A stretch of 64,000 bases of DNA from an uncultured Allosphingosinicella sp. GTDB lineage: Bacteria; Pseudomonadota; Alphaproteobacteria; Sphingomonadales; Sphingomonadaceae. The stretch covers positions 43,082 to 107,081 of the forward strand of contig CAKTCN010000005.1 of the NCBI GenBank assembly GCA_934539295.1, read 5' to 3'. Under the pieces are notes generated by a model that was not told where the DNA came from, did not search any database, and saw only the letters and a program-made list of their open reading frames with translations. This document shows positions 1 through 64,000 of the stretch, one piece after another. Every line of letters starts with the position of its first letter. Positions within the stretch are counted from its first letter, which is position 1. The translations under genes and the position numbers were made by a program.

Positions 1-192
1 GGCGGCGGCGCATTGGCGGTGCTCGTCACCGGCCTGTGCGCCTGGGCCTTTCCCACCCTGCGCAGGGCGGATCGGTTCCTCGCGCCGGAGCCTCAGATCC
101 TCGCCGAGGCTTCCGGCAAGTCTGTCCCTGAAGTAGAAGCGCCGGCCATGGTCGCAGGCGCCAACCCCAAAGCCGAGAAAGGACTCCCATGA
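1..192 (+). CDS. MFS-type transporter, C-terminal end (partial)
   Basis: Only the last 63 codons are inside the window; the start lies upstream. The fragment opens with a hydrophobic stretch of about 16 residues, then a basic turn ([10 protein letters not shown]), then a polar Glu/Ala/Pro-rich tail of about 40 residues. That is how the last membrane helix and cytoplasmic tail of a major facilitator superfamily exporter look, but the fragment is too short to name a substrate. Its stop codon overlaps the cysK start as ATGA (189-192), so the two genes are probably translated together. The membrane-protein tail is clear; the MFS assignment is inference. Confidence 0.5.
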
Positions 193-1109
193 AGTTCGCC
201 AATATTCTCGAGACGATCGGCAACACGCCGCATGTCCGCGTCAACCGCCTGTTCGGCGATGCCGAAGTGTGGGTGAAATCCGAGCGCGCCAATCCCGGCG
301 GATCGGTCAAGGACCGCATCGCGCTCGCCATGGTCGAGGGTGCCGAACGCTCCGGCACGCTGAAGCCCGGCGGCACCATCATCGAGCCGACCAGCGGCAA
401 TACCGGCATCGGCCTGGCGCTCGTCGCCGCGGTCAAGGGCTACAAGCTGATCCTCGTCATGCCCGAAAGCATGAGCCTGGAGCGGCGCCGCCTGATGCTG
501 GCTTATGGCGCGACCTTCGACCTTACCCCGCGTGAGAAGGGCATGAAGGGCGCGATCGAGCGCGCGCAGGAACTCGCCGCCCAGACCGAAGGCGCATGGA
601 TCCCGCAGCAGTTCGAGAACCCGGCCAATATCGAAGTCCACGTCCGCACCACCGCGCAGGAGATCCTGAACGATTTCGGCGACAATCCGATCGACGTGCT
701 GGTCACCGGCGTCGGCACCGGCGGCCACATCACCGGCTGCGCCCAGGTACTGAAGAAGGCGTGGCCGAACCTGCAGGTCTTCGCGGTCGAGCCGACCCTG
801 TCGCCCGTCATCTCGGGCGGCTCGCCTGCCCCGCACCCGATCCAGGGCATCGGAGCCGGCTTCGTGCCGAAGAACCTGCACACCGATCTGCTCGACGGCG
901 TGATCCAGGTCGACCCCGCCGACGCCAAGGAATATGCCCGCCGCTCCGCGCGCGAGGAAGGCATATTGGTCGGTATCAGCTCCGGCGCCACGCTGGCCGC
1001 CATCGCGCAGAAGCTGGCTGAAGTGGGCACCGACAAGCGCATCCTCGGCTTCAACTACGACACCGGCGAGCGTTACCTGTCAGTCCCGGACTTCCTGCCG
1101 GAGGCGTGA
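189..1109 (+). CDS. cysK: Cysteine synthase A (O-acetylserine sulfhydrylase)
   Basis: Cytoplasmic PLP enzyme that makes L-cysteine from O-acetylserine and sulfide, the last step of sulfur assimilation. The 306-residue length is normal for CysK. The PLP-binding lysine is K41 in NPGGSVKDR, the substrate-binding loop TSGNTG is at 68-73, and the glycine-rich phosphate-binding loop GTGGHITG is near residue 180. The ATG overlaps the stop of the upstream transporter gene, which suggests an operon. CysM-type enzymes are related, but the TSGNTGIG loop and overall sequence fit CysK better. An inverted repeat follows the stop. Confidence 0.95.
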
Positions 1110-1117
1110 GCCGAAAG

Positions 1118-1267
1118 CCCCTCTCCCCTTGCGGGAGAGGGAGGAGCCCGCTCGCAACGCGAGCGGGAGGGTGAGGGGATTGGCGTTCGCGTTCAATCCT
1201 CTCACCTCATCCCCTCACCCTGCCGCCGCTTCGCGCCGGCTGTCCCTCTCCCGCAAGGGGAGAGGGG
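1118..1267. repeat. Intergenic inverted repeat, family A (CTCTCCC...GGGAGAG)
   Basis: A 150-bp imperfect palindrome between cysK and xth. Each end carries a small hairpin of the form CCTCTCCCCTTGCGGGAGAGG, and the two ends are inverted copies of each other, so the whole element can fold into a long cruciform or RNA hairpin. Related elements lie at 6026, 41664, 44622, 46676 and 49951. It may work as a terminator or mRNA stabiliser for cysK. The right end finishes just before the Shine-Dalgarno sequence of xth. Confidence 0.85.
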
Positions 1268-1284
1268 TTAACAGGAGGCAGTCG

Positions 1285-2058
1285 GTGAAAATCGCGACCT
1301 TCAACGTCAACGGCATCAACGGCCGCCTCCCCCGCCTCCTCGAATGGCTGGAGAAGGAGGCACCCGACGTCGCCTGCCTCCAAGAACTGAAGGCGCCCGA
1401 CGACAAATTCCCCGCCGCGGCGATCGAGAAGGCCGGCTACGGCGCCATATGGCAGGGCCAACCCCGCTGGAACGGCGTCGCCCTCCTCGCCAAGGGGTGC
1501 CAGCCGATCGAAACCCGCCGCGGCCTGCCGGACGATCCCGACCCGAGCCAGAGCCGCTACATCGAGGCGGCGGTCAACGGTGTCCTGATCGGCGGCATGT
1601 ACGCCCCCAACGGCAATCCCGTCACCGGCCCCAAGTTCGACTACAAGCTAGCCTGGCTCTCCGCCCTCGCGAATCATGCCAAAGATCTGCTCGCAACCGG
1701 CGCACCGGTGGTCCTGTGCGGCGACTATAATGTCATCCCGACCGACCTCGACGTCTACAAGCCCGAACGCTGGCAGGACGACGCCCTGTTCCAACCCGAA
1801 GCCAGAGCCGCCTACGCCGACATCGTCGCCCAGGGCTGGACCGACGCCCTGCGCGACCTCCACCCGGACGAACGCCTCTACACCTTCTGGGACTATTGGC
1901 GGAACGCGTATCAGCGCAACGCCGGCATCCGCATCGACCACCTGCTCCTCAGCCCCGCCGCGGCGGCGCGGCTGGAGGATGCGGGAGTGGACCGGTGGGT
2001 GCGCGGCCAGGAAGGCGCAAGCGATCACGCGCCGACCTGGGTCACGCTGAAACCCTGA
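1285..2058 (+). CDS. xth: Exodeoxyribonuclease III
   Basis: AP endonuclease/3'-5' exonuclease of base-excision repair, 257 residues, endonuclease/exonuclease/phosphatase fold. Family motifs appear in order: FNVNGIN at the N-terminus, CLQELK (metal-binding Glu), YAPNGNP, GDYNVIP (catalytic Asp/Asn), RIDHLLLS and GASDHAP (catalytic Asp-His) near the C-terminus. The frame is open further upstream, but that part is repeat sequence. The GTG at 1285 follows a strong AGGAGG (1273-1278) with 6 bp spacing and gives the normal N-terminus MKIATFNVNGIN, so I chose it. Confidence 0.93.
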   Translation: MKIATFNVNGINGRLPRLLEWLEKEAPDVACLQELKAPDDKFPAAAIEKAGYGAIWQGQPRWNGVALLAKGCQPIETRRGLPDDPDPSQSRYIEAAVNGVLIGGMYAPNGNPVTGPKFDYKLAWLSALANHAKDLLATGAPVVLCGDYNVIPTDLDVYKPERWQDDALFQPEARAAYADIVAQGWTDALRDLHPDERLYTFWDYWRNAYQRNAGIRIDHLLLSPAAAARLEDAGVDRWVRGQEGASDHAPTWVTLKP

Positions 2059-2144
2059 CCGTCACCCCCGCGAAAGCGGGGGTCCAGCTTACTTCCGTTC
2101 AGACGCTCGAAGAAGCTGGATTCCCGCTTTCGCGGGAATGACGG
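2059..2144. repeat. Intergenic inverted repeat, family B (CGTCAccCCCGCGAAAGCGGG)
   Basis: An 86-bp palindrome starting directly after the xth stop and ending 8 bp before the stop of the convergent peptidase gene. The arms CCCGCGAAAGCGGG and CCCGCTTTCGCGGG each form a hairpin, and the element ends in TGACGG, the inverse of its start. A close copy lies at 4371-4454. Its place between two converging stops suits a bidirectional terminator. Confidence 0.85.
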
Positions 2145-2152
2145 GAGGTGGC

Positions 2153-4279
2153 TTATTGCACCCCCATCTCGGTCAGCAGGCGCTGGGCGCCGTCGACCTT
2201 GTCCATGGTCCACAGCATGAAGCGGCTGTCGACATGGATGGTGCGGTTGATGGTGGGATCGTAGGACCAGTCGGCGATCACGCCGTCGAGCGTGCCGTCG
2301 AATGCCAGCCCCACGAACTCCCCGCGCGCGTTGAGCGTGGAGCTGCCCGAATTGCCGTTGGTGATGTCCACCGTGGACATGAAGTCCACGGGCAGCGTGC
2401 CCAGCTCCGGCGACGCCCAGCGGCCGTAATCCTTGGCCTTGATGAGGTCGATCGCGTTCTGCGGTGCGTTGAACTCGCCCTTGCCGCTCTGCTTGGCGAC
2501 CAGCCCCTCGGCCGTCGTGAACGGCGTCCAGGCCTGGCCGTCCACCGCCTTGCCCGTCACCTTGCCGTAGGTGAAGCGCAGCGAACCGTTGGCATCCGGA
2601 TAAAGGGTGCGGCCCTGGCTTTCCGCAAAGGCGAGCATGCCCTGCATGTAGGTCGACCGCGCCGCCTGCAGCTTGCCCGAACGCTCCTTGGCTTCCGCCT
2701 CGCGCTTCAGATCCGCCGGCGACATGGCGACGGCGAGCTGGATGTACGGGTCGGTGGACGCCTGGAACTCGGCCGGGCTCTTGTTCAGCCAGCCGAGGCG
2801 CGTCGGCGTGTCGGCCAGCTGCGTGTCGGCATAGAGCCGATCCACGCCGATCTCGGCCAGCTTCGCCTCGAACGCCGCGTCGCGCTTGTCGGCGGGCGCC
2901 TTGCGATATTCGGTCAGCGCCTGTTCCAGCAGCACGCGATCAACGCGCGGCACGTAGCGCCGCTCGATCTGGGTCAGCGCCTGCTCGATGGCGAGGCGGT
3001 CGCGATCCTGGTAGCCGCTCTCGCGCTGCGCATTGGGCTTCTGCTGCTCCTGCGACCAGCGATACAGACGGCGTGCCGCGCTCAGCAGCTGCGCACGCGA
3101 CAAAGTGCCCATGCGGACATTGTCGAGCGCGCTCTGGTTCATCTCGGCAACCAGGGCGTCGAGTGCGGCCGCGTCATATTTGCGCGCCCGTGCAGGATCG
3201 GCGGCGATCCACGCGCGATATTCGGCCTCCGCCGCATCCTTGCGCGCGCCGAGGCCGATGCGGTCCGCACCAGCCATCTCGCCCAGATACTTCTTCTTGT
3301 AATTGTCGGCACCCTGGATGATCGACGCGTATTTGATCGTCGCGTCCTGGTCGCCCGCCGTCGCCTTTTGAATCGCATCCGAATAATCGACCAGCATCTG
3401 CTGCTGCACCGGGTACATGGTATCGAAGTTGAACTTGGCCTCGGCCGCCGTGACGAGACGGCTGGTGGTGCCGGGGAAACCGGCGACCATCACGAAGTCA
3501 TTCTCCTTCACGCCCTCTCGTGCGACGGGGAGCCAGGCCTTGGGCTTGTAGGGCACGTTGGTCGCAGCGAACGGCGCAGACGAGCCGTCGGGCGCGACAT
3601 AGGCGCGGTAGAAGCCGAAATCGCCGGTGTGGCGCGGCCACATCCAATTGTCGGTATCGCCGCCGAAATTGCCGATCCCGCCGGCCGGCGCATAGACCAG
3701 CCGCACGTCCTTGATCTCCAGCTGCTGCTGCAGAAAATAGGTCGCGCCGCCATAATAAGCGCGCACGTCGCAGCGGCGGCTCGGCTGCTTCTCGCAGGCC
3801 GCGATCAGGTCCTTGCGGTTCGACTCCATGCGCTCGTAGCGCTGCGTGCCCGACAGCTTCGACGTGACGCCCTTGTTCATCGCCGTCGTGACGTCGCGCA
3901 GATCCTCGATCACATAGATGCGGCTGCCCGGGGCGGCGGGGAGCTCGTCGGCGAGGCCGGCGGCAAGGAAGCCGTCGGTGAGGTAATCCTGGCCGGGCTT
4001 CGAATTATACTGGATCGAACCATAGACGCAGTGATGGTTGGTCGCCACCAGACCCTGCGGGCTCAGGAACGCAGCCGAGCAGCCGCCGAGCGACGCGATC
4101 GCGTTCATCGGCGCCTTCTGGAGATCGGCCAGCGTGGTCGGATCGATCTGGAGGCCCTTGGCGCGCAGCGTCTCGGCCAGTTGCGGCGTCTGTCGCGGAA
4201 GCCACATGCCTTCGTCGGCCTGTGCCTGGGTGGCAAGAAGGAAAGCAAGCGTGGCGAAACCGGCCGTGTGGAGCTTCAT
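2153..4279 (-). CDS. S46 family dipeptidyl peptidase (DPP7-like), secreted
   Basis: Predicted periplasmic serine peptidase of family S46 (DPP7/DPP11), which removes N-terminal dipeptides. Its 708 residues match the family. Residues 1-21 look like a signal peptide ending TQAQA. The His of the triad is in TNHHC (H82/H83), the Asp is probably in RHTGDFGFYR, and the Ser is S644 in GNSGSS. The sequence soon after the serine reads LAFDG. In DPP7 the matching position is Gly and gives preference for hydrophobic P1 residues, while DPP11 has Arg, so DPP7-like specificity is inferred. It stands alone, and repeats flank both sides. Confidence 0.9.
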   Translation of the reverse strand: MKLHTAGFATLAFLLATQAQADEGMWLPRQTPQLAETLRAKGLQIDPTTLADLQKAPMNAIASLGGCSAAFLSPQGLVATNHHCVYGSIQYNSKPGQDYLTDGFLAAGLADELPAAPGSRIYVIEDLRDVTTAMNKGVTSKLSGTQRYERMESNRKDLIAACEKQPSRRCDVRAYYGGATYFLQQQLEIKDVRLVYAPAGGIGNFGGDTDNWMWPRHTGDFGFYRAYVAPDGSSAPFAATNVPYKPKAWLPVAREGVKENDFVMVAGFPGTTSRLVTAAEAKFNFDTMYPVQQQMLVDYSDAIQKATAGDQDATIKYASIIQGADNYKKKYLGEMAGADRIGLGARKDAAEAEYRAWIAADPARARKYDAAALDALVAEMNQSALDNVRMGTLSRAQLLSAARRLYRWSQEQQKPNAQRESGYQDRDRLAIEQALTQIERRYVPRVDRVLLEQALTEYRKAPADKRDAAFEAKLAEIGVDRLYADTQLADTPTRLGWLNKSPAEFQASTDPYIQLAVAMSPADLKREAEAKERSGKLQAARSTYMQGMLAFAESQGRTLYPDANGSLRFTYGKVTGKAVDGQAWTPFTTAEGLVAKQSGKGEFNAPQNAIDLIKAKDYGRWASPELGTLPVDFMSTVDITNGNSGSSTLNARGEFVGLAFDGTLDGVIADWSYDPTINRTIHVDSRFMLWTMDKVDGAQRLLTEMGVQ

Positions 4280-4370
4280 ATATGTCCCGATCAGAAGGAT
4301 TGATTGCGCGAAGGGCTAATGATCTTCGTTGCTTAGCGCAACGGGTGTGACACGGCACTGAACACGTCCC

Positions 4371-4454
4371 CGTCATTCCCGCGAAAGCGAGAATCCAGCT
4401 TCTTTCTGTCGCCGCCGTGCCGTAGCTGGACTCCCGCTTTCGCGGGAGTGACGG
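4371..4454. repeat. Intergenic inverted repeat, family B
   Basis: An 84-bp palindrome with ends CGTCATTCCCGCG and CGCGGGAGTGACG and inner arms ATCCAGCTTC / GTAGCTGGAC. It is closely related to 2059-2144, and together the two copies bracket the S46 peptidase gene. It lies between the 5' end of that gene and the nucleotidyltransferase gene, so it may overlap promoter sequence. Confidence 0.85.
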
Positions 4455-4513
4455 AAGAGGGTGTCGGGGGCATGTGGGAACACACCCGCCCCACCCGCCG
4501 TTTCGGCTTTCCC

Positions 4514-5302
4514 ATGAGCGATCTTCAAGTCCTGGACGCCTCGTCCTTCGAACCACCGCCCGAGGCCGTGGACTTCTATGTCGAAAGCCTGCGGCTGCTG
4601 AAGGAATCGGGTGTCCCGTTCCTGCTGTCCGGCACCTATGCCCTGTCCTGCTTCACCGGCATCGTTCGGCCGACCAAGGACCTGGACGTATTCTGCAAGC
4701 CGAGCGACGCCCCCAAGATCCTCGCCTTCTTCAAGAGCCATGGCTACGAGATCGAGGTCGAGGACGAACGCTGGATCGGCAAGGTCTGGCAGGGCGAGAA
4801 TTTCTTCGACGTCATCTTCAACATCTCGTCGGCCAGCATCCCGATCACCGACGAATGGTTCCAGAACGTCTATGAGGCCGAGGTCTACGGCACCTGCGTG
4901 CGCATCACGCCGCCGACCGAGTTCGTCCTGTCCAAGGTCTTCCTGCAGACCCGCTACCGCTATGACGGCGCCGACGTCGCTCATGTCATCCTCAAGAAGC
5001 ATGACGAGATCGACTGGCAGCGGCTGCTGAACGCGATGGAGCTCTACTGGGAGGTTCTGCTGATACAGATCCTCAACTTCCGCTTCATCTACCCGACCGA
5101 GCGCGACCTGATCCCGCGCTGGTTGTTCGACGAACTGGTCGATCGCATCCGCGCCCAGGCCGAGCTTCCGCCCGCGGGCATCCCGATCTGCCGCGGACGC
5201 CTGCTCAGCCCTACCGACTTCGTGGTGGACGTGAGCGAATGGGGCTTCGCCGATGTCGTAGGCAAGGGAATCAACGAGAAGCATGAGCGACCAAAACACT
5301 GA
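4514..5302 (+). CDS. Nucleotidyltransferase-fold protein
   Basis: A 262-residue protein with the signature of the DNA polymerase beta-like nucleotidyltransferase fold: SGT at 39-41, then DLD at 56-58 and a third acidic residue D99 in NFFDV. It most resembles the uncharacterised and AbiEii/MNT-type nucleotidyltransferases that transfer NMP groups to proteins, RNA or small molecules; the substrate cannot be read from the sequence. The ATG at 4514 is preferred over the longer frame, which runs through repeat sequence. The last 20 bp overlap the next gene, a metallophosphoesterase, so the two are very likely co-expressed and may act on the same molecule. Confidence 0.7.
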   Translation: MSDLQVLDASSFEPPPEAVDFYVESLRLLKESGVPFLLSGTYALSCFTGIVRPTKDLDVFCKPSDAPKILAFFKSHGYEIEVEDERWIGKVWQGENFFDVIFNISSASIPITDEWFQNVYEAEVYGTCVRITPPTEFVLSKVFLQTRYRYDGADVAHVILKKHDEIDWQRLLNAMELYWEVLLIQILNFRFIYPTERDLIPRWLFDELVDRIRAQAELPPAGIPICRGRLLSPTDFVVDVSEWGFADVVGKGINEKHERPKH

Positions 5303-6023
5303 AGCCGGCGGCCCGATCACCGTGGCCGCGATCGGAGACCTCCATGTCGGCGAAAGCGGCGATCGTCGCTACCGCGACCTGTTCGCCGAAATCTCCGAAG
5401 TGGCCGATGTGCTGGCACTGGCCGGCGATCTCACCAACTTCGGCAAGACGACCGAGATGGACTTCCTGGTCGAGGACCTGAAGGCGCTCACCATCCCGTG
5501 CGTGGCCGTGCTCGGCAATCACGATTATGAATGCGGGCAGCCGGACAAGGTGGTCGAGATGCTGCAGGGCGCGGGCGTCAAGGTGCTCGACGAGCAAGCG
5601 GTGGTGATCGAAGGCGTCGGCTTTGCGGGCGTAAAGGGCTTCGTCGGCGGCTTCGGCCGCGGCGAACTCGGCGCGTTCGGCGAGGATGCGATCAAGGTCT
5701 TCGTGGACGAAAGCATCAACGAGGCGCGCAAGCTGGAGAACCAGCTGCGCACCCTACGCACCGACCGCGTGATGGCGGTGCTCCATTATGCGCCCATCGC
5801 CGAGACGGTCAAGGGCGAGCCCAAGGAGATCTTCCCCTTCCTAGGCTCCTCGCGCCTCGCCGATGCGGTCGACCGGTTCGAGAATGTGAAAGCGGTGGTC
5901 CACGGCCACGCCCACCGCGGCGCATTTCGCGGCCAGACGTTGCGCGGCATCCCGGTCTACAACGTCGCCCAGTTCGTGGTGCAGGAAGAAATCGGCCGCC
6001 CCTACGCACTGATCGAAATATAA
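5283..6023 (+). CDS. Calcineurin-like metallophosphoesterase
   Basis: A 246-residue cytoplasmic protein with the metal-binding motifs of the calcineurin-like superfamily in order: GDLHVGE (D19, H21), AGDLTNFG, GNHDYE and HGHAHRG near the C-terminus. Such enzymes hydrolyse phosphomonoesters or diesters using a two-metal centre. It starts inside the 3' end of the nucleotidyltransferase gene (20-bp overlap), so translation is coupled. The pairing raises the possibility that one enzyme adds a nucleotide and the other removes it, but that is inference. Confidence 0.85.
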   Translation: MSDQNTEAGGPITVAAIGDLHVGESGDRRYRDLFAEISEVADVLALAGDLTNFGKTTEMDFLVEDLKALTIPCVAVLGNHDYECGQPDKVVEMLQGAGVKVLDEQAVVIEGVGFAGVKGFVGGFGRGELGAFGEDAIKVFVDESINEARKLENQLRTLRTDRVMAVLHYAPIAETVKGEPKEIFPFLGSSRLADAVDRFENVKAVVHGHAHRGAFRGQTLRGIPVYNVAQFVVQEEIGRPYALIEI

Positions 6024-6025
6024 AG

Positions 6026-6170
6026 CCCCTCTCCCCTTGCGGGAGAGGGAGGGGCCCGCCGCGAAGCGGTGGGAGGGTGAGGGGAATGCGTCAGAAGCTA
6101 TCCTCGCAAACCCCATCCCCTCACCCCGCTCAGCTTCGCTGAGTCGCCCTCTCCCGCAAGGGGAGAGGGG
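6026..6170. repeat. Intergenic inverted repeat, family A
   Basis: A 145-bp palindrome between two converging stop codons (6023 and 6172). The end hairpins CCCCTCTCCCCTTGCGGGAG and CTCCCGCAAGGGGAGAGGGG are near-perfect inverse copies, and the centre is less conserved. Very similar to 1118-1267. Probable bidirectional transcription terminator. Confidence 0.87.
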
Positions 6171-6171
6171 G

Positions 6172-6630
6172 CTACAGCCCAGCCAACGGAAACGCCGTGG
6201 TGCTCTTCACCCGCTCCATCGCGAACAACGACGTGACGTTCTTGAGCGGCACGGTGGCGATGAGCTTGCGGTAGAAATCGTCGAACGCGGCCATGTCCTT
6301 CACCGCGACGCGCAGCAGGTAATCGGTCTCGCCGGCCATGCGGTAGACCTCCATCACCTCGGGCCAGCCTGCCGTCGCCTCGGCGAAGTTCGACAGCCAC
6401 TCGACGCTATGGTCGCCGGTCTCGATCGACACGAACACGGTCAGCCCCACACCGACCGACACCGGATCGAGGATCGCCACCGTGCGCTGAATAACGCCCG
6501 CTTGCTCCAGCTTCTGAATGCGGCGCCAGCACGGCGTCTGCGACAGGTTCACCCGCTTGGCGATCTCCGCGACCGGCAGCGACGCATCCTCCTGAAGGAT
6601 GCTCAATATCTTGAGGTCGGTCGTGTCCAT
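6172..6630 (-). CDS. Lrp/AsnC family transcriptional regulator
   Basis: A 152-residue DNA-binding protein. The first 60 residues form the winged helix-turn-helix of the Lrp/AsnC family (MDTTDLKILSILQ, then VAEIAKRVNLSQTPCWRRI as recognition region). The rest is the RAM domain that binds amino acids and builds octamers. No amino-acid metabolic gene sits next to it apart from the small cyclotransferase-like gene upstream on the same strand, so its targets are unknown. About 200 bp without any recognisable gene separate it from that neighbour. Confidence 0.92.
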   Translation of the reverse strand: MDTTDLKILSILQEDASLPVAEIAKRVNLSQTPCWRRIQKLEQAGVIQRTVAILDPVSVGVGLTVFVSIETGDHSVEWLSNFAEATAGWPEVMEVYRMAGETDYLLRVAVKDMAAFDDFYRKLIATVPLKNVTSLFAMERVKSTTAFPLAGL

Positions 6631-6838
6631 CGCTCTTCCGCTCGGTCTTGGAAGATTATGCCAATAGCATGGCGGATGGGGGAATGTTCAACCGAAAAGG
6701 AGTGGGCTCCGCGACCGAGGGAGTAGAAGCTGGCTGCGGAGCCCTGAGCGAAGCGCTTCGCCTGATCCTTGTCTAGCGGCTGGCGGCCGGGAACGGCATA
6801 GCCCGACCGGCCAAAGCCTCTTCTACTTTCGATAGAGT

Positions 6839-7174
6839 TCAGGCCGCGACATAGACGAAGGCCGTCCTCCCGGAGCGCAGCTGCACCGATATGCGGGCAT
6901 AAGCCGACGTCTCATAGGTATCGGCGGCCGCAAGCTCCTCGGCGCTGAGCACGAACACCATGCCCTCGACCGGCGGTGCGGAGCGATCGGAGATCAGGAT
7001 TGGGTGAATATCCGAACCGCTCTCCTCCACCACATCGGGGTCGTCGATCCGCACGGTGGAAAGCGCATAGCCGAGCAGCGCATCCGGCTCGCCATGGAGG
7101 CGTCGGCCGAAATTGGCGATCTGCACCTCCTCCTGCCGCAAGGTGCCGTAGGAGAAGAGGAGGTGGGTCGTCAT
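6839..7174 (-). CDS. Gamma-glutamylcyclotransferase (AIG2-like) family protein
   Basis: A small cytoplasmic protein of 111 residues with the hallmark YGTLR near the N-terminus and a probable catalytic Glu in DTYETSAYARI. These are the conserved points of the gamma-glutamylcyclotransferase/AIG2 fold, whose members release 5-oxoproline from gamma-glutamyl compounds or repair such adducts. The substrate here is unknown. A GTG nine bases upstream (7183) is also possible; I chose the ATG at 7174 because the conserved core starts right after it, though its Shine-Dalgarno sequence is poor. Confidence 0.75.
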   Translation of the reverse strand: MTTHLLFSYGTLRQEEVQIANFGRRLHGEPDALLGYALSTVRIDDPDVVEESGSDIHPILISDRSAPPVEGMVFVLSAEELAAADTYETSAYARISVQLRSGRTAFVYVAA

Positions 7175-7242
7175 CCGCTCCACTTACCGGCTCGCGTCCC
7201 GGGAAGTCGAGATGGAGTTCGCCACAGCTCTTCCAACCCCAA

Positions 7243-7327
7243 CCGTTCGGGCTGAGCTAGTCGAAGCCCTGCCCTTCCTTTCAGCCATGAAGAAAGGACA
7301 GGGCTTCGACAGGCTCAGCCCAGACGG
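7243..7327. repeat. Intergenic inverted repeat, family D variant (GGGCTGAGC..GTCGAAGCCCTG)
   Basis: An 85-bp palindrome with arms GGGCTGAGCTAGTCGAAGCC and GGCTTCGACAGGCTCAGCCC and a short loop near 7285. It lies in the gap between the cyclotransferase start and the acyl-CoA dehydrogenase stop. Its core GTCGAAG/CTTCGAC is shared with the copies at 19205 and 34316. Confidence 0.83.
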
Positions 7328-7349
7328 CGGAGGAGGGCAAAGGAAGCGC

Positions 7350-9146
7350 TTAGAAAGCCTCCATTGGCAGCGCCATCATCGACTCGGCGCCCGATTCCAG
7401 CTTGCGCCGCAGCGCGCCGGCTTCCGGCATGATCCGCTCCGCGAAGAAGCGTGCGGTGACCAGCTTCGCTTCGTGGAAGCCCGCATCGTCGCTACCCTGT
7501 TCCAGCAGCGCCGCGCTGGCGCTCGCCATGCGCAGCCACATCAGGCCGACGGCGACGATGCCCGTCAGGTGCATGTAGGGCACACTCGCCGCACCCGCAT
7601 TGTTGGGGTTGGCCATGCCGTTCTGCATCAGCCACATGGTCGCTGTCTGGAGTTCGCCATTCGCCCGCTCGAGACCGGCGGCGATCTCCTTCAGGCGCTT
7701 ATTGTCCTTGGCCGCGTTCACCTCGTTCGTGACGATCTCGAAGAAGGCACGGATTGCGCGGCCGCCATCCTTGGCGAGCTTGCGGCCGACCAGATCGAGC
7801 GCCTGAACGCCGTTGGTGCCCTCGTAGATCTGGGCGATCCGGGCGTCGCGGACATATTGCTCCATCCCCCATTCGCGAATGTACCCGTGACCACCATAGA
7901 CCTGCTGCGCATTGACGGCGACCTCGAAACCCTTGTCGGTCAGATACCCCTTGATGACCGGGGTCAGCAGCGAGATGAGGTCGTCGGCCATCTGCCGCTC
8001 CTCCTCGGTCGCCGCCTTGCGGGCGAGATCGACCTGCAGCGCGCCCCACAGGATCAGCGCACGGCCACCCTCATTATAGGCCTTGCCTTCCATCAGCATG
8101 CGGCGGACGTCGGGGTGGACGAACAACGTGTCCGCCTTGGCGTCGGGATCGCGCTGGTCGGGGACGAGAGCCCTGCCCTGCCGCCGGTCCTTGGCGTATT
8201 GAACGGCATTCTGATACGCGATCTCGCCCTGCGCGAGGCCCTGCAGTCCAACGCCCAGGCGCGCGGCGTTCATCATGATGAACATGGCGGCCAGGCCCTT
8301 CTCCGCCTCCCCGACCAGATAACCGGTCGCGCCGTCATAGTTCATGACGCAGGTCGAATTGGCGTGAATGCCCATCTTGTGCTCGATCGAGCCGCAGGTG
8401 ACGCTGTTGCGGGCACCCAGCGAACCGTCCTCGTTGACCAGGAACTTGGGCACGATGAACAGCGAGATACCCTTCACATTGTCCGGTGCCCCGGCGATCT
8501 TGGCGAGCACCAGGTGGATGATGTTCTCGGACAGGTCATGCTCGCCCGCCGAGATGAAGATCTTGGTGCCGGTGACGGCATAGCTGCCGTCCGGATTGGG
8601 ATCGGCCTTCGTGCGGATAAGGCCCAGGTCCGTGCCACAATGCGGCTCGGTAAGGTTCATGGTGCCCGTCCACTTGCCGGACAGCATGTTCGGAACGTAG
8701 GTCGCCTTCTGCTCGTCTGATCCCTTGACCAGGATCGACGCGATCGCGCCCTGGGTCAGGCCGTTATACATCTCGAAACTGTGATTGGCCGAGCAGAGAT
8801 ATTCGGACACCGCCGTCGACACGACGTGCGGCAGCCCCTGGCCGCCAAACTCTTCCGGGCCCGAAAGCGTGGTCCAGCCATTGGCGACGAACTGCTCCCA
8901 CGCTTCCTTGAAGCCGGCAGGCGTGGTGACCGATCCGTCGTCGTGGCGAACGCAACCTTCCTCGTCCCCGCTGCGGTTGAGCGGAAACAGCACTTCCTCG
9001 CAAAAGCGCCCAGCTTCGCCCAGTACCGCCTCGATCATGTCGGGCGTGGCATTCTCGAAGCCGGGCAGGTTCGAGAAGCGCTCGAGCCCGATGACATGAT
9101 CGAAGATGTACCGCGTATCGCGGACGGGGGCGCTGTAGATCGGCAT
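7350..9146 (-). CDS. Acyl-CoA dehydrogenase, long form (598 aa)
   Basis: FAD enzyme that introduces a 2,3-double bond in an acyl-CoA. At 598 residues it belongs to the long subgroup with an extra C-terminal domain, which includes fatty acyl-CoA dehydrogenases and DmdC (3-methylmercaptopropionyl-CoA dehydrogenase). FAD and substrate motifs are visible ([24 protein letters not shown]) and the catalytic Glu is in QIYEGTNG. A MerR regulator ends 16 bp upstream on the same strand and is probably co-transcribed, so the enzyme is likely induced by an acyl-CoA or fatty acid. Exact chain length preference cannot be told from sequence. Confidence 0.9.
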
Positions 9147-9162
9147 GGTAACTCCTAAAGGC

Positions 9163-9588
9163 TTATTTTCCGGCGCTGCTGTCCGCCTGACGAACCTGCT
9201 CGATGAACTCCTCGAGTTCGGCGATGGCGGCGTCGATATCGACCTTCTGCTTCTTCAGCAGATCGACCCGCGTCTGGCATTTCTCGATCGTGACGCGGCG
9301 CTGCTGGCTGCGATTGTCGCCAAGGTCGTAGAGGTCGATCATCTCGCGAATGTCGGCGAGGCTGAAGCCCACGCGCTTGCCGCGCAGGATCCAGGCAAGC
9401 CGCGCCCGGTCGCGCCACGAATAGATGCGGGCAAGGCCGACACGCTGCGGCGCGATCAGCCCCTCATCCTCGTAGAAGCGAAGCGCGCGCGCGGTGACGC
9501 CGAACTCCTCGCACAGGTCGGAGATCGAATAGGTCTGGGTGCTGTGTTCCGAATGGTGGAAGTCGGAATGAAGCGCGGACTGTGGCAT
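9163..9588 (-). CDS. MerR family regulator (LiuR-like) of acyl-CoA catabolism
   Basis: A 141-residue regulator. The MerR helix-turn-helix begins at about residue 20 ([25 protein letters not shown]), followed by the wing and a C-terminal coiled coil (about 95-135) for dimerisation. No cysteine metal-binding site typical of metal sensors is seen. Family members of this type, such as LiuR, control branched-chain amino-acid or fatty-acid degradation, which fits the acyl-CoA dehydrogenase gene directly downstream. A 16-bp palindrome upstream (9603-9618) is the likely operator, giving autoregulation. Confidence 0.88.
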
Positions 9589-9602
9589 GTCCGTTTTGCT
9601 AG

Positions 9603-9618
9603 TTTACGTTCACGTAAA
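9603..9618 (-). promoter_or_regulatory. Palindromic operator of the MerR/LiuR-like regulator
   Basis: The sequence TTTACGTTCACGTAAA is a perfect inverted repeat of two 7-bp arms (TTTACGT/ACGTAAA) around a 2-bp centre. It starts 15 bp upstream of the regulator's ATG and directly follows a TTGACC -35-like hexamer (9619-9624 on the minus strand). An operator between -35 and -10 is the normal MerR arrangement, and the sequence closely resembles the site described for LiuR-type regulators. The -35 element overlaps the stop codon of the upstream lipoprotein gene. Confidence 0.75.
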
Positions 9619-9620
9619 GG

Positions 9621-10115
9621 TCAAGGGCGTGACGGTGCGGCAAGGCCGGCGCAAAGCGCCTCCCCAACCGGATCTATCGCCTTCATAGCATCCTGTCGGC
9701 TGCTGCCCTTCTTGTCGAAGCTGAGGCCGGCAAGGGTCGCGCCCGTGCTGCAATAATAAGCACAGCTCTCCGGAACGGCGGCAGGCAGGATCACGCGTCC
9801 CCCGTCGACACGCGCATCCAGCGTGCATGGCTGGTCGCCGCTCATGGTCAGGCGCAAGTCATTGGCTTGGCGCTCTGCCGTGCCGCTTCCCGCACAGCTG
9901 TTCGCCCCACGCACGACGATGCCGAAAGCCGCTCGATCGGGCGCATCGCTGACCATGCAGATTTGGTTGGGCTGAAGAGAGGCACCACCTTCGTAAAGGC
10001 CCGTGAGCGTGGACAGGTCGACCTTTCCGGATCTCTTGGCCGGCGACGCGTTGTTGCCGCCTGCATCGGCGCCGCATCCTGTAACCAGCACCAGCGCCAG
10101 GAGAATATGCCGCAT
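9621..10115 (-). CDS. Lipoprotein of unknown function
   Basis: A 164-residue protein starting with a short hydrophobic signal and the lipobox LVTGC (Cys14), so it should be lipid-anchored in the envelope. The mature part holds six or more cysteines (for example QICMV, NSCAG, QPCTL, SCAYYC), which suggests disulfides in the periplasm. I recognise no enzyme motif. Its stop codon overlaps the -35 region of the MerR operon. It is divergent from purF, with about 165 bp between the two starts. Confidence 0.7.
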   Translation of the reverse strand: MRHILLALVLVTGCGADAGGNNASPAKRSGKVDLSTLTGLYEGGASLQPNQICMVSDAPDRAAFGIVVRGANSCAGSGTAERQANDLRLTMSGDQPCTLDARVDGGRVILPAAVPESCAYYCSTGATLAGLSFDKKGSSRQDAMKAIDPVGEALCAGLAAPSRP

Positions 10116-10279
10116 TGCCCCTCACTAAAGTATTTTGCCCAAGAATGCTGGCAGCCACCAAAAGTTCAGGCAAGCGCGGGCAAAGCGCGACGAACGCATT
10201 TTCGCCCATCTTCCGTGACAATGGGGAGACAAACCGGAAGTGCGTTCCTATATGCGGCGCGCGGGCAAGCACGGGCGGG

Positions 10280-11743
10280 ATGAGCATGCTGACCACTAAT
10301 CCATTCGACGACGACAAACTTCGCGAGGAATGCGGCGTTTTCGGCATATGGGGCGCCGACACGGCCGCCGCGCATGTCGCACTCGGCCTTCACGCGCTAC
10401 AGCATCGCGGCCAGGAAGCGGCCGGCATCACCAGCCTCGATCGCGGCGAGTTCCACAGCCATCGCGCAATGGGCCATGTCGCCGGCAATTTCGACCGCGA
10501 CGACATCATCCGCAAGCTGTCCGGCAAGGCGGCGATCGGGCACGTGCGCTATTCCACCAGCGGCGAGACCGCGTTGCGCAACGTCCAGCCGCTCTTCGCC
10601 GAACTGACATCGGGCGGCTTCGCGGTGGCGCATAACGGCAATCTGTCCAACGCCATGAAGCTGCGCCGCGAACTCAATCGCCGCGGCTCGATCTTTCAGT
10701 CGACCAGCGACACTGAAGTCATCATCCACCTGGTTGCGACCTCTTCCTACCGCACCTTGCTCGACCGCTTCATCGACGCGTTGAAGCAGATCGAGGGCGC
10801 CTACAGTCTGGTGTGCCTCACCTCCGAAGGCATGCTCGCCTGCCGCGATCCGCTCGGCATCCGGCCGCTTGTGATGGGTCGTCTCGGCGATTCATACATC
10901 TTCGCGTCGGAGACAGTGGCGCTGGACGTGGTCGGCGCGACCTACATTCGCTCGGTCGAGCCTGGCGAACTCATCATCGTGTCCGAAAAGGGCATCCGAT
11001 CGCATCGCCCGTTCGCGGCCGTCCGGCCCCGTCCCTGCATTTTCGAGCACGTCTATTTCTCGCGCCCGGACAGCATCGTCGATGGCTCGTCCGTTTACTC
11101 GGTGCGCAAGAATATTGGTGCGGAGCTGGCGCGCGAGAACCCGGTCGAAGCGGACTTCGTCGTTCCGGTCCCGGACAGCGGCGTTCCGGCCGCGATCGGC
11201 TACGCCCAGCAAGCGGGCATCCCCTTCGAACTCGGGATCATCCGCTCGCACTATGTCGGCCGTACCTTCATCCAGCCGGGAGACTCGGTCCGACACCTCG
11301 GCGTGAAGCTCAAGCACAATGCGAACAGCGCGCTGATCCAGGGCAAGCGCCTCGTCCTCATCGACGATTCGATCGTGCGCGGCACCACGAGTCTCAAGAT
11401 CGTGCAGATGCTGCGTGATGCCGGGGCGCGCGAGGTACATATGCGCATCGCTTCCCCGCCGACCCGGCACAGCTGCTTCTACGGGGTCGATACGCCCGAG
11501 CGTGCCAAACTGCTCGCCGCCCAGATGAACGTCGCGCAGATGAACGACTATATCAAGGCGGACAGCTTGGCGTTCATCTCCATCGACGGTCTCTACCGCG
11601 CCCTCGGCGAGGCCGAACGTGACGAGGCGCAGCCGCAGCATTGCGATGCCTGCTTCACGGGCGACTATCCGACCACGCTGACCGATCATGACGAGACGGA
11701 GCAGCCGGATCAGTTCGCCTTGTTGGCGGAACGTTACGCCTAA
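10280..11743 (+). CDS. purF: Amidophosphoribosyltransferase
   Basis: First committed enzyme of purine synthesis (PRPP + glutamine to 5-phosphoribosylamine). The nucleophile Cys of the Ntn-hydrolase glutaminase domain is in REECGVFG, after a propeptide of about 17 residues that must be cleaved. The PRPP-binding motif LVLIDDSIVRGTT lies in the C-terminal half. Cysteines in PCIFEH, HSCFYG and HCDAC match the four 4Fe-4S ligands of the Bacillus-type enzyme, so this is the iron-sulfur form. Start: ATG 10280 or ATG 10286; neither has a strong ribosome-binding site. An SDR gene follows 21 bp downstream. Confidence 0.95.
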   Translation: MSMLTTNPFDDDKLREECGVFGIWGADTAAAHVALGLHALQHRGQEAAGITSLDRGEFHSHRAMGHVAGNFDRDDIIRKLSGKAAIGHVRYSTSGETALRNVQPLFAELTSGGFAVAHNGNLSNAMKLRRELNRRGSIFQSTSDTEVIIHLVATSSYRTLLDRFIDALKQIEGAYSLVCLTSEGMLACRDPLGIRPLVMGRLGDSYIFASETVALDVVGATYIRSVEPGELIIVSEKGIRSHRPFAAVRPRPCIFEHVYFSRPDSIVDGSSVYSVRKNIGAELARENPVEADFVVPVPDSGVPAAIGYAQQAGIPFELGIIRSHYVGRTFIQPGDSVRHLGVKLKHNANSALIQGKRLVLIDDSIVRGTTSLKIVQMLRDAGAREVHMRIASPPTRHSCFYGVDTPERAKLLAAQMNVAQMNDYIKADSLAFISIDGLYRALGEAERDEAQPQHCDACFTGDYPTTLTDHDETEQPDQFALLAERYA

Positions 11744-11764
11744 CCACCCGCCACGGGATTTCTC

Positions 11765-12472
11765 ATGTTGCAAACAATCGAAGGTAAGCTCGCCCTTGTG
11801 ACGGGCGCGAGCCGCGGCATCGGCGCCGCCATCGCCGAGGCGCTCGCCGCACGCGGTGCCCACGTCATCATCACGGCGCGGACCGCGGCCGATCTGGAGC
11901 AGGTCGAGGAGCGGATCCACAGTCGAGGCGGCACCGCCACGATCGCCCCGTTCGACCTAACCGACGGCGACAGCATCGCGCGGCTTGCCATGGCGATGAG
12001 CGAGCGGTGGAAGTCGCTCGATATGCTGGTGCTCAATGCCGCCATGCTCGGCGCACTTACGCCGGTCACCCACATAGACGGCAAGGAACTCAACAAGGTC
12101 CTGACGCTGAATGTTCTAGCGCAACAGGCATTGCTGGCCGCTTTCGATCCGATGCTGAAGCGCAGCGATGCCGGTCGGGTCATCGCCGTGACCTCCAGCG
12201 TGGGACAGAAGCCGCGCGCCTACTGGGGTGCTTACGGCGCCTCAAAGGCTGCACTCGAGGCGCTCGTGCTGAGCTATGCCGAAGAAGTGGGTAACATGAG
12301 CCCGATCCGCACTGCCATCCTGGACCCCGGCGCCACCGCGACCCTGATGCGGGCGCAGGCTTTCCCGGGCGAGGACCAGAGCACGATCAAGCAGCCGGAG
12401 GCAGTCGCCGAGGCGCTGGTGGATCTGCTCGGCCGCGACTTCGAAAACGGTCACCGTCTGCGGGTCGGCTGA
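11765..12472 (+). CDS. SDR family NAD(P)-dependent oxidoreductase
   Basis: Short-chain dehydrogenase/reductase of 235 residues, a normal length for a classical SDR. The cofactor motif is TGASRGIG at about 14-21, NAAM marks strand 4, the catalytic Ser is in VTSSVG, and the catalytic Tyr and Lys are in YGASK. Substrate unknown. It begins 21 bp after purF and probably shares its transcript; this purF-SDR arrangement does not itself suggest a role. It ends 3 bp before the convergent cfa stop. Confidence 0.9.
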   Translation: MLQTIEGKLALVTGASRGIGAAIAEALAARGAHVIITARTAADLEQVEERIHSRGGTATIAPFDLTDGDSIARLAMAMSERWKSLDMLVLNAAMLGALTPVTHIDGKELNKVLTLNVLAQQALLAAFDPMLKRSDAGRVIAVTSSVGQKPRAYWGAYGASKAALEALVLSYAEEVGNMSPIRTAILDPGATATLMRAQAFPGEDQSTIKQPEAVAEALVDLLGRDFENGHRLRVG

Positions 12473-12475
12473 CTC

Positions 12476-13735
12476 TCAGTCTTTGACGAGAGTGACCTGT
12501 GCGACGTCAATCCCGCCGCCGCGGAAACCGCCCTCGCAATACATGAGGTAATAGCGCCACAGATTGTGGAAGTGCTCGTCGAAGCCGGCGGGTAGTCTGC
12601 CCTCCTCGACCGCATTGTCGTAGCGCAGCCGCCACGCCCTCAGCGTCTCCGCATAGTCCAGCCCAAAGCCATGGCGATCCTGCCATGAAAGCCCGGCCGC
12701 CTCCGCAACACCGCGGAAGCGTGCTTCGCCGATCAGCATTCCGCCCGGAAAGACGTAGGTCTGGATGAAGTCGGCGCTGGCCGCATAATCGGCAAACAAC
12801 GCGTCGCGGATGGAGATAAGCTGGATCGCCGCGCGGCCACCCGGCTTCAGCGCGCGTGCGATCGTCAGGCAATATTCGGCCCAATATTCCTGGCCGACGG
12901 CCTCGACCATCTCGACGCTAGCTACCGCGTCAAACGTCTCGGACACGTCCCGGTAATCCTGGAGCCTGATCGAGACACGGTCGAACAACCCCGCTCTTTG
13001 CATCCGCGCATCGGCATAGGCCTTCTGCTCCGACGAAAGCGTCAGGCCGACCACCTCCACGCCGTAATCACGCGCGGCCAGTTCGGCCAGACTGCCCCAC
13101 CCGCAACCGATCTCCAGCAGGCGCTGTCCGGGCCTGAGATCGAGCCGGTCGAGCAGCGCCCTGATCTTGCGCTCCTGCCCCTGCTCGAGCGTTTCGCCAG
13201 CCCCTCCGAACAAGGCGCTCGAGTAAGTCATGGTGGGGTCGAGCCAGGCCGAATAGAAGTCGTTGCCGAGGTCATAGTGGAAGGCGATATTATTCCGCGC
13301 CTTGGTCTTGCTGTTGCGGCGCAGGGCGTGAAAGACACGGTTCACACGGCGTGAAAGTCCTTTCGCCCTAGCGACTTGCCCGAGGCTCTGCGCATTGCGC
13401 ATAAAGAGGTCGAACAAGGGCACCGGGTCGGGGCTCGACCATTCGCCCAGTGCCCAGGCCTTGTACCAGCCCACCGATCCGGAGGTCGCGAGACGCACCA
13501 ATGCCCTCCAGCTGCGCAGGCGCACGACCGCGACAGGGCCGGGTACGCGACCGCCCAGGATCATCGCCGACCCATCCGGCAGAATAGCCTCGATCCGACC
13601 CTCGGCGAGACCGTCATCGATGCGGCGCAGCATGGCGCGGAAGCCACCATGGAATGCGCGCGCGAAAAGGCCTCCGCCGGTGGCGAAGCCACGATCCGCG
13701 GCGACAAAATGGCGACCTCTCGGCTGCTGGTTCAT
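12476..13735 (-). CDS. cfa: Cyclopropane-fatty-acyl-phospholipid synthase family methyltransferase
   Basis: S-adenosylmethionine-dependent enzyme that adds a methylene group across double bonds of membrane lipid acyl chains. The SAM-binding motif LEIGCGWGSLAELA and the following GVEVVGLTLSSEQ are typical of CFA synthases, and the 419-residue length fits. An N-terminal region of about 100 residues is the usual lipid-binding part. It lies 48 bp downstream of the photolyase gene on the same strand. In Rhodobacter, photolyase and CFA synthase are co-induced by singlet oxygen, so a shared stress role is plausible. Confidence 0.88.
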   Translation of the reverse strand: MNQQPRGRHFVAADRGFATGGGLFARAFHGGFRAMLRRIDDGLAEGRIEAILPDGSAMILGGRVPGPVAVVRLRSWRALVRLATSGSVGWYKAWALGEWSSPDPVPLFDLFMRNAQSLGQVARAKGLSRRVNRVFHALRRNSKTKARNNIAFHYDLGNDFYSAWLDPTMTYSSALFGGAGETLEQGQERKIRALLDRLDLRPGQRLLEIGCGWGSLAELAARDYGVEVVGLTLSSEQKAYADARMQRAGLFDRVSIRLQDYRDVSETFDAVASVEMVEAVGQEYWAEYCLTIARALKPGGRAAIQLISIRDALFADYAASADFIQTYVFPGGMLIGEARFRGVAEAAGLSWQDRHGFGLDYAETLRAWRLRYDNAVEEGRLPAGFDEHFHNLWRYYLMYCEGGFRGGGIDVAQVTLVKD

Positions 13736-13783
13736 GCGGCGCTAGGTGCAACCGGTCACGGCCGCGCGCAAGGGGGTACCTCG

Positions 13784-15166
13784 TCAGGCGCGGATGGTGC
13801 GATAGGCGGTCAGCGCACGTTCCCGCGCCTGCTTGTGCCCGATCATCTTCGGAGGATAAGCGGAGGGCCGTGCGTCGGCTGCATCGGGATCGTGGATCTC
13901 TTCGTCACGGAGACTGCCAAGCTCCGGAACCCACTGGCGAATATAGCCGGCAGCGTCGAACCTCGCGCTCTGCGTCAGCGGCGCCATGATGCGCGTGAAC
14001 TGGTTGGAATCGAAGCCCGAGCCCGCGATCCACTGCCAATTGACGCTATTGTTGCCGTAATCGGCATCGACAAGCGTGTCCCAGAACCAGCGGGCACCGT
14101 CGCGCCAATCGATCAGCAGATGCTTCACCAGGAAGCTCGCCACCATCATCCGCACGCGATTATGCACCCATCCCACGCGCCACAATTGGCGCATGCCTGC
14201 ATCCACGATCGGGTAGCCCGTACGGCCGTTCGTCCAAGCGCGGAAGTCGTCCGCAGCCTCTTCCGCACGCCGCCACGGGAAACGATTGAAGACGGAGCGA
14301 CCATGGCGCTCGCCTATGTCCGGATGCGCCATCATCTGCGATTGCGTGAAGTCACGCCAGGCAAGCTCCTTCACGAACTTCTCGCCCTCGGCGCCGCCGA
14401 CCTCCACAGCCTGACGATAGACGGTGGTAGGAGATATTTCGCCGAAATGGAGGTGCGGCGACAATCGCGACGTGCCATCCTGAGAAGGAAGATTACGCGT
14501 TTCCAGATAGTTGCCGACCAGTCCTGAGAGGGCGTCGAGCTGCTTGCCGGCCTGCTCCTCGCCGGGTTGCCAGAGGCTGCCAAACTCCGAGGCCCAGTTC
14601 GGGCGACTTGGCAAAAGCGCCCATTCCTCCAACCTGTCACTCTCCGGCCAGCTCGCCGGTGCCTCGATCCTCGTCGGGGCGGGCTCGGCACGCGCGGGAG
14701 GCAGGTGTTGCTGCAATGCGCGCCAGTAGGGCGTATAGATCTTGAACGGCTGGCCCGACCCGCTCAGCACATCACGCGGCGGCGCGAGGTGGTTCCCATC
14801 GTGGAGGCGCAGCTCGATCCTGCTCGAAATTTCGGTCTCTGCCCGCAACCACCAAGGCTCATAATGTCGCAAGGCGTGGACTGATGTTGCGCCGGTGTCT
14901 TCACACAGTTTCTGAAGCTGATCGACGGCTTTGCCGCGTCGGAGGATCAGCCTGGAGCTCGCCCGCTCGAGCTCTGCGGCGAGCGAGGCAAGGCTATGAT
15001 GAAGCCACCAACGCTGTGCGCCCCCGATCCTCCACTCGCCCGGCGTATCGTCGTCGAGGATGTAGACCGGCAGCACGGCGCCTTGCGCAATTGCGGCTGC
15101 AAGCGCGGGCTGGTCCGCGAGGCGAAGGTCCTGGCGGAACCAGAGGATCGACAAGGGCGTGGGCAC
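13784..15166 (-). CDS. phrB: Deoxyribodipyrimidine photolyase
   Basis: Light-driven repair of cyclobutane pyrimidine dimers in DNA. The 460-residue protein has the N-terminal photolyase domain for the antenna cofactor (LSILWFRQDLRLADQPAL) and the C-terminal FAD domain with VHNRVRMMVASFLVKHLL and the DADYGNNSVNWQW stretch with tryptophans of the electron-transfer chain. It fits class I CPD photolyases rather than 6-4 enzymes. The start is GTG 15166, with only a weak ribosome-binding site. A GGAAC-N16-GGTT element just upstream may be an ECF sigma promoter. cfa follows. Confidence 0.94.
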   Translation of the reverse strand: MPTPLSILWFRQDLRLADQPALAAAIAQGAVLPVYILDDDTPGEWRIGGAQRWWLHHSLASLAAELERASSRLILRRGKAVDQLQKLCEDTGATSVHALRHYEPWWLRAETEISSRIELRLHDGNHLAPPRDVLSGSGQPFKIYTPYWRALQQHLPPARAEPAPTRIEAPASWPESDRLEEWALLPSRPNWASEFGSLWQPGEEQAGKQLDALSGLVGNYLETRNLPSQDGTSRLSPHLHFGEISPTTVYRQAVEVGGAEGEKFVKELAWRDFTQSQMMAHPDIGERHGRSVFNRFPWRRAEEAADDFRAWTNGRTGYPIVDAGMRQLWRVGWVHNRVRMMVASFLVKHLLIDWRDGARWFWDTLVDADYGNNSVNWQWIAGSGFDSNQFTRIMAPLTQSARFDAAGYIRQWVPELGSLRDEEIHDPDAADARPSAYPPKMIGHKQARERALTAYRTIRA

Positions 15167-15175
15167 GTCCCGGGC

Positions 15176-15200
15176 AACCGATCAGCCGCGGCGCGGTTCC
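15176..15200 (-). promoter_or_regulatory. Candidate EcfG-type stress promoter of phrB-cfa
   Basis: On the minus strand GGAAC (15196-15200) is followed by 16 bp and GGTT (15176-15179). The general stress sigma factor EcfG of alphaproteobacteria uses GGAAC-N16/17-cGTT, so this matches at all but one position of the -10. Transcription from it would start within a few bases of the photolyase GTG, giving an almost leaderless mRNA. Only seen as a motif; no regulator gene is in the window. Confidence 0.45.
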
Positions 15201-15270
15201 TTCCCACTTGGGCAGGCATGGCGTGTAAGAGCATCCGGATATGGATGCGACTCGCCCGGTTGGAGCTTCG

Positions 15271-16221
15271 ATGACCGATCATCATGTGCGGGACGATGTC
15301 CGGCGCTTTCTCGATTATCTGAATGCCCTGCCCGGACTGCGCACGCACGAGCTGTCGCCGGCCGATGCGCGCAAGCTGATGCTTGCGTCGCGCGATCTCG
15401 CCGACATTCCCGTTGGCGAGCTCGCGATCATGCGCGACCTGGCGGCGAGCGGGCCGAGCGGTGCCATCCCGCTCCGGCTGTTCGACGCCCGCGAAACGCG
15501 AGCGGCGGGACCGGCCCTGATCTTCTTCCATGGCGGAGGGTTCGTCCTGGGCGACCTCGACACCCATGCGCCATTCTGCGCGGACCTGGCGCGCAGGCTC
15601 GACATGCCGGTGATAGCCGTCGGCTATCGCTTGGCCCCCGAACACCCTTTCCCTGCGGGGGTCGAGGATGCCATCGCTGCGGCGCGCTGGATCGCCACCT
15701 CGCCGCCTGAACTTGGGCGGCAGATCACCGGCCTGGTGACGTGCGGCGACAGCGCAGGGGGCAACTTCGCGATCGTGACCAGCCTTGCCTTGCGTGATGA
15801 TCCCGCCGCCGTGCCGGTGATTGCGCAATGGCTGATCTACCCCGCCGCAGACCCCGCCAAGGGCTACCCGAGCTTCAGCGACTTCGCGCAGGGATATCTG
15901 CTGACGATCGATTCGATGCACTGGTTCGACCGTGCCTATGCGCCCGACGGGCAGGATTGGCGCTACTCGCCGCTTCTGAACGATCAGGCCGGCATGCCCC
16001 CGACATTGGTTCTCACCGCCGGACTGGATCCGATCCGCGATCAGGGGCGCGCTTATGCCGCTGCCTGCATCCAGGCCGGCGTTTGCACCATTTTCCACGA
16101 GGCCCGCGGCAACATCCACGGCTTCATCAATCTGCGCCGCGCCATTCCGTCGTCCGAAGCGGACATCGACGTCTGCATCAGGGCTCTGCGCCTCCTTGTC
16201 GACGAAAGCTCTTGCCAATGA
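15271..16221 (+). CDS. Alpha/beta hydrolase, hormone-sensitive lipase family esterase
   Basis: A 316-residue esterase. The oxyanion-hole motif FFHGGGFVLGD and the nucleophile elbow GDSAGGN identify the HSL/acetyl-esterase family; Asp in GLDPIRDQG and His in NIHGFINL complete the triad. No signal peptide, so it is probably cytoplasmic and acts on short-chain esters or lactones. The ATG at 15271 follows GGAG (15262-15265); the earlier in-frame ATG at 15241 lacks a good ribosome site. Its stop overlaps the rppH start by ATGA (16218-16221), so the two are translationally coupled. Confidence 0.9.
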   Translation: MTDHHVRDDVRRFLDYLNALPGLRTHELSPADARKLMLASRDLADIPVGELAIMRDLAASGPSGAIPLRLFDARETRAAGPALIFFHGGGFVLGDLDTHAPFCADLARRLDMPVIAVGYRLAPEHPFPAGVEDAIAAARWIATSPPELGRQITGLVTCGDSAGGNFAIVTSLALRDDPAAVPVIAQWLIYPAADPAKGYPSFSDFAQGYLLTIDSMHWFDRAYAPDGQDWRYSPLLNDQAGMPPTLVLTAGLDPIRDQGRAYAAACIQAGVCTIFHEARGNIHGFINLRRAIPSSEADIDVCIRALRLLVDESSCQ

Positions 16222-16694
16222 TCGATCGCGAAACCCTGCCTTATCGTCCGGCCGCCGGCATCATGCTTCTTAACCGCGAGGGCAAGGTGTTCGTGGCCCA
16301 GCGCATCGACAGCACGCTCGAGGCTTGGCAGATGCCGCAGGGCGGATTGGACGAGGGCGAGGACGACGAAGCCGGTGCGCTGCGCGAGTTGGAGGAGGAA
16401 ACCGGCATCACAGCAGCCGAAGTCGAGATCCTCCGGCGCTGCCCGGTCAACTTCTACTACGATCTGCCGGACGACATGCTGGGCAAGGTCTGGAAAGGCC
16501 TTTACCGCGGCCAGAAACAAACTTGGTTCCTCATGCGCTATCTCGGCACGGACGAGGAGATCGACATCCAGACCGCAGAGCCCGAATTCCGCGCCTGGCG
16601 CTGGGCCGAGCCGGACGAACTCCCGCACCTCATCGTGCCGTTCAAGAAGAAGCTCTACGAGGATGTGCTGGATGCCTTTCGCGACTGGCTCTGA
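16218..16694 (+). CDS. rppH: RNA pyrophosphohydrolase
   Basis: Nudix hydrolase that removes pyrophosphate from the 5' end of mRNAs and so starts their decay. The Nudix box GX5EX7REUXEEXGU is intact at residues 42-64. The surrounding sequence (YRPAAGIMLLN, EAWQMPQGG, YDLPDDMLGKVWKGLYRGQKQ) matches RppH rather than other Nudix enzymes, and 158 residues is the normal length. The start ATG overlaps the stop of the esterase gene. The M20 hydrolase gene follows after 39 bp. Confidence 0.95.
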   Translation: MIDRETLPYRPAAGIMLLNREGKVFVAQRIDSTLEAWQMPQGGLDEGEDDEAGALRELEEETGITAAEVEILRRCPVNFYYDLPDDMLGKVWKGLYRGQKQTWFLMRYLGTDEEIDIQTAEPEFRAWRWAEPDELPHLIVPFKKKLYEDVLDAFRDWL

Positions 16695-16733
16695 CCCTTC
16701 GCGACCGCTTCGCATCCCCGGAGCGAGGTCGGT

Positions 16734-17948
16734 GTGGTGAATCCCCTCTCCTTCGTTGAGCGCGATGTCATAGAGGCTGCCGCGGGCGCGCCCTTGCTCG
16801 ATCAGGTGCTCGCATGGTCGGCAATCAACAGCGGCTCGCGAAACCTCGACGGGCTCGCCGAAATCGCGACCGTTCTCGCCAATTCATTCTCTGCCCTGCC
16901 GGGCGAGGCGAAGCTCGTCGATCCAGGTGAGGTGCAGGCGATGGACGCGGCGGGTTCACTGCACACGCTTGCGCATGGCTGCAACCTGCACCTCAAAGTG
17001 CGCGGGGATGCTCCGGTGCAGGTTTTGCTTACAGGGCATATGGACACGGTGTTCGCACCCGACCATCCGTTCCAGCAGGTCTGCTGGCCAGAAGACGGGG
17101 TGCTGAATGGCCCCGGCGTGGCTGACATGAAGGGCGGCATCGCCGTCATGCTCGCCGCACTGACGGCGCTGGAACAATGTCCACGGGCAGCGTCGATCGG
17201 CTATGAGGTCGTCATCAACAGCGACGAGGAAATCGGATCGGCCGGTTCGGCGCCGCTGATCGCCATGGCGGCCCGCGGCAAGGCGGCCGCCTTCACCTAC
17301 GAACCCGCGGCACTTCCCGATGGCACGCTTGCAGGGGCACGACCCGGCAGTGGCAACTTCTCGATCCTCATCGAAGGGCGCAGTGCCCATGCCGGTCGCA
17401 ATCCGGAGGACGGGCGCAACGCGATCGTCGCCGCTGCCGACCTGACGATGCGCCTTGCCAAGGCACGCGGGCCGCGGCTGTCGGTCAACCCCGCCCGCAT
17501 CGATGGCGGCAGCCCCAACAATGTCGTGCCCGACCGCGCGATCCTGCGCATCAACATGCGCCCCTTCACGCCGGAAGACGAGGCGCGGGCGAAGGCGCAT
17601 CTCGATGGCGCAGTCGCGATGGTCGCTGCCGAGCACAACGTTCGCATCCATGTTCATGGCGGCTTCGGCCGCCCGCCCAAGCCCATGGACGACAAGGCGG
17701 AGAAACTCTTCGCCTTCGTTCGCACCTGCGGCGCCGACCTTGGCCAGGCGATCGGCTGGCAACCAAGCGGCGGCGTGTGCGACGGAAACAACATCGCCGC
17801 GTGCGGCGTACCTGTCGTGGACACGATGGGGGTTCGCGGCGGGGCGATCCATTCGGCTGACGAGTATCTAATCGTCGACAGCCTAGCCGAACGGGCTCAG
17901 CTTTCCGCCCTTGCTCTTCTTCGCCTCGCCTCGGGCGTACGGCCGTGA
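16734..17948 (+). CDS. M20 family metallohydrolase (carboxypeptidase G2/DapE-like)
   Basis: A 404-residue zinc hydrolase of the M20 family, which cleaves N-acyl amino acids or C-terminal residues. Metal ligands are visible in order: His in LLTGHMDTVF, Asp in GVADMKGG, Glu-Glu in INSDEEIGS, and His in AIHSADEY; the dimerisation domain sits between (about 190-300). It starts at GTG 16734 after GAGCGAGG, and its end overlaps astB (GTGA, 17945-17948). That tight coupling suggests a role in arginine catabolism, for instance removal of the succinyl group, but this is inference. Confidence 0.87.
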   Translation: MVNPLSFVERDVIEAAAGAPLLDQVLAWSAINSGSRNLDGLAEIATVLANSFSALPGEAKLVDPGEVQAMDAAGSLHTLAHGCNLHLKVRGDAPVQVLLTGHMDTVFAPDHPFQQVCWPEDGVLNGPGVADMKGGIAVMLAALTALEQCPRAASIGYEVVINSDEEIGSAGSAPLIAMAARGKAAAFTYEPAALPDGTLAGARPGSGNFSILIEGRSAHAGRNPEDGRNAIVAAADLTMRLAKARGPRLSVNPARIDGGSPNNVVPDRAILRINMRPFTPEDEARAKAHLDGAVAMVAAEHNVRIHVHGGFGRPPKPMDDKAEKLFAFVRTCGADLGQAIGWQPSGGVCDGNNIAACGVPVVDTMGVRGGAIHSADEYLIVDSLAERAQLSALALLRLASGVRP

Positions 17949-19198
17949 GCGTCACCGAGATCAATTTCGACGGCATTGTCGGTCCCAGCCACAATTATGC
18001 GGGGCTGAGCCTCGGCAATCTCGCGTCGGCGAAGAACGCCCTCACCGTCTCCCATCCGCGCGAGGCGGCGCTCCAGGGTATCGCCAAGATACGGCACAAT
18101 CTCCGCCTGGGCCTGGTCCAGGGCTTCTTCGTGCCGCTCCCCCGCCCCGACCACGAATGGCTGGGCGATCTCGGCACCACGGCCGCCGACGCGCCGGACG
18201 CCCTGCGTGCCGCCGCATTCTCAGCCTCGTCGATGTGGGCCGCCAACGCCGCCACGGTCTCGCCCCCCGCCGACACGAAGGACGAGCGCTGTCACCTGAC
18301 TGTGGCGAACCTGCGCAGCATGACGCATCGCAGCCACGAATCGCCCGACACCTTGTCGCAGCTGAGGCTCGTCTTCGCCGACAGCGCCCATTTTCGCGTA
18401 CACCGCCCCGTCCCGCCCGCCTTCGGCGACGAGGGCGCCGCCAACCACATGCGCCTCGCATCCGCGCATGGCGAGCCGGGCGTCGAGGTGTTCGTCTACG
18501 GCCGGGCGGGCGGGCTCTTTCCCACCCGCCAGCATGAGCAAGCGAGCCGCGCCGTGGCCCGCCTCCACCGCCTAGATCCCGAGCGCACGCTCTTCGCGGC
18601 CCAGTCCGAGCAGGCGATCGCCGCCGGCGCCTTCCACAACGACGTGGTCGCAGTCGCCAACGAACATGTCCTGTTCGCGCACGAGCAGGCGTTCGAGGAT
18701 AAGACCGCTCTCTATGCCGACCTCCGCCGCCTGTTGCCGCAGGTGGAGATCATCGAGGTGCCGGCCGCGCTCGTCAGCCTCGACGATGCCATCAAGAGCT
18801 ACCTGTTCAACGCGCAGCTGGTCACGCATCCTACCGGCGGAATGGCACTGATCCTGCCCGAAGAAGCGCGCGAGACCGGGCCGGTATGGGCGTGGCTGCA
18901 GCGGATGGCGGCGGGCAACGGCCCGATCCGCGAGCTTCTCACCGTCGATGTGCGCCAGTCGATGGCCAATGGCGGCGGTCCCGCATGTCTGCGCCTGCGC
19001 GTGGTCGCCGACCCGGCTCATGTGGACCAGCGCTTCATGGCAGACGAGAACAAGCTCGATCGCATCGCCGAGGTGGTGGAAAGGTGCTGGCCCGAGCAGA
19101 TCGCGCCAGGTGACCTCAAGGATGCAGGGCTATGCGCCCGGATAGAGGATGCACGCGATGCGCTGCTGGAGGCGCTGGATCTGGAGGAATTGAACTAG
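17945..19198 (+). CDS. astB: N-succinylarginine dihydrolase
   Basis: Second enzyme of the arginine succinyltransferase pathway; it turns N2-succinylarginine into succinylornithine, two ammonia and CO2. The 417 residues start with INFDGIVGPSHNYAGLS, a family signature, and the catalytic residues are recognisable as E163 (GDEGAANH), H231 (AFHNDVV) and C348 (GGPACLRLRV). It starts with GTG inside the stop of the M20 gene. astA, astC and astD are not in the window, so the pathway must be completed elsewhere. A repeat follows the stop. Confidence 0.94.
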   Translation: MSVTEINFDGIVGPSHNYAGLSLGNLASAKNALTVSHPREAALQGIAKIRHNLRLGLVQGFFVPLPRPDHEWLGDLGTTAADAPDALRAAAFSASSMWAANAATVSPPADTKDERCHLTVANLRSMTHRSHESPDTLSQLRLVFADSAHFRVHRPVPPAFGDEGAANHMRLASAHGEPGVEVFVYGRAGGLFPTRQHEQASRAVARLHRLDPERTLFAAQSEQAIAAGAFHNDVVAVANEHVLFAHEQAFEDKTALYADLRRLLPQVEIIEVPAALVSLDDAIKSYLFNAQLVTHPTGGMALILPEEARETGPVWAWLQRMAAGNGPIRELLTVDVRQSMANGGGPACLRLRVVADPAHVDQRFMADENKLDRIAEVVERCWPEQIAPGDLKDAGLCARIEDARDALLEALDLEELN

Positions 19199-19204
19199 TC
19201 CAGT

Positions 19205-19306
19205 CCGTTCGTCCCGAGCGATGTCGCGGGATCGGCCGAGCGAAGCCGAGGCTTTTAATCTCGGCTTCGCTCGAATGCGTGTCTCGACTTCGCTCAACAC
19301 GAACGG
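19205..19306. repeat. Intergenic inverted repeat, family D (CCGTTCGT..CGAGCGA..GTCG)
   Basis: A 102-bp imperfect palindrome between the converging astB and pgl genes, with ends CCGTTCGTCCCGAGCGATGT and CTTCGCTCAACACGAACGG. The inside holds a second hairpin (GAGCGAAGCCGAG / CTCGGCTTCGCTC), so it looks like one repeat inserted into another. Related to the copy inside the RNase R gene. Confidence 0.82.
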
Positions 19307-19331
19307 AGAGCTTAAAGTGGGGCTAATAAGC

Positions 19332-20042
19332 TCAAGCGCTCCAGAGCACGTCCACGCTGTTATCCAGCTCCGCCAGCACCCGGCCGATCGGCGCGCTCGA
19401 CAGCGGGCCTTCCTTGATCGCCTGCTCAAGCACGCGACGCTTTTCCGCGCCGGAAATGACGACCATAACTGCGCGCGCCGACGCGATCGCGGCAGCGGTC
19501 AGCGTCACTCGGTCCACCGGCGCCTCGGGCGGCAGCGGCTCGGGCCGCACGCCGATCGCACGCCGCTCGCGCGGACCGTTCAAGGCTTTGTCGAGGTCGG
19601 CACCGGGGAAGATCGAGGCGGTATGCCCGTCCGCACCCATGCCGAGGCAGACGAGGTCCAGCGGCCATCCGATCGCTTTCATCCGCTCGTCGGCCACACG
19701 ACCGGCCTCGCGGAAATCGTCCAGCGCCGCTTCATCGACCAGGCTGACGATGGTCGCCCCGGTGCTGCCGAAATAGTTTTCCAGCTTGGCATGGTTGCTG
19801 AGTTCGTCACCCGGCGCGACCAGGCGGTCGTCGGTCGGCACGATCGTCACCTTGGACCAGTCGATATATTTCTGTGCCAGCAGCGCCGTGAACACTGCGT
19901 CCGGCGTCTTGCCGCCCGGCAGCGCAATACGCGCGCCCTTATGCGCTTCGATCGCGCTCTGGATGACGAAGGCGATGTCGCCCGCCGCCTGCTCGGCCAG
20001 CTCATCCAGGCTGTCGAACTCCCACCACTCGATCTCGTCCAT
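19332..20042 (-). CDS. pgl: 6-phosphogluconolactonase
   Basis: Hydrolyses 6-phosphogluconolactone in the pentose phosphate/Entner-Doudoroff route. The 236-residue protein shows family motifs ARIALPGGKTP, TIVPTDDRLV, SNHAKL and LGMGADGHTASIFPG. It is the last gene of a minus-strand run starting with otsB; 32 bp separate it from the dienelactone hydrolase gene. Here pgl is coupled to trehalose genes rather than to zwf-edd, as is common in related bacteria. Confidence 0.93.
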   Translation of the reverse strand: MDEIEWWEFDSLDELAEQAAGDIAFVIQSAIEAHKGARIALPGGKTPDAVFTALLAQKYIDWSKVTIVPTDDRLVAPGDELSNHAKLENYFGSTGATIVSLVDEAALDDFREAGRVADERMKAIGWPLDLVCLGMGADGHTASIFPGADLDKALNGPRERRAIGVRPEPLPPEAPVDRVTLTAAAIASARAVMVVISGAEKRRVLEQAIKEGPLSSAPIGRVLAELDNSVDVLWSA

Positions 20043-20074
20043 CTTACTCGCTTCCTGAAAATTGAGGCGCGGCC

Positions 20075-20800
20075 CTAGCCGCCTTTAGACGCGTCCGAAA
20101 GCCCCAGCGCCTCTTCGATGAACAGCATCGCCGCCGCCCAGGATTGCCGGTCCGCCGACGCATCATAGGCCAAAGTGCCGTTATTGCCCCTCACATTGGG
20201 GTTGGTGAAGGCGTGATAGGCACGGCCATAAGCGATCAGCTGCCAATCGACCCCGGCATTGTGCATCTCATCCTGGAAGCCCGCAATATCGGCGGGCGGC
20301 ACGAGTGGGTCGAGATAGCCGGTGCAGGCCAGCACCTTTGCGCTCATCTCTCCCGGACGGGCCGGCCGTCCAGTGCCGAACACGCCGTGGAAGCTCACCA
20401 CGCCGGCTACCGGTGCGCCGCTGCGAGCAAGTTCCAGCACCGCCTGCCCACCGAAGCAGTAGCCGATCGCCGCGCACTTATCCGGTCCCACGCCGGCGAC
20501 GTCCAGCGCAGCGTCGAAGCCTGCCCGCACCCGTCCGCGAAACAGGTCGGTGTCGTCTTGCAGGCGCGTCATCTGCGCGCGGGCGGCATCGCCCTCGAAA
20601 TAGAAACCTTCGCCATAATGATCGACCACGAAGGCGAGGTAGCCGCGCGACGCGAGCTGGGTTGCCCGCTGGCGCACATTGACGCCGATGCCGTTGATCT
20701 CATGCGCGATCAGGACGACCGCGCCGTTCCAATGCTCCGGCCTTTCGACCAGCCCATGCAACGCGGTCCCATCATGGTGATAGACGATCTGCTCGCTCAC
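20075..20800 (-). CDS. Dienelactone hydrolase family protein
   Basis: A 241-residue alpha/beta hydrolase. The nucleophile is a cysteine in GYCFGGQAV, as in true dienelactone hydrolases; Asp in GYLDPLVP and His in AYHAFTNP complete the triad. The real substrate is unknown, because such proteins also hydrolyse other lactones and esters. Its start overlaps the otsA stop by 4 bp (20797-20800), so it belongs to the trehalose operon. Lying between otsA and pgl, it could act on a sugar-related ester or lactone, which is speculation. Confidence 0.88.
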   Translation of the reverse strand: MSEQIVYHHDGTALHGLVERPEHWNGAVVLIAHEINGIGVNVRQRATQLASRGYLAFVVDHYGEGFYFEGDAARAQMTRLQDDTDLFRGRVRAGFDAALDVAGVGPDKCAAIGYCFGGQAVLELARSGAPVAGVVSFHGVFGTGRPARPGEMSAKVLACTGYLDPLVPPADIAGFQDEMHNAGVDWQLIAYGRAYHAFTNPNVRGNNGTLAYDASADRQSWAAAMLFIEEALGLSDASKGG

Positions 20801-22176
20801 CGGCTGTTCTCCAGCGCCGACACGAAGGCGCGGCGCCAGGCGACCACATCCTCCTTCTCCACGCTCTCCATCATCGCGCGCCAGCGACGGATACGCTCTT
20901 CCTTGGGCATGTCTATGGCCTGCAGGATCGCCTCACCAATCTCTTCCTTGCTGTAGGGATTGATGAGGATCGCGTCCTTCAATTGCTCGGCCGCGCCCGC
21001 GAAGCGCGAGAGGATCAGCACCCCGGGGTCCTCCGGATCCTGCGCCGCCACATATTCCTTGGCGACCAGGTTCATGCCGTCGCGCAGCGGCGTGATCAGC
21101 GCGATCTCGGCCGCGCGATAGTAACCGCTCAGCTCCTCGCGCCCATAGCCGCGGTTCACGTAGCGGATCGGCACCCAGTCGACATCAGAGAATTCTCCGT
21201 TGATGCGCCCCGACAATTCGTCGAGCCGCTCCCGGATGATCTCATAGGTGCCGACCTCGCCGCGCGACGGCGGCGCGATCTGCAGCAGGAACAGCTTCTC
21301 GCGCATGTCCGGATGCTCTTCCAGGAAGCGGCGATAGCCGAGGAAGCGCTCCTCCAGCCCCTTGGAGTAATCAAGCCGGTCGACACCGATGATGGTGCGC
21401 CGACCCGCCGCGCTGTGCCGCATCCGATCGAAAGCATTGGATGCCGCTTCGCTCTTCACTGCATCGGTGAATTCGGCGAAGTCGATGCCGATCGGATAGG
21501 CCGCCGCATGGACCGACCGTTCGCCGACGTGGATCATGCCATCATCGGTGCAATGGCCGCCAAGCTCGCGCTCCACATAGTCGCGGAAGCTTTCCAGCCA
21601 TTCCTCCGTCTGGAACCCGATCACGTCATAAGCGAGCAGCGCAAGGGCAAGCCGTTCATGCGCCGGCAGCGACACGAACAGGCGCGGCGGCGGCCAGGGA
21701 ATGTGCAGGAAGAAGCCGATGCGGTTGCGCATCCCGCGCTCGCGCAGCAACGCGCCCAGGGGGATCAGATGGTAATCGTGCACCCAGACAAGATCATCCG
21801 GGTCGATCAGCGGCATCACCGTGTCGGCGAACCGCTCGTTCACCCGCTCATAGCCTGCCGTGAAGCTGCGGTCATATTCGGCAAGGTCGATGCGGTAGTG
21901 GAAGAGCGGCCACAGCGTGCGGTTCGCATAGCCGTTATAATATTCGTCGACGTCCTGCGGCTCCAGGTCGACCGTGGCCGTGGTGACGCCATAGGCCTTC
22001 TGGAAATCGATATGGCCGGTAAATTCCTCGGTCGTGTTGCCCGACCAGCCGAACCACAGGCCGCGATACTCCCTGAGCGCCGCCGACAGCGCCACGGCCA
22101 GCCCGCCTTGCGCCCCGCTGCCGCCTTCCGACGTGGGCGCGGATACGCGGTTCGAGATCACGATCAGTCTGCTCAT
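20797..22176 (-). CDS. otsA: Alpha,alpha-trehalose-6-phosphate synthase
   Basis: Glycosyltransferase family 20 enzyme that joins UDP-glucose and glucose 6-phosphate. The 459-residue protein has the family motifs GGLAVAL (donor loop), [49 protein letters not shown] and [12 protein letters not shown]. The ATG at 22176 gives the usual [12 protein letters not shown] start; the frame is open upstream only because it runs into the GH15 gene. Four-base overlaps at both ends (22173-22176 and 20797-20800) show tight operon coupling. Product goes to OtsB; trehalose protects against osmotic, heat and drying stress. Confidence 0.95.
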
Positions 22177-23957
22177 CTCACACTCGTCCATGGACGCGAG
22201 AGCAGGCCCGCGCAGTTGATGAGGCCGACCAGGCTGTAGGTCTGCGGGTAATTGCCCCACAATTCGCCCGTTTCGAAATCGGTGTCCTCGGACAGGAGCC
22301 CCGCAGGGGTCAGCCGCTCCAGCATCTGTTCGTACAGGTCCCGCGCCTCGTCGGTGCGCCCGATGATATGCAGCGCCTCGATCAGCCAGAAGGTGCAGAA
22401 GTTGAACGCCGTCTCGGGCAGGCCAAAATCGTCTTCCTCGGCATAACGCAGCATATGCTCGCCGCGGCGAAGCCCCTTTTCCACCGCATTGAACGTGTTG
22501 ACGAAGCGAGGGTCGTCGGCCGCAATGAAGCGCATGTCGATAAGTTGCAGCAGGCTCGCGTCGAGCGACGATCCCTGGAACACGGCCGCGAACCGTTCCT
22601 CATCGGGATAGAAGGCTTCGCGCTCAATCGTCTCGCGCACCTGCGCTGCCCGTCCGCGCCAGAATTCGGCACGCTCATCGAGCCCGAGCGCCTCGGCCGC
22701 ATTGCCGAGCCGGTCGCATGCGGCCCAGCTCATTACCGAGCTATAGGTGTGGACGCTCGTGCGGGTGCGCAGCTCCCAAAGGCCGGCATCGGGCTGGTCG
22801 TGCATGGCGAAGGCACGCTCGCCGACCTTTTCAAGCGCTTCGAAATCGTCGCGCGTCGCCTGGCGGAACAGGCGCTGATCGAAAAATGCCTGTGCGTTGG
22901 ACAGGACGATCTGGCCGTAGGCGTCGTGCTGCACCTGGTAATAGGCCGCGTTGCCGACCCGTACCGGCCCCATGCCGCGATAGCCGGCAAGGCCCGGCGC
23001 CTCCCACTCCTCCAGCCGCGGCTCGCCCGACACGGCGTAAAGCGGCTGGATATGCCCACCCTTGGCGTCGTCGACGATGTTGCGCAGGTAGCCGAGATAG
23101 TTCTCCAGCACATCGAGCGCGCCGAGCCGATTCAGCGCCTGCACCGTATAATAAGCATCGCGGATCCAGCAGTAGCGGTAATCCCAGTTCCGGCCTGAAT
23201 CCGCCGCCTCGGGGATTGACGTGGTCAGCGCCGCGACGATGGCGCCCGTCTCCTCATGCTGGCACAGTTTTAACGTGATCGCAGCGCGAATGACGACCTT
23301 CTGCCACTCGAGCGGGATGGCGAGCCCGCGAACCCATTCGCGCCAATGGTCTGCCGTCTGGTGGAGCATGGCGGCAAGTTCGTGGCTGACGTTGCCCGTG
23401 AACGGCTCGTCTGGCCCCAGGAAGAAGTGCAGCGACTTTTCCAGCCGGAACGTGCGGCCGTCGAGGATGTGGCTGACCGGCGCGTCGGTGGTAAGGCGGA
23501 TCGGCTGGGGGCGCAGCAGATAGCGGATATGGTTGGTGCCGCTGGTCCGCTCGGCATCCTGCGCACCCCAGTCCACCGCCGGGTTGAGCGTGACCTTGAT
23601 CCGCGGCGTGCCGGTGATCGGCCGCACGATGCGCACGAATGCCACTGGCCGGTACATGCGTCCGGACCGTTCGAAGCGCGGGCAGAAATCATAGACTTCC
23701 GCCACGTTGCCGTCTGCATCGGTCAGGCGCGTGACGAGGATGGGCGTGTTGCGCAGATAACGCTGCTGCGCCGACACCTGCCCATCGAGCGCGATCTTCC
23801 AGGTGCCGCGCGGCCCCTCGCCCTTTGGCTCCAGCAGCGAGCAGAAAAGCGGGTCGCCATCCACGCGCGGTGCGCAGCCCCAGGCAAAGCTCCCTTCGTC
23901 GTCGACGAGAGCACTCACCTGGCAATTGCCGATCGGCCAGAGCGAAAGATTGCTCAT
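22173..23957 (-). CDS. Glycoside hydrolase family 15 (glucoamylase/trehalase-like)
   Basis: A 594-residue protein with no signal peptide. The N-terminal beta-sandwich domain covers about 1-220 and the (alpha/alpha)6 barrel the rest. The two catalytic glutamates are probably in GLWELRTRTSVHTYSSVMSW and FCTFWLIEAL, and it ends with the family motif GNYPQTYSLVGLI. Family 15 includes glucoamylases, glucodextranases and the trehalases of mycobacteria. Sitting between otsB and otsA with 4-bp overlaps, trehalase or another trehalose-related activity is more likely than starch breakdown. Confidence 0.88.
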   Translation of the reverse strand: MSNLSLWPIGNCQVSALVDDEGSFAWGCAPRVDGDPLFCSLLEPKGEGPRGTWKIALDGQVSAQQRYLRNTPILVTRLTDADGNVAEVYDFCPRFERSGRMYRPVAFVRIVRPITGTPRIKVTLNPAVDWGAQDAERTSGTNHIRYLLRPQPIRLTTDAPVSHILDGRTFRLEKSLHFFLGPDEPFTGNVSHELAAMLHQTADHWREWVRGLAIPLEWQKVVIRAAITLKLCQHEETGAIVAALTTSIPEAADSGRNWDYRYCWIRDAYYTVQALNRLGALDVLENYLGYLRNIVDDAKGGHIQPLYAVSGEPRLEEWEAPGLAGYRGMGPVRVGNAAYYQVQHDAYGQIVLSNAQAFFDQRLFRQATRDDFEALEKVGERAFAMHDQPDAGLWELRTRTSVHTYSSVMSWAACDRLGNAAEALGLDERAEFWRGRAAQVRETIEREAFYPDEERFAAVFQGSSLDASLLQLIDMRFIAADDPRFVNTFNAVEKGLRRGEHMLRYAEEDDFGLPETAFNFCTFWLIEALHIIGRTDEARDLYEQMLERLTPAGLLSEDTDFETGELWGNYPQTYSLVGLINCAGLLSRPWTSVR

Positions 23958-24688
23958 CGCGCGGCTCCTTCCAGCCAGGCAGCGACGTGCGCGACGTCCT
24001 CCAGCTGGTAGAGCGCCGCCGTGTCACGCTGCGGCCCAACCAATATGCCCGCGCCGCCCAATGCAGCCACGGCCTCGAACCCATGCTCGTCCGTCACGTC
24101 ATCCCCGATGAAGATCGGCCTGGCACCTCGAAAAGGTGCCTCGGCCATGAAAGCGCGTACCGCCACGCCCTTGTCGGCTCCCGTCGGGCGCAGTTCCGCG
24201 ACCAGCTTGCCATGCTGCAAGGTCATGCCGGCCTGTTTGGCCAGGTCCGACATGAAGCGTTCGACATGCTCCGCTTCCTCCGGCGCCTGGCGATAATGGA
24301 TCGCGATACCGGCGGGTTTCTCCTCCACCACCAGCCCGGGCACGTCGCCGGCGAACCGCTCCACCGCCGCGCGCACATGGGTGAGATCGACTGCCGGCAT
24401 CGGCACGGCCGACCCGTCCGCCCATCGTAACTCGACGCCGTGCGATCCCGATACGGCTATGCCCGCGCAGTCGACATGGCTCTGCAGATTGCCGATCGCC
24501 CGTCCGCTGACGATCGCCAGCCGACCGCCAAGCCGCTCCGATAGCGCGCGCAGCAGCGCAGGCAGCGTTTCCGCCACGGTTATCCCGTCCGGCGTCTCGG
24601 CAAGCTCCACCAACGTCCCGTCGAAGTCGAGGAACAGGGCAGCATTTTCGTCCAGCAGGTCGGCAGGCGGGGCGGCGAGCAGGGTCAA
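23954..24688 (-). CDS. otsB: Trehalose-6-phosphate phosphatase
   Basis: HAD-family phosphatase that dephosphorylates trehalose 6-phosphate to trehalose. Motif I LDFDGTL is at 20-26 (D21 nucleophile, D23), motif II Ser in AIVSGRAI, and motif IV in FIGDDVTDEHGF. The start is inferred to be TTG 24688: it follows GGGAGGG with good spacing, lies 19 bp after the SH3-protein stop, and gives a normal 244-residue protein. The frame continues upstream through the SH3 gene but that part shows no homology to OtsB. Its stop overlaps the GH15 start. Confidence 0.92.
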   Translation of the reverse strand: MTLLAAPPADLLDENAALFLDFDGTLVELAETPDGITVAETLPALLRALSERLGGRLAIVSGRAIGNLQSHVDCAGIAVSGSHGVELRWADGSAVPMPAVDLTHVRAAVERFAGDVPGLVVEEKPAGIAIHYRQAPEEAEHVERFMSDLAKQAGMTLQHGKLVAELRPTGADKGVAVRAFMAEAPFRGARPIFIGDDVTDEHGFEAVAALGGAGILVGPQRDTAALYQLEDVAHVAAWLEGAAR

Positions 24689-24707
24689 ATCCCCACCCTC
24701 CCCGGGA

Positions 24708-25193
24708 TCAGAGTTCCTCGTCCGCGTCTGTGCCCCAGAAGTGGGATCGGCTGAGATAAGCTTTGCGACCCCCGGCATCGAACAGGCACCAATCCCCCTT
24801 GCACTTCGAAATGCGGCCGACAACGCCGGGCGCAGCACGATAGGCAATCCGTGAGGAGGCGTCAGGTTCCGCATGCATCGGCCGCGGTTCGCTTCCCGTA
24901 ACGATTCCGGTGCGCTGGTCGCTGAGCAGTCGGAACAGCATCCAGCCGGTGGTGCCGCTCGGGTCCTGGATACGGCGCCAGTCCTTGTAGACCTCCACCA
25001 CCTTGATCGGCAGATTGGAGCGCCGGTACAGCCAGGTGCCCGGAAAATTGCGTCCCGGCCCCGTACGCATCAGCGCCTCGCCCGACGAGATCGACGCCCA
25101 GTACGGCGTCTTGCGCTCCTGCTGCGCGGATGCGGGAATGGCGGCGGCAAGCGCGAAAGCGGCGAGCAGCTTGGCATGTGGTCGCAGGTTCAT
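24708..25193 (-). CDS. Secreted SH3-domain protein
   Basis: A 161-residue periplasmic protein. Residues 1-24 form a signal peptide ending PASAQ. The mature part has two short beta-rich SH3-like units (about 40-90 with WASISSGEALMRTGPG and VVEVYKDWRRIQDPSG, and about 105-155 with CKGDWCLF). Such bacterial SH3 domains often bind cell wall. It is 19 bp upstream of otsB and probably the first gene of that operon. The ATG at 25193 is chosen over an upstream codon because it gives a proper signal peptide. Confidence 0.82.
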   Translation of the reverse strand: MNLRPHAKLLAAFALAAAIPASAQQERKTPYWASISSGEALMRTGPGRNFPGTWLYRRSNLPIKVVEVYKDWRRIQDPSGTTGWMLFRLLSDQRTGIVTGSEPRPMHAEPDASSRIAYRAAPGVVGRISKCKGDWCLFDAGGRKAYLSRSHFWGTDADEEL

Positions 25194-25271
25194 GGACGTT
25201 CTTTGACGCCAGCTCAAACCCGCTTCAACCCCGCAATAAGCCCCTCCCTCCTGTGGGGAGGAGCTGAGGGA

Positions 25272-26678
25272 TCAATCCCCCGCCTGAATGCGCTCCATCA
25301 ACTGCTTAACCGTCGGCACGAACCCGTTGGAATAGAACGGGTCCTTCTTGAACCGGAACGCGGCATGGCCAGCGAACATCAGATTGCGCTCGACATCGCC
25401 GCCATGGGCGATGTCCTGCAGCGTCTTCTGGATGCAGAAGCTGCGCGGGTCGGCGAGGCGCCCGGTCGAATTCTTCTCATTGTCCGCCCAGGACGAGAAG
25501 CTGCACTGCGACAGGCAGCCCATGCAGTCGGCTTGGTCCTTGCGGATAATCGCCTTTTCGTCAGGCGTCACGAACACGAGCGTCTCGTCGGGCGTCTTGA
25601 CCGCTTCGGTGAACCCCTGCGCAAACCATTCGCGGGCGTGGAGCAGGTCGCCCTTGGCCACCCAGAAATTCTTCTTGCCGCCGACACCCACGTCCAATTC
25701 GAAGCTGTGATCGCCCAGCGCCTCCTTGGTGAAGGCGATCTGCCGGTGCGAACGCGCCTCGAGCTCGCGAAGGAAAGGGTTGCGCACTGCCGAGGAATAG
25801 AAGCCGGTCGGCGAGAAGCGGTGGAGCAGCACGTCGCCCTCCTCCAGCGTCATCAGCCGCGCCTTCCAATCGTCCGGGATCGGGCTTTCCTTGGTGAGCA
25901 GCGGCCGCGTGCCGAACTGGAACGCGATCTGGCCGAGCTCGGGATTGTCGATCCAGTCGTTCCATTCCTTCAGGTTCCAGACGCCGCCGGCCATGATGAT
26001 CGGCACCTCGTCGGGGATGCCGCCCTGCCGCATCGTGTCGCGCAGCGCCTTGACGCGCGGATAGGGGTCCTGCGGCTGCAAGGGGTCTTCGGCATTGGAC
26101 AGGCCGTTATGCCCGCCGGCCAGCCACGGATCCTCATAGACCACGCCGCCCAGCCATTCCGCGGCCTTCGAATAAGCCCGCTTCCACAACGCCGAGAATG
26201 CGCGGCCCGAACTCACGATCGGCAGGTAGTTGACACCGTAGGACGCCGCGATCTCTGACAGCTTATAAGGCATGCCCGCGCCGCAAGTAACGCCGGCGAC
26301 CAATCCCCTGGTGCGCTCCAGTACGCCGTGCAGCACGCGCTGCGCACCGCCCATTTCCCAAAGCACGTTGATGTTGATCGCGCCGCGGCCCGAGGCGATG
26401 TCATAGGCACGCTGAACCTGCGCGACCGCACCGTCAATTGCGTACTGGACCAGTTCCTCGTGCCGCTCACGCCGCGTCAGCGCGCGGTAGATCTGGGGAA
26501 TGATCCGGCCTTCCGGATCGTAGCTATCCGCATTGACGGCGGAAACGGTACCGATGCCACCGGCGGCCGCCCAGGCGCCGGAACTGGCATGATTGCTCGC
26601 CGACACGCCCTTGCCGCCTTCGATAAGCGGCAGGACCTCACGTCCCGCATAGCGGATCGGCCGAACACCCTTGAACAT
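25272..26678 (-). CDS. Nitronate monooxygenase-like flavoprotein with C-terminal cysteine cluster
   Basis: A 468-residue protein of the nitronate monooxygenase/2-nitropropane dioxygenase family, an FMN-binding TIM barrel (GGIGTVSAV near 40, VAGVTCGAGMP, IIMAGGVW, QFGTRPLLT). Most family members have about 320-380 residues; this one has an additional C-terminal part with CMGCLSQC and a further Cys in SFCIQ, which could hold an iron-sulfur cluster. A GGAGG lies four bases before the ATG, and a sigma70-type promoter is visible upstream. It is a single gene; the real substrate is unknown. Confidence 0.82.
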   Translation of the reverse strand: MFKGVRPIRYAGREVLPLIEGGKGVSASNHASSGAWAAAGGIGTVSAVNADSYDPEGRIIPQIYRALTRRERHEELVQYAIDGAVAQVQRAYDIASGRGAININVLWEMGGAQRVLHGVLERTRGLVAGVTCGAGMPYKLSEIAASYGVNYLPIVSSGRAFSALWKRAYSKAAEWLGGVVYEDPWLAGGHNGLSNAEDPLQPQDPYPRVKALRDTMRQGGIPDEVPIIMAGGVWNLKEWNDWIDNPELGQIAFQFGTRPLLTKESPIPDDWKARLMTLEEGDVLLHRFSPTGFYSSAVRNPFLRELEARSHRQIAFTKEALGDHSFELDVGVGGKKNFWVAKGDLLHAREWFAQGFTEAVKTPDETLVFVTPDEKAIIRKDQADCMGCLSQCSFSSWADNEKNSTGRLADPRSFCIQKTLQDIAHGGDVERNLMFAGHAAFRFKKDPFYSNGFVPTVKQLMERIQAGD

Positions 26679-26703
26679 TACACCTCCGATTAAGCAGGTG
26701 GCC

Positions 26704-26732
26704 GCTATAGTGACTAAAGCGCATCAGCCCAA
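26704..26732 (-). promoter_or_regulatory. Sigma70-like promoter of the nitronate monooxygenase-like gene
   Basis: On the minus strand TTGGGC (26727-26732) and TATAGC (26704-26709) are separated by exactly 17 bp, 25 bp before the ATG at 26678. Predicted from sequence only. Confidence 0.5.
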
Positions 26733-26773
26733 GTGTTTAACGAAGCTGGCGCCTGTACGCTCCTTCGCGGGCA

Positions 26774-27631
26774 TCAGGCGACCTGCGCAAGCAGCCGGTC
26801 TATGGCCGCCTCCGCCTCAGGCTCGGACAAAGTAGGCGCGTGCCCTGTGTGCGGGACCGTGACGCTGTCCATCTGCGGCATGTCGGATGCCATTTTCGCC
26901 AGCGTCGCGTCCGACAGAAGGTCGGACTTGGCGCCGCGCACGACCACCAGCGGAATGCCTGCCAGTCCGCGAAAAGCGGCCTTGGCGTCGAAGCCTGTAG
27001 CACCACCCGGCACCTTGAAGGGCTCCGAGATCTTCATGTCGTAGTCGAGGACGATGCGGCCATTGCTGTTCAGTCTGCACAGGCGCTTGGCATAGACGAG
27101 CCATTGTTCCAGCCCCCATCGCGGATGCATGTCACGGTGGGTTTCAGCGAAGTGCCGGGCCGCATGCATCCAGGTCGGCCAACTCTGCGAGCGTCCCACA
27201 TAGGTCCGGATACGGTCGAGCCCCTGCGCCTCCAGCACCGGCCCGACATCGTTGATGAGCGCAGCCGCGATATGCTCCTTGTGCCCGACCGACAGCAGCA
27301 TGGTCAGCAGCCCGCCTAGAGAAGTGCCGAACAACACGAAACGGCTCAGCGCCAGTTCGCGGATCAAGGCTTCCAGATCCTGCAGGTAGGTGAGCGGCAC
27401 ATAGGACATCGCGTCCTTCGCATAGGCACTTTCCCCGCGCCCGCGCAGATCGACGGCGATCACCCGCCACTCGCCCGCCAGTCGATCCGCAACGCTTTCG
27501 AAGTCGCGCGCGTTGCGGGTCAGGCCGGGTATGCAGAGGATCGGCGGGCGTTCCGCCGATCCCGCATAGTCGCGATAGTGAAGAGGGAGGCCATCATTCG
27601 ACCACCAATAGCCGTCCTTCCACGCCGCCAT
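26774..27631 (-). CDS. Alpha/beta fold hydrolase
   Basis: A 285-residue cytoplasmic hydrolase. The nucleophile elbow is GTSLGG at about 102-107, the oxyanion region IPGLTRNARDF precedes it, and His in PHTGHAPTL near the C-terminus is the catalytic histidine. Sequence such as VDLRGRGESAYAKD is typical of C-C bond hydrolases and esterases of the epoxide hydrolase-like group. Substrate unknown. It is divergent from selO with 38 bp between starts. Confidence 0.9.
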   Translation of the reverse strand: MAAWKDGYWWSNDGLPLHYRDYAGSAERPPILCIPGLTRNARDFESVADRLAGEWRVIAVDLRGRGESAYAKDAMSYVPLTYLQDLEALIRELALSRFVLFGTSLGGLLTMLLSVGHKEHIAAALINDVGPVLEAQGLDRIRTYVGRSQSWPTWMHAARHFAETHRDMHPRWGLEQWLVYAKRLCRLNSNGRIVLDYDMKISEPFKVPGGATGFDAKAAFRGLAGIPLVVVRGAKSDLLSDATLAKMASDMPQMDSVTVPHTGHAPTLSEPEAEAAIDRLLAQVA

Positions 27632-27669
27632 GCCTTCACCTCGCTAACAGGGGCGCCACATAGCATCTT

Positions 27670-29109
27670 ATGACGCAACATCCGCAACCCTCCGCTTATC
27701 GTCCTGATTCCGCCATCCTGTCGCTCGGCGACGCCTTCTACGACCCGGTGGAGGCTGCCGACTTCCCGCAAACGATCCTTCGTTTCCGCAACAACCGCTG
27801 GGCGCCCGACGTGGGCTTGGGCGAGTTCACCGATGAAGAATGGCTGAAGCATTTCGGCCGCTTCGAACCGCTGGAAGGCAATCTGCCGCGCCCGCTGGCA
27901 CTCCGCTATCATGGCCATCAGTTCCGCTCCTACAATCCGGAGATCGGCGACGGTCGAGGTTTCCTGTTCGCGCAGCTTCGTGACGGTGAAGGTCGGCTGC
28001 TGGACCTCGGCACCAAAGGCTCGGGCCAGACGCCCTATAGCCGCTTCGGCGATGGGCGCCTCACGCTGAAAGGCGGTGTGCGCGAGATCCTGGCGACCGA
28101 GATGCTGGAGGCGCTCGGCGTCGAAACCAGCAAGACCTTCTCGCTGATCGAGACCGGCGAAGCCCTCACCCGCGGCGACGAGCCCTCCCCCACGCGCTCC
28201 GCCGTCCTCGTCCGCCTCCAGCACAGCCACATCCGCATCGGCACCTTCCAGCGCCTGGCCTATCATGGCGAGACCGCGAACATCGCCCGCCTCGTGGATT
28301 ACTGCCTCTTCAACTATTATCGCGAGCAAGGTGGGAATGATGCCCCCGAGCGGCTCCTGGCCCATGTCTCACAGGCTACTGCCCGCCTCGCCGCCGCCTA
28401 CGTCGCTGCCGGCTTCGTCCACGGCGTGCTGAACAGCGACAACATCGCCATCACCGCGCAAAGCTTCGATTATGGTCCATGGCGCTGGACGCCTTACTGG
28501 AACCCCAGCTTCACCGCCGCCTATTTCGACCAGACGGGCCTTTATGCCTTCGGGCGCCAGGCGGAGGCGATCCAGTGGGACCTGGCCCAGCTTGCCTCAT
28601 CACTGACCTTGCTCGCGGCACCGGAAGCGCTCACCCCGCACCTCCAGGCCTACGTCGACCACTTCCACACCGCCCTTCGCGAAGCGATCTGCCGCCGCCT
28701 CGGCGTGCACAGCCGCGGTGAAGAGGAGGACCGAGCGCTCATCGCCGCAATGGAAGAGGCACTGCTCAAGCAGAAGGTGACGATCGACCGCTTCTTCTTC
28801 GACTGGCGCGGCGGATCGCTACGCGCCGCTTCCCCGGCCGAGAAGGAATATGCAGGCGACGACTTCGCCGCCTTCCGCGAACTCGTGTCGAGCTACGAAG
28901 CCACGGCTCCGCTCGATCATCCTTATTGGGCGGACCCGCAGCCCTGTTCGATGCATATCGAGGAAGTCGAAGCGCTCTGGAAGTGGATCGACGAGGCGGA
29001 CGATTGGACGCCGCTTTACGAGAAAGTGGAAGCGATCAGGCGCATGGGCGAGGCGTTAGCCCCTCCCCGGGCAAAGAGAGAACTTCACCCCCGCTCCTCC
29101 GGCAGGTAG
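27670..29109 (+). CDS. selO: SelO/YdiU family protein adenylyltransferase
   Basis: Pseudokinase-fold enzyme that transfers AMP from ATP to Ser, Thr or Tyr of proteins; in E. coli it responds to oxidative stress. The family pattern is clear: RYHGHQFRSYNPEIGDGRG, LDLGTKGSGQTPYSRFGDG, LKGGVREIL and GVLNSDNIAI with the metal-binding Asn/Asp. Its 479 residues match the family. Unlike eukaryotic SelO it shows no selenocysteine near its end. Its 3' end overlaps the convergent dnaB gene by 25 bp, so the two stops lie inside each other's coding region. Confidence 0.93.
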   Translation: MTQHPQPSAYRPDSAILSLGDAFYDPVEAADFPQTILRFRNNRWAPDVGLGEFTDEEWLKHFGRFEPLEGNLPRPLALRYHGHQFRSYNPEIGDGRGFLFAQLRDGEGRLLDLGTKGSGQTPYSRFGDGRLTLKGGVREILATEMLEALGVETSKTFSLIETGEALTRGDEPSPTRSAVLVRLQHSHIRIGTFQRLAYHGETANIARLVDYCLFNYYREQGGNDAPERLLAHVSQATARLAAAYVAAGFVHGVLNSDNIAITAQSFDYGPWRWTPYWNPSFTAAYFDQTGLYAFGRQAEAIQWDLAQLASSLTLLAAPEALTPHLQAYVDHFHTALREAICRRLGVHSRGEEEDRALIAAMEEALLKQKVTIDRFFFDWRGGSLRAASPAEKEYAGDDFAAFRELVSSYEATAPLDHPYWADPQPCSMHIEEVEALWKWIDEADDWTPLYEKVEAIRRMGEALAPPRAKRELHPRSSGR

Positions 29110-30599
29110 CTGTCCTCGACATAGTCGCTGAACCGCGTGATGCGGCTGTCGAACTTCATCTTCACCTTGCCGGTGGCGCCATGGCGCTGCTTGGCGACGA
29201 TCAGTTCGGACATGCCGTAGACGCGCTCCATGTCGTTCTGCCACGCCTGATGGTCCTCCCAGACCTTGGCATTGTCGCCTTCGATCGGCCGCTTGGGCTC
29301 CTTGGCCTGGACGTAATATTCCTCGCGATAGACGAACAGCACGATGTCGGCGTCCTGCTCGATCGACCCGGACTCGCGAAGGTCGGACAGCTGCGGCCTC
29401 TTGTCCTCGCGCTGCTCGACCGCACGGCTGAGCTGCGACAGCGCTATGACCGGGACGTTCAGTTCCTTGGCCAGCGTCTTGAGGCCGCGGCTAATCTCCG
29501 AGATTTCCTGCACGCGGTTGCCGTCGCTCGACTTGCCGGTGCCCTGGAGAAGCTGAAGATAGTCGACGATGATCAGCCCGATCCCGCGCTGGCGCTTCAA
29601 CCGGCGGGCACGGGTGCGCAGCGCCGCGATGGTGAGGCCGGCCGTGTCGTCGATATACAGAGGCAGCGTTTCGAGGTCCGCCGCGGCCCGGGCGAGATTG
29701 CGGAAATCCTGCTGGCTGATCTTGCCCATGCGCAGGTTTTCGGAACTGATCCCCGATTGTTCGGAAAGAATACGGGTGGCGAGCTGGTCGGCCGACATTT
29801 CGAGGCTGAAGAAGGCAACGGACGCACCGACGGATTTCTCGTCCGCAATCCCGTCCTCGCGGTCGCGCACCAGCCGCTGCGCCGCGTTGAAGGCGAAGTT
29901 GGTGGCGAGCGAGGTCTTGCCCATACCCGGACGGCCGGCAAGGATGATGAGGTCGCTATGATGAAGACCGCCGAGCTTGGCGTTCACGCCATCGAGCCCG
30001 GTCGTGACGCCCGACAGGCCGCCCCCGGTGTTGAGCGCCTTTTCCGCCAGTTGCACGGCCATGCGGGTGGCCTGGGCGAAGCTCTTGGTCGACCCCTCGC
30101 CGCCGCCTTCTTCGGCGACGCGGTAGAGCGCGCTTTCCGCCGCTTCGATCTGACCCTTGGGATCGACGTCTTCGCTGGTATCCAGAGCATTCTCGACCAT
30201 CTCGCGCCCGACGCCCACCAGAGCGCGCAGCAGCGCCAACTCGTAAATCTGCGCGGCGAAGTCGCGCGCGCCGATGATCGCGGCACCACTTCCGGTCAGC
30301 GTCGCGAGATAGGAAGGCCCGCCTAGCTCCTTCATCTCCTCGTCCGCTTCGAACAGCGGGCGGAGCGTGACGGGTGAAGCGATCATGTTGCGATCGATCA
30401 GCTTCAGGATCTGCTCGTAGACGCGGGCATGAAGCGGCTCGAAGAAATGGTCTGGGCGCAGCTTCATCTGCACGTCTTCGGCCAACCGGTTGTCGATCAT
30501 CAGCGCGCCGAGCAAGGCCGCCTCCGCCTCCACATTGTGCGGCAGCGTGGAGCCTTCGGGGGCGGCGGGTGCGACGAGCGAGAGTGCGTTGGTGGCCAT
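29085..30599 (-). CDS. dnaB: Replicative DNA helicase
   Basis: Hexameric helicase that unwinds DNA at the replication fork. The N-terminal domain (about 15-120, PHNVEAEAALLGALM) binds primase; the RecA-like domain has Walker A GRPGMGKTS at about 222-230, Walker B IGLIIVDYLQLL, and the SQLSRAVEQREDKRPQLSDLRESG segment with the arginine finger region. It has 504 residues and no intein. The last 25 bp overlap selO tail to tail. Confidence 0.96.
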   Translation of the reverse strand: MATNALSLVAPAAPEGSTLPHNVEAEAALLGALMIDNRLAEDVQMKLRPDHFFEPLHARVYEQILKLIDRNMIASPVTLRPLFEADEEMKELGGPSYLATLTGSGAAIIGARDFAAQIYELALLRALVGVGREMVENALDTSEDVDPKGQIEAAESALYRVAEEGGGEGSTKSFAQATRMAVQLAEKALNTGGGLSGVTTGLDGVNAKLGGLHHSDLIILAGRPGMGKTSLATNFAFNAAQRLVRDREDGIADEKSVGASVAFFSLEMSADQLATRILSEQSGISSENLRMGKISQQDFRNLARAAADLETLPLYIDDTAGLTIAALRTRARRLKRQRGIGLIIVDYLQLLQGTGKSSDGNRVQEISEISRGLKTLAKELNVPVIALSQLSRAVEQREDKRPQLSDLRESGSIEQDADIVLFVYREEYYVQAKEPKRPIEGDNAKVWEDHQAWQNDMERVYGMSELIVAKQRHGATGKVKMKFDSRITRFSDYVEDSYLPEERG

Positions 30600-30762
30600 G
30601 ACGTCCTTCTACTCCCCTCCGCCGCCATGTAACAGGCCGCCCCGCGACACGGGCGTGGGTCGATCTGGGGATAAACCTGTATCACCCTCACGCAGACGAA
30701 GCGGACGCAGCATGCGACAAAGCAAGGGTGACGTGCGCGTAAAGCGGCGGTAACAGGATCGA

Positions 30763-31230
30763 ATGACCGCCGCCAACCGGATCATCTCAGTCGAACTGGA
30801 CGAGCGCACCATCATCCGGCGCAGCGATGAGGTGGAGCAGGAACGCCGCGTCGCGATCCACGACTTGCTGGAGGAAAACAGCTTCGCGCCGGCCGGACTT
30901 CGCGGCCCCTTCCGTGTACTCCTGCGGGTCGAGGACAATCGCCTGGCCATCGACATGAGGAACGAGGACCAGCTGCCGCTCGATACCGTCCGTCTCGGCC
31001 TCGCGCGCTTCCGCCGCCCGATCCGAGACTATTTCGCCATCTGCGACTCTTACTTCCGCGCGATGCGGGCCGGGCAGCCGCAGCAGATCGAACCCATCGA
31101 CATGGCGCGTCGGGCCATTCACAATCAGGCGGCCGAGTTGCTGATCGAGTGCCTGGACGGCAAGATCGCGTTGGACTTCGACACGGCACGGCGGCTGTTC
31201 ACCCTGATTTGCGTTCTCCATATCCGTTGA
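30763..31230 (+). CDS. UPF0262 family protein
   Basis: A 155-residue protein of the UPF0262 family, found almost only in alphaproteobacteria. Recognisable features are ISVELDERTI at the start, a VEQERRVAIHDLLEENSF block, and a central FRRPIRDYFAICDSYFRA segment. No function is known for the family. It is divergent from dnaB with about 160 bp between the starts, and the lipoprotein-cdd-dcd run follows 41 bp downstream on the same strand. Confidence 0.88.
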   Translation: MTAANRIISVELDERTIIRRSDEVEQERRVAIHDLLEENSFAPAGLRGPFRVLLRVEDNRLAIDMRNEDQLPLDTVRLGLARFRRPIRDYFAICDSYFRAMRAGQPQQIEPIDMARRAIHNQAAELLIECLDGKIALDFDTARRLFTLICVLHIR

Positions 31231-31271
31231 ACCCCTTGCCTCGCTGGGCGATTTTCGCGCACAGACAAGGA

Positions 31272-31682
31272 ATGAGGCACTTCCTCCTTCTTGGCTTTCT
31301 TGCCCTTGCGGGCTGCAGCACCACGTCCGACGTTCACGGGCCGAAGGATCATTTCGAATATGGCGCGATCAGCCACGATCCGTTCTGGATCGTGTCTGTC
31401 GGTGACCAGCAGATCGTCCTGACCCGCGGTCCGAGCGGGGGCCGTGCGGATGGCGAGCTTACCACTGTCGAGTTCCCGCGTACGCTGCCGGTCGAGACGG
31501 AAAGCGGCGTGAGGCGGTGGGAATCCGGACAGGGTAGTGCCTTCATTTCACTCGAGGCGCGACCCGGCCCCTGCACTACCGGCGGACGGACCTATGCCGA
31601 TACGACCCGCGTGATCGTAAGCGGGCAGCAGCAGCTGCGCGGTTGCGGTGGGCCGGAAATGCGGGGCACGGCTGCGCAATGA
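31272..31682 (+). CDS. Lipoprotein, COG3650-like
   Basis: A 136-residue protein with a signal peptide and lipobox LALAGC (Cys14), so membrane-anchored. The mature part carries the short pattern HDPFWIVSV, like the EPFW motif of a family of small envelope proteins of unknown function, and two late cysteines (GPCTTG, RGCGG) that may pair. It precedes cdd with an ATGA overlap (31679-31682), so it is made together with cytidine deaminase, although no functional link is known. Confidence 0.75.
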   Translation: MRHFLLLGFLALAGCSTTSDVHGPKDHFEYGAISHDPFWIVSVGDQQIVLTRGPSGGRADGELTTVEFPRTLPVETESGVRRWESGQGSAFISLEARPGPCTTGGRTYADTTRVIVSGQQQLRGCGGPEMRGTAAQ

Positions 31683-32125
31683 CCTTCACGGATGAAGACG
31701 TCGCGGCGCTCGGCCGCCGTGCAGCCGAACTCGCGCGCAACGCTTATGCACCTTACTCAAACTTTCACGTCGCCGCGATCGCCGTGACGCACGCGGGCGA
31801 AAGCCATGTCGGCGTGAACATGGAAAATGCGAGCTACGGCATGACCCTCTGCGCCGAGGTCGGCGCCTTTACCGCCGCAACCGTCAATGGCGATCTCGCC
31901 AACGTCGCCGCCATTGCGGTGATCGGCGGCCGCATGAATGGCGCGTCCCTTGGCGGCAGCGAGCCAGTCCTACCCTGCGGGCGGTGCAGGCAGCTCATCT
32001 TCGAAAGCGCCTCGCTCCAGGGCCGGGACATCCCGATCTTCGCCTTCAGCGGCGACCTCTCGCAGGTCGAACATACCAGCATTTACGCGCTCCTGCCGAA
32101 CGCCTTCGGTCCCGCCGCCCTCTAA
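31679..32125 (+). CDS. cdd: Cytidine deaminase
   Basis: Zinc enzyme that deaminates cytidine and deoxycytidine to uridine and deoxyuridine for pyrimidine salvage. The motif CAE at 58-60 (Zn ligand C58, catalytic E60) and PCGRCRQ with C100 and C103 define the tetrameric, three-cysteine class. Length 148 residues, slightly long but normal. It starts inside the stop of the lipoprotein gene. dcd starts 10 bp after its stop, so both deaminases form a pyrimidine unit. Confidence 0.94.
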
Positions 32126-32135
32126 GGAACGTTTC

Positions 32136-32690
32136 ATGAGCATCATGTCCGACAAGTGGATCCGCGAACGCGCGCTGGCGGACGGCATGATCGAACCGTT
32201 CGTGGATGGCCAGCGGCGCGAAGGCACGATCAGCTTCGGCCTGTCCTCCTATGGCTATGACGCGCGCGTGGCGAACGAGTTCAAGATCTTCACCAATGTC
32301 GACAGCGCGGTCGTGGACCCGAAGGATTTCGCCGCCAACAGCTTCGTCGATCGCAAGACCGATTGCTGCATCATTCCGCCCAACAGCTTCGCACTCGCAC
32401 GCACCGTGGAATATTTTCGGGTGCCGCGCGACGTGCTCGTCATCTGCCTCGGCAAGTCCACCTATGCGCGCTGTGGCATCATCGTGAACGTGACCCCTCT
32501 GGAGCCCGGCTGGGAAGGTCATGTCACCCTCGAATTTTCCAACACCACGCCGCTGCCGGCCAAGGTCTATGCCAATGAAGGCGCGTGCCAGTTCCTGTTC
32601 CTGCAAGGGAACGAGCCGTGCGAGGTCAGCTATGCCGACCGCGCCGGCAAGTATATGGGCCAGCGCGGCGTCACGTTGCCCAAGCTCTGA
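32136..32690 (+). CDS. dcd: dCTP deaminase
   Basis: Converts dCTP to dUTP, which supplies dUMP for thymidylate synthesis. The 184-residue protein shows [55 protein letters not shown] and GACQFLF in order, as expected of Dcd (trimeric dUTPase fold). AAGGAA at 32124-32129, overlapping the cdd stop, is the ribosome-binding site 6 bp before the ATG. It is the last gene of the lipoprotein-cdd-dcd unit. Confidence 0.96.
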
Positions 32691-32808
32691 ATGCATCCGA
32701 AATCGTTGCTTTACAGGCGGATAGCCATTGCACCAGCCGGCGCTTTACTGCATTAATCGTTCGTTCAGTCGAAAAGGCACTCCTGTCGGGGGACAGAGGG
32801 GAAGGCTA

Positions 32809-33024
32809 ATGATCAAGCAGGTGGCATTTGCCCTGGTGGCACTCGCAGGTACCGGCACCGCTCATGCGGGCACGACCTATATCGTGCTCCCCAATCCCGG
32901 ATCGATGGCGCCCGCTACCGTCTATGTCGACGAAAGCCGGAAGGGCGACCGCCTGTTCGTCTGCGATTCGGTCAACCAGATCGTCGCCGGCACCTGCCGC
33001 CTACATAACCGCGCAAGACGCTAG
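32809..33024 (+). CDS. Small secreted protein of unknown function
   Basis: A 71-residue protein with a signal peptide of about 20 residues (MIKQVAFALVALAGTGTAHA) and a mature part of about 50 residues with two cysteines (FVCDS, GTCRL) that may form a disulfide. A GAGGGGAAGG purine run just before the ATG acts as ribosome site. No known family recognised. It stands 118 bp after dcd, with a large repeat behind it. Confidence 0.65.
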   Translation: MIKQVAFALVALAGTGTAHAGTTYIVLPNPGSMAPATVYVDESRKGDRLFVCDSVNQIVAGTCRLHNRARR

Positions 33025-33059
33025 GCTCCTTTAGAGTGTGCTTTATCTTGCTCAAACCA

Positions 33060-33190
33060 CGTCATTGCGAGCGTATCGAAGCACGCTAGCGTGACGTAGA
33101 TGCCGTTTGGATTGCTTCCTCGCTGCCGCGAGGCGGCAGTTTATCCTGAGCAACGCCGCAGGCGGCGTCGAAGGGCTCCTCGCAATGACG
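33060..33190. repeat. Composite inverted repeat, family C with an inner insert
   Basis: A 131-bp element whose ends CGTCATTGCG and CGCAATGACG are exact inverse copies. The right arm (ATTGCTTCCTCGCT...CTCCTCGCAATGACG) is that of the copies at 35591 and 50051 but is split by about 50 bp with its own GC-rich hairpin (GCCGCAGGCGGC). It looks like one repeat inserted into another. It lies between the small secreted protein and the convergent rnr stop. Confidence 0.8.
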
Positions 33191-33222
33191 GAGTGCTCCA
33201 ACTAGGCTGATTGCACGGTAGC

Positions 33223-35547
33223 CTATCGTCTTTTCCCCTGATGACGGATGTTGGCCGGCCGGCCGCGCTTGCCCTGCGCCGGCGGCTTGCCGCCGCGCCG
33301 CCCATCACGCTTCAGCTGTCGCCGCGGACCCGACCCGTCCTGCGAAGCCTCTGGCAGCGCGAACAGCAGGCTACCGCTGACCGGATTGGCCTCGACGAGC
33401 CGCAGCCTCAGCCGATCGCCCGGCGCAAACACCCGCCCGCTCTCCTCGCCGGTCAGCGTCTGCGCCGCCTCGTCATAACGATAATAGTCGTTGCCGAGCG
33501 TGGACACAGGCACCAGCCCGTCGCCGCCCAATCCCACCACCGTGGCGAAGAAGCCGAAGCTCTGCACGCCGGTGATCCGGCAATCCACTTCCTCGCCGAC
33601 GCGTTCGGACAGATAGGCAGCAACATAACGGTCGATCGTCTCGCGCTCCGCCTCCATCGCGCGGCGTTCGTGGCGGGAGATGAGTTCGCCCGTCACCTCC
33701 ATCGACGCGGCCTCCGCATCGCTCAACCCGCCTTCGCCCAGCCCATAAGCACGCACCAGCGCACGATGCACCACCAGGTCCGAATAGCGGCGGATCGGGC
33801 TGGTGAAATGGGCGTAGGATCCGAGCGCCAAGCCGAAATGGCCGTGATTTTCCGGGCTATAATAAGCCTGCGTTTGGGTGCGCAGGATCTGCTCCATCAC
33901 CTGCGCCGCGAAATCCTCCTCGCGCGTCTTGGCGATGATGTGGTTGAACGTCGCCGGCCGGATCACCTGCCCCAGCGCGAACTCGATCCCGAACGTCTTG
34001 AGATAGTCGCGCAGCGCCACCAGCTTCTCGCGGCTGGGCGGCTCATGGTCGCGGTACATGACCGGCGCCTTCTTCGCCTCCAGCGCCTTGGCCGCCGCGA
34101 CATTGGCGGCGATCATATAATCCTCGATAAGCTTGTGCGCATCCAGCCGCTCGCGCGGCGCGACGGACAGGATGCGCCCCTTCTCGTCCAGCATAACGCG
34201 GCGTTCGGGCAGATCGAGGTCGAGCGGCGCCCTCTTCTCGCGGGCGCGGTACATTGCGTTCCAGCAGTCCCAGAGGGGCACGAGGGTGGACTCCACCAAC
34301 TCCCCATCCACACCGCCGTTCGTTTCGAGCGAAGTCGAGAAACCCTGCGCCTCGCTCCCGGCGTCTCGACTTCGCTCGACACGAACGGCATTTCGCGCAT
34401 CGATCGCCGCCTGCGCATCCTCATAGGCGATATTGGCCGCGATTCGCACCCGCGCGCGCGTGAATCGGAAGCTCTTCATCGCCCCGTCCTTCGTCACCTG
34501 CATGTGGCAGGCGAGCGCCGCGCGATCCTCTCCTTCCTTCAGCGAGCAGACATCGGCCGACAATGTCTCCGGCAACATCGGCACCACCCGGTCGGGGAAA
34601 TAGACGCTGTTGCCACGCTTGCGCGCTTCCTTGTCGAGCATCGTGCCGGGCCGCACGTAGAAGCTGACGTCCGCGATCGCGACCACCGCCTTCCACCCGC
34701 CCGCATTGGCCGGATCGTCGTCGGGCGTCGCCCACACCGCATCGTCATGATCGCGCGCATCGGCCGGATCGATCGCCACGATCGCCAGGTGCGTCAGGTC
34801 CTCGCGCCCGCCCAATTTCTGCGCGGCGGAGCGCTCGGCGTCCTCGACCAGCCCCTCGGGGAATTCGTTGGGAATGCCATGCTTGTGGATGGCGATCAGG
34901 CTGAAGCTGCGCGGCGCGAATGGATCGCCCAGGATGGTGTCGACCCGTGCGCCTATCCGCGGCGGGCGCCCGGTCTTCTCGGCCAGCACCAGGTCGCCCG
35001 GCTCCGCCTCGCCACGATCGGTAATCGGCAGCTCGCGCCGCTCGCGCTTGTCGACGGGCTTCAGCCAGTAACTCGTCCCCTCCAGATGCACGACGCCCAG
35101 CACCAGTTCGCTGCCCTTCAGCAGCTTCTTCATGGGGAAGGCGATCAGGCCATTCCCCTTCTCCTCGGTGCGCGCGAGGATGCGGTCGCCCGGGCCGAAC
35201 GCACCGCCCCGCCCGCGCTCCCGCACGCGCAGGCGCGGCTGCGGCGTGTCATTCTCCCACCGCTCGGGTACTGCCCACACATTGCCGCCATCGTCCACGT
35301 CGGTGACGCGCAGCACCGTCACTTTCGGCACGCCGCCCATCCTGTGGAACGCACGGCCAGGGGCGGACTCGATCAGCCCTTCGTCGCCCATATCCTTGAG
35401 CAAGGCCTTGAGCGCGATCTTGTCCTGCGCCGACAGCCCGAACGCCTTGGAGATCTCCCGCTTGCCGGCGGGCGCGTCGGAGGTCTCGATGAACTGGAGG
35501 ATCTGCTCGCGGGTGGGAAGTCCGGTGCGCTGGGGTCGTTTAGCCAT
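33223..35547 (-). CDS. rnr: Ribonuclease R with a repeat-derived in-frame insertion
   Basis: Processive 3'-5' exoribonuclease. The 774-residue protein starts with a winged-helix domain (about 1-60), followed by cold-shock domains, the RNB catalytic domain with DPADARDHDDAVWA (metal-binding aspartates), a CDYxxY-like region HFTSPIRRYSDLVVHR, an S1 domain (about 620-710) and a basic Arg/Lys/Gly tail. Residues about 387-411 (AVRVERSRD...LETNGG) are coded by a palindromic family D repeat and are not part of any RNase R I know. They fall between a beta-strand and a helix of the RNB domain, so activity is probably kept. Confidence 0.93.
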   Translation of the reverse strand: MAKRPQRTGLPTREQILQFIETSDAPAGKREISKAFGLSAQDKIALKALLKDMGDEGLIESAPGRAFHRMGGVPKVTVLRVTDVDDGGNVWAVPERWENDTPQPRLRVRERGRGGAFGPGDRILARTEEKGNGLIAFPMKKLLKGSELVLGVVHLEGTSYWLKPVDKRERRELPITDRGEAEPGDLVLAEKTGRPPRIGARVDTILGDPFAPRSFSLIAIHKHGIPNEFPEGLVEDAERSAAQKLGGREDLTHLAIVAIDPADARDHDDAVWATPDDDPANAGGWKAVVAIADVSFYVRPGTMLDKEARKRGNSVYFPDRVVPMLPETLSADVCSLKEGEDRAALACHMQVTKDGAMKSFRFTRARVRIAANIAYEDAQAAIDARNAVRVERSRDAGSEAQGFSTSLETNGGVDGELVESTLVPLWDCWNAMYRAREKRAPLDLDLPERRVMLDEKGRILSVAPRERLDAHKLIEDYMIAANVAAAKALEAKKAPVMYRDHEPPSREKLVALRDYLKTFGIEFALGQVIRPATFNHIIAKTREEDFAAQVMEQILRTQTQAYYSPENHGHFGLALGSYAHFTSPIRRYSDLVVHRALVRAYGLGEGGLSDAEAASMEVTGELISRHERRAMEAERETIDRYVAAYLSERVGEEVDCRITGVQSFGFFATVVGLGGDGLVPVSTLGNDYYRYDEAAQTLTGEESGRVFAPGDRLRLRLVEANPVSGSLLFALPEASQDGSGPRRQLKRDGRRGGKPPAQGKRGRPANIRHQGKRR
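34316..34388. repeat. Family D palindrome inside the rnr coding sequence
   Basis: A 73-bp inverted repeat. The left arm 34316-34340 and right arm 34364-34388 match in 24 of 25 positions (CCGTTCGTnTCGAGCGAAGT core) around a 23-bp loop. It is the same type of element as in the gaps at 19205 and 51638. The reading frame of rnr is open through it, adding about 25 residues; with flanking bases the insert is a multiple of three. Confidence 0.9.
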
Positions 35548-35561
35548 ATCGTATCAACTTT

Positions 35562-35671
35562 CGTCACCCCGGACTTGATCCCCTATCCGTGATTGTGAGC
35601 GTAGCGAAGCAATCCAGGGCCAGCTCGAAGGTCCACTGGATTGCCGCGTCGCTACGCTCCTCGCAATGACG
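35562..35671. repeat. Inverted repeat, family C, with a partial family F end
   Basis: The main part (about 35589-35671) is a palindrome with TGAGCGTAGCGAAGCAATCC on one side and GGATTGCCGCGTCGCTACGC on the other, as at 50051. Directly before it lies CGTCACCCCGGACTTGATCC (35562-35581), which looks like half of the family F element seen at 54289. It separates the rnr start from the M28 peptidase stop, so any rnr promoter must lie within or next to it. Confidence 0.8.
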
Positions 35672-35672
35672 T

Positions 35673-37037
35673 TTAGGGGTTCGCAGGCGGCGCCACATAA
35701 GGCTTGAACGCGCCGCCGGGCACGGCCGAGGCGACCGGGCTCTCCGATCCATCTTTCCCCACCGCCGAGACGCCGAATACCCAATCGTCCACCCGCACGC
35801 CCTTCAGCACATGCCCGGTGGCACCACCCGGCACACGCACCGAATCCTCCCAGTTCGACGCCTCGGTCGGCCGCCAGCGCACCACATAGGCCGCCGCTCC
35901 CGGCACGGCCGTCCAGCTCAGCGTCGTGTCGGTCGAGACGGCGCCCTCGGCTTTCGGTTCGGGCGGAGACGGCGCGCTCGCCAGCGCAGCCAACGCCCCC
36001 ACGTTGAGCTGCGTCACCCGGCGCAGATAGGGGAAGTCCATCTTGTCGATCGTGTCGCCAAACTCGCGGCCAGCCTCGGTGCGCAGGTCCTGATGCTGCT
36101 GGTCGTAATTCTCGATCGCGACCGAGAAGCGCACCGCCGGGAAGCCGGCGTTGAGCAACTCAGTATGATCCCCGCCCCGCCCGAACCGGTCGTTGCGCCA
36201 GATCTGCCGCACGTCGAGCCCCAGGCCGAGATCGCCCGCTAGCTCATCCAGATAGCGCGACAGGTTGCGTGACGGGCTATCATTCTCGCCGCCCAAACTG
36301 CGCTGATGCGCCGCCAGCGCCTCGCGCCCCTGCCAGCGCGGGCCTTCGGAGAAAATCCGGACATGCGCATCGTCGCATTTGCCGTCCGAACCGCAGCTGT
36401 TGCCGATAATGTCGTTGTTGAGGTTGGCGACGACGTTCCATCCCTGCGCCTTGGCGTAATCGGCCAGGATCTTGCCGCCCAGCAGCCCCTGCTCCTCACC
36501 CGACAGGACCGCATAGACGATGGTCGCGGGGAACTTGTGCTTGGACAGCACCCGCGCCGCCTCGATGACCGCAGCCGTGCCCGACCCGTCGTCATTGGCG
36601 CCCGGCGCATCGGAGGTGAAGTCCATCACGTCGGTCACCCGGCTGTCGATATGGCCGGAGATGATGACGACCTGGTCGGGCCGCGTCGTACCCTTCTGCA
36701 CCGCCAGCACGTCCCACACCTTGGTCGGGGTCGGCACCCTCCGCCCGGTGACCGTGTCCTCCGGCTTGGCGATCGTCAGGCACCCGCGGCAGTCGCGCGA
36801 GATGCGGCCGAACTCCGCCTCAGTCCACCGCAGCGAAGCGCCGATGCCGCGCTTCGGATCGGTCTGCGACGACAAGGTATGCCGCGTGCCGAAGCTCACC
36901 AGTGTCTCGATGTCGCCGCGCAGCCGCTGTTCGCTCACGTCGCTTGCCACCTCGTGCAAAGGCGGCGCGGGGAGAGCGGGGGCGGCGGAGGCGAGGAGCG
37001 CGGCGGCGGCAAGGTGCATCTTCATGGCACCTGACAT
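35673..37037 (-). CDS. M28 family zinc peptidase with fibronectin-type C-terminal domain
   Basis: Secreted aminopeptidase-like protein of 454 residues. A signal peptide ends near APALPAP. The M28 zinc-binding residues are visible: SGHIDSR, GANDDGSG, SGEEQGLLG, NLNNDIIG and GGDHTEL. After the catalytic domain (about 60-350) comes a fibronectin type III-like domain (TLSWTAVPGAAAYVVRWRP). The ATG at 37037 has GGAG at good spacing; 37025 is also possible. It lies downstream of nothing on its strand and is divergent from the ABC transporter genes. Confidence 0.9.
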   Translation of the reverse strand: MSGAMKMHLAAAALLASAAPALPAPPLHEVASDVSEQRLRGDIETLVSFGTRHTLSSQTDPKRGIGASLRWTEAEFGRISRDCRGCLTIAKPEDTVTGRRVPTPTKVWDVLAVQKGTTRPDQVVIISGHIDSRVTDVMDFTSDAPGANDDGSGTAAVIEAARVLSKHKFPATIVYAVLSGEEQGLLGGKILADYAKAQGWNVVANLNNDIIGNSCGSDGKCDDAHVRIFSEGPRWQGREALAAHQRSLGGENDSPSRNLSRYLDELAGDLGLGLDVRQIWRNDRFGRGGDHTELLNAGFPAVRFSVAIENYDQQHQDLRTEAGREFGDTIDKMDFPYLRRVTQLNVGALAALASAPSPPEPKAEGAVSTDTTLSWTAVPGAAAYVVRWRPTEASNWEDSVRVPGGATGHVLKGVRVDDWVFGVSAVGKDGSESPVASAVPGGAFKPYVAPPANP

Positions 37038-37180
37038 GCCCCGCTCCCGCCGCGCTGGCAATGCGGTGGTTTCTGCAAACGACGCCCCGACTTCGACAAA
37101 CCGCCTTTACAGCCTGGAACCGCCTGCGCTCTACTCCTGCGATTGGGGCTGGCGGGACTCGCCGGGCGAGGGGGAAATCG

Positions 37181-38059
37181 ATGCTTGAATTGAACGACGT
37201 CAGCCATGTCTATGGCAACGGCACGCGCGCTCTGGACCATGTCACCTTGAGCATTCCGCGCGGCATGTACGGCCTGCTCGGTCCCAACGGCGCCGGCAAG
37301 TCGACTCTCATGCGCACCATCGCCACGCTCCAGACCCCCACCGAAGGCACCATCCGCTTCGGCGACATCGACGTGATCCGCCAGCCGGAGGCGCTGCGCC
37401 GCACACTCGGCTATCTGCCCCAGGATTTCGGCGTCTATCCGCGCGTGTCCGCCTACGACATGCTCGACCATATGGCGGTGCTGAAGGGCGTGTCCTCTAA
37501 CGCCGACCGCAAGGCGACCGTCGAGGGGCTGCTGAACCAGGTCAATCTCTGGTCGGTGCGCAAGAAGGCGCTGGCCGGCTTTTCCGGCGGCATGCGCCAG
37601 CGCTTCGGCATCGCCCAGGCGCTGATCGGCAATCCCGAACTCATCATCGTCGACGAGCCCACCGCCGGCCTCGATCCCGAAGAGCGCAACCGCTTCCTCA
37701 ACCTCCTGGCGGAGATCGGCGAGAATGTGGTGGTGATCCTCTCCACCCACATCGTCGAGGACGTCGCCGACCTCTGCCCCCGCATGGCCGTGCTGGCCGG
37801 CGGCAAGGTGCGGCTGGAAGGTGCCCCGCTCGACCTCATCGCCGGCACGCGCGGGAGCGTGTGGCAGAAGACGATCGATCGCGCCGAACTGGACAGCTAC
37901 AAGGAACGCTACGAGGTCATCTCCACCCGCCTGTTCACGGGCCGCACCGTGATCCACATCCTCTCGCCCGCCGACCCCGGCAACGACTTCGCACCGATCG
38001 AGGGCGGCCTGGAAGACGTCTACTTCTCCACGCTCGCGCAATCGCGCCGCGCAGCCTGA
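37181..38059 (+). CDS. ABC transporter ATP-binding protein
   Basis: ATPase subunit of an ABC-2 type transporter, 292 residues. Walker A GPNGAGKS is at 34-41, the signature is FSGGMRQR, Walker B is LIIVDEPTAGLD, and the H-loop is LSTHIVED. The C-terminal 80 residues are the extension seen in CcmA/YhfQ-like ABC-2 ATPases. It starts at ATG 37181 behind GAGGGGGAAA. The permease-peptidase fusion gene follows 11 bp after its stop, so the two proteins form one complex. Substrate unknown; export or a signal/peptide turnover role is possible. Confidence 0.92.
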   Translation: MLELNDVSHVYGNGTRALDHVTLSIPRGMYGLLGPNGAGKSTLMRTIATLQTPTEGTIRFGDIDVIRQPEALRRTLGYLPQDFGVYPRVSAYDMLDHMAVLKGVSSNADRKATVEGLLNQVNLWSVRKKALAGFSGGMRQRFGIAQALIGNPELIIVDEPTAGLDPEERNRFLNLLAEIGENVVVILSTHIVEDVADLCPRMAVLAGGKVRLEGAPLDLIAGTRGSVWQKTIDRAELDSYKERYEVISTRLFTGRTVIHILSPADPGNDFAPIEGGLEDVYFSTLAQSRRAA

Positions 38060-38070
38060 GGAGCAGAGCC

Positions 38071-41000
38071 ATGCTAGCCAGGATCGCGGGCTTCGAGTTC
38101 CGCTACCAGCTGCGCAACCCGGTCTTCTGGGTGGTGGCGGCGATCTTCTTCCTCTTCTCCTACGGCTTCGTCGCCAGCGACCAGATCACGATCGGCGCAG
38201 GCGGCAACGTGCACGAGAACAGCCCCTATTCGATCATCCAGACCTGCATCATCTTCTCGATCTTCTTCATGTTCGTGACCACGGCCTTCGTCGCCAACGT
38301 GGTCGTGCGCGACGACGAGACCGGCTACGGGCCGATCGTCCGATCGACGCGGGTCACCAAGTTCGATTACCTGATCGGGCGCTTCACCGGCGCCTTCCTG
38401 ATCTCCAGCCTCGCTTATCTGTCGATCCCGCTCGGCATCTGGCTGGGCTCGCTGATGCCCTGGCTCGATCCGGAGACTTTGGGGCCGACGCGCTTCGATG
38501 CGATGCTCGCCGCCTATCTGTTCTTCGGCCTGCCCAACATTCTGATCACCGCCGCCATCTTCTTCGCGCTGGCGACCTTCACCCGTTCGATGATGACGAC
38601 CTATATCGGCGTGATCGTCTTCCTGGTTCTCTACATCGTCACCGGCAACATCGCCGGCGACCTGCCGCACCTGGAGCGCACCTTCGCCCTGTTCGAGCCG
38701 TTCGGCGCCAGCGCGTTCGGTACCATCACCCGCTACTGGACCGCAGCCGACCGCAACACATTGCTGCCCGCGCTCGGCGACGCCCTCCTCTACAACCGCC
38801 TGATCTGGATCGGCATCTCCATGCTGTTCCTGGGCCTCGCTTTTTTCGGCTACCGCTTCTCAGACCGCGGCATGTCCACCCGCAAGCAGCGCAAGCAGCA
38901 GAAGCTCGCCAAGGCTGCTGCCGCCGAGGAAGCCGCGCCCGCCGCCGCCTCAGGCCCGCTCCCCGCCCCGACCCACGGCCGCGCCGCGGCGCGGGCGCAA
39001 TTCTGGCAGCGCACCCGGTTCGAAATGCGGCAGGTCTTCCGCAGCCCTGCCTTCATCGTCCTGATGGTGATCGGCCTTGCCAACACGCTGCCGCAGATTT
39101 GGATCAACGACATGTACGGCACGCCGACCTACCCGGTCACGCGCGCGCTGATTCCGATCCTGATGGGCGCCTTCGCGCTCATCCCCCTGCTCATCGCCAT
39201 CTATTATTCCGGCGAGCTCGTGTGGCGCGAACGCGACCGCAAGATGCACGAGATCATCGACGCGACGCCGCTGCCCAACTGGGCCTATGTCGTGCCCAAG
39301 ACCACCGCCGTGTCGCTGGTCCTGCTCTCCACGCTCGCCATCGGCGCGATCGGGGCGATGGCGGTGCAGCTCATGAAGGGCCATGCCGAACTGGAAATCG
39401 GCAAATATGTCCTCTGGTACATGCTGCCGCTCGGCCTCGACATGATCCTCATGGCGGCACTGGCGATCTTCACCCAGGCGATCAGCCCCAACAAATATGT
39501 CGGCTGGGGCCTGATGGTCCTCTACCTCGTCTGGCAGATCGTCGCCGGCAGCATCGGGCTGGAACATAATCTGTTCGTCTACGGAAACACGCCGCCTGTA
39601 CCCTATTCGGACCTGAACGGCGCCGGCACCTTCTGGAAAGGCGCCTGGTGGTTCCGCCTGTTCTGGACCGCGATCGCCCTCATCATGCTCGTGGCCGCGC
39701 ACCTGCTCTGGCGGCGCGGGACCGAGACACGCCTCAAGCCGCGCCTCAGCCGCGCGCCCGTGCGGTTGAAGGGCGCGCCGGGTCTCCTCGCCGGCGCCGC
39801 CGCACTCGTCGCGCTCGGCAGCGGCGCGTGGATCGTCTACAACACCAATGTCCTGAACGAATTCCGCACGTCGGACGGCACCGAGGAACTGCAGGCCAGC
39901 CTCGAGAAGAAGTATCTGAAATATGAGACGCTGCCCCAGCCGACCATCTCGGACGTGAAGATGAACGTCGCCATCTATCCCGGCGAAACGCGGGCGGTGA
40001 CGACCGGCAGCTACCTGCTCAGCAACCTGACCGGCACGCCGATCCGCGACGTGCATGTGCGCCAGCCGACCCAGAATCTCGAGATACTCAAACTCGACTT
40101 CACTGGCGCGAGGCTGGTCAGCGACGATGAGGACCATGGCTATCGCATCTACCGCCTCGACCGGCCCATGGCACCGGGTGAGACGCGCAGCCTCAGCTTC
40201 GAAACCCGCCGCTGGCAGCGCGGCTTCCGCAATTCGGGCAATGACACCAACATCGTCGGCAACGGCACCTTCCTCAACAATTTCGACATTGCGCCCGTGA
40301 TCGGCATGGATCGCAGCGCCCTGCTCCAGGACCGCGCCAAGCGCCGCAAATACGGCCTGCCGCCCGAACTGCGCATGGCCAAGCTCGAAGACCTTTCCGC
40401 CACGAAGAAGAGCTATTTCGGCGGCGGCTGGAGCACCGCGGACATCACCGTCTCGACCGTGGCCGACCAGACCCCGATCGCGCCGGGCAAGAAGGTGTCG
40501 GACGTCACGCAAGGCGGTCGCCGCACCGCGCGCTTCGTCTCCGACGCGCCGATCCTCACCTTCTTCTCCGTCCAGTCCGCGCGCTATGCGGAAAAGCACC
40601 TCACGCATGCCGGCGTCGATCTCGGCGTCTATTATCATCCCGGCCATGGCTGGAACGTCGACCGCATGCTCGGCGCGCTGCGGACCAGCCTCGATTACTA
40701 TCAGGCGAACTTCGGACCCTATCAGTTCGACCAGGCCCGCATCATCGAGTTTCCGGGCTATGAGGCTTTCGCGCAAGCCTTCGCCAACACCATGCCCTAC
40801 TCGGAATCGATCGGCTTCGTCGCCGACAATAGCGATCCCGACGAGATCGACTATGTGACCTACGTGACCGCGCACGAGCTCGGCCACCAATATTGGGCGC
40901 ATCAGGTGATCGGCGCCGACATGCAGGGCGGCACCATGTTGTCCGAGACGCTGGCTCAATATTCGGCGCTGATGGTGATGAAGCATCTCTATGGCGAGGA

Positions 41001-41661
41001 CAAGATCCGCCGCTTCCTCAAGTTCGAACTGGACAATTACCTGCGCAGCCGCGGCGGCGAGGCGATCGAGGAACTGCCGATCGCCCGTGTCGAGAACCAG
41101 GGCTACATCCACTATCGCAAGGGCAGCCTCGCCATGTACCTGCTGCAGGAACGGCTGGGCGAGGATGCGGTCAACCGCGCGCTGCGCACGATCATCGCAC
41201 GCTACAGGTTCAAGGGCGCACCCTATCCGCGCTCGGCCGACCTCATCCAGGCCTTCCGCGCCGAGGCCAAGACCCCCGAGGACCAGGCGCTCATCACCGA
41301 CCTGTTCGAACGGATCACGCTCTACGACCTCAAGGTCAAGGACGTGAAGGCGGTGCAGCGCGCCGACGGCAAGTGGGACGTGAGCGTGCCCGTCGAAGCC
41401 GCGAAGCTCTACGCCGGCGGCAAGGGCGAGGAGACCGCGACACCTCTTTCCGAAAGCATCGAGATCGGCCTCTTCACTGCCCAGCCCGGCGAAGGCGCCT
41501 TCGACCGCAAGGACGTGATCCTGATGGAACGTCGCCCGATCCGCACCGGCACCCAGGTGCTGAAGTTCGTGACGACGAAGAAGCCGACCTTCGCCGGCGT
41601 CGATCCGTATAATTTCTACGTGGACCGAAACTCCGGCGACAACGTAGCGCCGATCCCCTAA
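38071..41661 (+). CDS. ABC-2 permease fused to M1 family aminopeptidase
   Basis: A 1196-residue membrane protein. Residues about 1-270 and 310-590 hold two sets of roughly six hydrophobic helices like ABC-2 permeases, with an Ala/Lys-rich linker (about 280-300) between. A further helix near 570-590 leads to a beta-rich extracytoplasmic region and an M1 peptidase domain with HELGH at 935-939 and a Glu at 959. The spacing between HEXXH and Glu is 19 residues, one more than the classic 18. It is paired with the ATPase gene upstream, so ATP hydrolysis and peptide cleavage are joined in one complex. Substrate unknown. Confidence 0.9.
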   Translation: MLARIAGFEFRYQLRNPVFWVVAAIFFLFSYGFVASDQITIGAGGNVHENSPYSIIQTCIIFSIFFMFVTTAFVANVVVRDDETGYGPIVRSTRVTKFDYLIGRFTGAFLISSLAYLSIPLGIWLGSLMPWLDPETLGPTRFDAMLAAYLFFGLPNILITAAIFFALATFTRSMMTTYIGVIVFLVLYIVTGNIAGDLPHLERTFALFEPFGASAFGTITRYWTAADRNTLLPALGDALLYNRLIWIGISMLFLGLAFFGYRFSDRGMSTRKQRKQQKLAKAAAAEEAAPAAASGPLPAPTHGRAAARAQFWQRTRFEMRQVFRSPAFIVLMVIGLANTLPQIWINDMYGTPTYPVTRALIPILMGAFALIPLLIAIYYSGELVWRERDRKMHEIIDATPLPNWAYVVPKTTAVSLVLLSTLAIGAIGAMAVQLMKGHAELEIGKYVLWYMLPLGLDMILMAALAIFTQAISPNKYVGWGLMVLYLVWQIVAGSIGLEHNLFVYGNTPPVPYSDLNGAGTFWKGAWWFRLFWTAIALIMLVAAHLLWRRGTETRLKPRLSRAPVRLKGAPGLLAGAAALVALGSGAWIVYNTNVLNEFRTSDGTEELQASLEKKYLKYETLPQPTISDVKMNVAIYPGETRAVTTGSYLLSNLTGTPIRDVHVRQPTQNLEILKLDFTGARLVSDDEDHGYRIYRLDRPMAPGETRSLSFETRRWQRGFRNSGNDTNIVGNGTFLNNFDIAPVIGMDRSALLQDRAKRRKYGLPPELRMAKLEDLSATKKSYFGGGWSTADITVSTVADQTPIAPGKKVSDVTQGGRRTARFVSDAPILTFFSVQSARYAEKHLTHAGVDLGVYYHPGHGWNVDRMLGALRTSLDYYQANFGPYQFDQARIIEFPGYEAFAQAFANTMPYSESIGFVADNSDPDEIDYVTYVTAHELGHQYWAHQVIGADMQGGTMLSETLAQYSALMVMKHLYGEDKIRRFLKFELDNYLRSRGGEAIEELPIARVENQGYIHYRKGSLAMYLLQERLGEDAVNRALRTIIARYRFKGAPYPRSADLIQAFRAEAKTPEDQALITDLFERITLYDLKVKDVKAVQRADGKWDVSVPVEAAKLYAGGKGEETATPLSESIEIGLFTAQPGEGAFDRKDVILMERRPIRTGTQVLKFVTTKKPTFAGVDPYNFYVDRNSGDNVAPIP

Positions 41662-41663
41662 AT

Positions 41664-41805
41664 CCCCCTCCCCTTCAAGGGAGGGGCTGGGGGTGGGTGA
41701 GAAAAGGCGAGGCTCGATGCCTCGACTTTTCTCTGTGCGCTGAATTCCTAGGCGCGCAGACGCGCGCACCCACTCCCAACCCCTCCCTGCTTGCAGGGAG
41801 GGGAG
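41664..41805. repeat. Intergenic inverted repeat, family A variant
   Basis: A 142-bp palindrome between converging genes. Ends are CCCCCTCCCCTTCAAGGGAG and CTCCCTGCTTGCAGGGAGGG, followed inward by GGGGGTGGGTG / CACCCACTCCC. It lacks a T-run but its long stem could end transcription from both sides. Confidence 0.8.
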
Positions 41806-41810
41806 ATGCC

Positions 41811-42812
41811 TTACTCCACCACCTGCTCGATCACCCCGAAGATCGGATGGTGCTTGTCATCCTCCATCCAGATCCGCACGCTGTCGCCCTTCTTCAGGAA
41901 CGACGTGGCCGCCTTCCCGTCGAGGATCGTCTCCACCGTCCGCACCTCGGCCAGGCAACTATAGCCGCGCCCGCCGCGATCCACCGGCTTGCCCGGCCCA
42001 CCGTCGGCATCGCGGTTGGACACGGTGCCCGACCCGACGATCGACCCCGCACCCACATTCCGTGTCTTGGCGAGATGCGCCACCAGCGTGCCGAAGTCGA
42101 AGGTCATGTCCTCGCCCGCATCGGCGCGCCCGAATGGCTTCCCGTTCAGGTCGACATGCAGCACGCCGTGCAGCTTGCCGTCCTTCCACCGATCGCCCAG
42201 CGCGTCGGGCGTCACGAACACCGGCGACAGCGCCGATGCCGGCTTGGACTGCAGGAAGCCGAAGCCCTTCGCCAGCTCGCCCGGGATCAGCCCGCGCAGG
42301 GACACGTCGTTGACGAGTCCTACCAGCAGGATCTTGTCCAGCGCCTCTTCGCGGCTCGCGCCCTGCGGCACGTCGCCGGTCACCACCACGATCTCGGCCT
42401 CCAGGTCGCAGCCCCAGCTCTCGTCCGCGAGCCGGATCGGATCGCGCGCCCCCAGCATCTCGTCCGACGCACCCTGATACATCAGGGGATCGGTCCAGAA
42501 GCTCTCCGGCATCTCCGCCCCGCGTGCCTTTCGCACCAGTTCCACGTGATTGACGTAGGCCGACCCGTCCGCCCACTGAAATGCCCGTGGCAGCGGCGCG
42601 GCCGCATTGCGTTCGTGGAAGCGCATCATCGGGATCGCCTCATGCGCGAGATCCTCGGCGAGCAGGCGCAGCTGTGGCTCCACCGTCGCCCAATCGTCGA
42701 GCGCCACCTGCAAGGTCGGGGCGATATGCGCCGCGTCCGCACACCAGGCGAGATCCTCGCTGACCACGACCAGGCGACCATCGCGACCACCCTTCAAGGA
42801 TGCGAGCTTCAT
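41811..42812 (-). CDS. Fumarylacetoacetate hydrolase family protein
   Basis: A 333-residue enzyme of the FAH superfamily, which hydrolyses C-C bonds of acylpyruvates or related keto acids. Metal and active-site residues are seen in MRFHERNAA, WGCDLEAEIVVVTGD and LVNDVSLR, with GSIVGSGTVSN near the C-terminus. The length suits the fumarylacetoacetase-like branch found in tyrosine/homogentisate degradation, but neighbours of that pathway are not present. It is divergent from the valine catabolic cluster. Confidence 0.88.
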   Translation of the reverse strand: MKLASLKGGRDGRLVVVSEDLAWCADAAHIAPTLQVALDDWATVEPQLRLLAEDLAHEAIPMMRFHERNAAAPLPRAFQWADGSAYVNHVELVRKARGAEMPESFWTDPLMYQGASDEMLGARDPIRLADESWGCDLEAEIVVVTGDVPQGASREEALDKILLVGLVNDVSLRGLIPGELAKGFGFLQSKPASALSPVFVTPDALGDRWKDGKLHGVLHVDLNGKPFGRADAGEDMTFDFGTLVAHLAKTRNVGAGSIVGSGTVSNRDADGGPGKPVDRGGRGYSCLAEVRTVETILDGKAATSFLKKGDSVRIWMEDDKHHPIFGVIEQVVE

Positions 42813-42952
42813 GTGACTCTCCTCTTCACCGATTTTGCAACTGCGGTGGAGGAACGGGCAGCCCGGATCAAGTCCCGCGCGTTGATGCGCATGGTGCTGG
42901 CATTAACGCCGACGCCCGGCTAGTCGCGGCGGCAGGAGAAGGAGAAAGGCCC

Positions 42953-43468
42953 ATGCGCCTCATCGCACTTGCAAGTCTGGTGGCTCTCGCCGCCTGCAAC
43001 TCCGCCGAGACGCCCGAAGAGCAGCCGGCGGAAACGAACAACCTGCTGGCCGAGCCACCGGCGGAGAATATCGCCGACGTACCCGCCACCGACGATGCCA
43101 TCGCCAATATGGCGGCATCGACCAACCAGGCGGCCGAGGCGCAGATCGCCGCCGTCATCCCGGCTGCCCTGCGCGGCCGCTGGGGCCTCGTGCCGGCCGA
43201 CTGCACCTCGACTCGCGACGACAATAAGGGCCTGGTCGAGATCACCGCCGACCGCCTGCGCTTCTACGAATCACGCGCCACCATCGCGAAGATCAACGAG
43301 GCCGACGAAAGCCGCCTCGACGCCGACTACGCATTCGAGGGCGAAGGCCAGACCTGGTCCAAACGCATGACCCTCGACGCACAGGACGGCAACACCGTCC
43401 TGATCCGCCGCGACTATGGCGCCGACGCGATGCCGGGGCCGCTACGCTACGAGAAGTGTGCCGCATGA
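42953..43468 (+). CDS. Lipoprotein of unknown function
   Basis: A 171-residue protein with signal peptide and lipobox LVALAAC (Cys15). A Glu/Pro/Ala/Asn-rich stretch follows to about residue 65, and a beta-rich domain with two cysteines (ADCTST, YEKCAA) from about 70 to the end. GGAGAAGGAG before the ATG is a strong ribosome site. Its stop overlaps the start of the isobutyryl-CoA dehydrogenase gene by ATGA (43465-43468), so it is co-translated with the first enzyme of the valine cluster. Function unknown. Confidence 0.75.
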   Translation: MRLIALASLVALAACNSAETPEEQPAETNNLLAEPPAENIADVPATDDAIANMAASTNQAAEAQIAAVIPAALRGRWGLVPADCTSTRDDNKGLVEITADRLRFYESRATIAKINEADESRLDADYAFEGEGQTWSKRMTLDAQDGNTVLIRRDYGADAMPGPLRYEKCAA

Positions 43469-44604
43469 ACCAGTTCGACCTCACCGACGAGCAGCGCCAG
43501 ATCCAGGACATGGCGCGGCAGTTCACCGCCGACGCCATCACGCCCCATGCGGCCGAGTGGGACGAGAAGCACATCTTCCCGCGCGACACGATCAAGGCAG
43601 CGGCCGAACTCGGCTTCGGCGCAATCTATGTCAGCGAGGAAAGTGGCGGCATCGGCCTCGGGCGGCTGGAGGCCGCGCTGATCATGGAGGCGATGGCCTA
43701 TGGCTGCGCGTCGACCAGCGCCTTCATCTCGATCCACAATATGGGTTCGTGGATGATCGACCGCTTTGGCGCGCAGGCGGTCAAGGACAAGTATCTCCCC
43801 AGCCTCGTCACCATGGATCGGCTCGCCAGCTACTGCCTGACCGAGCCCTCCTCCGGCTCCGACGCCGCCGCGCTCAAGTCCAAGGCGGTCAGGGATGGCG
43901 ACCATTATGTCGTCACCGGCTCCAAGGCCTTCATCTCGGGCGGCGGCGAAAATGACATCTACGTCACCATGGTTCGCACCGGCGAGGAAGGCCCCAAGGG
44001 CATATCCTGCCTCGTCATCGAAAAGGACATGCCCGGCGTCAGCTTCGGCGCGCAGGAGCGCAAGCTTGGCTGGCACAGCCAGCCCACCGCGCAGGTCAAT
44101 TTCGACGAGGTCCGCGTTCCGGTCGAAAACCTAGTCGGTGCCGAAGGCGAAGGCTTCCGCATCGCCATGACCGGCCTCGACGGCGGCCGCCTCAACATCG
44201 GCGCGTGCAGCCTGGGCGGTGCCCAGCGCTGCCTCGACGAGGCGCTCGGCTACACGAAGGATCGCAAGCAGTTCGGCAAGGCGATCGCCGATTTCCAGAA
44301 CACGCAATTCACCCTCGCCGACATGGAGACCGAGCTCCAGGCCGCCCGCATGCTGCTCTACGCCGCGGCGGTGAAGGTGACGGAGAACGCCCCCGACAAG
44401 ACCCGCTTCGCCGCCATGGCCAAGCGGCTGGCCACCGACACCGGCATCACCATCGCCGACCGCGCGCTCCAGCTGCACGGCGGCTATGGCTATCTGATGG
44501 ATTATCCGGTGGAACGCTTCTGGCGCGACCTGCGGGTTCATTCGATCCTGGAAGGCACCAACCAGATCATGCGCATGATCGTGGCGCGGGATATATTACG
44601 GTGA
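43465..44604 (+). CDS. Acyl-CoA dehydrogenase, probable isobutyryl-CoA dehydrogenase
   Basis: FAD enzyme of 379 residues in the usual acyl-CoA dehydrogenase length. Typical features: YCLTEPSSGSDAAALK, GSKAFISGGGENDIYVTM, and the catalytic Glu in HSILEGTNQIMRM. The sequence GCASTSAFISIHNMGSWMIDRFG resembles isobutyryl-CoA dehydrogenases (mammalian ACAD8). Genes for 3-hydroxyisobutyryl-CoA hydrolase, enoyl-CoA hydratase and 3-hydroxyisobutyrate dehydrogenase follow, so a step in valine breakdown (isobutyryl-CoA to methacrylyl-CoA) is strongly supported. Confidence 0.9.
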   Translation: MNQFDLTDEQRQIQDMARQFTADAITPHAAEWDEKHIFPRDTIKAAAELGFGAIYVSEESGGIGLGRLEAALIMEAMAYGCASTSAFISIHNMGSWMIDRFGAQAVKDKYLPSLVTMDRLASYCLTEPSSGSDAAALKSKAVRDGDHYVVTGSKAFISGGGENDIYVTMVRTGEEGPKGISCLVIEKDMPGVSFGAQERKLGWHSQPTAQVNFDEVRVPVENLVGAEGEGFRIAMTGLDGGRLNIGACSLGGAQRCLDEALGYTKDRKQFGKAIADFQNTQFTLADMETELQAARMLLYAAAVKVTENAPDKTRFAAMAKRLATDTGITIADRALQLHGGYGYLMDYPVERFWRDLRVHSILEGTNQIMRMIVARDILR

Positions 44605-44621
44605 TGGTGCGCGGGCAAACT

Positions 44622-44725
44622 CCCTCTCCCCGTGGGGAAGAGGGTTGGGGTGAGGGGGTTCTGAGTTCGAGGATACTCTCATTTGCCCGGCCCCCTCACC
44701 CTGCCCTCTCCCCCAAGGGAGAGGG
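44622..44725. repeat. Intergenic inverted repeat, family A
   Basis: A 104-bp palindrome with CCCTCTCCCCGTGGGGAAGAGG at one end and CCCTCTCCCCCAAGGGAGAGGG at the other, plus GGGGTGAGGGGG / CCCCCTCACCCTG inside. It fills the gap between two genes on the same strand of the valine cluster, ending 15 bp before the next ATG. Confidence 0.83.
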
Positions 44726-44740
44726 TTCTAGGATTTGCGC

Positions 44741-45787
44741 ATGACCACCGAAGTCCTCACCCACATCGACAACCGCGTCGGCCGCATCCGTCTCAACCGC
44801 CCCAAGGCGATCCACGCGCTCAACCACGAAATGTGCGCCGCCATGATCGCGGCACTCGTCGAATGGCGGGACAGCGCGAATGTGGACGCCGTCATCATCG
44901 ACCATGCCGAGGGCCGCGGCTTCTGCGCGGGCGGCGACGTGCGTGTGCTCGCCGAAAGCGGCACCGGTGACGGCAGCGTCGCCCGCGCCTTCTTCCATGA
45001 GGAATATCGCCTAAACCACCTGCTCTTCACTTATCAGAAGCCCGTGATCGCCTTCATGGACGGCATCACCATGGGCGGCGGTGTCGGCATCTCCCAACCC
45101 GCCAAATACCGCGTCGCGACCGAGAATACCCGGTTCGCCATGCCCGAGACGGCGATAGGCCTGTTCCCCGACGTCGGCGGCGGCTGGTATCTCTCGCGCC
45201 TGCCCGGCCGCGTCGGCCGGTTCCTGGCGCTGACCGGCGCCCGACTGGACGGTGCCGAGTGCAAGTATCTGGGCCTCGCCACCCATTATGTCGCCCATGA
45301 CGACCTGGGGGAGTTGAAAGCCCAGATCGCCGCCAAGCCCGACCGCATCGAAGGCCTGCTCGGCACCGCCAGCGCCAAGACGCCCGATGCGCGCATCGAA
45401 AAGAACCTCATCCCCATCAACAAGGCGTTTGCCAGCGACGCGCTGGAGGACATTGTCGCCGCGCTGGAAGCGGACCCGTCCGATTGGGCCGCGACCGAAC
45501 TTGCCACGCTGCGCACCAAGAGCCCACAGGCTTGCAAGGTCTCGCTCCGCCTTCTCAAGGAGGGCGCGCGCCTGACCGACTTCGCCGACGAGATGCGCAT
45601 GGAATATGCCGTCGCCGCCCATGTCGTGCAGCGCCCCGACTTTGCCGAGGGCGTGCGCGCCGTCCTGATCGACAAGGACAATCAGCCCCGCTGGCAGCCC
45701 GCAACGCCGGAGGGCGTCACCGACCACATGATCGACACCATCTTCGCGCCGCTGCCTGAGGATGAGAAGTGGACGCCGCTTACATAG
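44741..45787 (+). CDS. 3-hydroxyisobutyryl-CoA hydrolase (enoyl-CoA hydratase/isomerase family)
   Basis: A 348-residue crotonase-fold enzyme. This is longer than normal hydratases (about 260) and matches 3-hydroxyisobutyryl-CoA hydrolase, which frees 3-hydroxyisobutyrate from its CoA ester in valine breakdown. Supporting motifs are GFCAGGDVR (oxyanion hole), DGITMGGGVGIS, AMPETAIGLFPDVGGG with the catalytic Glu, and a hydrolase-type C-terminal half (ATELATLRTKSPQACKVSLR). The ATG at 44741 is chosen; repeat sequence lies right before it. Confidence 0.9.
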   Translation: MTTEVLTHIDNRVGRIRLNRPKAIHALNHEMCAAMIAALVEWRDSANVDAVIIDHAEGRGFCAGGDVRVLAESGTGDGSVARAFFHEEYRLNHLLFTYQKPVIAFMDGITMGGGVGISQPAKYRVATENTRFAMPETAIGLFPDVGGGWYLSRLPGRVGRFLALTGARLDGAECKYLGLATHYVAHDDLGELKAQIAAKPDRIEGLLGTASAKTPDARIEKNLIPINKAFASDALEDIVAALEADPSDWAATELATLRTKSPQACKVSLRLLKEGARLTDFADEMRMEYAVAAHVVQRPDFAEGVRAVLIDKDNQPRWQPATPEGVTDHMIDTIFAPLPEDEKWTPLT

Positions 45788-45793
45788 CAAAAA

Positions 45794-45879
45794 CCGTCAT
45801 GCTGAACTCGTTTCAGCATCCATTTACGAGCCGCCGCACGGGCGGAGAAATGGTCCCTGAAACAAGTTCAGGGTGACGG
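45794..45879. repeat. Intergenic inverted repeat, family E (CCGTCATGCTGAAC...GTTCAGGGTGACGG)
   Basis: An 86-bp palindrome with CCGTCATGCTGAACTCGTTT on the left and GAAACAAGTTCAGGGTGACG on the right, and a further stem around CCGCCGCACGGGCGG. Only one copy of this type is in the window. It lies between the hydrolase and the enoyl-CoA hydratase genes, ending 15 bp before the next start. Confidence 0.82.
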
Positions 45880-45893
45880 CACAGGAGAGAAGA

Positions 45894-46670
45894 ATGGCAG
45901 AATACGAAAACATCCTGGTCGAACAACGTGGTGCGGTGACGCTCATCACCCTGAACCGCCCCAAGGCCCTGAACGCGCTCAACAGCGCCGTCCTCGCCGA
46001 ACTGATCCACGCCTTCGCCGCCTATGACGCGGACGAAAGTCAGCGTTGCGCCGTCCTGACCGGCAGCGAGAAAGCGTTCGCCGCCGGTGCCGACATCAAG
46101 GAGATGGAGGCGCAAGGCTTTGCGCAGATGTACCAGTCCAACTTCTTCGCCGGCTGGGAGCGCGTCACCGCCACCCGCAAGCCCTGGATCGCCGCCGTCG
46201 CAGGCTATGCGCTCGGCGGCGGGTGCGAGGTGGCGATGATGGCCGACTTCATCATCGCTGCAGATACTGCCCAGTTCGGCCAGCCGGAGATCAAGCTCGG
46301 CGTCACGCCCGGCATGGGCGGGTCGCAGCGCCTCACCCACGCCATCGGCAAGGCCAAGGCGATGGAGATGTGCCTCACCGGCCGCATGATGGGCGCCGAG
46401 GAAGCCGAGCGCGCCGGCCTCGTCGCTCGCGTCGTCCCCGCCGCCGAATTGCTCAATCAGGCACTCAAGACCGCCGAGACGATCGCCGGCATGTCCCCCA
46501 TCGCCGCCATCGCCAGCAAGGAAATGGTCAATGCCGCGTTCGAGACGGGCCTCGCGCAAGGCATCGTCTTCGAACGCCGCCTGTTCCACGGCCTGTTCGG
46601 AACCGAGGACCAGAAGGAAGGCATGAAGGCATTCGTCGAGAAGCGTAAGGCGCAGTGGTCGGGACGATGA
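45894..46670 (+). CDS. Enoyl-CoA hydratase
   Basis: Crotonase-family hydratase of 258 residues. Oxyanion-hole motif [12 protein letters not shown], glycine motif [14 protein letters not shown], and both catalytic glutamates (in [11 protein letters not shown] region and ADIKEM-type context) are visible. It would hydrate methacrylyl-CoA to 3-hydroxyisobutyryl-CoA in the valine route, though short-chain fatty acid use is equally possible for the family. The ATG at 45894 follows AGGAGAGA; a GTG seven codons earlier lies inside the repeat and is unlikely. Confidence 0.92.
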
Positions 46671-46675
46671 GCCTG

Positions 46676-46864
46676 CTCTTCTCCCCTTGCGGGAGAAGGA
46701 TACGAAGTCTTGGCGCGCGAGGCGGGCCTAGGCGTAGTTGGATGAGGGGTGCGCCTGCCATGCAGGCGCGCGCTCGCCAGGCGAGCGCTTTCCCCGCACC
46801 CAGCTTCGACTAAGCGGCACAGCCGCTAAGTCTGCGCAACCCTCTCCCGCAACCGGAGAGGGAA
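46676..46864. repeat. Long composite intergenic inverted repeat, family A
   Basis: A 189-bp element. The outer ends CTCTTCTCCCCTTGCGGGAG and CTCTCCCGCAACCGGAGAGG pair with each other, and several hairpins lie within (GCGCCTGCCATGCAGGCGC, GCTCGCCAGGCGAGC, GCGGCACAGCCGC). It is the longest of the family A copies and separates the enoyl-CoA hydratase from the dehydrogenase gene, 22 bp before the latter. Confidence 0.82.
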
Positions 46865-46886
46865 GGTTGTGGAGAGGATAAGAACA

Positions 46887-47798
46887 ATGACACGCATCGC
46901 ATTCATCGGCCTCGGCAACATGGGCAGCGGCATGGCGGCCAATCTCGCCAAGACCGGCCACGAAGTCCGCGCCTTCGACCTCAGCGACGCCGCTCTCGTC
47001 AAAGCCGAAGCCGCCGGCTGCACCCGCGCTGCCTCTGCTGCCCAGGCCGTGACCGACGCCGAGGCCGTCATCACCATGCTCCCTGCCGGCACCCACGTCC
47101 GCCAGGTCTATGCGGACTCCGTATTCAGCCACGCCCCCACCAACGCCATCCTGATCGACTGCTCCACCATCGATGTCGCCACCGCGCGCGAGGTGATCGC
47201 CAGCGCCGAGGCGACCGGCTACGCCATGGCCGACGCTCCTGTGTCGGGCGGCATCGCTGCGGCGGAGGCCGGCACGCTCACCTTCATGGCCGGCGGCACG
47301 CCCGAAGCCTTCGCCCGCGCCGAGCCGCTCCTCCAGATCATGGGCAAGGCGGTGATCCATGCCGGCGCGGCAGGCTCCGGCCAGGCGGTGAAGATCTGCA
47401 ACAACATGCTGCTCGGCGCCACCATGGTCGCCACGTGCGAGGCATTCGCGCTCGCGCAGAAGCTCGGCCTCGACCCGCAGGTCTTCTACGCGGTGTCCAG
47501 TCAGGCGTCAGGCCAGTCCTGGTCGATGACCAGCTACTGCCCCCTCCCTGGTGTCGGCCCGCAGACGCCAGCCGACCGCGACTATGAAGGCGGCTTCGCA
47601 TCGGCGCTGATGCTCAAGGACCTGCGCCTCGCCATGGAGGCGGCACAAGGCGTCGACGCCTACACGCCGATGGGCGCGGAGGCGGAGGAACTTTACGCCC
47701 GCTTCGCCGACCGCGGCGGCGCCTCCAAGGATTTCTCGGCCATTATCAAAATGATAGATGATAGCTGGAAGGCACCGGAAACGCCGCCGCACTCTTGA
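46887..47798 (+). CDS. mmsB: 3-hydroxyisobutyrate dehydrogenase
   Basis: NAD-dependent enzyme that oxidises 3-hydroxyisobutyrate to methylmalonate semialdehyde. The 303-residue protein starts with the Rossmann motif FIGLGNMGSGMAANL, then has ADAPVSGGIAAAEAGTLTFM (substrate motif) and GSGQAVKICNNML with the catalytic Lys. It is the fourth valine gene in the cluster; the following step (mmsA) is not in the window. The ATG at 46887 is chosen; an in-frame codon 18 bp earlier is inside the ribosome-site region. The M13 peptidase gene follows. Confidence 0.94.
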   Translation: MTRIAFIGLGNMGSGMAANLAKTGHEVRAFDLSDAALVKAEAAGCTRAASAAQAVTDAEAVITMLPAGTHVRQVYADSVFSHAPTNAILIDCSTIDVATAREVIASAEATGYAMADAPVSGGIAAAEAGTLTFMAGGTPEAFARAEPLLQIMGKAVIHAGAAGSGQAVKICNNMLLGATMVATCEAFALAQKLGLDPQVFYAVSSQASGQSWSMTSYCPLPGVGPQTPADRDYEGGFASALMLKDLRLAMEAAQGVDAYTPMGAEAEELYARFADRGGASKDFSAIIKMIDDSWKAPETPPHS

Positions 47799-47880
47799 TT
47801 CCGCGCAGCATTCGCGCGACATGATCCGCCAACGGCGTGACTCCATGCCCGTGACATCCATGCCTGCAAAGGAACCCGTC

Positions 47881-49941
47881 TTGCTGCGCAAACTGACTTT
47901 CGGCGCCTCGCTCGTCGCGCTGGCCCTCACCGTTCCCGCCTCCGCCCAGGATGCCACCAAGTCCGCCGCCATCGTCGATGCCGTGCGGATGGGACCGTGG
48001 GGCATGGACACGGCCGGCATGGACCGGACGGTGAAGCCGGGCGAGGACTTCTTCGCCTACGCCAACGGCAATTGGGCCAAGACCACGTCGATCCCCGACG
48101 ACCGATCGTCCTGGGGCGGCTTTGCCGTGCTCGGCGAGCTGTCGGAAAAGCGCGTGCGCCAGATCGTCGAGGGCTACAAGGCCGGCAACCCCGCCACCGA
48201 CGGTGACGAGGCCAAGGTCGCCGCCCTCTACGCCGCCTTCATGGACGAAGCCGCGGTAGAAGCTGCGGACATCAAGCCGCTGCAACCGCGCCTCGATGCC
48301 GTACGGGCGCTCAAGAACAAGGACGAGCTGGCCCGCCTGATGGGCAGCGGCCGTCCGCTCGCCGCCAGCCTGTTCGGTGCTTATGTCAACGACGACAGCA
48401 AGAATCCCGATTTCTACGCGCTCTACATGGGCCAGTCGGGCCTGGGCCTCGGTGATCGCGAGCTCTATCTCGATCCGAAGTTCGCCGCGCAGAAGGAGCG
48501 CTACGGCCAATATGTCGCGCAGATGCTCGGCCTCGCCGGCTGGGCGAACCCGGAACAGTCCGCCGCTCAGGTCCTCGCCTTCGAGACCAAGGTCGCTGAA
48601 GCGCATTGGAAGCGCGAGGAAAGCCGCGACCGCAGCAAGACCTACAACCCGATGACGCTCGCCGAACTGCAATCTGCGGCGCCCGGCTTCCCGTGGGCGA
48701 CCTTCTTCCAGGCTTCGGGCTTTGCCAATGCGGACAAGGCGATCGTGTCGCAGAACACCGCCTTCCCCAAGCTCGCCCAGCTTTATGCCGACACCGACCT
48801 CGACACGCTGAAGGCCTGGCAGGCCTTCACCATGGCCGACCGCGCCGCGCCCATGCTGTCCAAGCGCTTCGTCGATGCGCAGTTCGACTTCCGCGCCAAG
48901 TTCATGCGCGGCCAGCTCGTCCAGCAGGATCGCTGGAAGCGCGGCGTCGGCTTCGCGGAAGGCGCGATGGGCGAGGCGATCGGCAAGACCTACGTCAACC
49001 TCTATTACCCGCCGGAATCGCAGGCGGCGATGGACGCCCTCGTCGGCAACCTGCGCACTGCCATGGCCAGCCGCATCAAGGGCCTGACCTGGATGAGCGC
49101 GCCGACCAAGCAGGAGGCGCTGACCAAGCTCGAGAGCTTCAACGTCAAGATCGGCTATCCCGAGAAGTGGCGCGATTATGCGGCGCTCGAGGTCCGCAAT
49201 GGCGACCTGTTCGGCAATTTCGAACGCGCGTCGAAGTTCGAATGGGATTATCGCACCAGCCGCCTCGGCCAGCGCGTGGACGATCTCGAATGGGGGATGA
49301 CCCCGCAGACGGTGAACGCTTATTATTCGCCGGTGAAGAACGAGATCGTCTTCCCCGCCGCCATCCTGCAACCGCCCTTCTTCGATCCCAAGGCCGATCC
49401 GGCGATCAACTATGGCGGCATCGGTGCCGTCATTGGTCACGAGATCAGCCACGGCTTCGACGACCAGGGCCGCCGCGGCGACGGCAAGGGCGTGCTGCGC
49501 GACTGGTGGACGGCCGAGGACGCCGCCAAGTTCGAGGCGCAGGCCGCCGAGCTCGGCGCGCAATATGAAGCGGTGAGCTTCGCCAATGCGCCGGGCTTGC
49601 ACATCAACGGCCGGATGTCGATGGGCGAGAATATCGGCGATTTGGGCGGCGTCACGCTCGCGCTCGAAGCCTATCGCAACTCGCTGGGCGGCAAGCCCGC
49701 GCCGGTGATCGACGGCTTCACCGGCGACCAGCGCTTCTTCCTCGGCTGGGCGCAGGTATGGCGCACAATGTTCCGCGACGAGGCACTGCGCCAGCAGCTC
49801 TCCAGCGGCAGCCCCCACTCGCCCGGCATGGTCCGCGCCTATGCGCCGCTACGCAACATCGATGCCTGGTACGACGCCTTCGGCATCAAGGAAGGCGACA
49901 CGCTCTACGTGAAGCCCGAAGACCGCGTGAGGATCTGGTAA
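47881..49941 (+). CDS. M13 family (neprilysin-like) metallopeptidase, secreted
   Basis: Zinc endopeptidase of about 686 residues, exported by a signal peptide ending LTVPASAQ. Zinc motif HEISH is at 520-524 and GENIGD at 582-587 (E583, D587) supplies the third ligand and stabilising Asp; NAYYSP upstream is the usual substrate-binding Asn region. I chose TTG 47881 because AAAGGA (47868-47873) is 7 bp before it and it gives a compact signal peptide; ATGs at 47821, 47845 and 47860 in the same frame remain possible. It is probably transcribed with mmsB. Confidence 0.92.
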   Translation: MLRKLTFGASLVALALTVPASAQDATKSAAIVDAVRMGPWGMDTAGMDRTVKPGEDFFAYANGNWAKTTSIPDDRSSWGGFAVLGELSEKRVRQIVEGYKAGNPATDGDEAKVAALYAAFMDEAAVEAADIKPLQPRLDAVRALKNKDELARLMGSGRPLAASLFGAYVNDDSKNPDFYALYMGQSGLGLGDRELYLDPKFAAQKERYGQYVAQMLGLAGWANPEQSAAQVLAFETKVAEAHWKREESRDRSKTYNPMTLAELQSAAPGFPWATFFQASGFANADKAIVSQNTAFPKLAQLYADTDLDTLKAWQAFTMADRAAPMLSKRFVDAQFDFRAKFMRGQLVQQDRWKRGVGFAEGAMGEAIGKTYVNLYYPPESQAAMDALVGNLRTAMASRIKGLTWMSAPTKQEALTKLESFNVKIGYPEKWRDYAALEVRNGDLFGNFERASKFEWDYRTSRLGQRVDDLEWGMTPQTVNAYYSPVKNEIVFPAAILQPPFFDPKADPAINYGGIGAVIGHEISHGFDDQGRRGDGKGVLRDWWTAEDAAKFEAQAAELGAQYEAVSFANAPGLHINGRMSMGENIGDLGGVTLALEAYRNSLGGKPAPVIDGFTGDQRFFLGWAQVWRTMFRDEALRQQLSSGSPHSPGMVRAYAPLRNIDAWYDAFGIKEGDTLYVKPEDRVRIW

Positions 49942-49950
49942 AGACATAAA

Positions 49951-50033
49951 CTCCTCCCCTGCTCCGCAGGGGAGGGGGACCAGCGAAGCTGGTGGAGGGG
50001 CCGCCGCGAAGACGGCGGTACGGCCTCCACCAG
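49951..50033. repeat. Intergenic hairpin repeat, family A variant
   Basis: An 83-bp region of hairpins: CTCCTCCCCTGCTCCGCAGG pairs with its own continuation, then CCAGCGAAGCTGG, then CCGCCGCGAAGACGGCGG, and it ends CCTCCACCAG, which pairs with CTGGTGGAGG. It is 9 bp behind the M13 stop and may act as terminator. Confidence 0.75.
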
Positions 50034-50050
50034 CCCACACCTAAACACCT

Positions 50051-50134
50051 CGTCATTGCGAGCGTAGCGAAGCAATCCAGGGCGGACTCTAAGGCCCGCT
50101 GGATTGCTTCGTCGCTACGCTCCTCGCAATGACG
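50051..50134. repeat. Intergenic inverted repeat, family C (CGTCATTGCGAGCGTAGCGAAGC)
   Basis: An 84-bp nearly perfect palindrome. The left arm CGTCATTGCGAGCGTAGCGA and right arm TCGCTACGCTCCTCGCAATG are inverse copies, as are GCAATCCAGGGC / GCCCGCTGGATTGC. It lies between the converging M13 peptidase and glpK genes, 26 bp before the glpK stop. Confidence 0.88.
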
Positions 50135-50159
50135 AAGCGTGGGTCGCAACGACGGAGTG

Positions 50160-51623
50160 CTAACCCAGGACACACTCCACCGCGTGCCGCCACCCGGCCA
50201 ATCGCCGCGCCCTAGCCGCCTCGCCCAACCGCGCCTCGAACCGCTCCACATCCCCGCGCATCGATGCCGCGTCCGCCAGCGAGGCGAACAGCCCCGCCCC
50301 CACGCCGGCCAGCATCGCCGCGCCCAGCGCCGTCGTCTCGATGAACCGCGGCCGCTCCACGGCCAGCCCCAGCATGTCGGCCAAATCCTGCCCCATCCAG
50401 TCGTTGCGCACCATGCCGCCGTCGATCTTCAGGCACTCCCACGCCGCGCCATCGGCCGCGAACGCCGCCATCAGGTCATAGCTCTGATACGACATCGCCT
50501 CCAGCGCGGCGCGCGCCACATGCGCCTTGGTCGCCGCAAAGGTCAGGCCCGAAATCGCCGCCCGCGCCTCCGGCTGCCAGTAAGGCGCGCCCAGCCCCGA
50601 CAGCGCCGGCACCAGGTACACGCCCCCATTGTCCTCCACCGAACGCGCCAGCGCCTCCGTCTCCGGCGCCGCCTCCAGCAGGCCGAGGCCATCGCGCAGC
50701 CACTGGACCAGACTTCCGGCCACGAACACCGATCCCTCCAGCGCATAATGCCGCTTGCCGCCGATTTGCCACACCACGGTGGACAGCAGCCGGTTCTCCG
50801 ACACGCGCACCGCCTCCCCCGTATGAGTGAGGATGAATGCCCCGGTACCATAGGTCGCCTTGGTGTCGCCCGGCGCCAGGCACGCCTGCCCGATCGACGC
50901 CGCCTGCTGGTCGCCCGCCATGCCTGTGATCGGAATCGGTGCGCCGAAAAGGTCAGTAGTCCCGATTTCCCCCGCACAGTCCACGATTTCGGGCAGCGCA
51001 GCCCGCGGCACGCCCCACAGGCTCAGCAAGTCCTCGTCCCAGCAGCCACGCGCGATATCCATCAGCGCCGTGCGGCTGGCATTGGTCGCATCGGTGACGT
51101 GGAGCCCGCCGGTCAGCTTGAACACGAGCCAGCTTTCCACCGTCCCGACCCGCAGGTCCGCGGCCGCTTCGCGCAGCTGCGGCCAATGCTCCAGCGCCCA
51201 GCCGATCTTGCTCGCACTGAAATAAGGATCGAGCAGCAGCCCGGTGCGCGCCCGCACCGCATCCTCATGCCCCTCGTCGCGCAGCCGTGCGCAGACGTCC
51301 GCCGTGCGCCGATCCTGCCAGACGATCGCCGGCGCCAGCGCCTCCCCCGTCCGCGCGTGCCAAAAGACGATCGTCTCGCGCTGGTTGGTGATTCCGATCG
51401 CGGCGATCCGGTCGCCCCCGCCGGCCTGCTCCACCATCGCCCGCGCACAGGCGAGGCTCGACCGCCAGATCTCGTCGGCATCATGCTCGACCAGCCCGGC
51501 GGCCGGATAGGATTGGTGCAAGTCGCGCTGCTCGCTGCCCACGCACGCACCCGACGGCGCGAACAGCATCGCCCGCGTGCTGGTGGTGCCTTCGTCTATG
51601 ACCAGGATCGACCTCTCGCTCAC
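50160..51623 (-). CDS. glpK: Glycerol kinase
   Basis: FGGY-family kinase that phosphorylates glycerol to glycerol 3-phosphate. The 487-residue protein has the N-terminal phosphate loop DEGTTSTRAMLF, the glycerol-binding NQRETIVFW and WQDRRTAD, GMAGDQQAA with the catalytic Asp, and GTGAFILTHTG plus KIDGGMVRNDWMGQ in the ATP-binding half. It starts with GTG 51623 behind TTGGAG. It is divergent from glpD; its product is the GlpD substrate. No glpF or glpR is in the window. Confidence 0.96.
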   Translation of the reverse strand: MSERSILVIDEGTTSTRAMLFAPSGACVGSEQRDLHQSYPAAGLVEHDADEIWRSSLACARAMVEQAGGGDRIAAIGITNQRETIVFWHARTGEALAPAIVWQDRRTADVCARLRDEGHEDAVRARTGLLLDPYFSASKIGWALEHWPQLREAAADLRVGTVESWLVFKLTGGLHVTDATNASRTALMDIARGCWDEDLLSLWGVPRAALPEIVDCAGEIGTTDLFGAPIPITGMAGDQQAASIGQACLAPGDTKATYGTGAFILTHTGEAVRVSENRLLSTVVWQIGGKRHYALEGSVFVAGSLVQWLRDGLGLLEAAPETEALARSVEDNGGVYLVPALSGLGAPYWQPEARAAISGLTFAATKAHVARAALEAMSYQSYDLMAAFAADGAAWECLKIDGGMVRNDWMGQDLADMLGLAVERPRFIETTALGAAMLAGVGAGLFASLADAASMRGDVERFEARLGEAARARRLAGWRHAVECVLG

Positions 51624-51637
51624 CTCTCCAACCTAAT

Positions 51638-51740
51638 CGTTCGTCCCGAGCGAAGTCGAGGGGGCGCTTGCACGCACCGACGGTGCGGCTGCTGAGATTA
51701 CCAAAGGATCAACCACCTCGTTCGTCCCGAGCGAGGTTGG
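51638..51740. repeat. Two direct half-copies of repeat family D in the glpK-glpD gap
   Basis: CGTTCGTCCCGAGCGAAGTC (from 51638) and CGTTCGTCCCGAGCGAGGTT (from 51719) are direct copies 81 bp apart. Neither has its inverse partner nearby, unlike the complete palindromes at 19205 and 34316. They lie in the 149-bp divergent promoter region of glpK and glpD. Confidence 0.75.
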
Positions 51741-51772
51741 AATCACGCTCCTTCAAAGGCATTGGAGAGAAT

Positions 51773-53233
51773 ATGCAAAGCTACGACCTCCTCGTCATCG
51801 GCGGCGGCATCAACGGCGCCTCCATCGCCCGCGCCGCGTCCGGCCGCGATCTCAGGGTCCTGCTCGTCGAAAAGGACGACCTCGCCGCCCACACCTCTGC
51901 GGCCTCGTCCAAGCTGATCCACGGCGGCCTGCGCTACCTCGAACATTACGAATTCCGCCTCGTCCGCGAAGCGCTCCGGGAACGCGAAGTCCTGCTCCGC
52001 ACCGCCCCGCACATAATCCGGCCGATGCCGTTCGTGCTCCCACATGCACGGGGCAAGCGTCCATGGTGGCTGATCCGCGCCGGCCTCATCCTCTACGGCC
52101 TGCTCGCCGGCCGCGGCAGCCTGCCCCGTGCCAAGGCGGTTAAGGGGGGCGCCTGGGCGGCGCCGCTGGAGCCCGGCGCCGCCGACCGCCTCGCCCTCTA
52201 TTGGGACGCCTGGGTGGACGACGCCCGCCTCGTCGTCCTCAACGCTCTCGCCGCGCAGGAGCAGGGCGCCGAGATCGCCACCCGCACCGCGCTCGTCTCC
52301 GCTCGCCGGGACGGCGACCGCTGGATCGCCACCCTTTCCGACGGCCGCGAGGTCGCCGCCTCCACCATCGTCAACGCCGCCGGCCCCTGGGTCGCCGACA
52401 TGCTCGCCAGCTTCGGCGGCACCAGCACCAGCCGCGTGCGCCTGGTCAAGGGCAGCCACATCGTTGTCCCCGCGCTCTACGAAGGCGACCACGCCTATAT
52501 CCTGCAGCAGCCCGACGGCCGCGTCGTCTTCGCCATACCCTATGAAGGCGCCTTCACCCTCATCGGCACCACCGACATTCCCGTCGCCGCGCCGGAAGAC
52601 GCGAAGATCTCCTCAGAAGAGGTCGATTATCTCTGCGCCGCCGCCAATCTCTATTTCGACCGCCAGATCGCGCCCGCCGACGTTCGCTGGAGCTATTCGG
52701 GAGTCCGCGCCCTCCATGATGACGGCGCCGCTGCCGCGCAGGAAGTCACCCGCGACTATCATCTCGCGCTGGACACCGCCCCAGGTGCCCGCCTCCTCTC
52801 CATCTTCGGCGGCAAGATTACCACCGCCCGCGCGCTAGCCGAGGAAGTGCTCGACACGCTGGACGTGAAGGGCCGCAAGACCACCTACTGGAACACGCTT
52901 CCGGGCGGCGACATCGGCCCCGGCTTCCTGCTCTGGCTCGACGCGCTATCCGAATGGATGCCGCAACCGCTCCTCACCCGCCTCTCCCGCGGCTACGGCA
53001 CACGCCTCCAGCACCTGCTCGGCGACGCCGCCGACATGGCTGCGCTCGGCCGCCCTTTCGGCGCCGGCCTCCACGAAGCCGAAGTCCGCTACCTCCTCAC
53101 ACACGAATTCGCCCGCACCGCGGACGACATCCTCTGGCGCCGCACCAAGATCGGCCTGCACATGAGCGAGGCCGAGCGCACCGCCTTTACGCTGTGGCTC
53201 GACAAGCAGCCCTCCCGGTCACCCGGGAAGTAA
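51773..53233 (+). CDS. glpD: Glycerol-3-phosphate dehydrogenase (FAD-dependent)
   Basis: Membrane-associated flavoenzyme that oxidises glycerol 3-phosphate to dihydroxyacetone phosphate and feeds electrons to quinone. The 486-residue protein begins with the FAD motif VIGGGINGAS (G10, G12, G15), then SSKLIHGGLRYLEHYEFRLV, typical of GlpD; FTLIGTTDIP and GGKITTARAL follow. The ATG at 51773 has GGAGAGA before it; longer frames run through repeat sequence. Divergent from glpK. Confidence 0.95.
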   Translation: MQSYDLLVIGGGINGASIARAASGRDLRVLLVEKDDLAAHTSAASSKLIHGGLRYLEHYEFRLVREALREREVLLRTAPHIIRPMPFVLPHARGKRPWWLIRAGLILYGLLAGRGSLPRAKAVKGGAWAAPLEPGAADRLALYWDAWVDDARLVVLNALAAQEQGAEIATRTALVSARRDGDRWIATLSDGREVAASTIVNAAGPWVADMLASFGGTSTSRVRLVKGSHIVVPALYEGDHAYILQQPDGRVVFAIPYEGAFTLIGTTDIPVAAPEDAKISSEEVDYLCAAANLYFDRQIAPADVRWSYSGVRALHDDGAAAAQEVTRDYHLALDTAPGARLLSIFGGKITTARALAEEVLDTLDVKGRKTTYWNTLPGGDIGPGFLLWLDALSEWMPQPLLTRLSRGYGTRLQHLLGDAADMAALGRPFGAGLHEAEVRYLLTHEFARTADDILWRRTKIGLHMSEAERTAFTLWLDKQPSRSPGK

Positions 53234-53235
53234 GG

Positions 53236-53349
53236 TCACGGCCCCTCGTGCAGCGGGTCGGTGCCCGGCGGGGGGATATCGTCCAACTCCTCCTGCACCT
53301 CACGGCCGCGTTCCTCCGCCTCCTGCGCCTCGTCCGTCCTCGGGTCCAT
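53236..53349 (-). CDS. Small acidic protein of 37 residues
   Basis: A tiny open frame (37 codons) reading MDPRTDEAQEAEERGREVQE and ending IPPPGTDPLHEGP. It is very acidic in its first half and Pro-rich at the end. Support: a strong AAGGAGAAG lies 5 bp before the ATG, and its stop is 2 bp from the converging glpD stop. No known domain. It may be a small conserved sphingomonad protein; the coding status is likely but not certain. Confidence 0.6.
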   Translation of the reverse strand: MDPRTDEAQEAEERGREVQEELDDIPPPGTDPLHEGP

Positions 53350-53405
53350 GCTTCTTCTCCTTCCCCGGCAGGAACCAGCGGATCGTCGCATCGGTTTCGT
53401 GCACC

Positions 53406-53810
53406 ATGGACGCCAGGCAAGCATATGAACAGGCGCGCGAAGGCCGCCACGTCATCGGATGGAAGATCGAGGAGATATCGCGCCGCGAGCTGCTCCAGCT
53501 CTTCCCGCCCACCTACCCGAACATCGTCGCCGACCATGTCACGCTAAAGGCCAGGGTCGCCGAAGATGCCGCCCTGCCCGGCGAAGTCGCCTGCGAGATC
53601 ATCGGCCGCGCCGACGACGGCTGGGGCGTCGAGGCGATGGTCGTGCGGATCGACGGCGGCACCGAACGTCCGGACGGCGGCACCTATCATATCACCTGGT
53701 CGCTCGGCGCCGGCCGCCGCGCGGTGGAAAGCAATGACGTGATCCGCGACAAGGGCTGGACCCCGCTCGACCTCCCCCAATCGGTCGCGCTCCAGCCCGC
53801 CCGCTTCTGA
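53406..53810 (+). CDS. 2H phosphoesterase-like protein (two HxT motifs)
   Basis: A 134-residue cytoplasmic protein. It carries two HxT motifs, H44-V-T46 (ADHVTLKA) and H95-I-T97 (TYHITWSL), 51 residues apart. This is the signature of the 2H phosphoesterase fold (LigT and the cyclic phosphodiesterase domain of tRNA ligases), which opens 2',3'-cyclic phosphates or similar bonds. The assignment rests on motifs only. The start is less certain because no good ribosome site is seen. Its stop overlaps the start of the HAD hydrolase (53808-53812), so the pair is co-translated. Confidence 0.65.
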   Translation: MDARQAYEQAREGRHVIGWKIEEISRRELLQLFPPTYPNIVADHVTLKARVAEDAALPGEVACEIIGRADDGWGVEAMVVRIDGGTERPDGGTYHITWSLGAGRRAVESNDVIRDKGWTPLDLPQSVALQPARF

Positions 53811-54277
53811 TGCCGCAGCTCTATCTCGACTGCGACGGCGTCCTCGCCGACTTCGAAGTCGGTGCGCGTAAGGCGCTGGGCATGCCGCTCGACAGGTTCC
53901 AGGCGCGCTATGGTCTGGGCCCGATGTGGGGCAAGCTCGCCAAATATCCCGATTTCTACGTGGACCTTCCCGAACTGCCCGGCGCCCGCCGCCTGTTCGA
54001 CGCCGTGGCGCACCTCGATCCCATCATCCTCACCGGCCTGCCCCGCGGCAATTGGGCCGCACCGCAAAAGGAGCGCTGGGCCGCCGAGCATTTCCCCCGC
54101 ACCCGCATCATCACCTGCATGGCGGTCGACAAGCGCAACCACTGCCAGTCCGGCGACGTCCTGGTCGACGACACCCTCAAGCACCGCCACCTGTGGGAAG
54201 ACGCCGGCGGCATCTTCATCCACTATCGCAACGCGGAGCAGGCGATCGCGGAACTGAAGGACTACTTCCCGCTCTAG
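53810..54277 (+). CDS. HAD-family phosphatase, 5'(3')-deoxyribonucleotidase-like
   Basis: A 155-residue hydrolase. Motif I is YLDCDGVLADF (D7, D9), motif II Thr in ILTGLPRG, and the late acidic motif is VLVDDTLKHRHLW. The order and short length match the NT5C-type 5'(3')-deoxyribonucleotidases, which remove phosphate from nucleoside monophosphates. It starts within the stop codon of the 2H phosphoesterase-like gene, so the two could act in sequence on a nucleotide or RNA end. A repeat follows the stop. Confidence 0.8.
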   Translation: MPQLYLDCDGVLADFEVGARKALGMPLDRFQARYGLGPMWGKLAKYPDFYVDLPELPGARRLFDAVAHLDPIILTGLPRGNWAAPQKERWAAEHFPRTRIITCMAVDKRNHCQSGDVLVDDTLKHRHLWEDAGGIFIHYRNAEQAIAELKDYFPL

Positions 54278-54288
54278 CATCCCTCGAA

Positions 54289-54369
54289 CGTCTCCCCGGA
54301 CCTGATCCGGGGTCCACCTTCTTCCTGCCGCCACAAGAAGGTGGATGCCGGGTGAGGCCCGGCATGACG
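54289..54369. repeat. Intergenic inverted repeat, family F (CCCCGGACCTGATCCGGGG)
   Basis: An 81-bp palindrome: CGTCTCCCCGGACCTGATCC with its own hairpin, then GTCCACCTTCTT / AAGAAGGTGGAT as the main stem, then GCCGGGTGAGGCCCGGCATG. Half of a related element lies at 35562. It is 11 bp behind the HAD stop and may end that transcript before the ribosomal protein operon. Confidence 0.85.
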
Positions 54370-54436
54370 AAGTGGATGCTCGAGCAGCTGATGCTCCTCG
54401 GGTATTATTTTACCTCCCGCCAACCCCGCTCATTCG

Positions 54437-54465
54437 TTGACTTTTTCGGCCACTTTCGACATTAG
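54437..54465 (+). promoter_or_regulatory. Candidate promoter of rplM-rpsI
   Basis: TTGACT (54437-54442) and CATTAG (54460-54465) are 17 bp apart, about 80 bp before the rplM start. The -35 is close to consensus, the -10 is weak. Between it and the gene lies a leader with CCCTTATAAGG followed by the ribosome site AAGGAG. Confidence 0.45.
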
Positions 54466-54543
54466 CCCCACCAACGCGCCGCTCCTCACCGGGCGGCGCC
54501 GTTCGTTTCACAAGGGTATTCCCCCTTATAAGGAGCCAGGGCC

Positions 54544-55023
54544 ATGCAGGCGCTGTTGAAGACCACCAAGTCGGCCAAGCCGGCCGAGGTGGAGAAGAAG
54601 TGGCATCTGATCGATGCCGACGGCCTGGTGGTCGGTCGCCTCGCGTCGATCGTCGCCAACATCCTGCGCGGCAAGCACAAGCCGAGCTTCACCCCGCATG
54701 TCGATTGCGGCGATCATGTCGTCATCATCAATGCCGACAAGGTCCGCTTCACGGGCAAGAAGCTCAGCGACAAGATCTACTACAAGCACACCGGCTATGC
54801 CGGCGGCATCAAGTCGATCACCGCGGGCAAGGTCCTGGAAGGCCGCTTCCCCGAGCGCGTGCTTGAAAAGGCGATCGAGCGCATGATCCCGCGCGGTCCC
54901 CTCGGCCGCGACCAGATGCGCGCCCTCCACCTCTATAACGGCACCGAGCATCCGCACGGCGGCCAGAGCCCCGAAATTCTCGACGTCGCGGGCATGAACC
55001 GCAAGAACAAGGTGGGTGCATAA
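54544..55023 (+). CDS. rplM: 50S ribosomal protein L13
   Basis: Large-subunit ribosomal protein, 159 residues. Typical L13 motifs are [45 protein letters not shown] and [20 protein letters not shown] precedes the ATG. The stop TAA shares its last base with the rpsI ATG (55023), so rplM and rpsI form the usual two-gene operon. Confidence 0.97.
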
Positions 55024-55586
55024 TGTCCGATACCCGTCAGTCGCTTTCCGATCTCGGCACGCTTGCCGGCCAGGCCCCCGCTCCGGCGGCGGCGCCCGCT
55101 GCCGCTGCCGCTGCGCCGGCCGGTGAAGAAGAGACCGCCGCCACTCCGATCCAGCCGCAGCAGCCCGCCGCGCCGCTGCGCGAGCAGGAACTCGATGCGC
55201 AGGGCCGCGCCTATGCGACCGGCCGCCGCAAGGATGCGGTTGCCCGGGTGTGGCTGAAGCCCGGCACCGGCAAGATCACGATCAACGGCCGCGACCAGGA
55301 AATCTACTTCGCACGTCCGACGCTGCGTCTCGTCATCAACCAGGTGTTCGACGTTGCTGAGCGCGTGGGCCAGTATGACGTCGTCGCCACCGTCGTCGGC
55401 GGCGGCCTTTCCGGCCAGGCCGGTGCGGTCCGTCACGGCATCAGCCAGGCGCTCGCCAAGTACGAGCCGGCCCTGCGCACCGCGGTGAAGCGCGAAGGCT
55501 TCCTCACCCGCGACCCGCGCGTCGTCGAGCGTAAGAAGTACGGCAAGGCCAAGGCCCGCCGCAGCTTCCAGTTCAGCAAGCGCTAA
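55023..55586 (+). CDS. rpsI: 30S ribosomal protein S9 with long N-terminal extension
   Basis: Small-subunit ribosomal protein. The conserved S9 core starts at about residue 63 ([19 protein letters not shown]) and ends with the basic [11 protein letters not shown] tail that reaches the P-site tRNA. At 187 residues it is about 55-60 longer than the E. coli protein because of an N-terminal part rich in Ala, Pro, Gln and Glu, which looks unstructured. Shorter extensions are known in alphaproteobacteria. Translation is coupled to rplM. Three hairpins follow the stop. Confidence 0.97.
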
Positions 55587-55602
55587 ACGAGCACAGCGCC
55601 GC

Positions 55603-55618
55603 CGACGCGAAAGCGTCG
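55603..55618 (+). other. GAAA-loop hairpin behind rpsI
   Basis: CGACGC, loop GAAA, GCGTCG: a 6-bp perfect stem capped by a GNRA tetraloop, 16 bp after the rpsI stop. Flanking GCCGC/GCC bases could extend it. Possibly an mRNA 3'-end stabiliser in front of the terminator. Confidence 0.5.
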
Positions 55619-55674
55619 CCGACGCAGTGCGCAGATTTAGCGCTGCCGGCCGGCCTCGTGCCAACGAGGACCGA

Positions 55675-55699
55675 CGTCACGGGATTTACTCCCGTGACG
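55675..55699 (+). other. Perfect 10-bp hairpin behind rpsI
   Basis: CGTCACGGGA and TCCCGTGACG are exact inverse copies around the 5-base loop TTTAC. No T-run follows, so it is not itself an intrinsic terminator. Together with 55603 and the terminator at 55721 it forms a structured 3' region of about 150 bp. Confidence 0.6.
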
Positions 55700-55720
55700 G
55701 CACCGAGCAGCCGAGAACAG

Positions 55721-55753
55721 AAAAGGCGGTCCATCACGGGCCGCCTTTTTCTT
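55721..55753 (+). terminator. Intrinsic terminator of rplM-rpsI
   Basis: AAAAGGCGG (55721-55729) pairs with CCGCCTTTT (55741-55749), loop of 11 bases, followed by a T-rich run (CTTTTTCTTT). This is the clearest classical rho-independent terminator in the window, and its A-tract makes it work from both sides. Confidence 0.85.
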
Positions 55754-55817
55754 TACGTTTTTGCTTTGTTCCTCCAACTCTGCTAAGCCGGCCTCGGCGG
55801 GAAGGAGGGCACTGCGC

Positions 55818-57026
55818 ATGGATGGCGCGATAGTCGTACTGGCGGTGAACATCACGGTGGCGTTGCTCTTCGCCACTGCCTACGCCTTCGTCGCGCTCGC
55901 CAATCCCTCCCAGCGCTCGGCTCTGTGGTTCAGCGCCAGCTACGGCATCGGCATGCTGGCGCCGGTCAGCGACTTCCTCGCCCCCTTCTTCGGTGCCGCG
56001 CAATTCTTCGAGTGGATGAGCTACGGCAGCTTCCTGGTCGCCATACTGTCGATGTCGATCAGCTTCAGCGCATTCCACAAGGCGCCCGTTCCGTGGCTCC
56101 CCATTATCGCCGTGCTGGTCGCCGGCATCGTGGTGCGCGTGGCGATCGGCACCGGCCCGCGCGACACGATCGCTTACGGCATGGCCTACCAACTGCCCTT
56201 CATCATGGCCTCGCTGGTCGCGCTCGGCGTCGTGCTCGGCATCGGCGTCAACCGCCCGCTCTACAAGGCGGTCGCGGGCGTGTTCGCGCTGATCGCGGTG
56301 CATTTCCTGGCCAAGCCGTTCCTGTCGGTCGAATTCGGCGCCGGACGGTCGCTCGACACCTATACGCAGACCACCTACGCTTTGCTCTCGCAGGCTAGCA
56401 CGGGCATCCTGCTGCTCGCCGTCGGCATCCTGCTTCTCCTGCTCGTCGCGCAGCGCGCGATCCAGGAATCGCACAACGCGTCGGAAACCGATGCCCTGTC
56501 CGGCCTCGCCAATCGCCGCGGCTTCGATCGGCAGGCCAAGGCCGCGCTCGCCCACGCGCAGCAGCGCGGCATGCCGATCTCGGTCGCGATGATCGACCTC
56601 GATCATTTCAAGGCGATCAACGACACCTATGGCCATGCGGTGGGCGACCAGGTGATCGTGCGGTTCGGTGCGCTGCTTAAGGGCAGTGCGCCGGCCTCCG
56701 CCGTGGTCGCCCGGACCGGCGGCGAGGAGTTCGCCATATTGATCGAGAATGCGACCGGCCACAGCGCCTGGCTGATCGCCGAGGCGCTGCGCGTCAGCGC
56801 AGCTGCCGAGCCGGCGAACGGCCTCCCCGCCGTGACGATCAGCGGCGGCGTCGCCCAATGGCACGCGCCGGAAACGCTGTCGCAAATGATGCGGCGTGCC
56901 GACGTCGCCTCCTATGAGGCGAAGAATGAGGGGCGCAACCGCATCGTTCTGGCCGCACCGCCAATCGCACGCGGCGACGGCAACATCATCCCGCTCGACC
57001 TCAAGCCACGCCGCCCGCGCGGCTGA
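55818..57026 (+). CDS. Membrane-bound diguanylate cyclase (GGDEF)
   Basis: A 402-residue protein with about six hydrophobic helices in residues 1-225 (a membrane sensor region I cannot assign to a named domain), then a GGDEF domain. The active-site loop reads GGEEF at 301-305, a functional variant, and DLDHFKAINDTYGH is intact, so synthesis of cyclic di-GMP is expected. The RxxD inhibitory site is missing: the residues at its place are PASA. GAAGGAGG lies 9 bp before the ATG. It stands alone behind the rpsI terminator. Confidence 0.92.
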   Translation: MDGAIVVLAVNITVALLFATAYAFVALANPSQRSALWFSASYGIGMLAPVSDFLAPFFGAAQFFEWMSYGSFLVAILSMSISFSAFHKAPVPWLPIIAVLVAGIVVRVAIGTGPRDTIAYGMAYQLPFIMASLVALGVVLGIGVNRPLYKAVAGVFALIAVHFLAKPFLSVEFGAGRSLDTYTQTTYALLSQASTGILLLAVGILLLLLVAQRAIQESHNASETDALSGLANRRGFDRQAKAALAHAQQRGMPISVAMIDLDHFKAINDTYGHAVGDQVIVRFGALLKGSAPASAVVARTGGEEFAILIENATGHSAWLIAEALRVSAAAEPANGLPAVTISGGVAQWHAPETLSQMMRRADVASYEAKNEGRNRIVLAAPPIARGDGNIIPLDLKPRRPRG

Positions 57027-57197
57027 ACCGCAAATTCCCTTGTAAGACTTGTGCCCCGATGCCGACTATCCCTTCGAAACGGGAGAGTTGAAGCATGGGC
57101 GCGGCCAAAGGCGAATCAGGAGGCGCGCTACACCGCCGCGCCGCCGCCCGGCTGCAGTCCGAATCAACGAACTCGACGAGCTATTGGGAGAATGAGA

Positions 57198-58925
57198 ATG
57201 ACCATGCGCCTCAGGCTGACCGCCGCCATGCTGCTCGGCCTGCTGGCACAGCCGGCCCTGGCCGAAGATGCTAAGGGCGACTGGACCGGCGCGCTGGTCG
57301 TCACCCCCACTGCGTCGCTGCGCCTCGCCGTGCACATCCAGGCCGGCCCGAACGGCACATTGACCGGCACGCTCGACAGCCTCGACCAGAATGCGCGCGG
57401 CATCCCGCTCGCCGATATCCGTGCCACGCCCGACACGCTTGCCTTCACCGTCCCCGCGGTCAACGGCAGCTATGCCGGCACGTGGGATGAGGCGAAGAAG
57501 GCGTGGGTCGGCCAATGGTCGCAAGGCGGCCGTGCCCTTGCTTTGTCCCTCGCCCGCGGCGAGACACCGCCCGCCCTGCCTCCGCCGTCGCCGCTCCCCG
57601 CCGACTGGACGATCCCGTCCGATGCCGCGATCGCCGCGATCATCGACGATCGCATCGCCGGCCGGCCGGGCGAAGGAATAGTCATCGGCATCGTCGACGC
57701 GAACGGCCGGCGCATCGTCGCCGGCGGCCCGAACGGCGCTCCGGCACTCGACGCCCGCACCCTGTTCGAAATCGGCTCGCTGACAAAGGTGTTCACCGCG
57801 ACCATCCTCGCCGACATGGCCGCCAGAGGAGAGGTCAGGCTCGACGACCCAGTCGCGAAATATCTGCCCGCGGGCACACGCATCCCTGAACGCGGTGGAC
57901 GCAGGATAACCCTGCTCGACCTCGCCACCCACCGCTCCGGCCTGCCGCGCCTGTCGGCCAACATGCCGCTCGGCGACCTGGCCAACCCCTATGCCGATTA
58001 CACTGAAACGATGATGTTCGACTTCCTCGCCGGGCACGAACTCACCCGCGATATCGGCAGCCAGTTCGAATATTCGAACCTCGGCTTCGGCCTCCTCGGC
58101 CATGCCCTCGCCCGCCGCGCCGGCACCGACTTCGCGACCTTGGTCGCCGACCGCATCCTGAAGCCGCTCGGCATGGACGACACGTCGATCGCGCTCTCGC
58201 CCGGCCAGCGTGCGCGCTTCGCCACTCCGCATGACGAATATATGCGCCCCACCAGCCCCTGGGACCTGCCCGCTCTGCCCGGCGCCGGCGCGCTGCGCTC
58301 GACGGCCGACGACATGCTGAACTTCCTGTCGGCCCAGATCGGCCTTGCCGCCACTCCGCTCTCTCCCGCCATGCAAGTCGCGGTGGATCGCAAGGGACAG
58401 GCGCCTGCCACCGGGCTCAGCTGGTTCCTCTCCCAACCATCGGGCCGCATCATCCCCTGGCATGGCGGCGGCACCGGCGGCTTCCGTACGGCCATGGCCT
58501 ATGATCCCGTCAAGAAGCGCGGCGTGGTGGTGCTGACCAACGCCGCCGTGGAGCCCGCCGCCGACGACATCGCCATGCACCTGCTGCTCGGCGCGCCGAT
58601 TTCGCCAAACCGGCCGGTGCCGCCGGCGCCTGCTCCGGTGCCGGCCCGCACCGCTGTCGCGCTTCCCGTCGCCGAGCTCGACCGGATCGTCGGCCGTTAC
58701 GCCTTGCGCCCCAACCTCACCATGGAAGTGGTCCGCCGCGGCGTCGGCGTGGTCGCCGGGATGGTGGGCAGCCCCGCTTTGCCCATCTTCCCCGAAGCCC
58801 CGCTCCGCTTCTTCTGGCGGACCGTCAATGCGGTCGCGACCTTCACCGCCGACGCGGACGGCAAGGTGACCGGCGTTACCGTCGTCCAGGACGGCCAGAC
58901 CTACACCGGCAGGCGCCTCGACTGA
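57198..58925 (+). CDS. Secreted serine hydrolase, beta-lactamase/class C family
   Basis: A 575-residue periplasmic protein with signal peptide (to QPALA). After about 130 residues of an N-terminal domain comes the penicillin-binding-protein-like fold: SLTK (Ser nucleophile with Lys in FEIGSLTKVF), YSN (Tyr in FEYSNLGFGL), and HGGGTGG in place of KTG. These are the three motifs of class C beta-lactamase-like esterases and D-aminopeptidases. A C-terminal domain of about 90 residues (RYALRPNLTMEV) follows. Substrate unknown. ATG 57198 has GGGAG at suitable spacing; 57192 and 57204 are alternatives. Confidence 0.88.
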   Translation: MTMRLRLTAAMLLGLLAQPALAEDAKGDWTGALVVTPTASLRLAVHIQAGPNGTLTGTLDSLDQNARGIPLADIRATPDTLAFTVPAVNGSYAGTWDEAKKAWVGQWSQGGRALALSLARGETPPALPPPSPLPADWTIPSDAAIAAIIDDRIAGRPGEGIVIGIVDANGRRIVAGGPNGAPALDARTLFEIGSLTKVFTATILADMAARGEVRLDDPVAKYLPAGTRIPERGGRRITLLDLATHRSGLPRLSANMPLGDLANPYADYTETMMFDFLAGHELTRDIGSQFEYSNLGFGLLGHALARRAGTDFATLVADRILKPLGMDDTSIALSPGQRARFATPHDEYMRPTSPWDLPALPGAGALRSTADDMLNFLSAQIGLAATPLSPAMQVAVDRKGQAPATGLSWFLSQPSGRIIPWHGGGTGGFRTAMAYDPVKKRGVVVLTNAAVEPAADDIAMHLLLGAPISPNRPVPPAPAPVPARTAVALPVAELDRIVGRYALRPNLTMEVVRRGVGVVAGMVGSPALPIFPEAPLRFFWRTVNAVATFTADADGKVTGVTVVQDGQTYTGRRLD

Positions 58926-58933
58926 CCATCCGC

Positions 58934-59266
58934 CTAGAACGCGCCCGCGACGCTCGCCTGCCTCGCCGCCTCTAGAGCGGCGGCGGCGGCGAGCGCAGTC
59001 AATGCGACCATCATCGGCACCGCGAGCAGGGCCGTCGTCCGTTCTATGATCCCGCCAACCTGAAAAGCCGCTCGAACCCCGTCCGCGCCGTAGACGAAGG
59101 CTCCGAGCACGAGGGCGATCAGGCTCGGCGCTACGCCCAGCAACAGCAATATAAGCCCGAGCCCACCATCCTGCGCGATCGCCAGCGCCATGGCGAGGTT
59201 CATCGTCAGCCAGCCGCCGAAGAAGAGCACCGACCCGCGGACATGCTCCCGCAGGTCCTCGCTCAC
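58934..59266 (-). CDS. Small membrane protein of unknown function
   Basis: A 110-residue protein with three or so hydrophobic helices (about 13-32, 36-62 and 78-100) and a charged N-terminus MSEDLREHVRG. No known family recognised. Its start overlaps the stop of the upstream membrane protein gene by 4 bp (59263-59266), so the two likely form a complex or at least one expression unit. Confidence 0.7.
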   Translation of the reverse strand: MSEDLREHVRGSVLFFGGWLTMNLAMALAIAQDGGLGLILLLLGVAPSLIALVLGAFVYGADGVRAAFQVGGIIERTTALLAVPMMVALTALAAAAALEAARQASVAGAF

Positions 59267-59799
59267 TGCGCCGCCCTCCGGAACAGCCAGGCGGCGATCA
59301 GCCAGAGCGCCGTGAAGAAGATCGTGATCGGCCCGGTAAAGCCCAGCCCTGTCGCCAGCACGGCCGCGAACGCCGCAACCTGCGCCCCCGCCGCCGCGAC
59401 CATCGCCCGCGCCATGCCGCCGGGTCGCAGCCGCGCCAGCGCCGCGCCGATCGCCGCCACCGCGACCACGCCTGCAAAGACGAGGTTGACCGGTTCATCC
59501 TCCGACTCGACGATGCCCACCGCCAGGTTGATCCACGACTCAACCGCCGCCGTCGCCACCGCCAACGTCACGCCCGCCAGATAAGCCCTGCCCGCCGACA
59601 CTCGCGCCGCGCCCTCGAACACGGCCCCGGTCACCGCGACGAGGATCGCCAGGAACATGAAGTCGCCCGGGTCCCAGGCCACCTCTTCGCTCACCCGCCT
59701 TGCGAGCACGGGGATCGTCATCAACGCCGCCGCGCCGCCCCACAGGATCAGCCGCCCGCGCGCACCGATCCCCGCTCTGTCGGAAACGCCTGCAACCAT
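59263..59799 (-). CDS. Membrane protein of unknown function
   Basis: A 178-residue protein with about five hydrophobic helices (near 18-35, 48-64, 72-92, 103-122 and 135-172) and few charged residues between. I recognise no family. It is the first gene of a two-gene unit with the 110-residue membrane protein; AAGGAGG (minus strand, about 59806-59812) precedes its ATG. Confidence 0.7.
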   Translation of the reverse strand: MVAGVSDRAGIGARGRLILWGGAAALMTIPVLARRVSEEVAWDPGDFMFLAILVAVTGAVFEGAARVSAGRAYLAGVTLAVATAAVESWINLAVGIVESEDEPVNLVFAGVVAVAAIGAALARLRPGGMARAMVAAAGAQVAAFAAVLATGLGFTGPITIFFTALWLIAAWLFRRAAQ

Positions 59800-59881
59800 C
59801 GTCTGCCTCCTTGGAATGGAGGCTTGCCGCTACCCCGCACGCGCATGAACGGCATGAGCAAAGCCTGATGCTTTGCTGAGA

Positions 59882-60649
59882 TCAGCCCGCCACTGTCTCC
59901 GCCGCGCGCGGGGTGCCGGCCATGTTGCGATGCTCGGCATGGAGCTTGCCATCCGCATCGATGCGCAGTTCGTTGAAGCTCGGCGGCGTCGCCCGCGTGC
60001 GCTGCGACAAGGTGCCGGCCCCGATCGCGCGGATCGTCTTGCCCGCCACCACATGCTCGATCTCGAATGGGTCGTGGACATGCCCGCTCAGCACCGCATG
60101 CGCCCCGGCCTCCGCCAGCAGCTGCATGGCCTCGCGCCCGCCGCGTGTGCGCCCCTGCGACTCCAGCCCCTCCTTGTCGACCAGGGGATGGTGGCAGGCG
60201 ACGATCTTCACGTCCCCTTCCGGCGCGCTGCGCAGCAGCTCCAGCGCCCGCACCAGCCCACGCGTGCTCACTACGCCCCAGGACCAGTTCCTGCGCCACT
60301 GGAACCGCGCGGTGGTCTTGAGCGGCACCACCGTCACGCCCGGCAGGTCCAGCACCCGCTCCACCGCCTTCTCCACCCGCCCGAACCGTCGATAGGGGCT
60401 GAACAGGCGGTCGAGCGGGTTGAAATAAGGCAGGTCATGATTGCCCGGCTCCACCGTCAACGGCACCTTGATCGCCTCCAGATAGCTGGCCGCGGCCTCG
60501 AACTCGGCCTTGCGCGCCCGCATAGTGAGGTCGCCGGTGCAGATCACCGCGTCGGGTTTCTCCGCCTCCACGGTCGCGGCGAACCAGTCGACGGCGGCCT
60601 TGTCCTCGCGGCCGAAATGGAGGTCTGAAACGTGGAAGAGCCTGGTCAT
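59882..60649 (-). CDS. Metallophosphoesterase
   Basis: A 255-residue calcineurin-like phosphoesterase. Metal motifs in order: HVSDLHFGRE at the very N-terminus, CTGDLTMRA, EPGNHDLPYF, CHHPLVDKEG and SGHVHDPFE. The layout with GDLHFG at residue 10 resembles the CpdA/3',5'-cAMP phosphodiesterase branch and similar enzymes, but cAMP as substrate is only a guess. Its start overlaps the stop of the lipid kinase-like gene by 4 bp (60646-60649). Confidence 0.9.
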   Translation of the reverse strand: MTRLFHVSDLHFGREDKAAVDWFAATVEAEKPDAVICTGDLTMRARKAEFEAAASYLEAIKVPLTVEPGNHDLPYFNPLDRLFSPYRRFGRVEKAVERVLDLPGVTVVPLKTTARFQWRRNWSWGVVSTRGLVRALELLRSAPEGDVKIVACHHPLVDKEGLESQGRTRGGREAMQLLAEAGAHAVLSGHVHDPFEIEHVVAGKTIRAIGAGTLSQRTRATPPSFNELRIDADGKLHAEHRNMAGTPRAAETVAG

Positions 60650-61482
60650 CCCCCCTCAACCGTCGTGACGAAGGATAGTTCGCTCATGGCGGTGCGAATA
60701 TGCACCGGGCTCTTCAGCAACACCTCTTCGCCATCGAACAGCGCATGGATGACGCGCCGCCCGCTCGCCAGGACCAACTCGCTCGCGCGGCTTTCGTCCA
60801 CTCCGGGCGCCTGGCGCCAATCGCCCTTCAGCCACTCCCAACCGAGCCTTGCCAAGTCCGCCCAACCCTCTGCCGCGATCGCCGATACTGTGAGGCTCCC
60901 ATTGTCCCGAGCGGTTACATAAACCGCATTGTAGCGCCGGTTGCCTTGCCGCCGCGCACGCACCACGATCTCGCCTGACCAGCTGCGTGTCCATGCATGG
61001 CGCGCTGCCTGCACCATCCGCCTCCAGCGCCCTTCGCGCGCCAGTTCGCGCGCATGGCCCCAGGTTGCGGCCGGTCCGGCAATCAGACCGACAAACGCGC
61101 GGCGTGCGCCGACCTCCACATGATGCAGCCGAACGGTGCGCGCGCCTTCATACGCCGCGTGAACGATCCCTTCCGCATCCTTGTCGCCGTGCAGCCGCTT
61201 GGCGAGCATGTTCATGGTTCCGCCCGGCAGGATCAGCACCGCACCCGGCCATCTGCCCAGCCTGCACAGGGCCGCATTGATCGTGCCGTCGCCCGCATAC
61301 AGCATTAGGGTATCCGCACCTGCTTGACCGAGCATAGCGGCATCTGGAAGCGCCTCCGCAGGAAACAAGGTGCGGCCCACGATCACCAGCCCCTGTTCGG
61401 CGCAGACCGCCTCCAGCGCCTGCGCCTTTCCCCCATCGGCTGATCCCGACTTGAGGTTGGTGATCAGCCACAACCGCTCCAT
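60646..61482 (-). CDS. Diacylglycerol/lipid kinase family protein
   Basis: A 278-residue protein of the DAGK catalytic-domain family (LCB5/YegS type), which phosphorylates lipids such as diacylglycerol or sphingoid bases. Motifs are NLKSGSADGGK at the start, LMLYAGDGTINAAL (nucleotide-binding GDGT) and LILPGGTMNMLAKRL. ATG 61482 follows AGGAGG at 5 bp; an ATG 15 bp upstream contains that ribosome site and is unlikely. It is coupled to the metallophosphoesterase gene. Sphingomonads make sphingolipids, so a sphingoid-base role is conceivable but not shown. Confidence 0.87.
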   Translation of the reverse strand: MERLWLITNLKSGSADGGKAQALEAVCAEQGLVIVGRTLFPAEALPDAAMLGQAGADTLMLYAGDGTINAALCRLGRWPGAVLILPGGTMNMLAKRLHGDKDAEGIVHAAYEGARTVRLHHVEVGARRAFVGLIAGPAATWGHARELAREGRWRRMVQAARHAWTRSWSGEIVVRARRQGNRRYNAVYVTARDNGSLTVSAIAAEGWADLARLGWEWLKGDWRQAPGVDESRASELVLASGRRVIHALFDGEEVLLKSPVHIRTAMSELSFVTTVEGG

Positions 61483-61590
61483 GCCGCCTCCTCGCATATG
61501 GGAGAGACAAAGACGTGACAGGGGTGGAACCTTCTCGACGGCTCCCTACGTTAAGGGCAGCAATGACCGGACCGCCAGAGGAGCGCGTGA

Positions 61591-61989
61591 ATGAAGAAGG
61601 GCTATGTCGACGATATCGAGAAAGCGACGCTCGATAACGAGAATTTTCGCAAGGTGCTCTATACCGGCGAGTTCCTGCAACTCGTGGTGATGACGATCGA
61701 GCCCGGCGGTGAGATCGGCGAGGAAGTCCATGAAGATCACGATCAGTTCTTCCGCATCGAAGGCGGTTCGGGCGAGGTCCAGATCGACGGCAAGGCGCAT
61801 CAGATCGAGGACGATTATGCCGTGATCGTGCCGGCGGGCGCCAAGCATAACGTCATCAATACCGGCACCGAACCGCTGAAGCTCTATACGATCTATGGCC
61901 CGCCCGAGCATCGCGACAAGGTCGTGAGGAAGACCAAGGAGTCAGCCGACAAGAACGAAGAGCATTTCGACGGCAAGACGACGGAATAA
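61591..61989 (+). CDS. Cupin domain protein
   Basis: A 132-residue single-domain cupin. Motif 1 with metal-binding His/Glu is EVHEDHDQFFRIEGGSGEV, motif 2 is VPAGAKHNVINTG. The C-terminus (KTKESADKNEEHF) is highly charged. Such small cupins may be isomerases or mannose-6-phosphate isomerase-like; no specific substrate can be named. The start ATG has GAGCG only; a GGAAC...CGTT pair lies upstream (61526-61552) but with non-standard spacing. Confidence 0.85.
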   Translation: MKKGYVDDIEKATLDNENFRKVLYTGEFLQLVVMTIEPGGEIGEEVHEDHDQFFRIEGGSGEVQIDGKAHQIEDDYAVIVPAGAKHNVINTGTEPLKLYTIYGPPEHRDKVVRKTKESADKNEEHFDGKTTE

Positions 61990-61996
61990 GGCTGCC

Positions 61997-62290
61997 TCAG
62001 CGCCGGTTTCGGTTCGCCCCATCGCGAGGGCCGAAGCCGGCGCCATAACCCTGCCGCACGACCGTCGGCTGCGGACAACCGTTCACCTCGCGCACGACCG
62101 CGAGGCTGAGGTCTCCGGGTGGCAACTCGCCCAGCTTCTGCGATCGCACCTGCTGTTTCCCACGCGCCTGCCGCACGGTGTCGTAGCAATGGCTTGGAGC
62201 CGGATCGATCACGTGGCCGGCCTGTTGCGGCTGGCCGGATGCCGGCGAAGCGATCGCCAGCACGGCAGCGAATGACAGAGACATGTGCAT
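61997..62290 (-). CDS. Small secreted protein of unknown function
   Basis: A 97-residue protein with a signal peptide (MHMSLSFAAVLAIASPASG), mature part of about 77 residues with two cysteines (SHCYDT, NGCPQ) and a Gly/Arg-rich tail. AAGGAG lies 10 bp before the ATG. Its stop is 7 bp from the converging cupin stop. No family recognised; coding status supported mainly by the signal peptide and ribosome site. Confidence 0.6.
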   Translation of the reverse strand: MHMSLSFAAVLAIASPASGQPQQAGHVIDPAPSHCYDTVRQARGKQQVRSQKLGELPPGDLSLAVVREVNGCPQPTVVRQGYGAGFGPRDGANRNRR

Positions 62291-62643
62291 GGAAGCATGC
62301 TCCTTGTTTCCGGCTGATCATAGCATGAAAGTCGGGCGCGTTCCAAACATGATCGGGACGCGTACTGGCATGCTCCCTGCGCGCCTCGAACCGCATGCGA
62401 TTGCGTGACGGCTGGTCGGTCCCCGCTCTGCCAGCTTCTTCTTACGACCGTGGTTCACGCCGCGCCTCACAGCATCCTCATGGGCGGCAGCGTCAGAACA
62501 CAGCGGAAGCTCTTTCCCATGATCCGCCGGGAACTGCAGGAGAGCCTCGCGGACGATTGGCGCGCTGATGTTGGCACAACCTGCGGCAAGCGGTGCGCAG
62601 CCGAGTTGACGAATAGCGGGCGGCAGTGGCACAGGGGCCGTGC
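62291..62643. other. Gap of about 350 bp without a recognisable gene
   Basis: Between the small secreted protein and the tRNA. Short open frames exist on both strands but none shows a ribosome site together with a plausible protein. No repeat of the families described here is found in it. It should contain the promoter of the tRNA gene and of the secreted protein. Confidence 0.5.
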
Positions 62644-62717
62644 GCGGGTATGATGTAATGGTAGCCTGTCAGCTTCCCAAGCTGAACGCGCGGGTTCGAT
62701 TCCCGCTACCCGCTCCA
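62644..62717 (+). tRNA. tRNA-Gly (anticodon CCC)
   Basis: A complete cloverleaf. Acceptor stem GCGGGTA (62644-62650) pairs with TACCCGC (62707-62713). The anticodon stem TCAGC/GCTGA encloses loop TTCCCAA with anticodon CCC at 62676-62678. The T-arm GCGGG-TTCGATT-CCCGC is perfect. Discriminator base T is followed by an encoded CCA. It reads the GGG codon. Confidence 0.95.
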
Positions 62718-62828
62718 GATCGCTTCGATGCATCACGCACAGTGTCGAACCTTCCTGCTTCTCCGGATCGGCACGGTTGTGAGAAGTAGCGCCTGCTCGC
62801 CCTTTGCACGCGCTTGTGGGAAGATCGT

Positions 62829-63584
62829 CTAAACGCCGCCTTCCACCACTTCGCGCCCTTCCTTGCGAAGCGCCTCGGCAAGCGCGGCGCAGCACGCCTC
62901 CAGCGCAGCTTCATCAACCGATCGGATCACGAAGTTGGCGCCCACTCGCCCCTCCTTGAAGAAGGGATAGGACCCGATCTGGCAGCCGTCATGCGCCTTC
63001 TCGGTCGCGGCGAGCAGGTCGGCGACTTCGCTCTCGGCCGTCCAGCAACCGACGGTGCGCGACAACAAAGGCCGCCCGCCCTCCAGCGTGCCCGACAATG
63101 CCTCGAGCATCATGCCCGCAATGTGCGGCACGCCGGCCAGGATGAAGATGTTGCCATGACGAATACCTGGCGCGCCCGACATGCGGTTCTCGATCAACTC
63201 GCCGCCGTCCGGCACCCGCGCCATCCGGAGGCGAGCCTCGTTGATGCCGCCGCGGCTGGCATAATAATCTTCCAGGATCGCCTTGGCGCGGGGATGCACG
63301 ATCACCGGCACGCCCAGGGCCGCCGCGATCGCGTCCACCGTGATGTCGTCATGGGTCGGACCGATGCCGCCAGTCGTGAACAAATAATGGTTGGCAGCGC
63401 GCAGGGCGTTCACCGCCTCCACGATGCGGCCTTCGACGTCCGGAACGACGCGCACCTCTGCAAGGCGGATGCCCTGCAGGTTCAGCCAGGTGGCGATCTG
63501 GGCGATGTTCTTGTCCTGGGTGCGGCCGGACAGGATCTCGTCGCCGATGATGAGGAGCCCTGCCGTCCAGATCCGTTCCGCCAC
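62829..63584 (-). CDS. CinA-like molybdopterin-binding (MoCF) domain protein
   Basis: A 251-residue protein with the MoaB/MogA-like domain of CinA (COG1058): LLIIGDEILSGRTQDKN at the start, and TTGGIGPTHDDITVDAIA, the domain's most conserved motif. Full CinA proteins carry a second, nicotinamide-nucleotide amidase domain of about 150 residues; that is absent here, so this is the stand-alone form. In full-length relatives this domain hydrolyses ADP-ribose-type compounds; the activity here is not certain. Divergent from map. Confidence 0.88.
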   Translation of the reverse strand: MAERIWTAGLLIIGDEILSGRTQDKNIAQIATWLNLQGIRLAEVRVVPDVEGRIVEAVNALRAANHYLFTTGGIGPTHDDITVDAIAAALGVPVIVHPRAKAILEDYYASRGGINEARLRMARVPDGGELIENRMSGAPGIRHGNIFILAGVPHIAGMMLEALSGTLEGGRPLLSRTVGCWTAESEVADLLAATEKAHDGCQIGSYPFFKEGRVGANFVIRSVDEAALEACCAALAEALRKEGREVVEGGV

Positions 63585-63668
63585 GTCTCACTCCTGCTTG
63601 GGGCCGACCGGCCATCGCTGCCTCCTTTGAACAAAGGCCGCGCCTGCGACAAGCCGGGTCGCGGGCGG

Positions 63669-63697
63669 TTGTTCCCTCGGGGCGGCAGGTCTATATT
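63669..63697 (+). promoter_or_regulatory. Candidate promoter of map, leaderless
   Basis: TTGTTC (63669-63674) and TATATT (63692-63697) are separated by 17 bp. The -10 ends 6 bp before the ATG at 63704, so transcription would begin at or next to the A of the start codon. No ribosome-binding site is seen before the ATG, which fits a leaderless mRNA. Confidence 0.55.
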
Positions 63698-63703
63698 CCG
63701 GCT

Positions 63704-64000
63704 ATGGCTACCCTTCTCGACAATGACGAAGACCTGATCGGTTACTCGGGCACGATCAAGCTCCACGGCCCCCGCGGTTTTGAAGGCATGCGCAAGGCCG
63801 GTCGCCTCGCGGCCGATATACTCGACGCGCTGGTGCCGCACGTGGTGCCGGGCGTCACCACGCAGGAACTGGACGACATCGTCTACCGCATGGCCGTCGA
63901 AGCCGGCGGAGTGCCCGCGACGCTCGGCTATCGCGGTTTCACCAAGAGCTGCTGCACGTCGATAAACCATGTCGTGTGCCACGGCATTCCGGGTGACCGG
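63704..64000 (+). CDS. map: Methionine aminopeptidase, type I (partial, 5' part)
   Basis: The first 99 codons of a metal-dependent aminopeptidase that removes the initiator methionine from new proteins; the gene runs off the window. Recognisable are KLHGPRGFEGMRKAGRLAADIL and SINHVVCHGIPGD, where the His of VCHGIP is the conserved active-site residue of type I enzymes. The N-terminal stretch before residue 20 is slightly longer than in E. coli, as usual in alphaproteobacteria. Probably leaderless. Confidence 0.94.
   Translation, partial: MATLLDNDEDLIGYSGTIKLHGPRGFEGMRKAGRLAADILDALVPHVVPGVTTQELDDIVYRMAVEAGGVPATLGYRGFTKSCCTSINHVVCHGIPGDR

Follow-up and report, generated by a model that had tools for sequence, protein, structure and literature searches.

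A REP-like palindrome in frame in RNase R of a sphingomonad, at a loop probably entered repeatedly by different repeat types

Introduction

Among palindromes that code for protein, those of Rickettsia are the best known. In REPINs, two REPs are inverted around a spacer, and such units occur in many copies per genome. Passages of PMC3767692 and PMC2229807 describe the Rickettsia palindromic elements (RPE) as dispersed palindromes that lie between genes and also in frame in conserved genes, and a guanylate kinase (Gmk) that bears an RPE stays active according to the latter. Where RPE share a site, the relevant part of PMC3767692 leaves open whether the site is a hotspot for insertions of different origin or holds one insertion that has diverged; a common origin is favoured there for RPE-4, RPE-6 and RPE-7. 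Intragenic REPs of the GTAG and CGTC super-families are described in sections of PMC3733652 as REP dimers in conserved genes, including tRNA synthetases and truB, with sphingomonads among the hosts, and in Xanthomonas recB different REPs were found at about the same place. The words "ribonuclease" and "RNase" are absent from the main text of that paper, whose list of host genes is in its supplement. A literature search, judged mostly by title and with subscription papers (e.g. Ogata 2000 and later) outside its scope, returned no title that deals with palindromic elements in the RNase R of sphingomonads.

In this study, we focused on a palindromic element in the RNase R gene (rnr) of an uncultured Allosphingosinicella sp. 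The window, that is, the whole stretch of DNA that was analysed, is 64,000 nucleotides long. By description the element is like RPE, since palindromes of its kind are both intergenic and in frame in ORFs, in the window as well as in a relative, genome G130. It measures 75 bp, against the 100-150 bp cited for RPE in PMC3767692, where Table 1 also gives an RPE-4 of length 84. Unlike RPE, it belongs to a different clade, and several repeat types occur at one loop on many branches. The sequence-only reading of this DNA had regarded such elements as not well described in sphingomonads; this was too strong, because intragenic REPs of E. litoralis and S. alaskensis had been reported in 2013, as sections of PMC3733652 state. 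What is new here is the heavily reused RNase R loop, repeat types outside the CGTC and GTAG kinds, and a strong preference of reading frame. Those sections of PMC3733652 describe neither recurrence on this scale nor a preferred frame.

Materials and Methods

An initial contig scan gave 19 loci, of which only L001 and L003 were from sphingomonads, and a genome search was used thereafter. In this search rnr was found in 389 of 397 genomes of one family. The loci used were 110 of the higher-scoring rnr genes (L022-L051 and L052-L131) and a random 60 of the 277 others, 30 of which gave loci; in 28 of the remaining 30 the two matched pieces lay no more than 24 nt apart, so that no long insert fits between them, and G311 and G153 held fragments. 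The palindrome test set comprised 143 genes (the window, L001, L003, L022-L131 and L196-L225). In addition, 120 listed proteins, the window's included, were aligned at the loop. F1 to F8 are our own type labels for loop elements, assigned by peptide signature. For other host genes, 24 genomes were chosen for their element-like rnr loops (23 labelled and one, G157, by eye, its L041 having been taken for a decayed element but being unlabelled in the counts), so that rates among them are not general. A FastTree tree was built from alignments without the loop, the second site described below and both ends.

Two loci were peculiar in themselves. The rnr gene of L003 (Sphingomonadales UBA7473) is split at the RNase R loop into two pieces whose frames differ, and in NZ_CP155750.1 rnr lies on an 853-kb replicon that is listed as a plasmid of Sphingomonas parapaucimobilis.

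Results and Discussion

The palindrome in rnr

The gene and the element within it are as follows.

33223..35547, minus strand: rnr, RNase R, an open frame of 774 aa (coordinates include the stop)
34315..34389, minus strand: palindromic element of type F1, a head-to-head dimer forming an inverted repeat; residues 387-411 read AVRVERSRDAGSEAQGFSTSLETNG
34364..34389, minus strand: arm 1 in the coding direction, read AVRVERSR
34315..34340, minus strand: arm 2 in the coding direction, read STSLETNG

The protein has Pfam matches to CSD2 (161-230), RNB (248-600) and S1 (649-719), and the element lies inside the RNB match. Its 26-nt arms pair at 25 of 26 positions (96%) with 23 nt between them; the 73-bp repeat with 25-bp arms that had been noticed at 34316-34388 was thus confirmed, the repeat search adding one base on each side, as was the frame that stays open through it. 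The element is stop-free in all six frames, and none of 100 codon-order shuffles of the window loop matched its repeat score. Judged by eye and for this copy only, its flanks (..GCGAAAT and GGTGTGG..) contain no direct repeat of the kind left by target-site duplication. Its outer ends are GCCGTTCG and CGAACGGC and lack a terminal CGTC (or TGTC/CCTC) tetranucleotide, unlike the rnr elements of L031 and L109, which begin with CGTC or GCGTC. The window type, with neither a CGTC nor a GTAG end, differs in this from the two REP super-families as characterized in sections of PMC3733652.

That the insert is an assembly or sequencing artefact, or that the gene is a pseudogene, is scarcely credible: nothing beyond the oddity of the insert favours such a view, and against it stand the open frame with its CSD2, RNB and S1 matches, the listing of the protein on 3 contigs and the preferred reading frames found in many genomes.

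The coding-strand RNA of the element folds at -58.2 kcal/mol (z -6.5). An Rfam search of 34250-34450 gave nine matches up to an E value of 1, all to microRNA precursor families; they were taken as generic hairpins since their scores were far below the gathering scores. RNase R digests structured RNA. The palindrome could have been co-opted for the regulation of rnr, through its peptide or through the hairpin in the mRNA, for example as a structured substrate by which RNase R tunes its own message. We consider such a role very improbable in spite of the stability of the hairpin, because 204 of 256 distinct RNase R sequences carry no element, the same elements are found in other, unrelated genes, and the types differ between near-identical proteins.

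The predicted loop and the loss of a native segment

An AlphaFold2 model of the window protein based on 48 sequences had a mean pLDDT of 83.6, and its best Foldseek match was the nearest solved relative, E. coli RNase R (5xgu). Helices at 375-395 and 415-439 of the model flank a stretch with pLDDT below 50 at 399-408; the means of successive ten-residue blocks from 381-390 to 411-420 were 84, 53, 46 and 88. The part between the helices corresponds to the following codons.

34306..34362, minus strand: codons of residues 396-414, between the model helices (computed from the residue numbers; AlphaFold2)

The insert therefore falls in a loop of low confidence, probably disordered, between two helices of the RNB domain. 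Modelling had been suggested as a check for a surface loop; at this place between helices the insert may be exposed.

Intact loops in the family span 19 to 106 residues, most often in a short form of about 20-29. The group that includes the nearest relatives of the window has a loop of 44-54 residues with an SSPxC motif. The window loop, of 51 residues, is about 24 longer than the 27 residues of the short-loop L121, and an alignment with short-loop sphingomonads accordingly leaves a gap of about this size. However, the clean gain of about 27 residues that the sequence-only reading had expected was not borne out against the closest relatives (P0011, P0017, P0013, L022 and L107). In these a conserved native segment of SSPxCxMPE type is present, whereas the window has the element and no such segment, so that the net change in length is small. 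In 27 of the 29 element-bearing homologues among P0002-P0120 the native segment is kept beside the element. From these alignments, the usual event in the homologue group with the SSPxC segment is insertion before that segment, and the window shows both element insertion and loss of the segment, in either order, which amounts to replacement and not to a clean insertion. The comparison with Rickettsia, which the sequence-only reading had drawn, is thus right in kind (a dispersed, mostly intergenic palindrome, in frame, in a predicted loop) but not as regards a clean insertion. Relatives lack this particular copy, as had been supposed; the loop itself, however, is repeatedly filled by different types.

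A dispersed repeat family

Two related sequences lie in intergenic gaps of the window.

19205..19306, no strand assigned: intergenic copy related to the rnr element, where astB and a Glucosamine_iso-family gene converge; arm at 19282-19306
51638..51737, no strand assigned: looser related arms in the gap between an FGGY kinase gene and an FAD oxidoreductase gene

A search with the 25-nt arm, allowing up to 3 mismatches, gave 3 matches in the window (both rnr arms and 19282-19306) against 0.00 in 100 shuffles. Both gaps, which had been proposed to hold the same repeat type, are flanked by Pfam-supported genes; the arm at 19282 is close to the rnr arm (1 mismatch), but the copy at 51638, although in the same direct-repeat family, is looser (71% identity over 28 nt).

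Half-sites of F1 were counted in five relatives with a 22-nt arm pattern (up to 2 mismatches) and with the reversed pattern as a control. The counts were 58 in G130, 22 in G281, 19 in G055, 1 in G298 and 0 in G277, and the control gave 0 in all five. A similar pattern gave 110 half-sites in G206, and a second type, F6 (TTCGACAAGCTCAGCC...), gave 109 in G130, each against 0 for the control. Many of the F1 half-sites in relatives form head-to-head pairs with varied spacers, and the rest are single halves. The architecture of REP-type dimers, in which two inverted copies enclose a spacer and many copies are dispersed, is shared by the window element and its relatives. The window element is one copy of a dispersed dimer family that is mostly intergenic.

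Recurrence at the loop

A loop inverted repeat scoring at least 12 was present in 23 of the 143 rnr genes of the test set, and in 21 of the 23 no match was obtained from any of 100 codon shuffles. By set, elements were carried by 23 of the 110 higher-scoring loci, 29 of the 119 listed homologues and 0 of the 30 random-stratum loci; in the low-scoring part of the family the loop site thus looks empty. After 5 duplicate rows had been merged, 52 of 256 distinct RNase R sequences had a loop element: F1 18, F4 9, F6 9, F5 8, F3 3, F2 3, F7 1 and F8 1. Of these assignments 24 were made from DNA and 28 from the peptide signature only (all 9 F6 and 7 of the 8 F5 included). L126 (G373) is labelled, yet has no repeat scoring 10 or more. 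P0103, whose F6 match fell on native PELVEG, was dropped before this count. F1, F2 and F6 share a CGTTCG end and on sequence may be distant kin, and F7 and F8 may be forms of F3; the claim is therefore held to at least four clearly different types (F1/F2/F6, F3, F4 and F5).

On the tree, for which L003 was outside the input, the type labels need 46 changes and presence or absence 38; both are estimates, since the tree is a quick one with 74 of 253 inner branches below 80. P0013 and P0020, which carry an F6-type and an F1-type insert, respectively, at the main site, have an identity of 0.981 outside two loops. An F6-type insert is present in P0087 and missing from its 0.969-identical relative P0040. 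Such near-identical pairs speak against one ancestral insert that diverged in place.

A single ancient insertion in the RNase R loop, diversified into the present types, would account for the constant position of the inserts, and the CGTTCG end of F1, F2 and F6 would fit some distant kinship. We regard this history as highly unlikely. Besides the differences between near-identical proteins, the element is missing from 204 of 256 sequences and 52 elements require 46 label changes; F1 and F6, the two types traced through whole genomes, recur as many near-identical copies at other places of a genome that bears the element, and the arms of F3, F4 and F5 look unrelated to F1. The RNase R loop is rather a landing site that different palindrome types have reused on many branches.

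A scan of the whole gene at a threshold of 13 gave 47 matches, the strong ones mostly at the main loop. A second site near residue 246 is filled in four genes (L107, L108, L109 and L210). Further repeats include a strong one near 564 in L210 and two that lie before the start or at it; the remaining ones, with scores of 13-16, are probably chance matches. P0013 and P0020 also differ at residues ~244-285, where different inserts are present in a second variable loop before the RNB domain.

Other host genes

The sequence-only reading had suggested a search for further repeats within genes. Run in relatives, this search was fruitful, with F1 and F6 elements in valS, coaBC, ileS, pccA and others. 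G130 has 39 F1 sites, and Pfam was run on 20 ORFs that cover 17 of these. F1 dimers were found in valS, in the inter-domain linker of CoaBC and in rnr (L171, the same gene as L107), so that at least three genes are hosts. From 30 of the 109 F6 half-sites of this genome 28 elements were obtained, with hosts comprising the second rnr site, an ABC ATPase, a DEAD-box helicase, methylmalonyl-CoA mutase, an E2 linker and a second valS site. In G206, 30 of 110 half-sites gave 23 elements, hosted by ileS, pccA and valS. Cases in FlgI, BioB and MurB and several G130 sites N-terminal to the Pfam match were left uncounted, as the gene may truly start downstream of the element; half-sites in pccB-like, putA and MFS ORFs were likewise not counted as insertions.

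Among the 24 chosen genomes, valS and coaBC were each found in 22, a loop being scored as occupied when its repeat score was 15 or more. The valS loop near query residue 507-521 was filled in 12 of 22 and that near 726-731 in 4, and the coaBC linker was filled in 6 of 22. ValRS and CoaBC therefore have landing loops similar to that of RNase R. In L238 (G326) and L242 (G336), two palindromic elements were seen side by side in one ValRS loop.

These data also bear on the possibility that the loop DNA is a sequence-specific target of a transposase, in which case the mechanism would direct the insertions and other sites need not be lethal. The many separate events at one loop are what such targeting would produce. 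It is nevertheless unlikely, since the elements start at varied points, about 2 to 15 residues past AAID, all three frames are found for arm 1 in rnr, and valS, coaBC, ileS, pccA and other genes also receive elements. The presence of several different repeats of this kind in one loop suggests that mobile DNA is inserted again and again where the protein can accept it.

Reading frame

Among 28 cases of F1/F2-type arm 2 in rnr, valS and coaBC, 27 have the STSLxTNG reading frame, the exception being L210, at another site; two arm-2 matches with 4 mismatches on native PLDLDLPE codons (L024 and L044) had been dropped to leave these 28. Against an expectation of one third, the binomial probability is 2.5e-12, and, as the cases are not fully independent, it may be noted that 15 of 15 would still give 7e-8. 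Arm 1 (n = 30) is read as PFxSSEVE in 22, RSSRAKSR in 7 and VRVERSR in 1, the last being the window copy, which is thus outside the preferred arm-1 frame. The spacing class that puts both arms in their preferred frames, assessed in G130 and G206 (the latter among the 100 matches listed), was seen in 5 of 5 in-gene dimers and in 17 of 44 others, some of which may also lie in genes (Fisher 0.014). Arm 1 of F6 is read as VRxE[PL]VE in 6 of 6 Pfam-supported genes, and arm 2 in all three frames; the main-loop F6 set is unusable for this purpose because its labels were drawn by those very peptides.

Most of the six frames are open in the eight elements tested. On the sequences compared, the frame bias of arm 2 points to selection on the encoded peptide, and the simplest reading would be that frames are selected against when their peptides are hydrophobic or strongly basic.

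Mobilisation and proposed explanation

The family has the inverted-pair design and the high copy number of the REPIN/RAYT system. However, a search with PF01797 (Y1_Tnp) matched a Y1 transposase in only 6 of the 24 chosen genomes and gave no match in the other 18 or, in particular, in G130. A resident RAYT therefore does not seem to be needed at present, and mobilisation by RAYT is weakened as an explanation.

We consider it likely, with a probability of about 0.85, that non-autonomous palindromes of the REP-dimer type land repeatedly and independently in a few tolerant loops, including that of RNase R in the window. The window insert would be one short head-to-head palindrome that landed in frame in a flexible loop, and it would have been kept since added length is tolerated there and its peptide is soluble and unstructured. 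The main loop, the RNase R site near 246, the ValRS loop and the CoaBC linker would have been entered in separate, repeated landings by different palindrome types, and in the window lineage the native loop segment would also have been lost. This explanation takes the copies to be still mobile, the loop to be exposed and the insertion to be near neutral, with both site and frame filtered by selection on the peptide.

It is more doubtful, but possible, that sphingomonads carry a standing and fast-turning supply of coding-compatible palindromes, for which the loops of RNase R, ValRS and CoaBC are lasting insertion hubs. If so, core enzymes would retain elements mainly in the frame of a soluble, disordered peptide, elements would be gained, swapped and lost between close relatives, and the repeat DNA itself may be selected to encode tolerable protein. 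In this family 397 genomes were searched, and one loop shows many events that appear to be separate and involve clearly different types; the hotspot question, the role of the reading frame and the cost of the inserts are therefore directly testable in sphingomonads. The elements also show one route by which disordered segments arise in conserved enzymes.

Other palindromes in the window

Ten inverted repeats (score of at least 14, spacer up to 120) were obtained when the window was scanned, and among those in ORFs of at least 200 aa the rnr element alone sits within a Pfam match. The repeat at 1118-1267 falls in the ORF at 904-2055 (residues ~72-121), N-terminal to an Exo_endo_phos match (131-375), and it may lie 5' of the true start of this ORF. 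An inverted repeat at 41678-41788, with 22-nt arms 67 nt apart, is located in two overlapping ORFs without a Pfam match. Copies of another palindrome family, of CGTCATTGCGAGCGTAGCGAAGCAATCCAG type, are present on both sides of rnr (33056-33190 and 35584-35685) and also at 50047-50148. The repeats at 2059-2144, 4370-4454, 1118-1267, 6026-6170 and 7249-7321 apparently represent three further palindrome families, which by eye are of the same kinds as those in the rnr loop of relatives.
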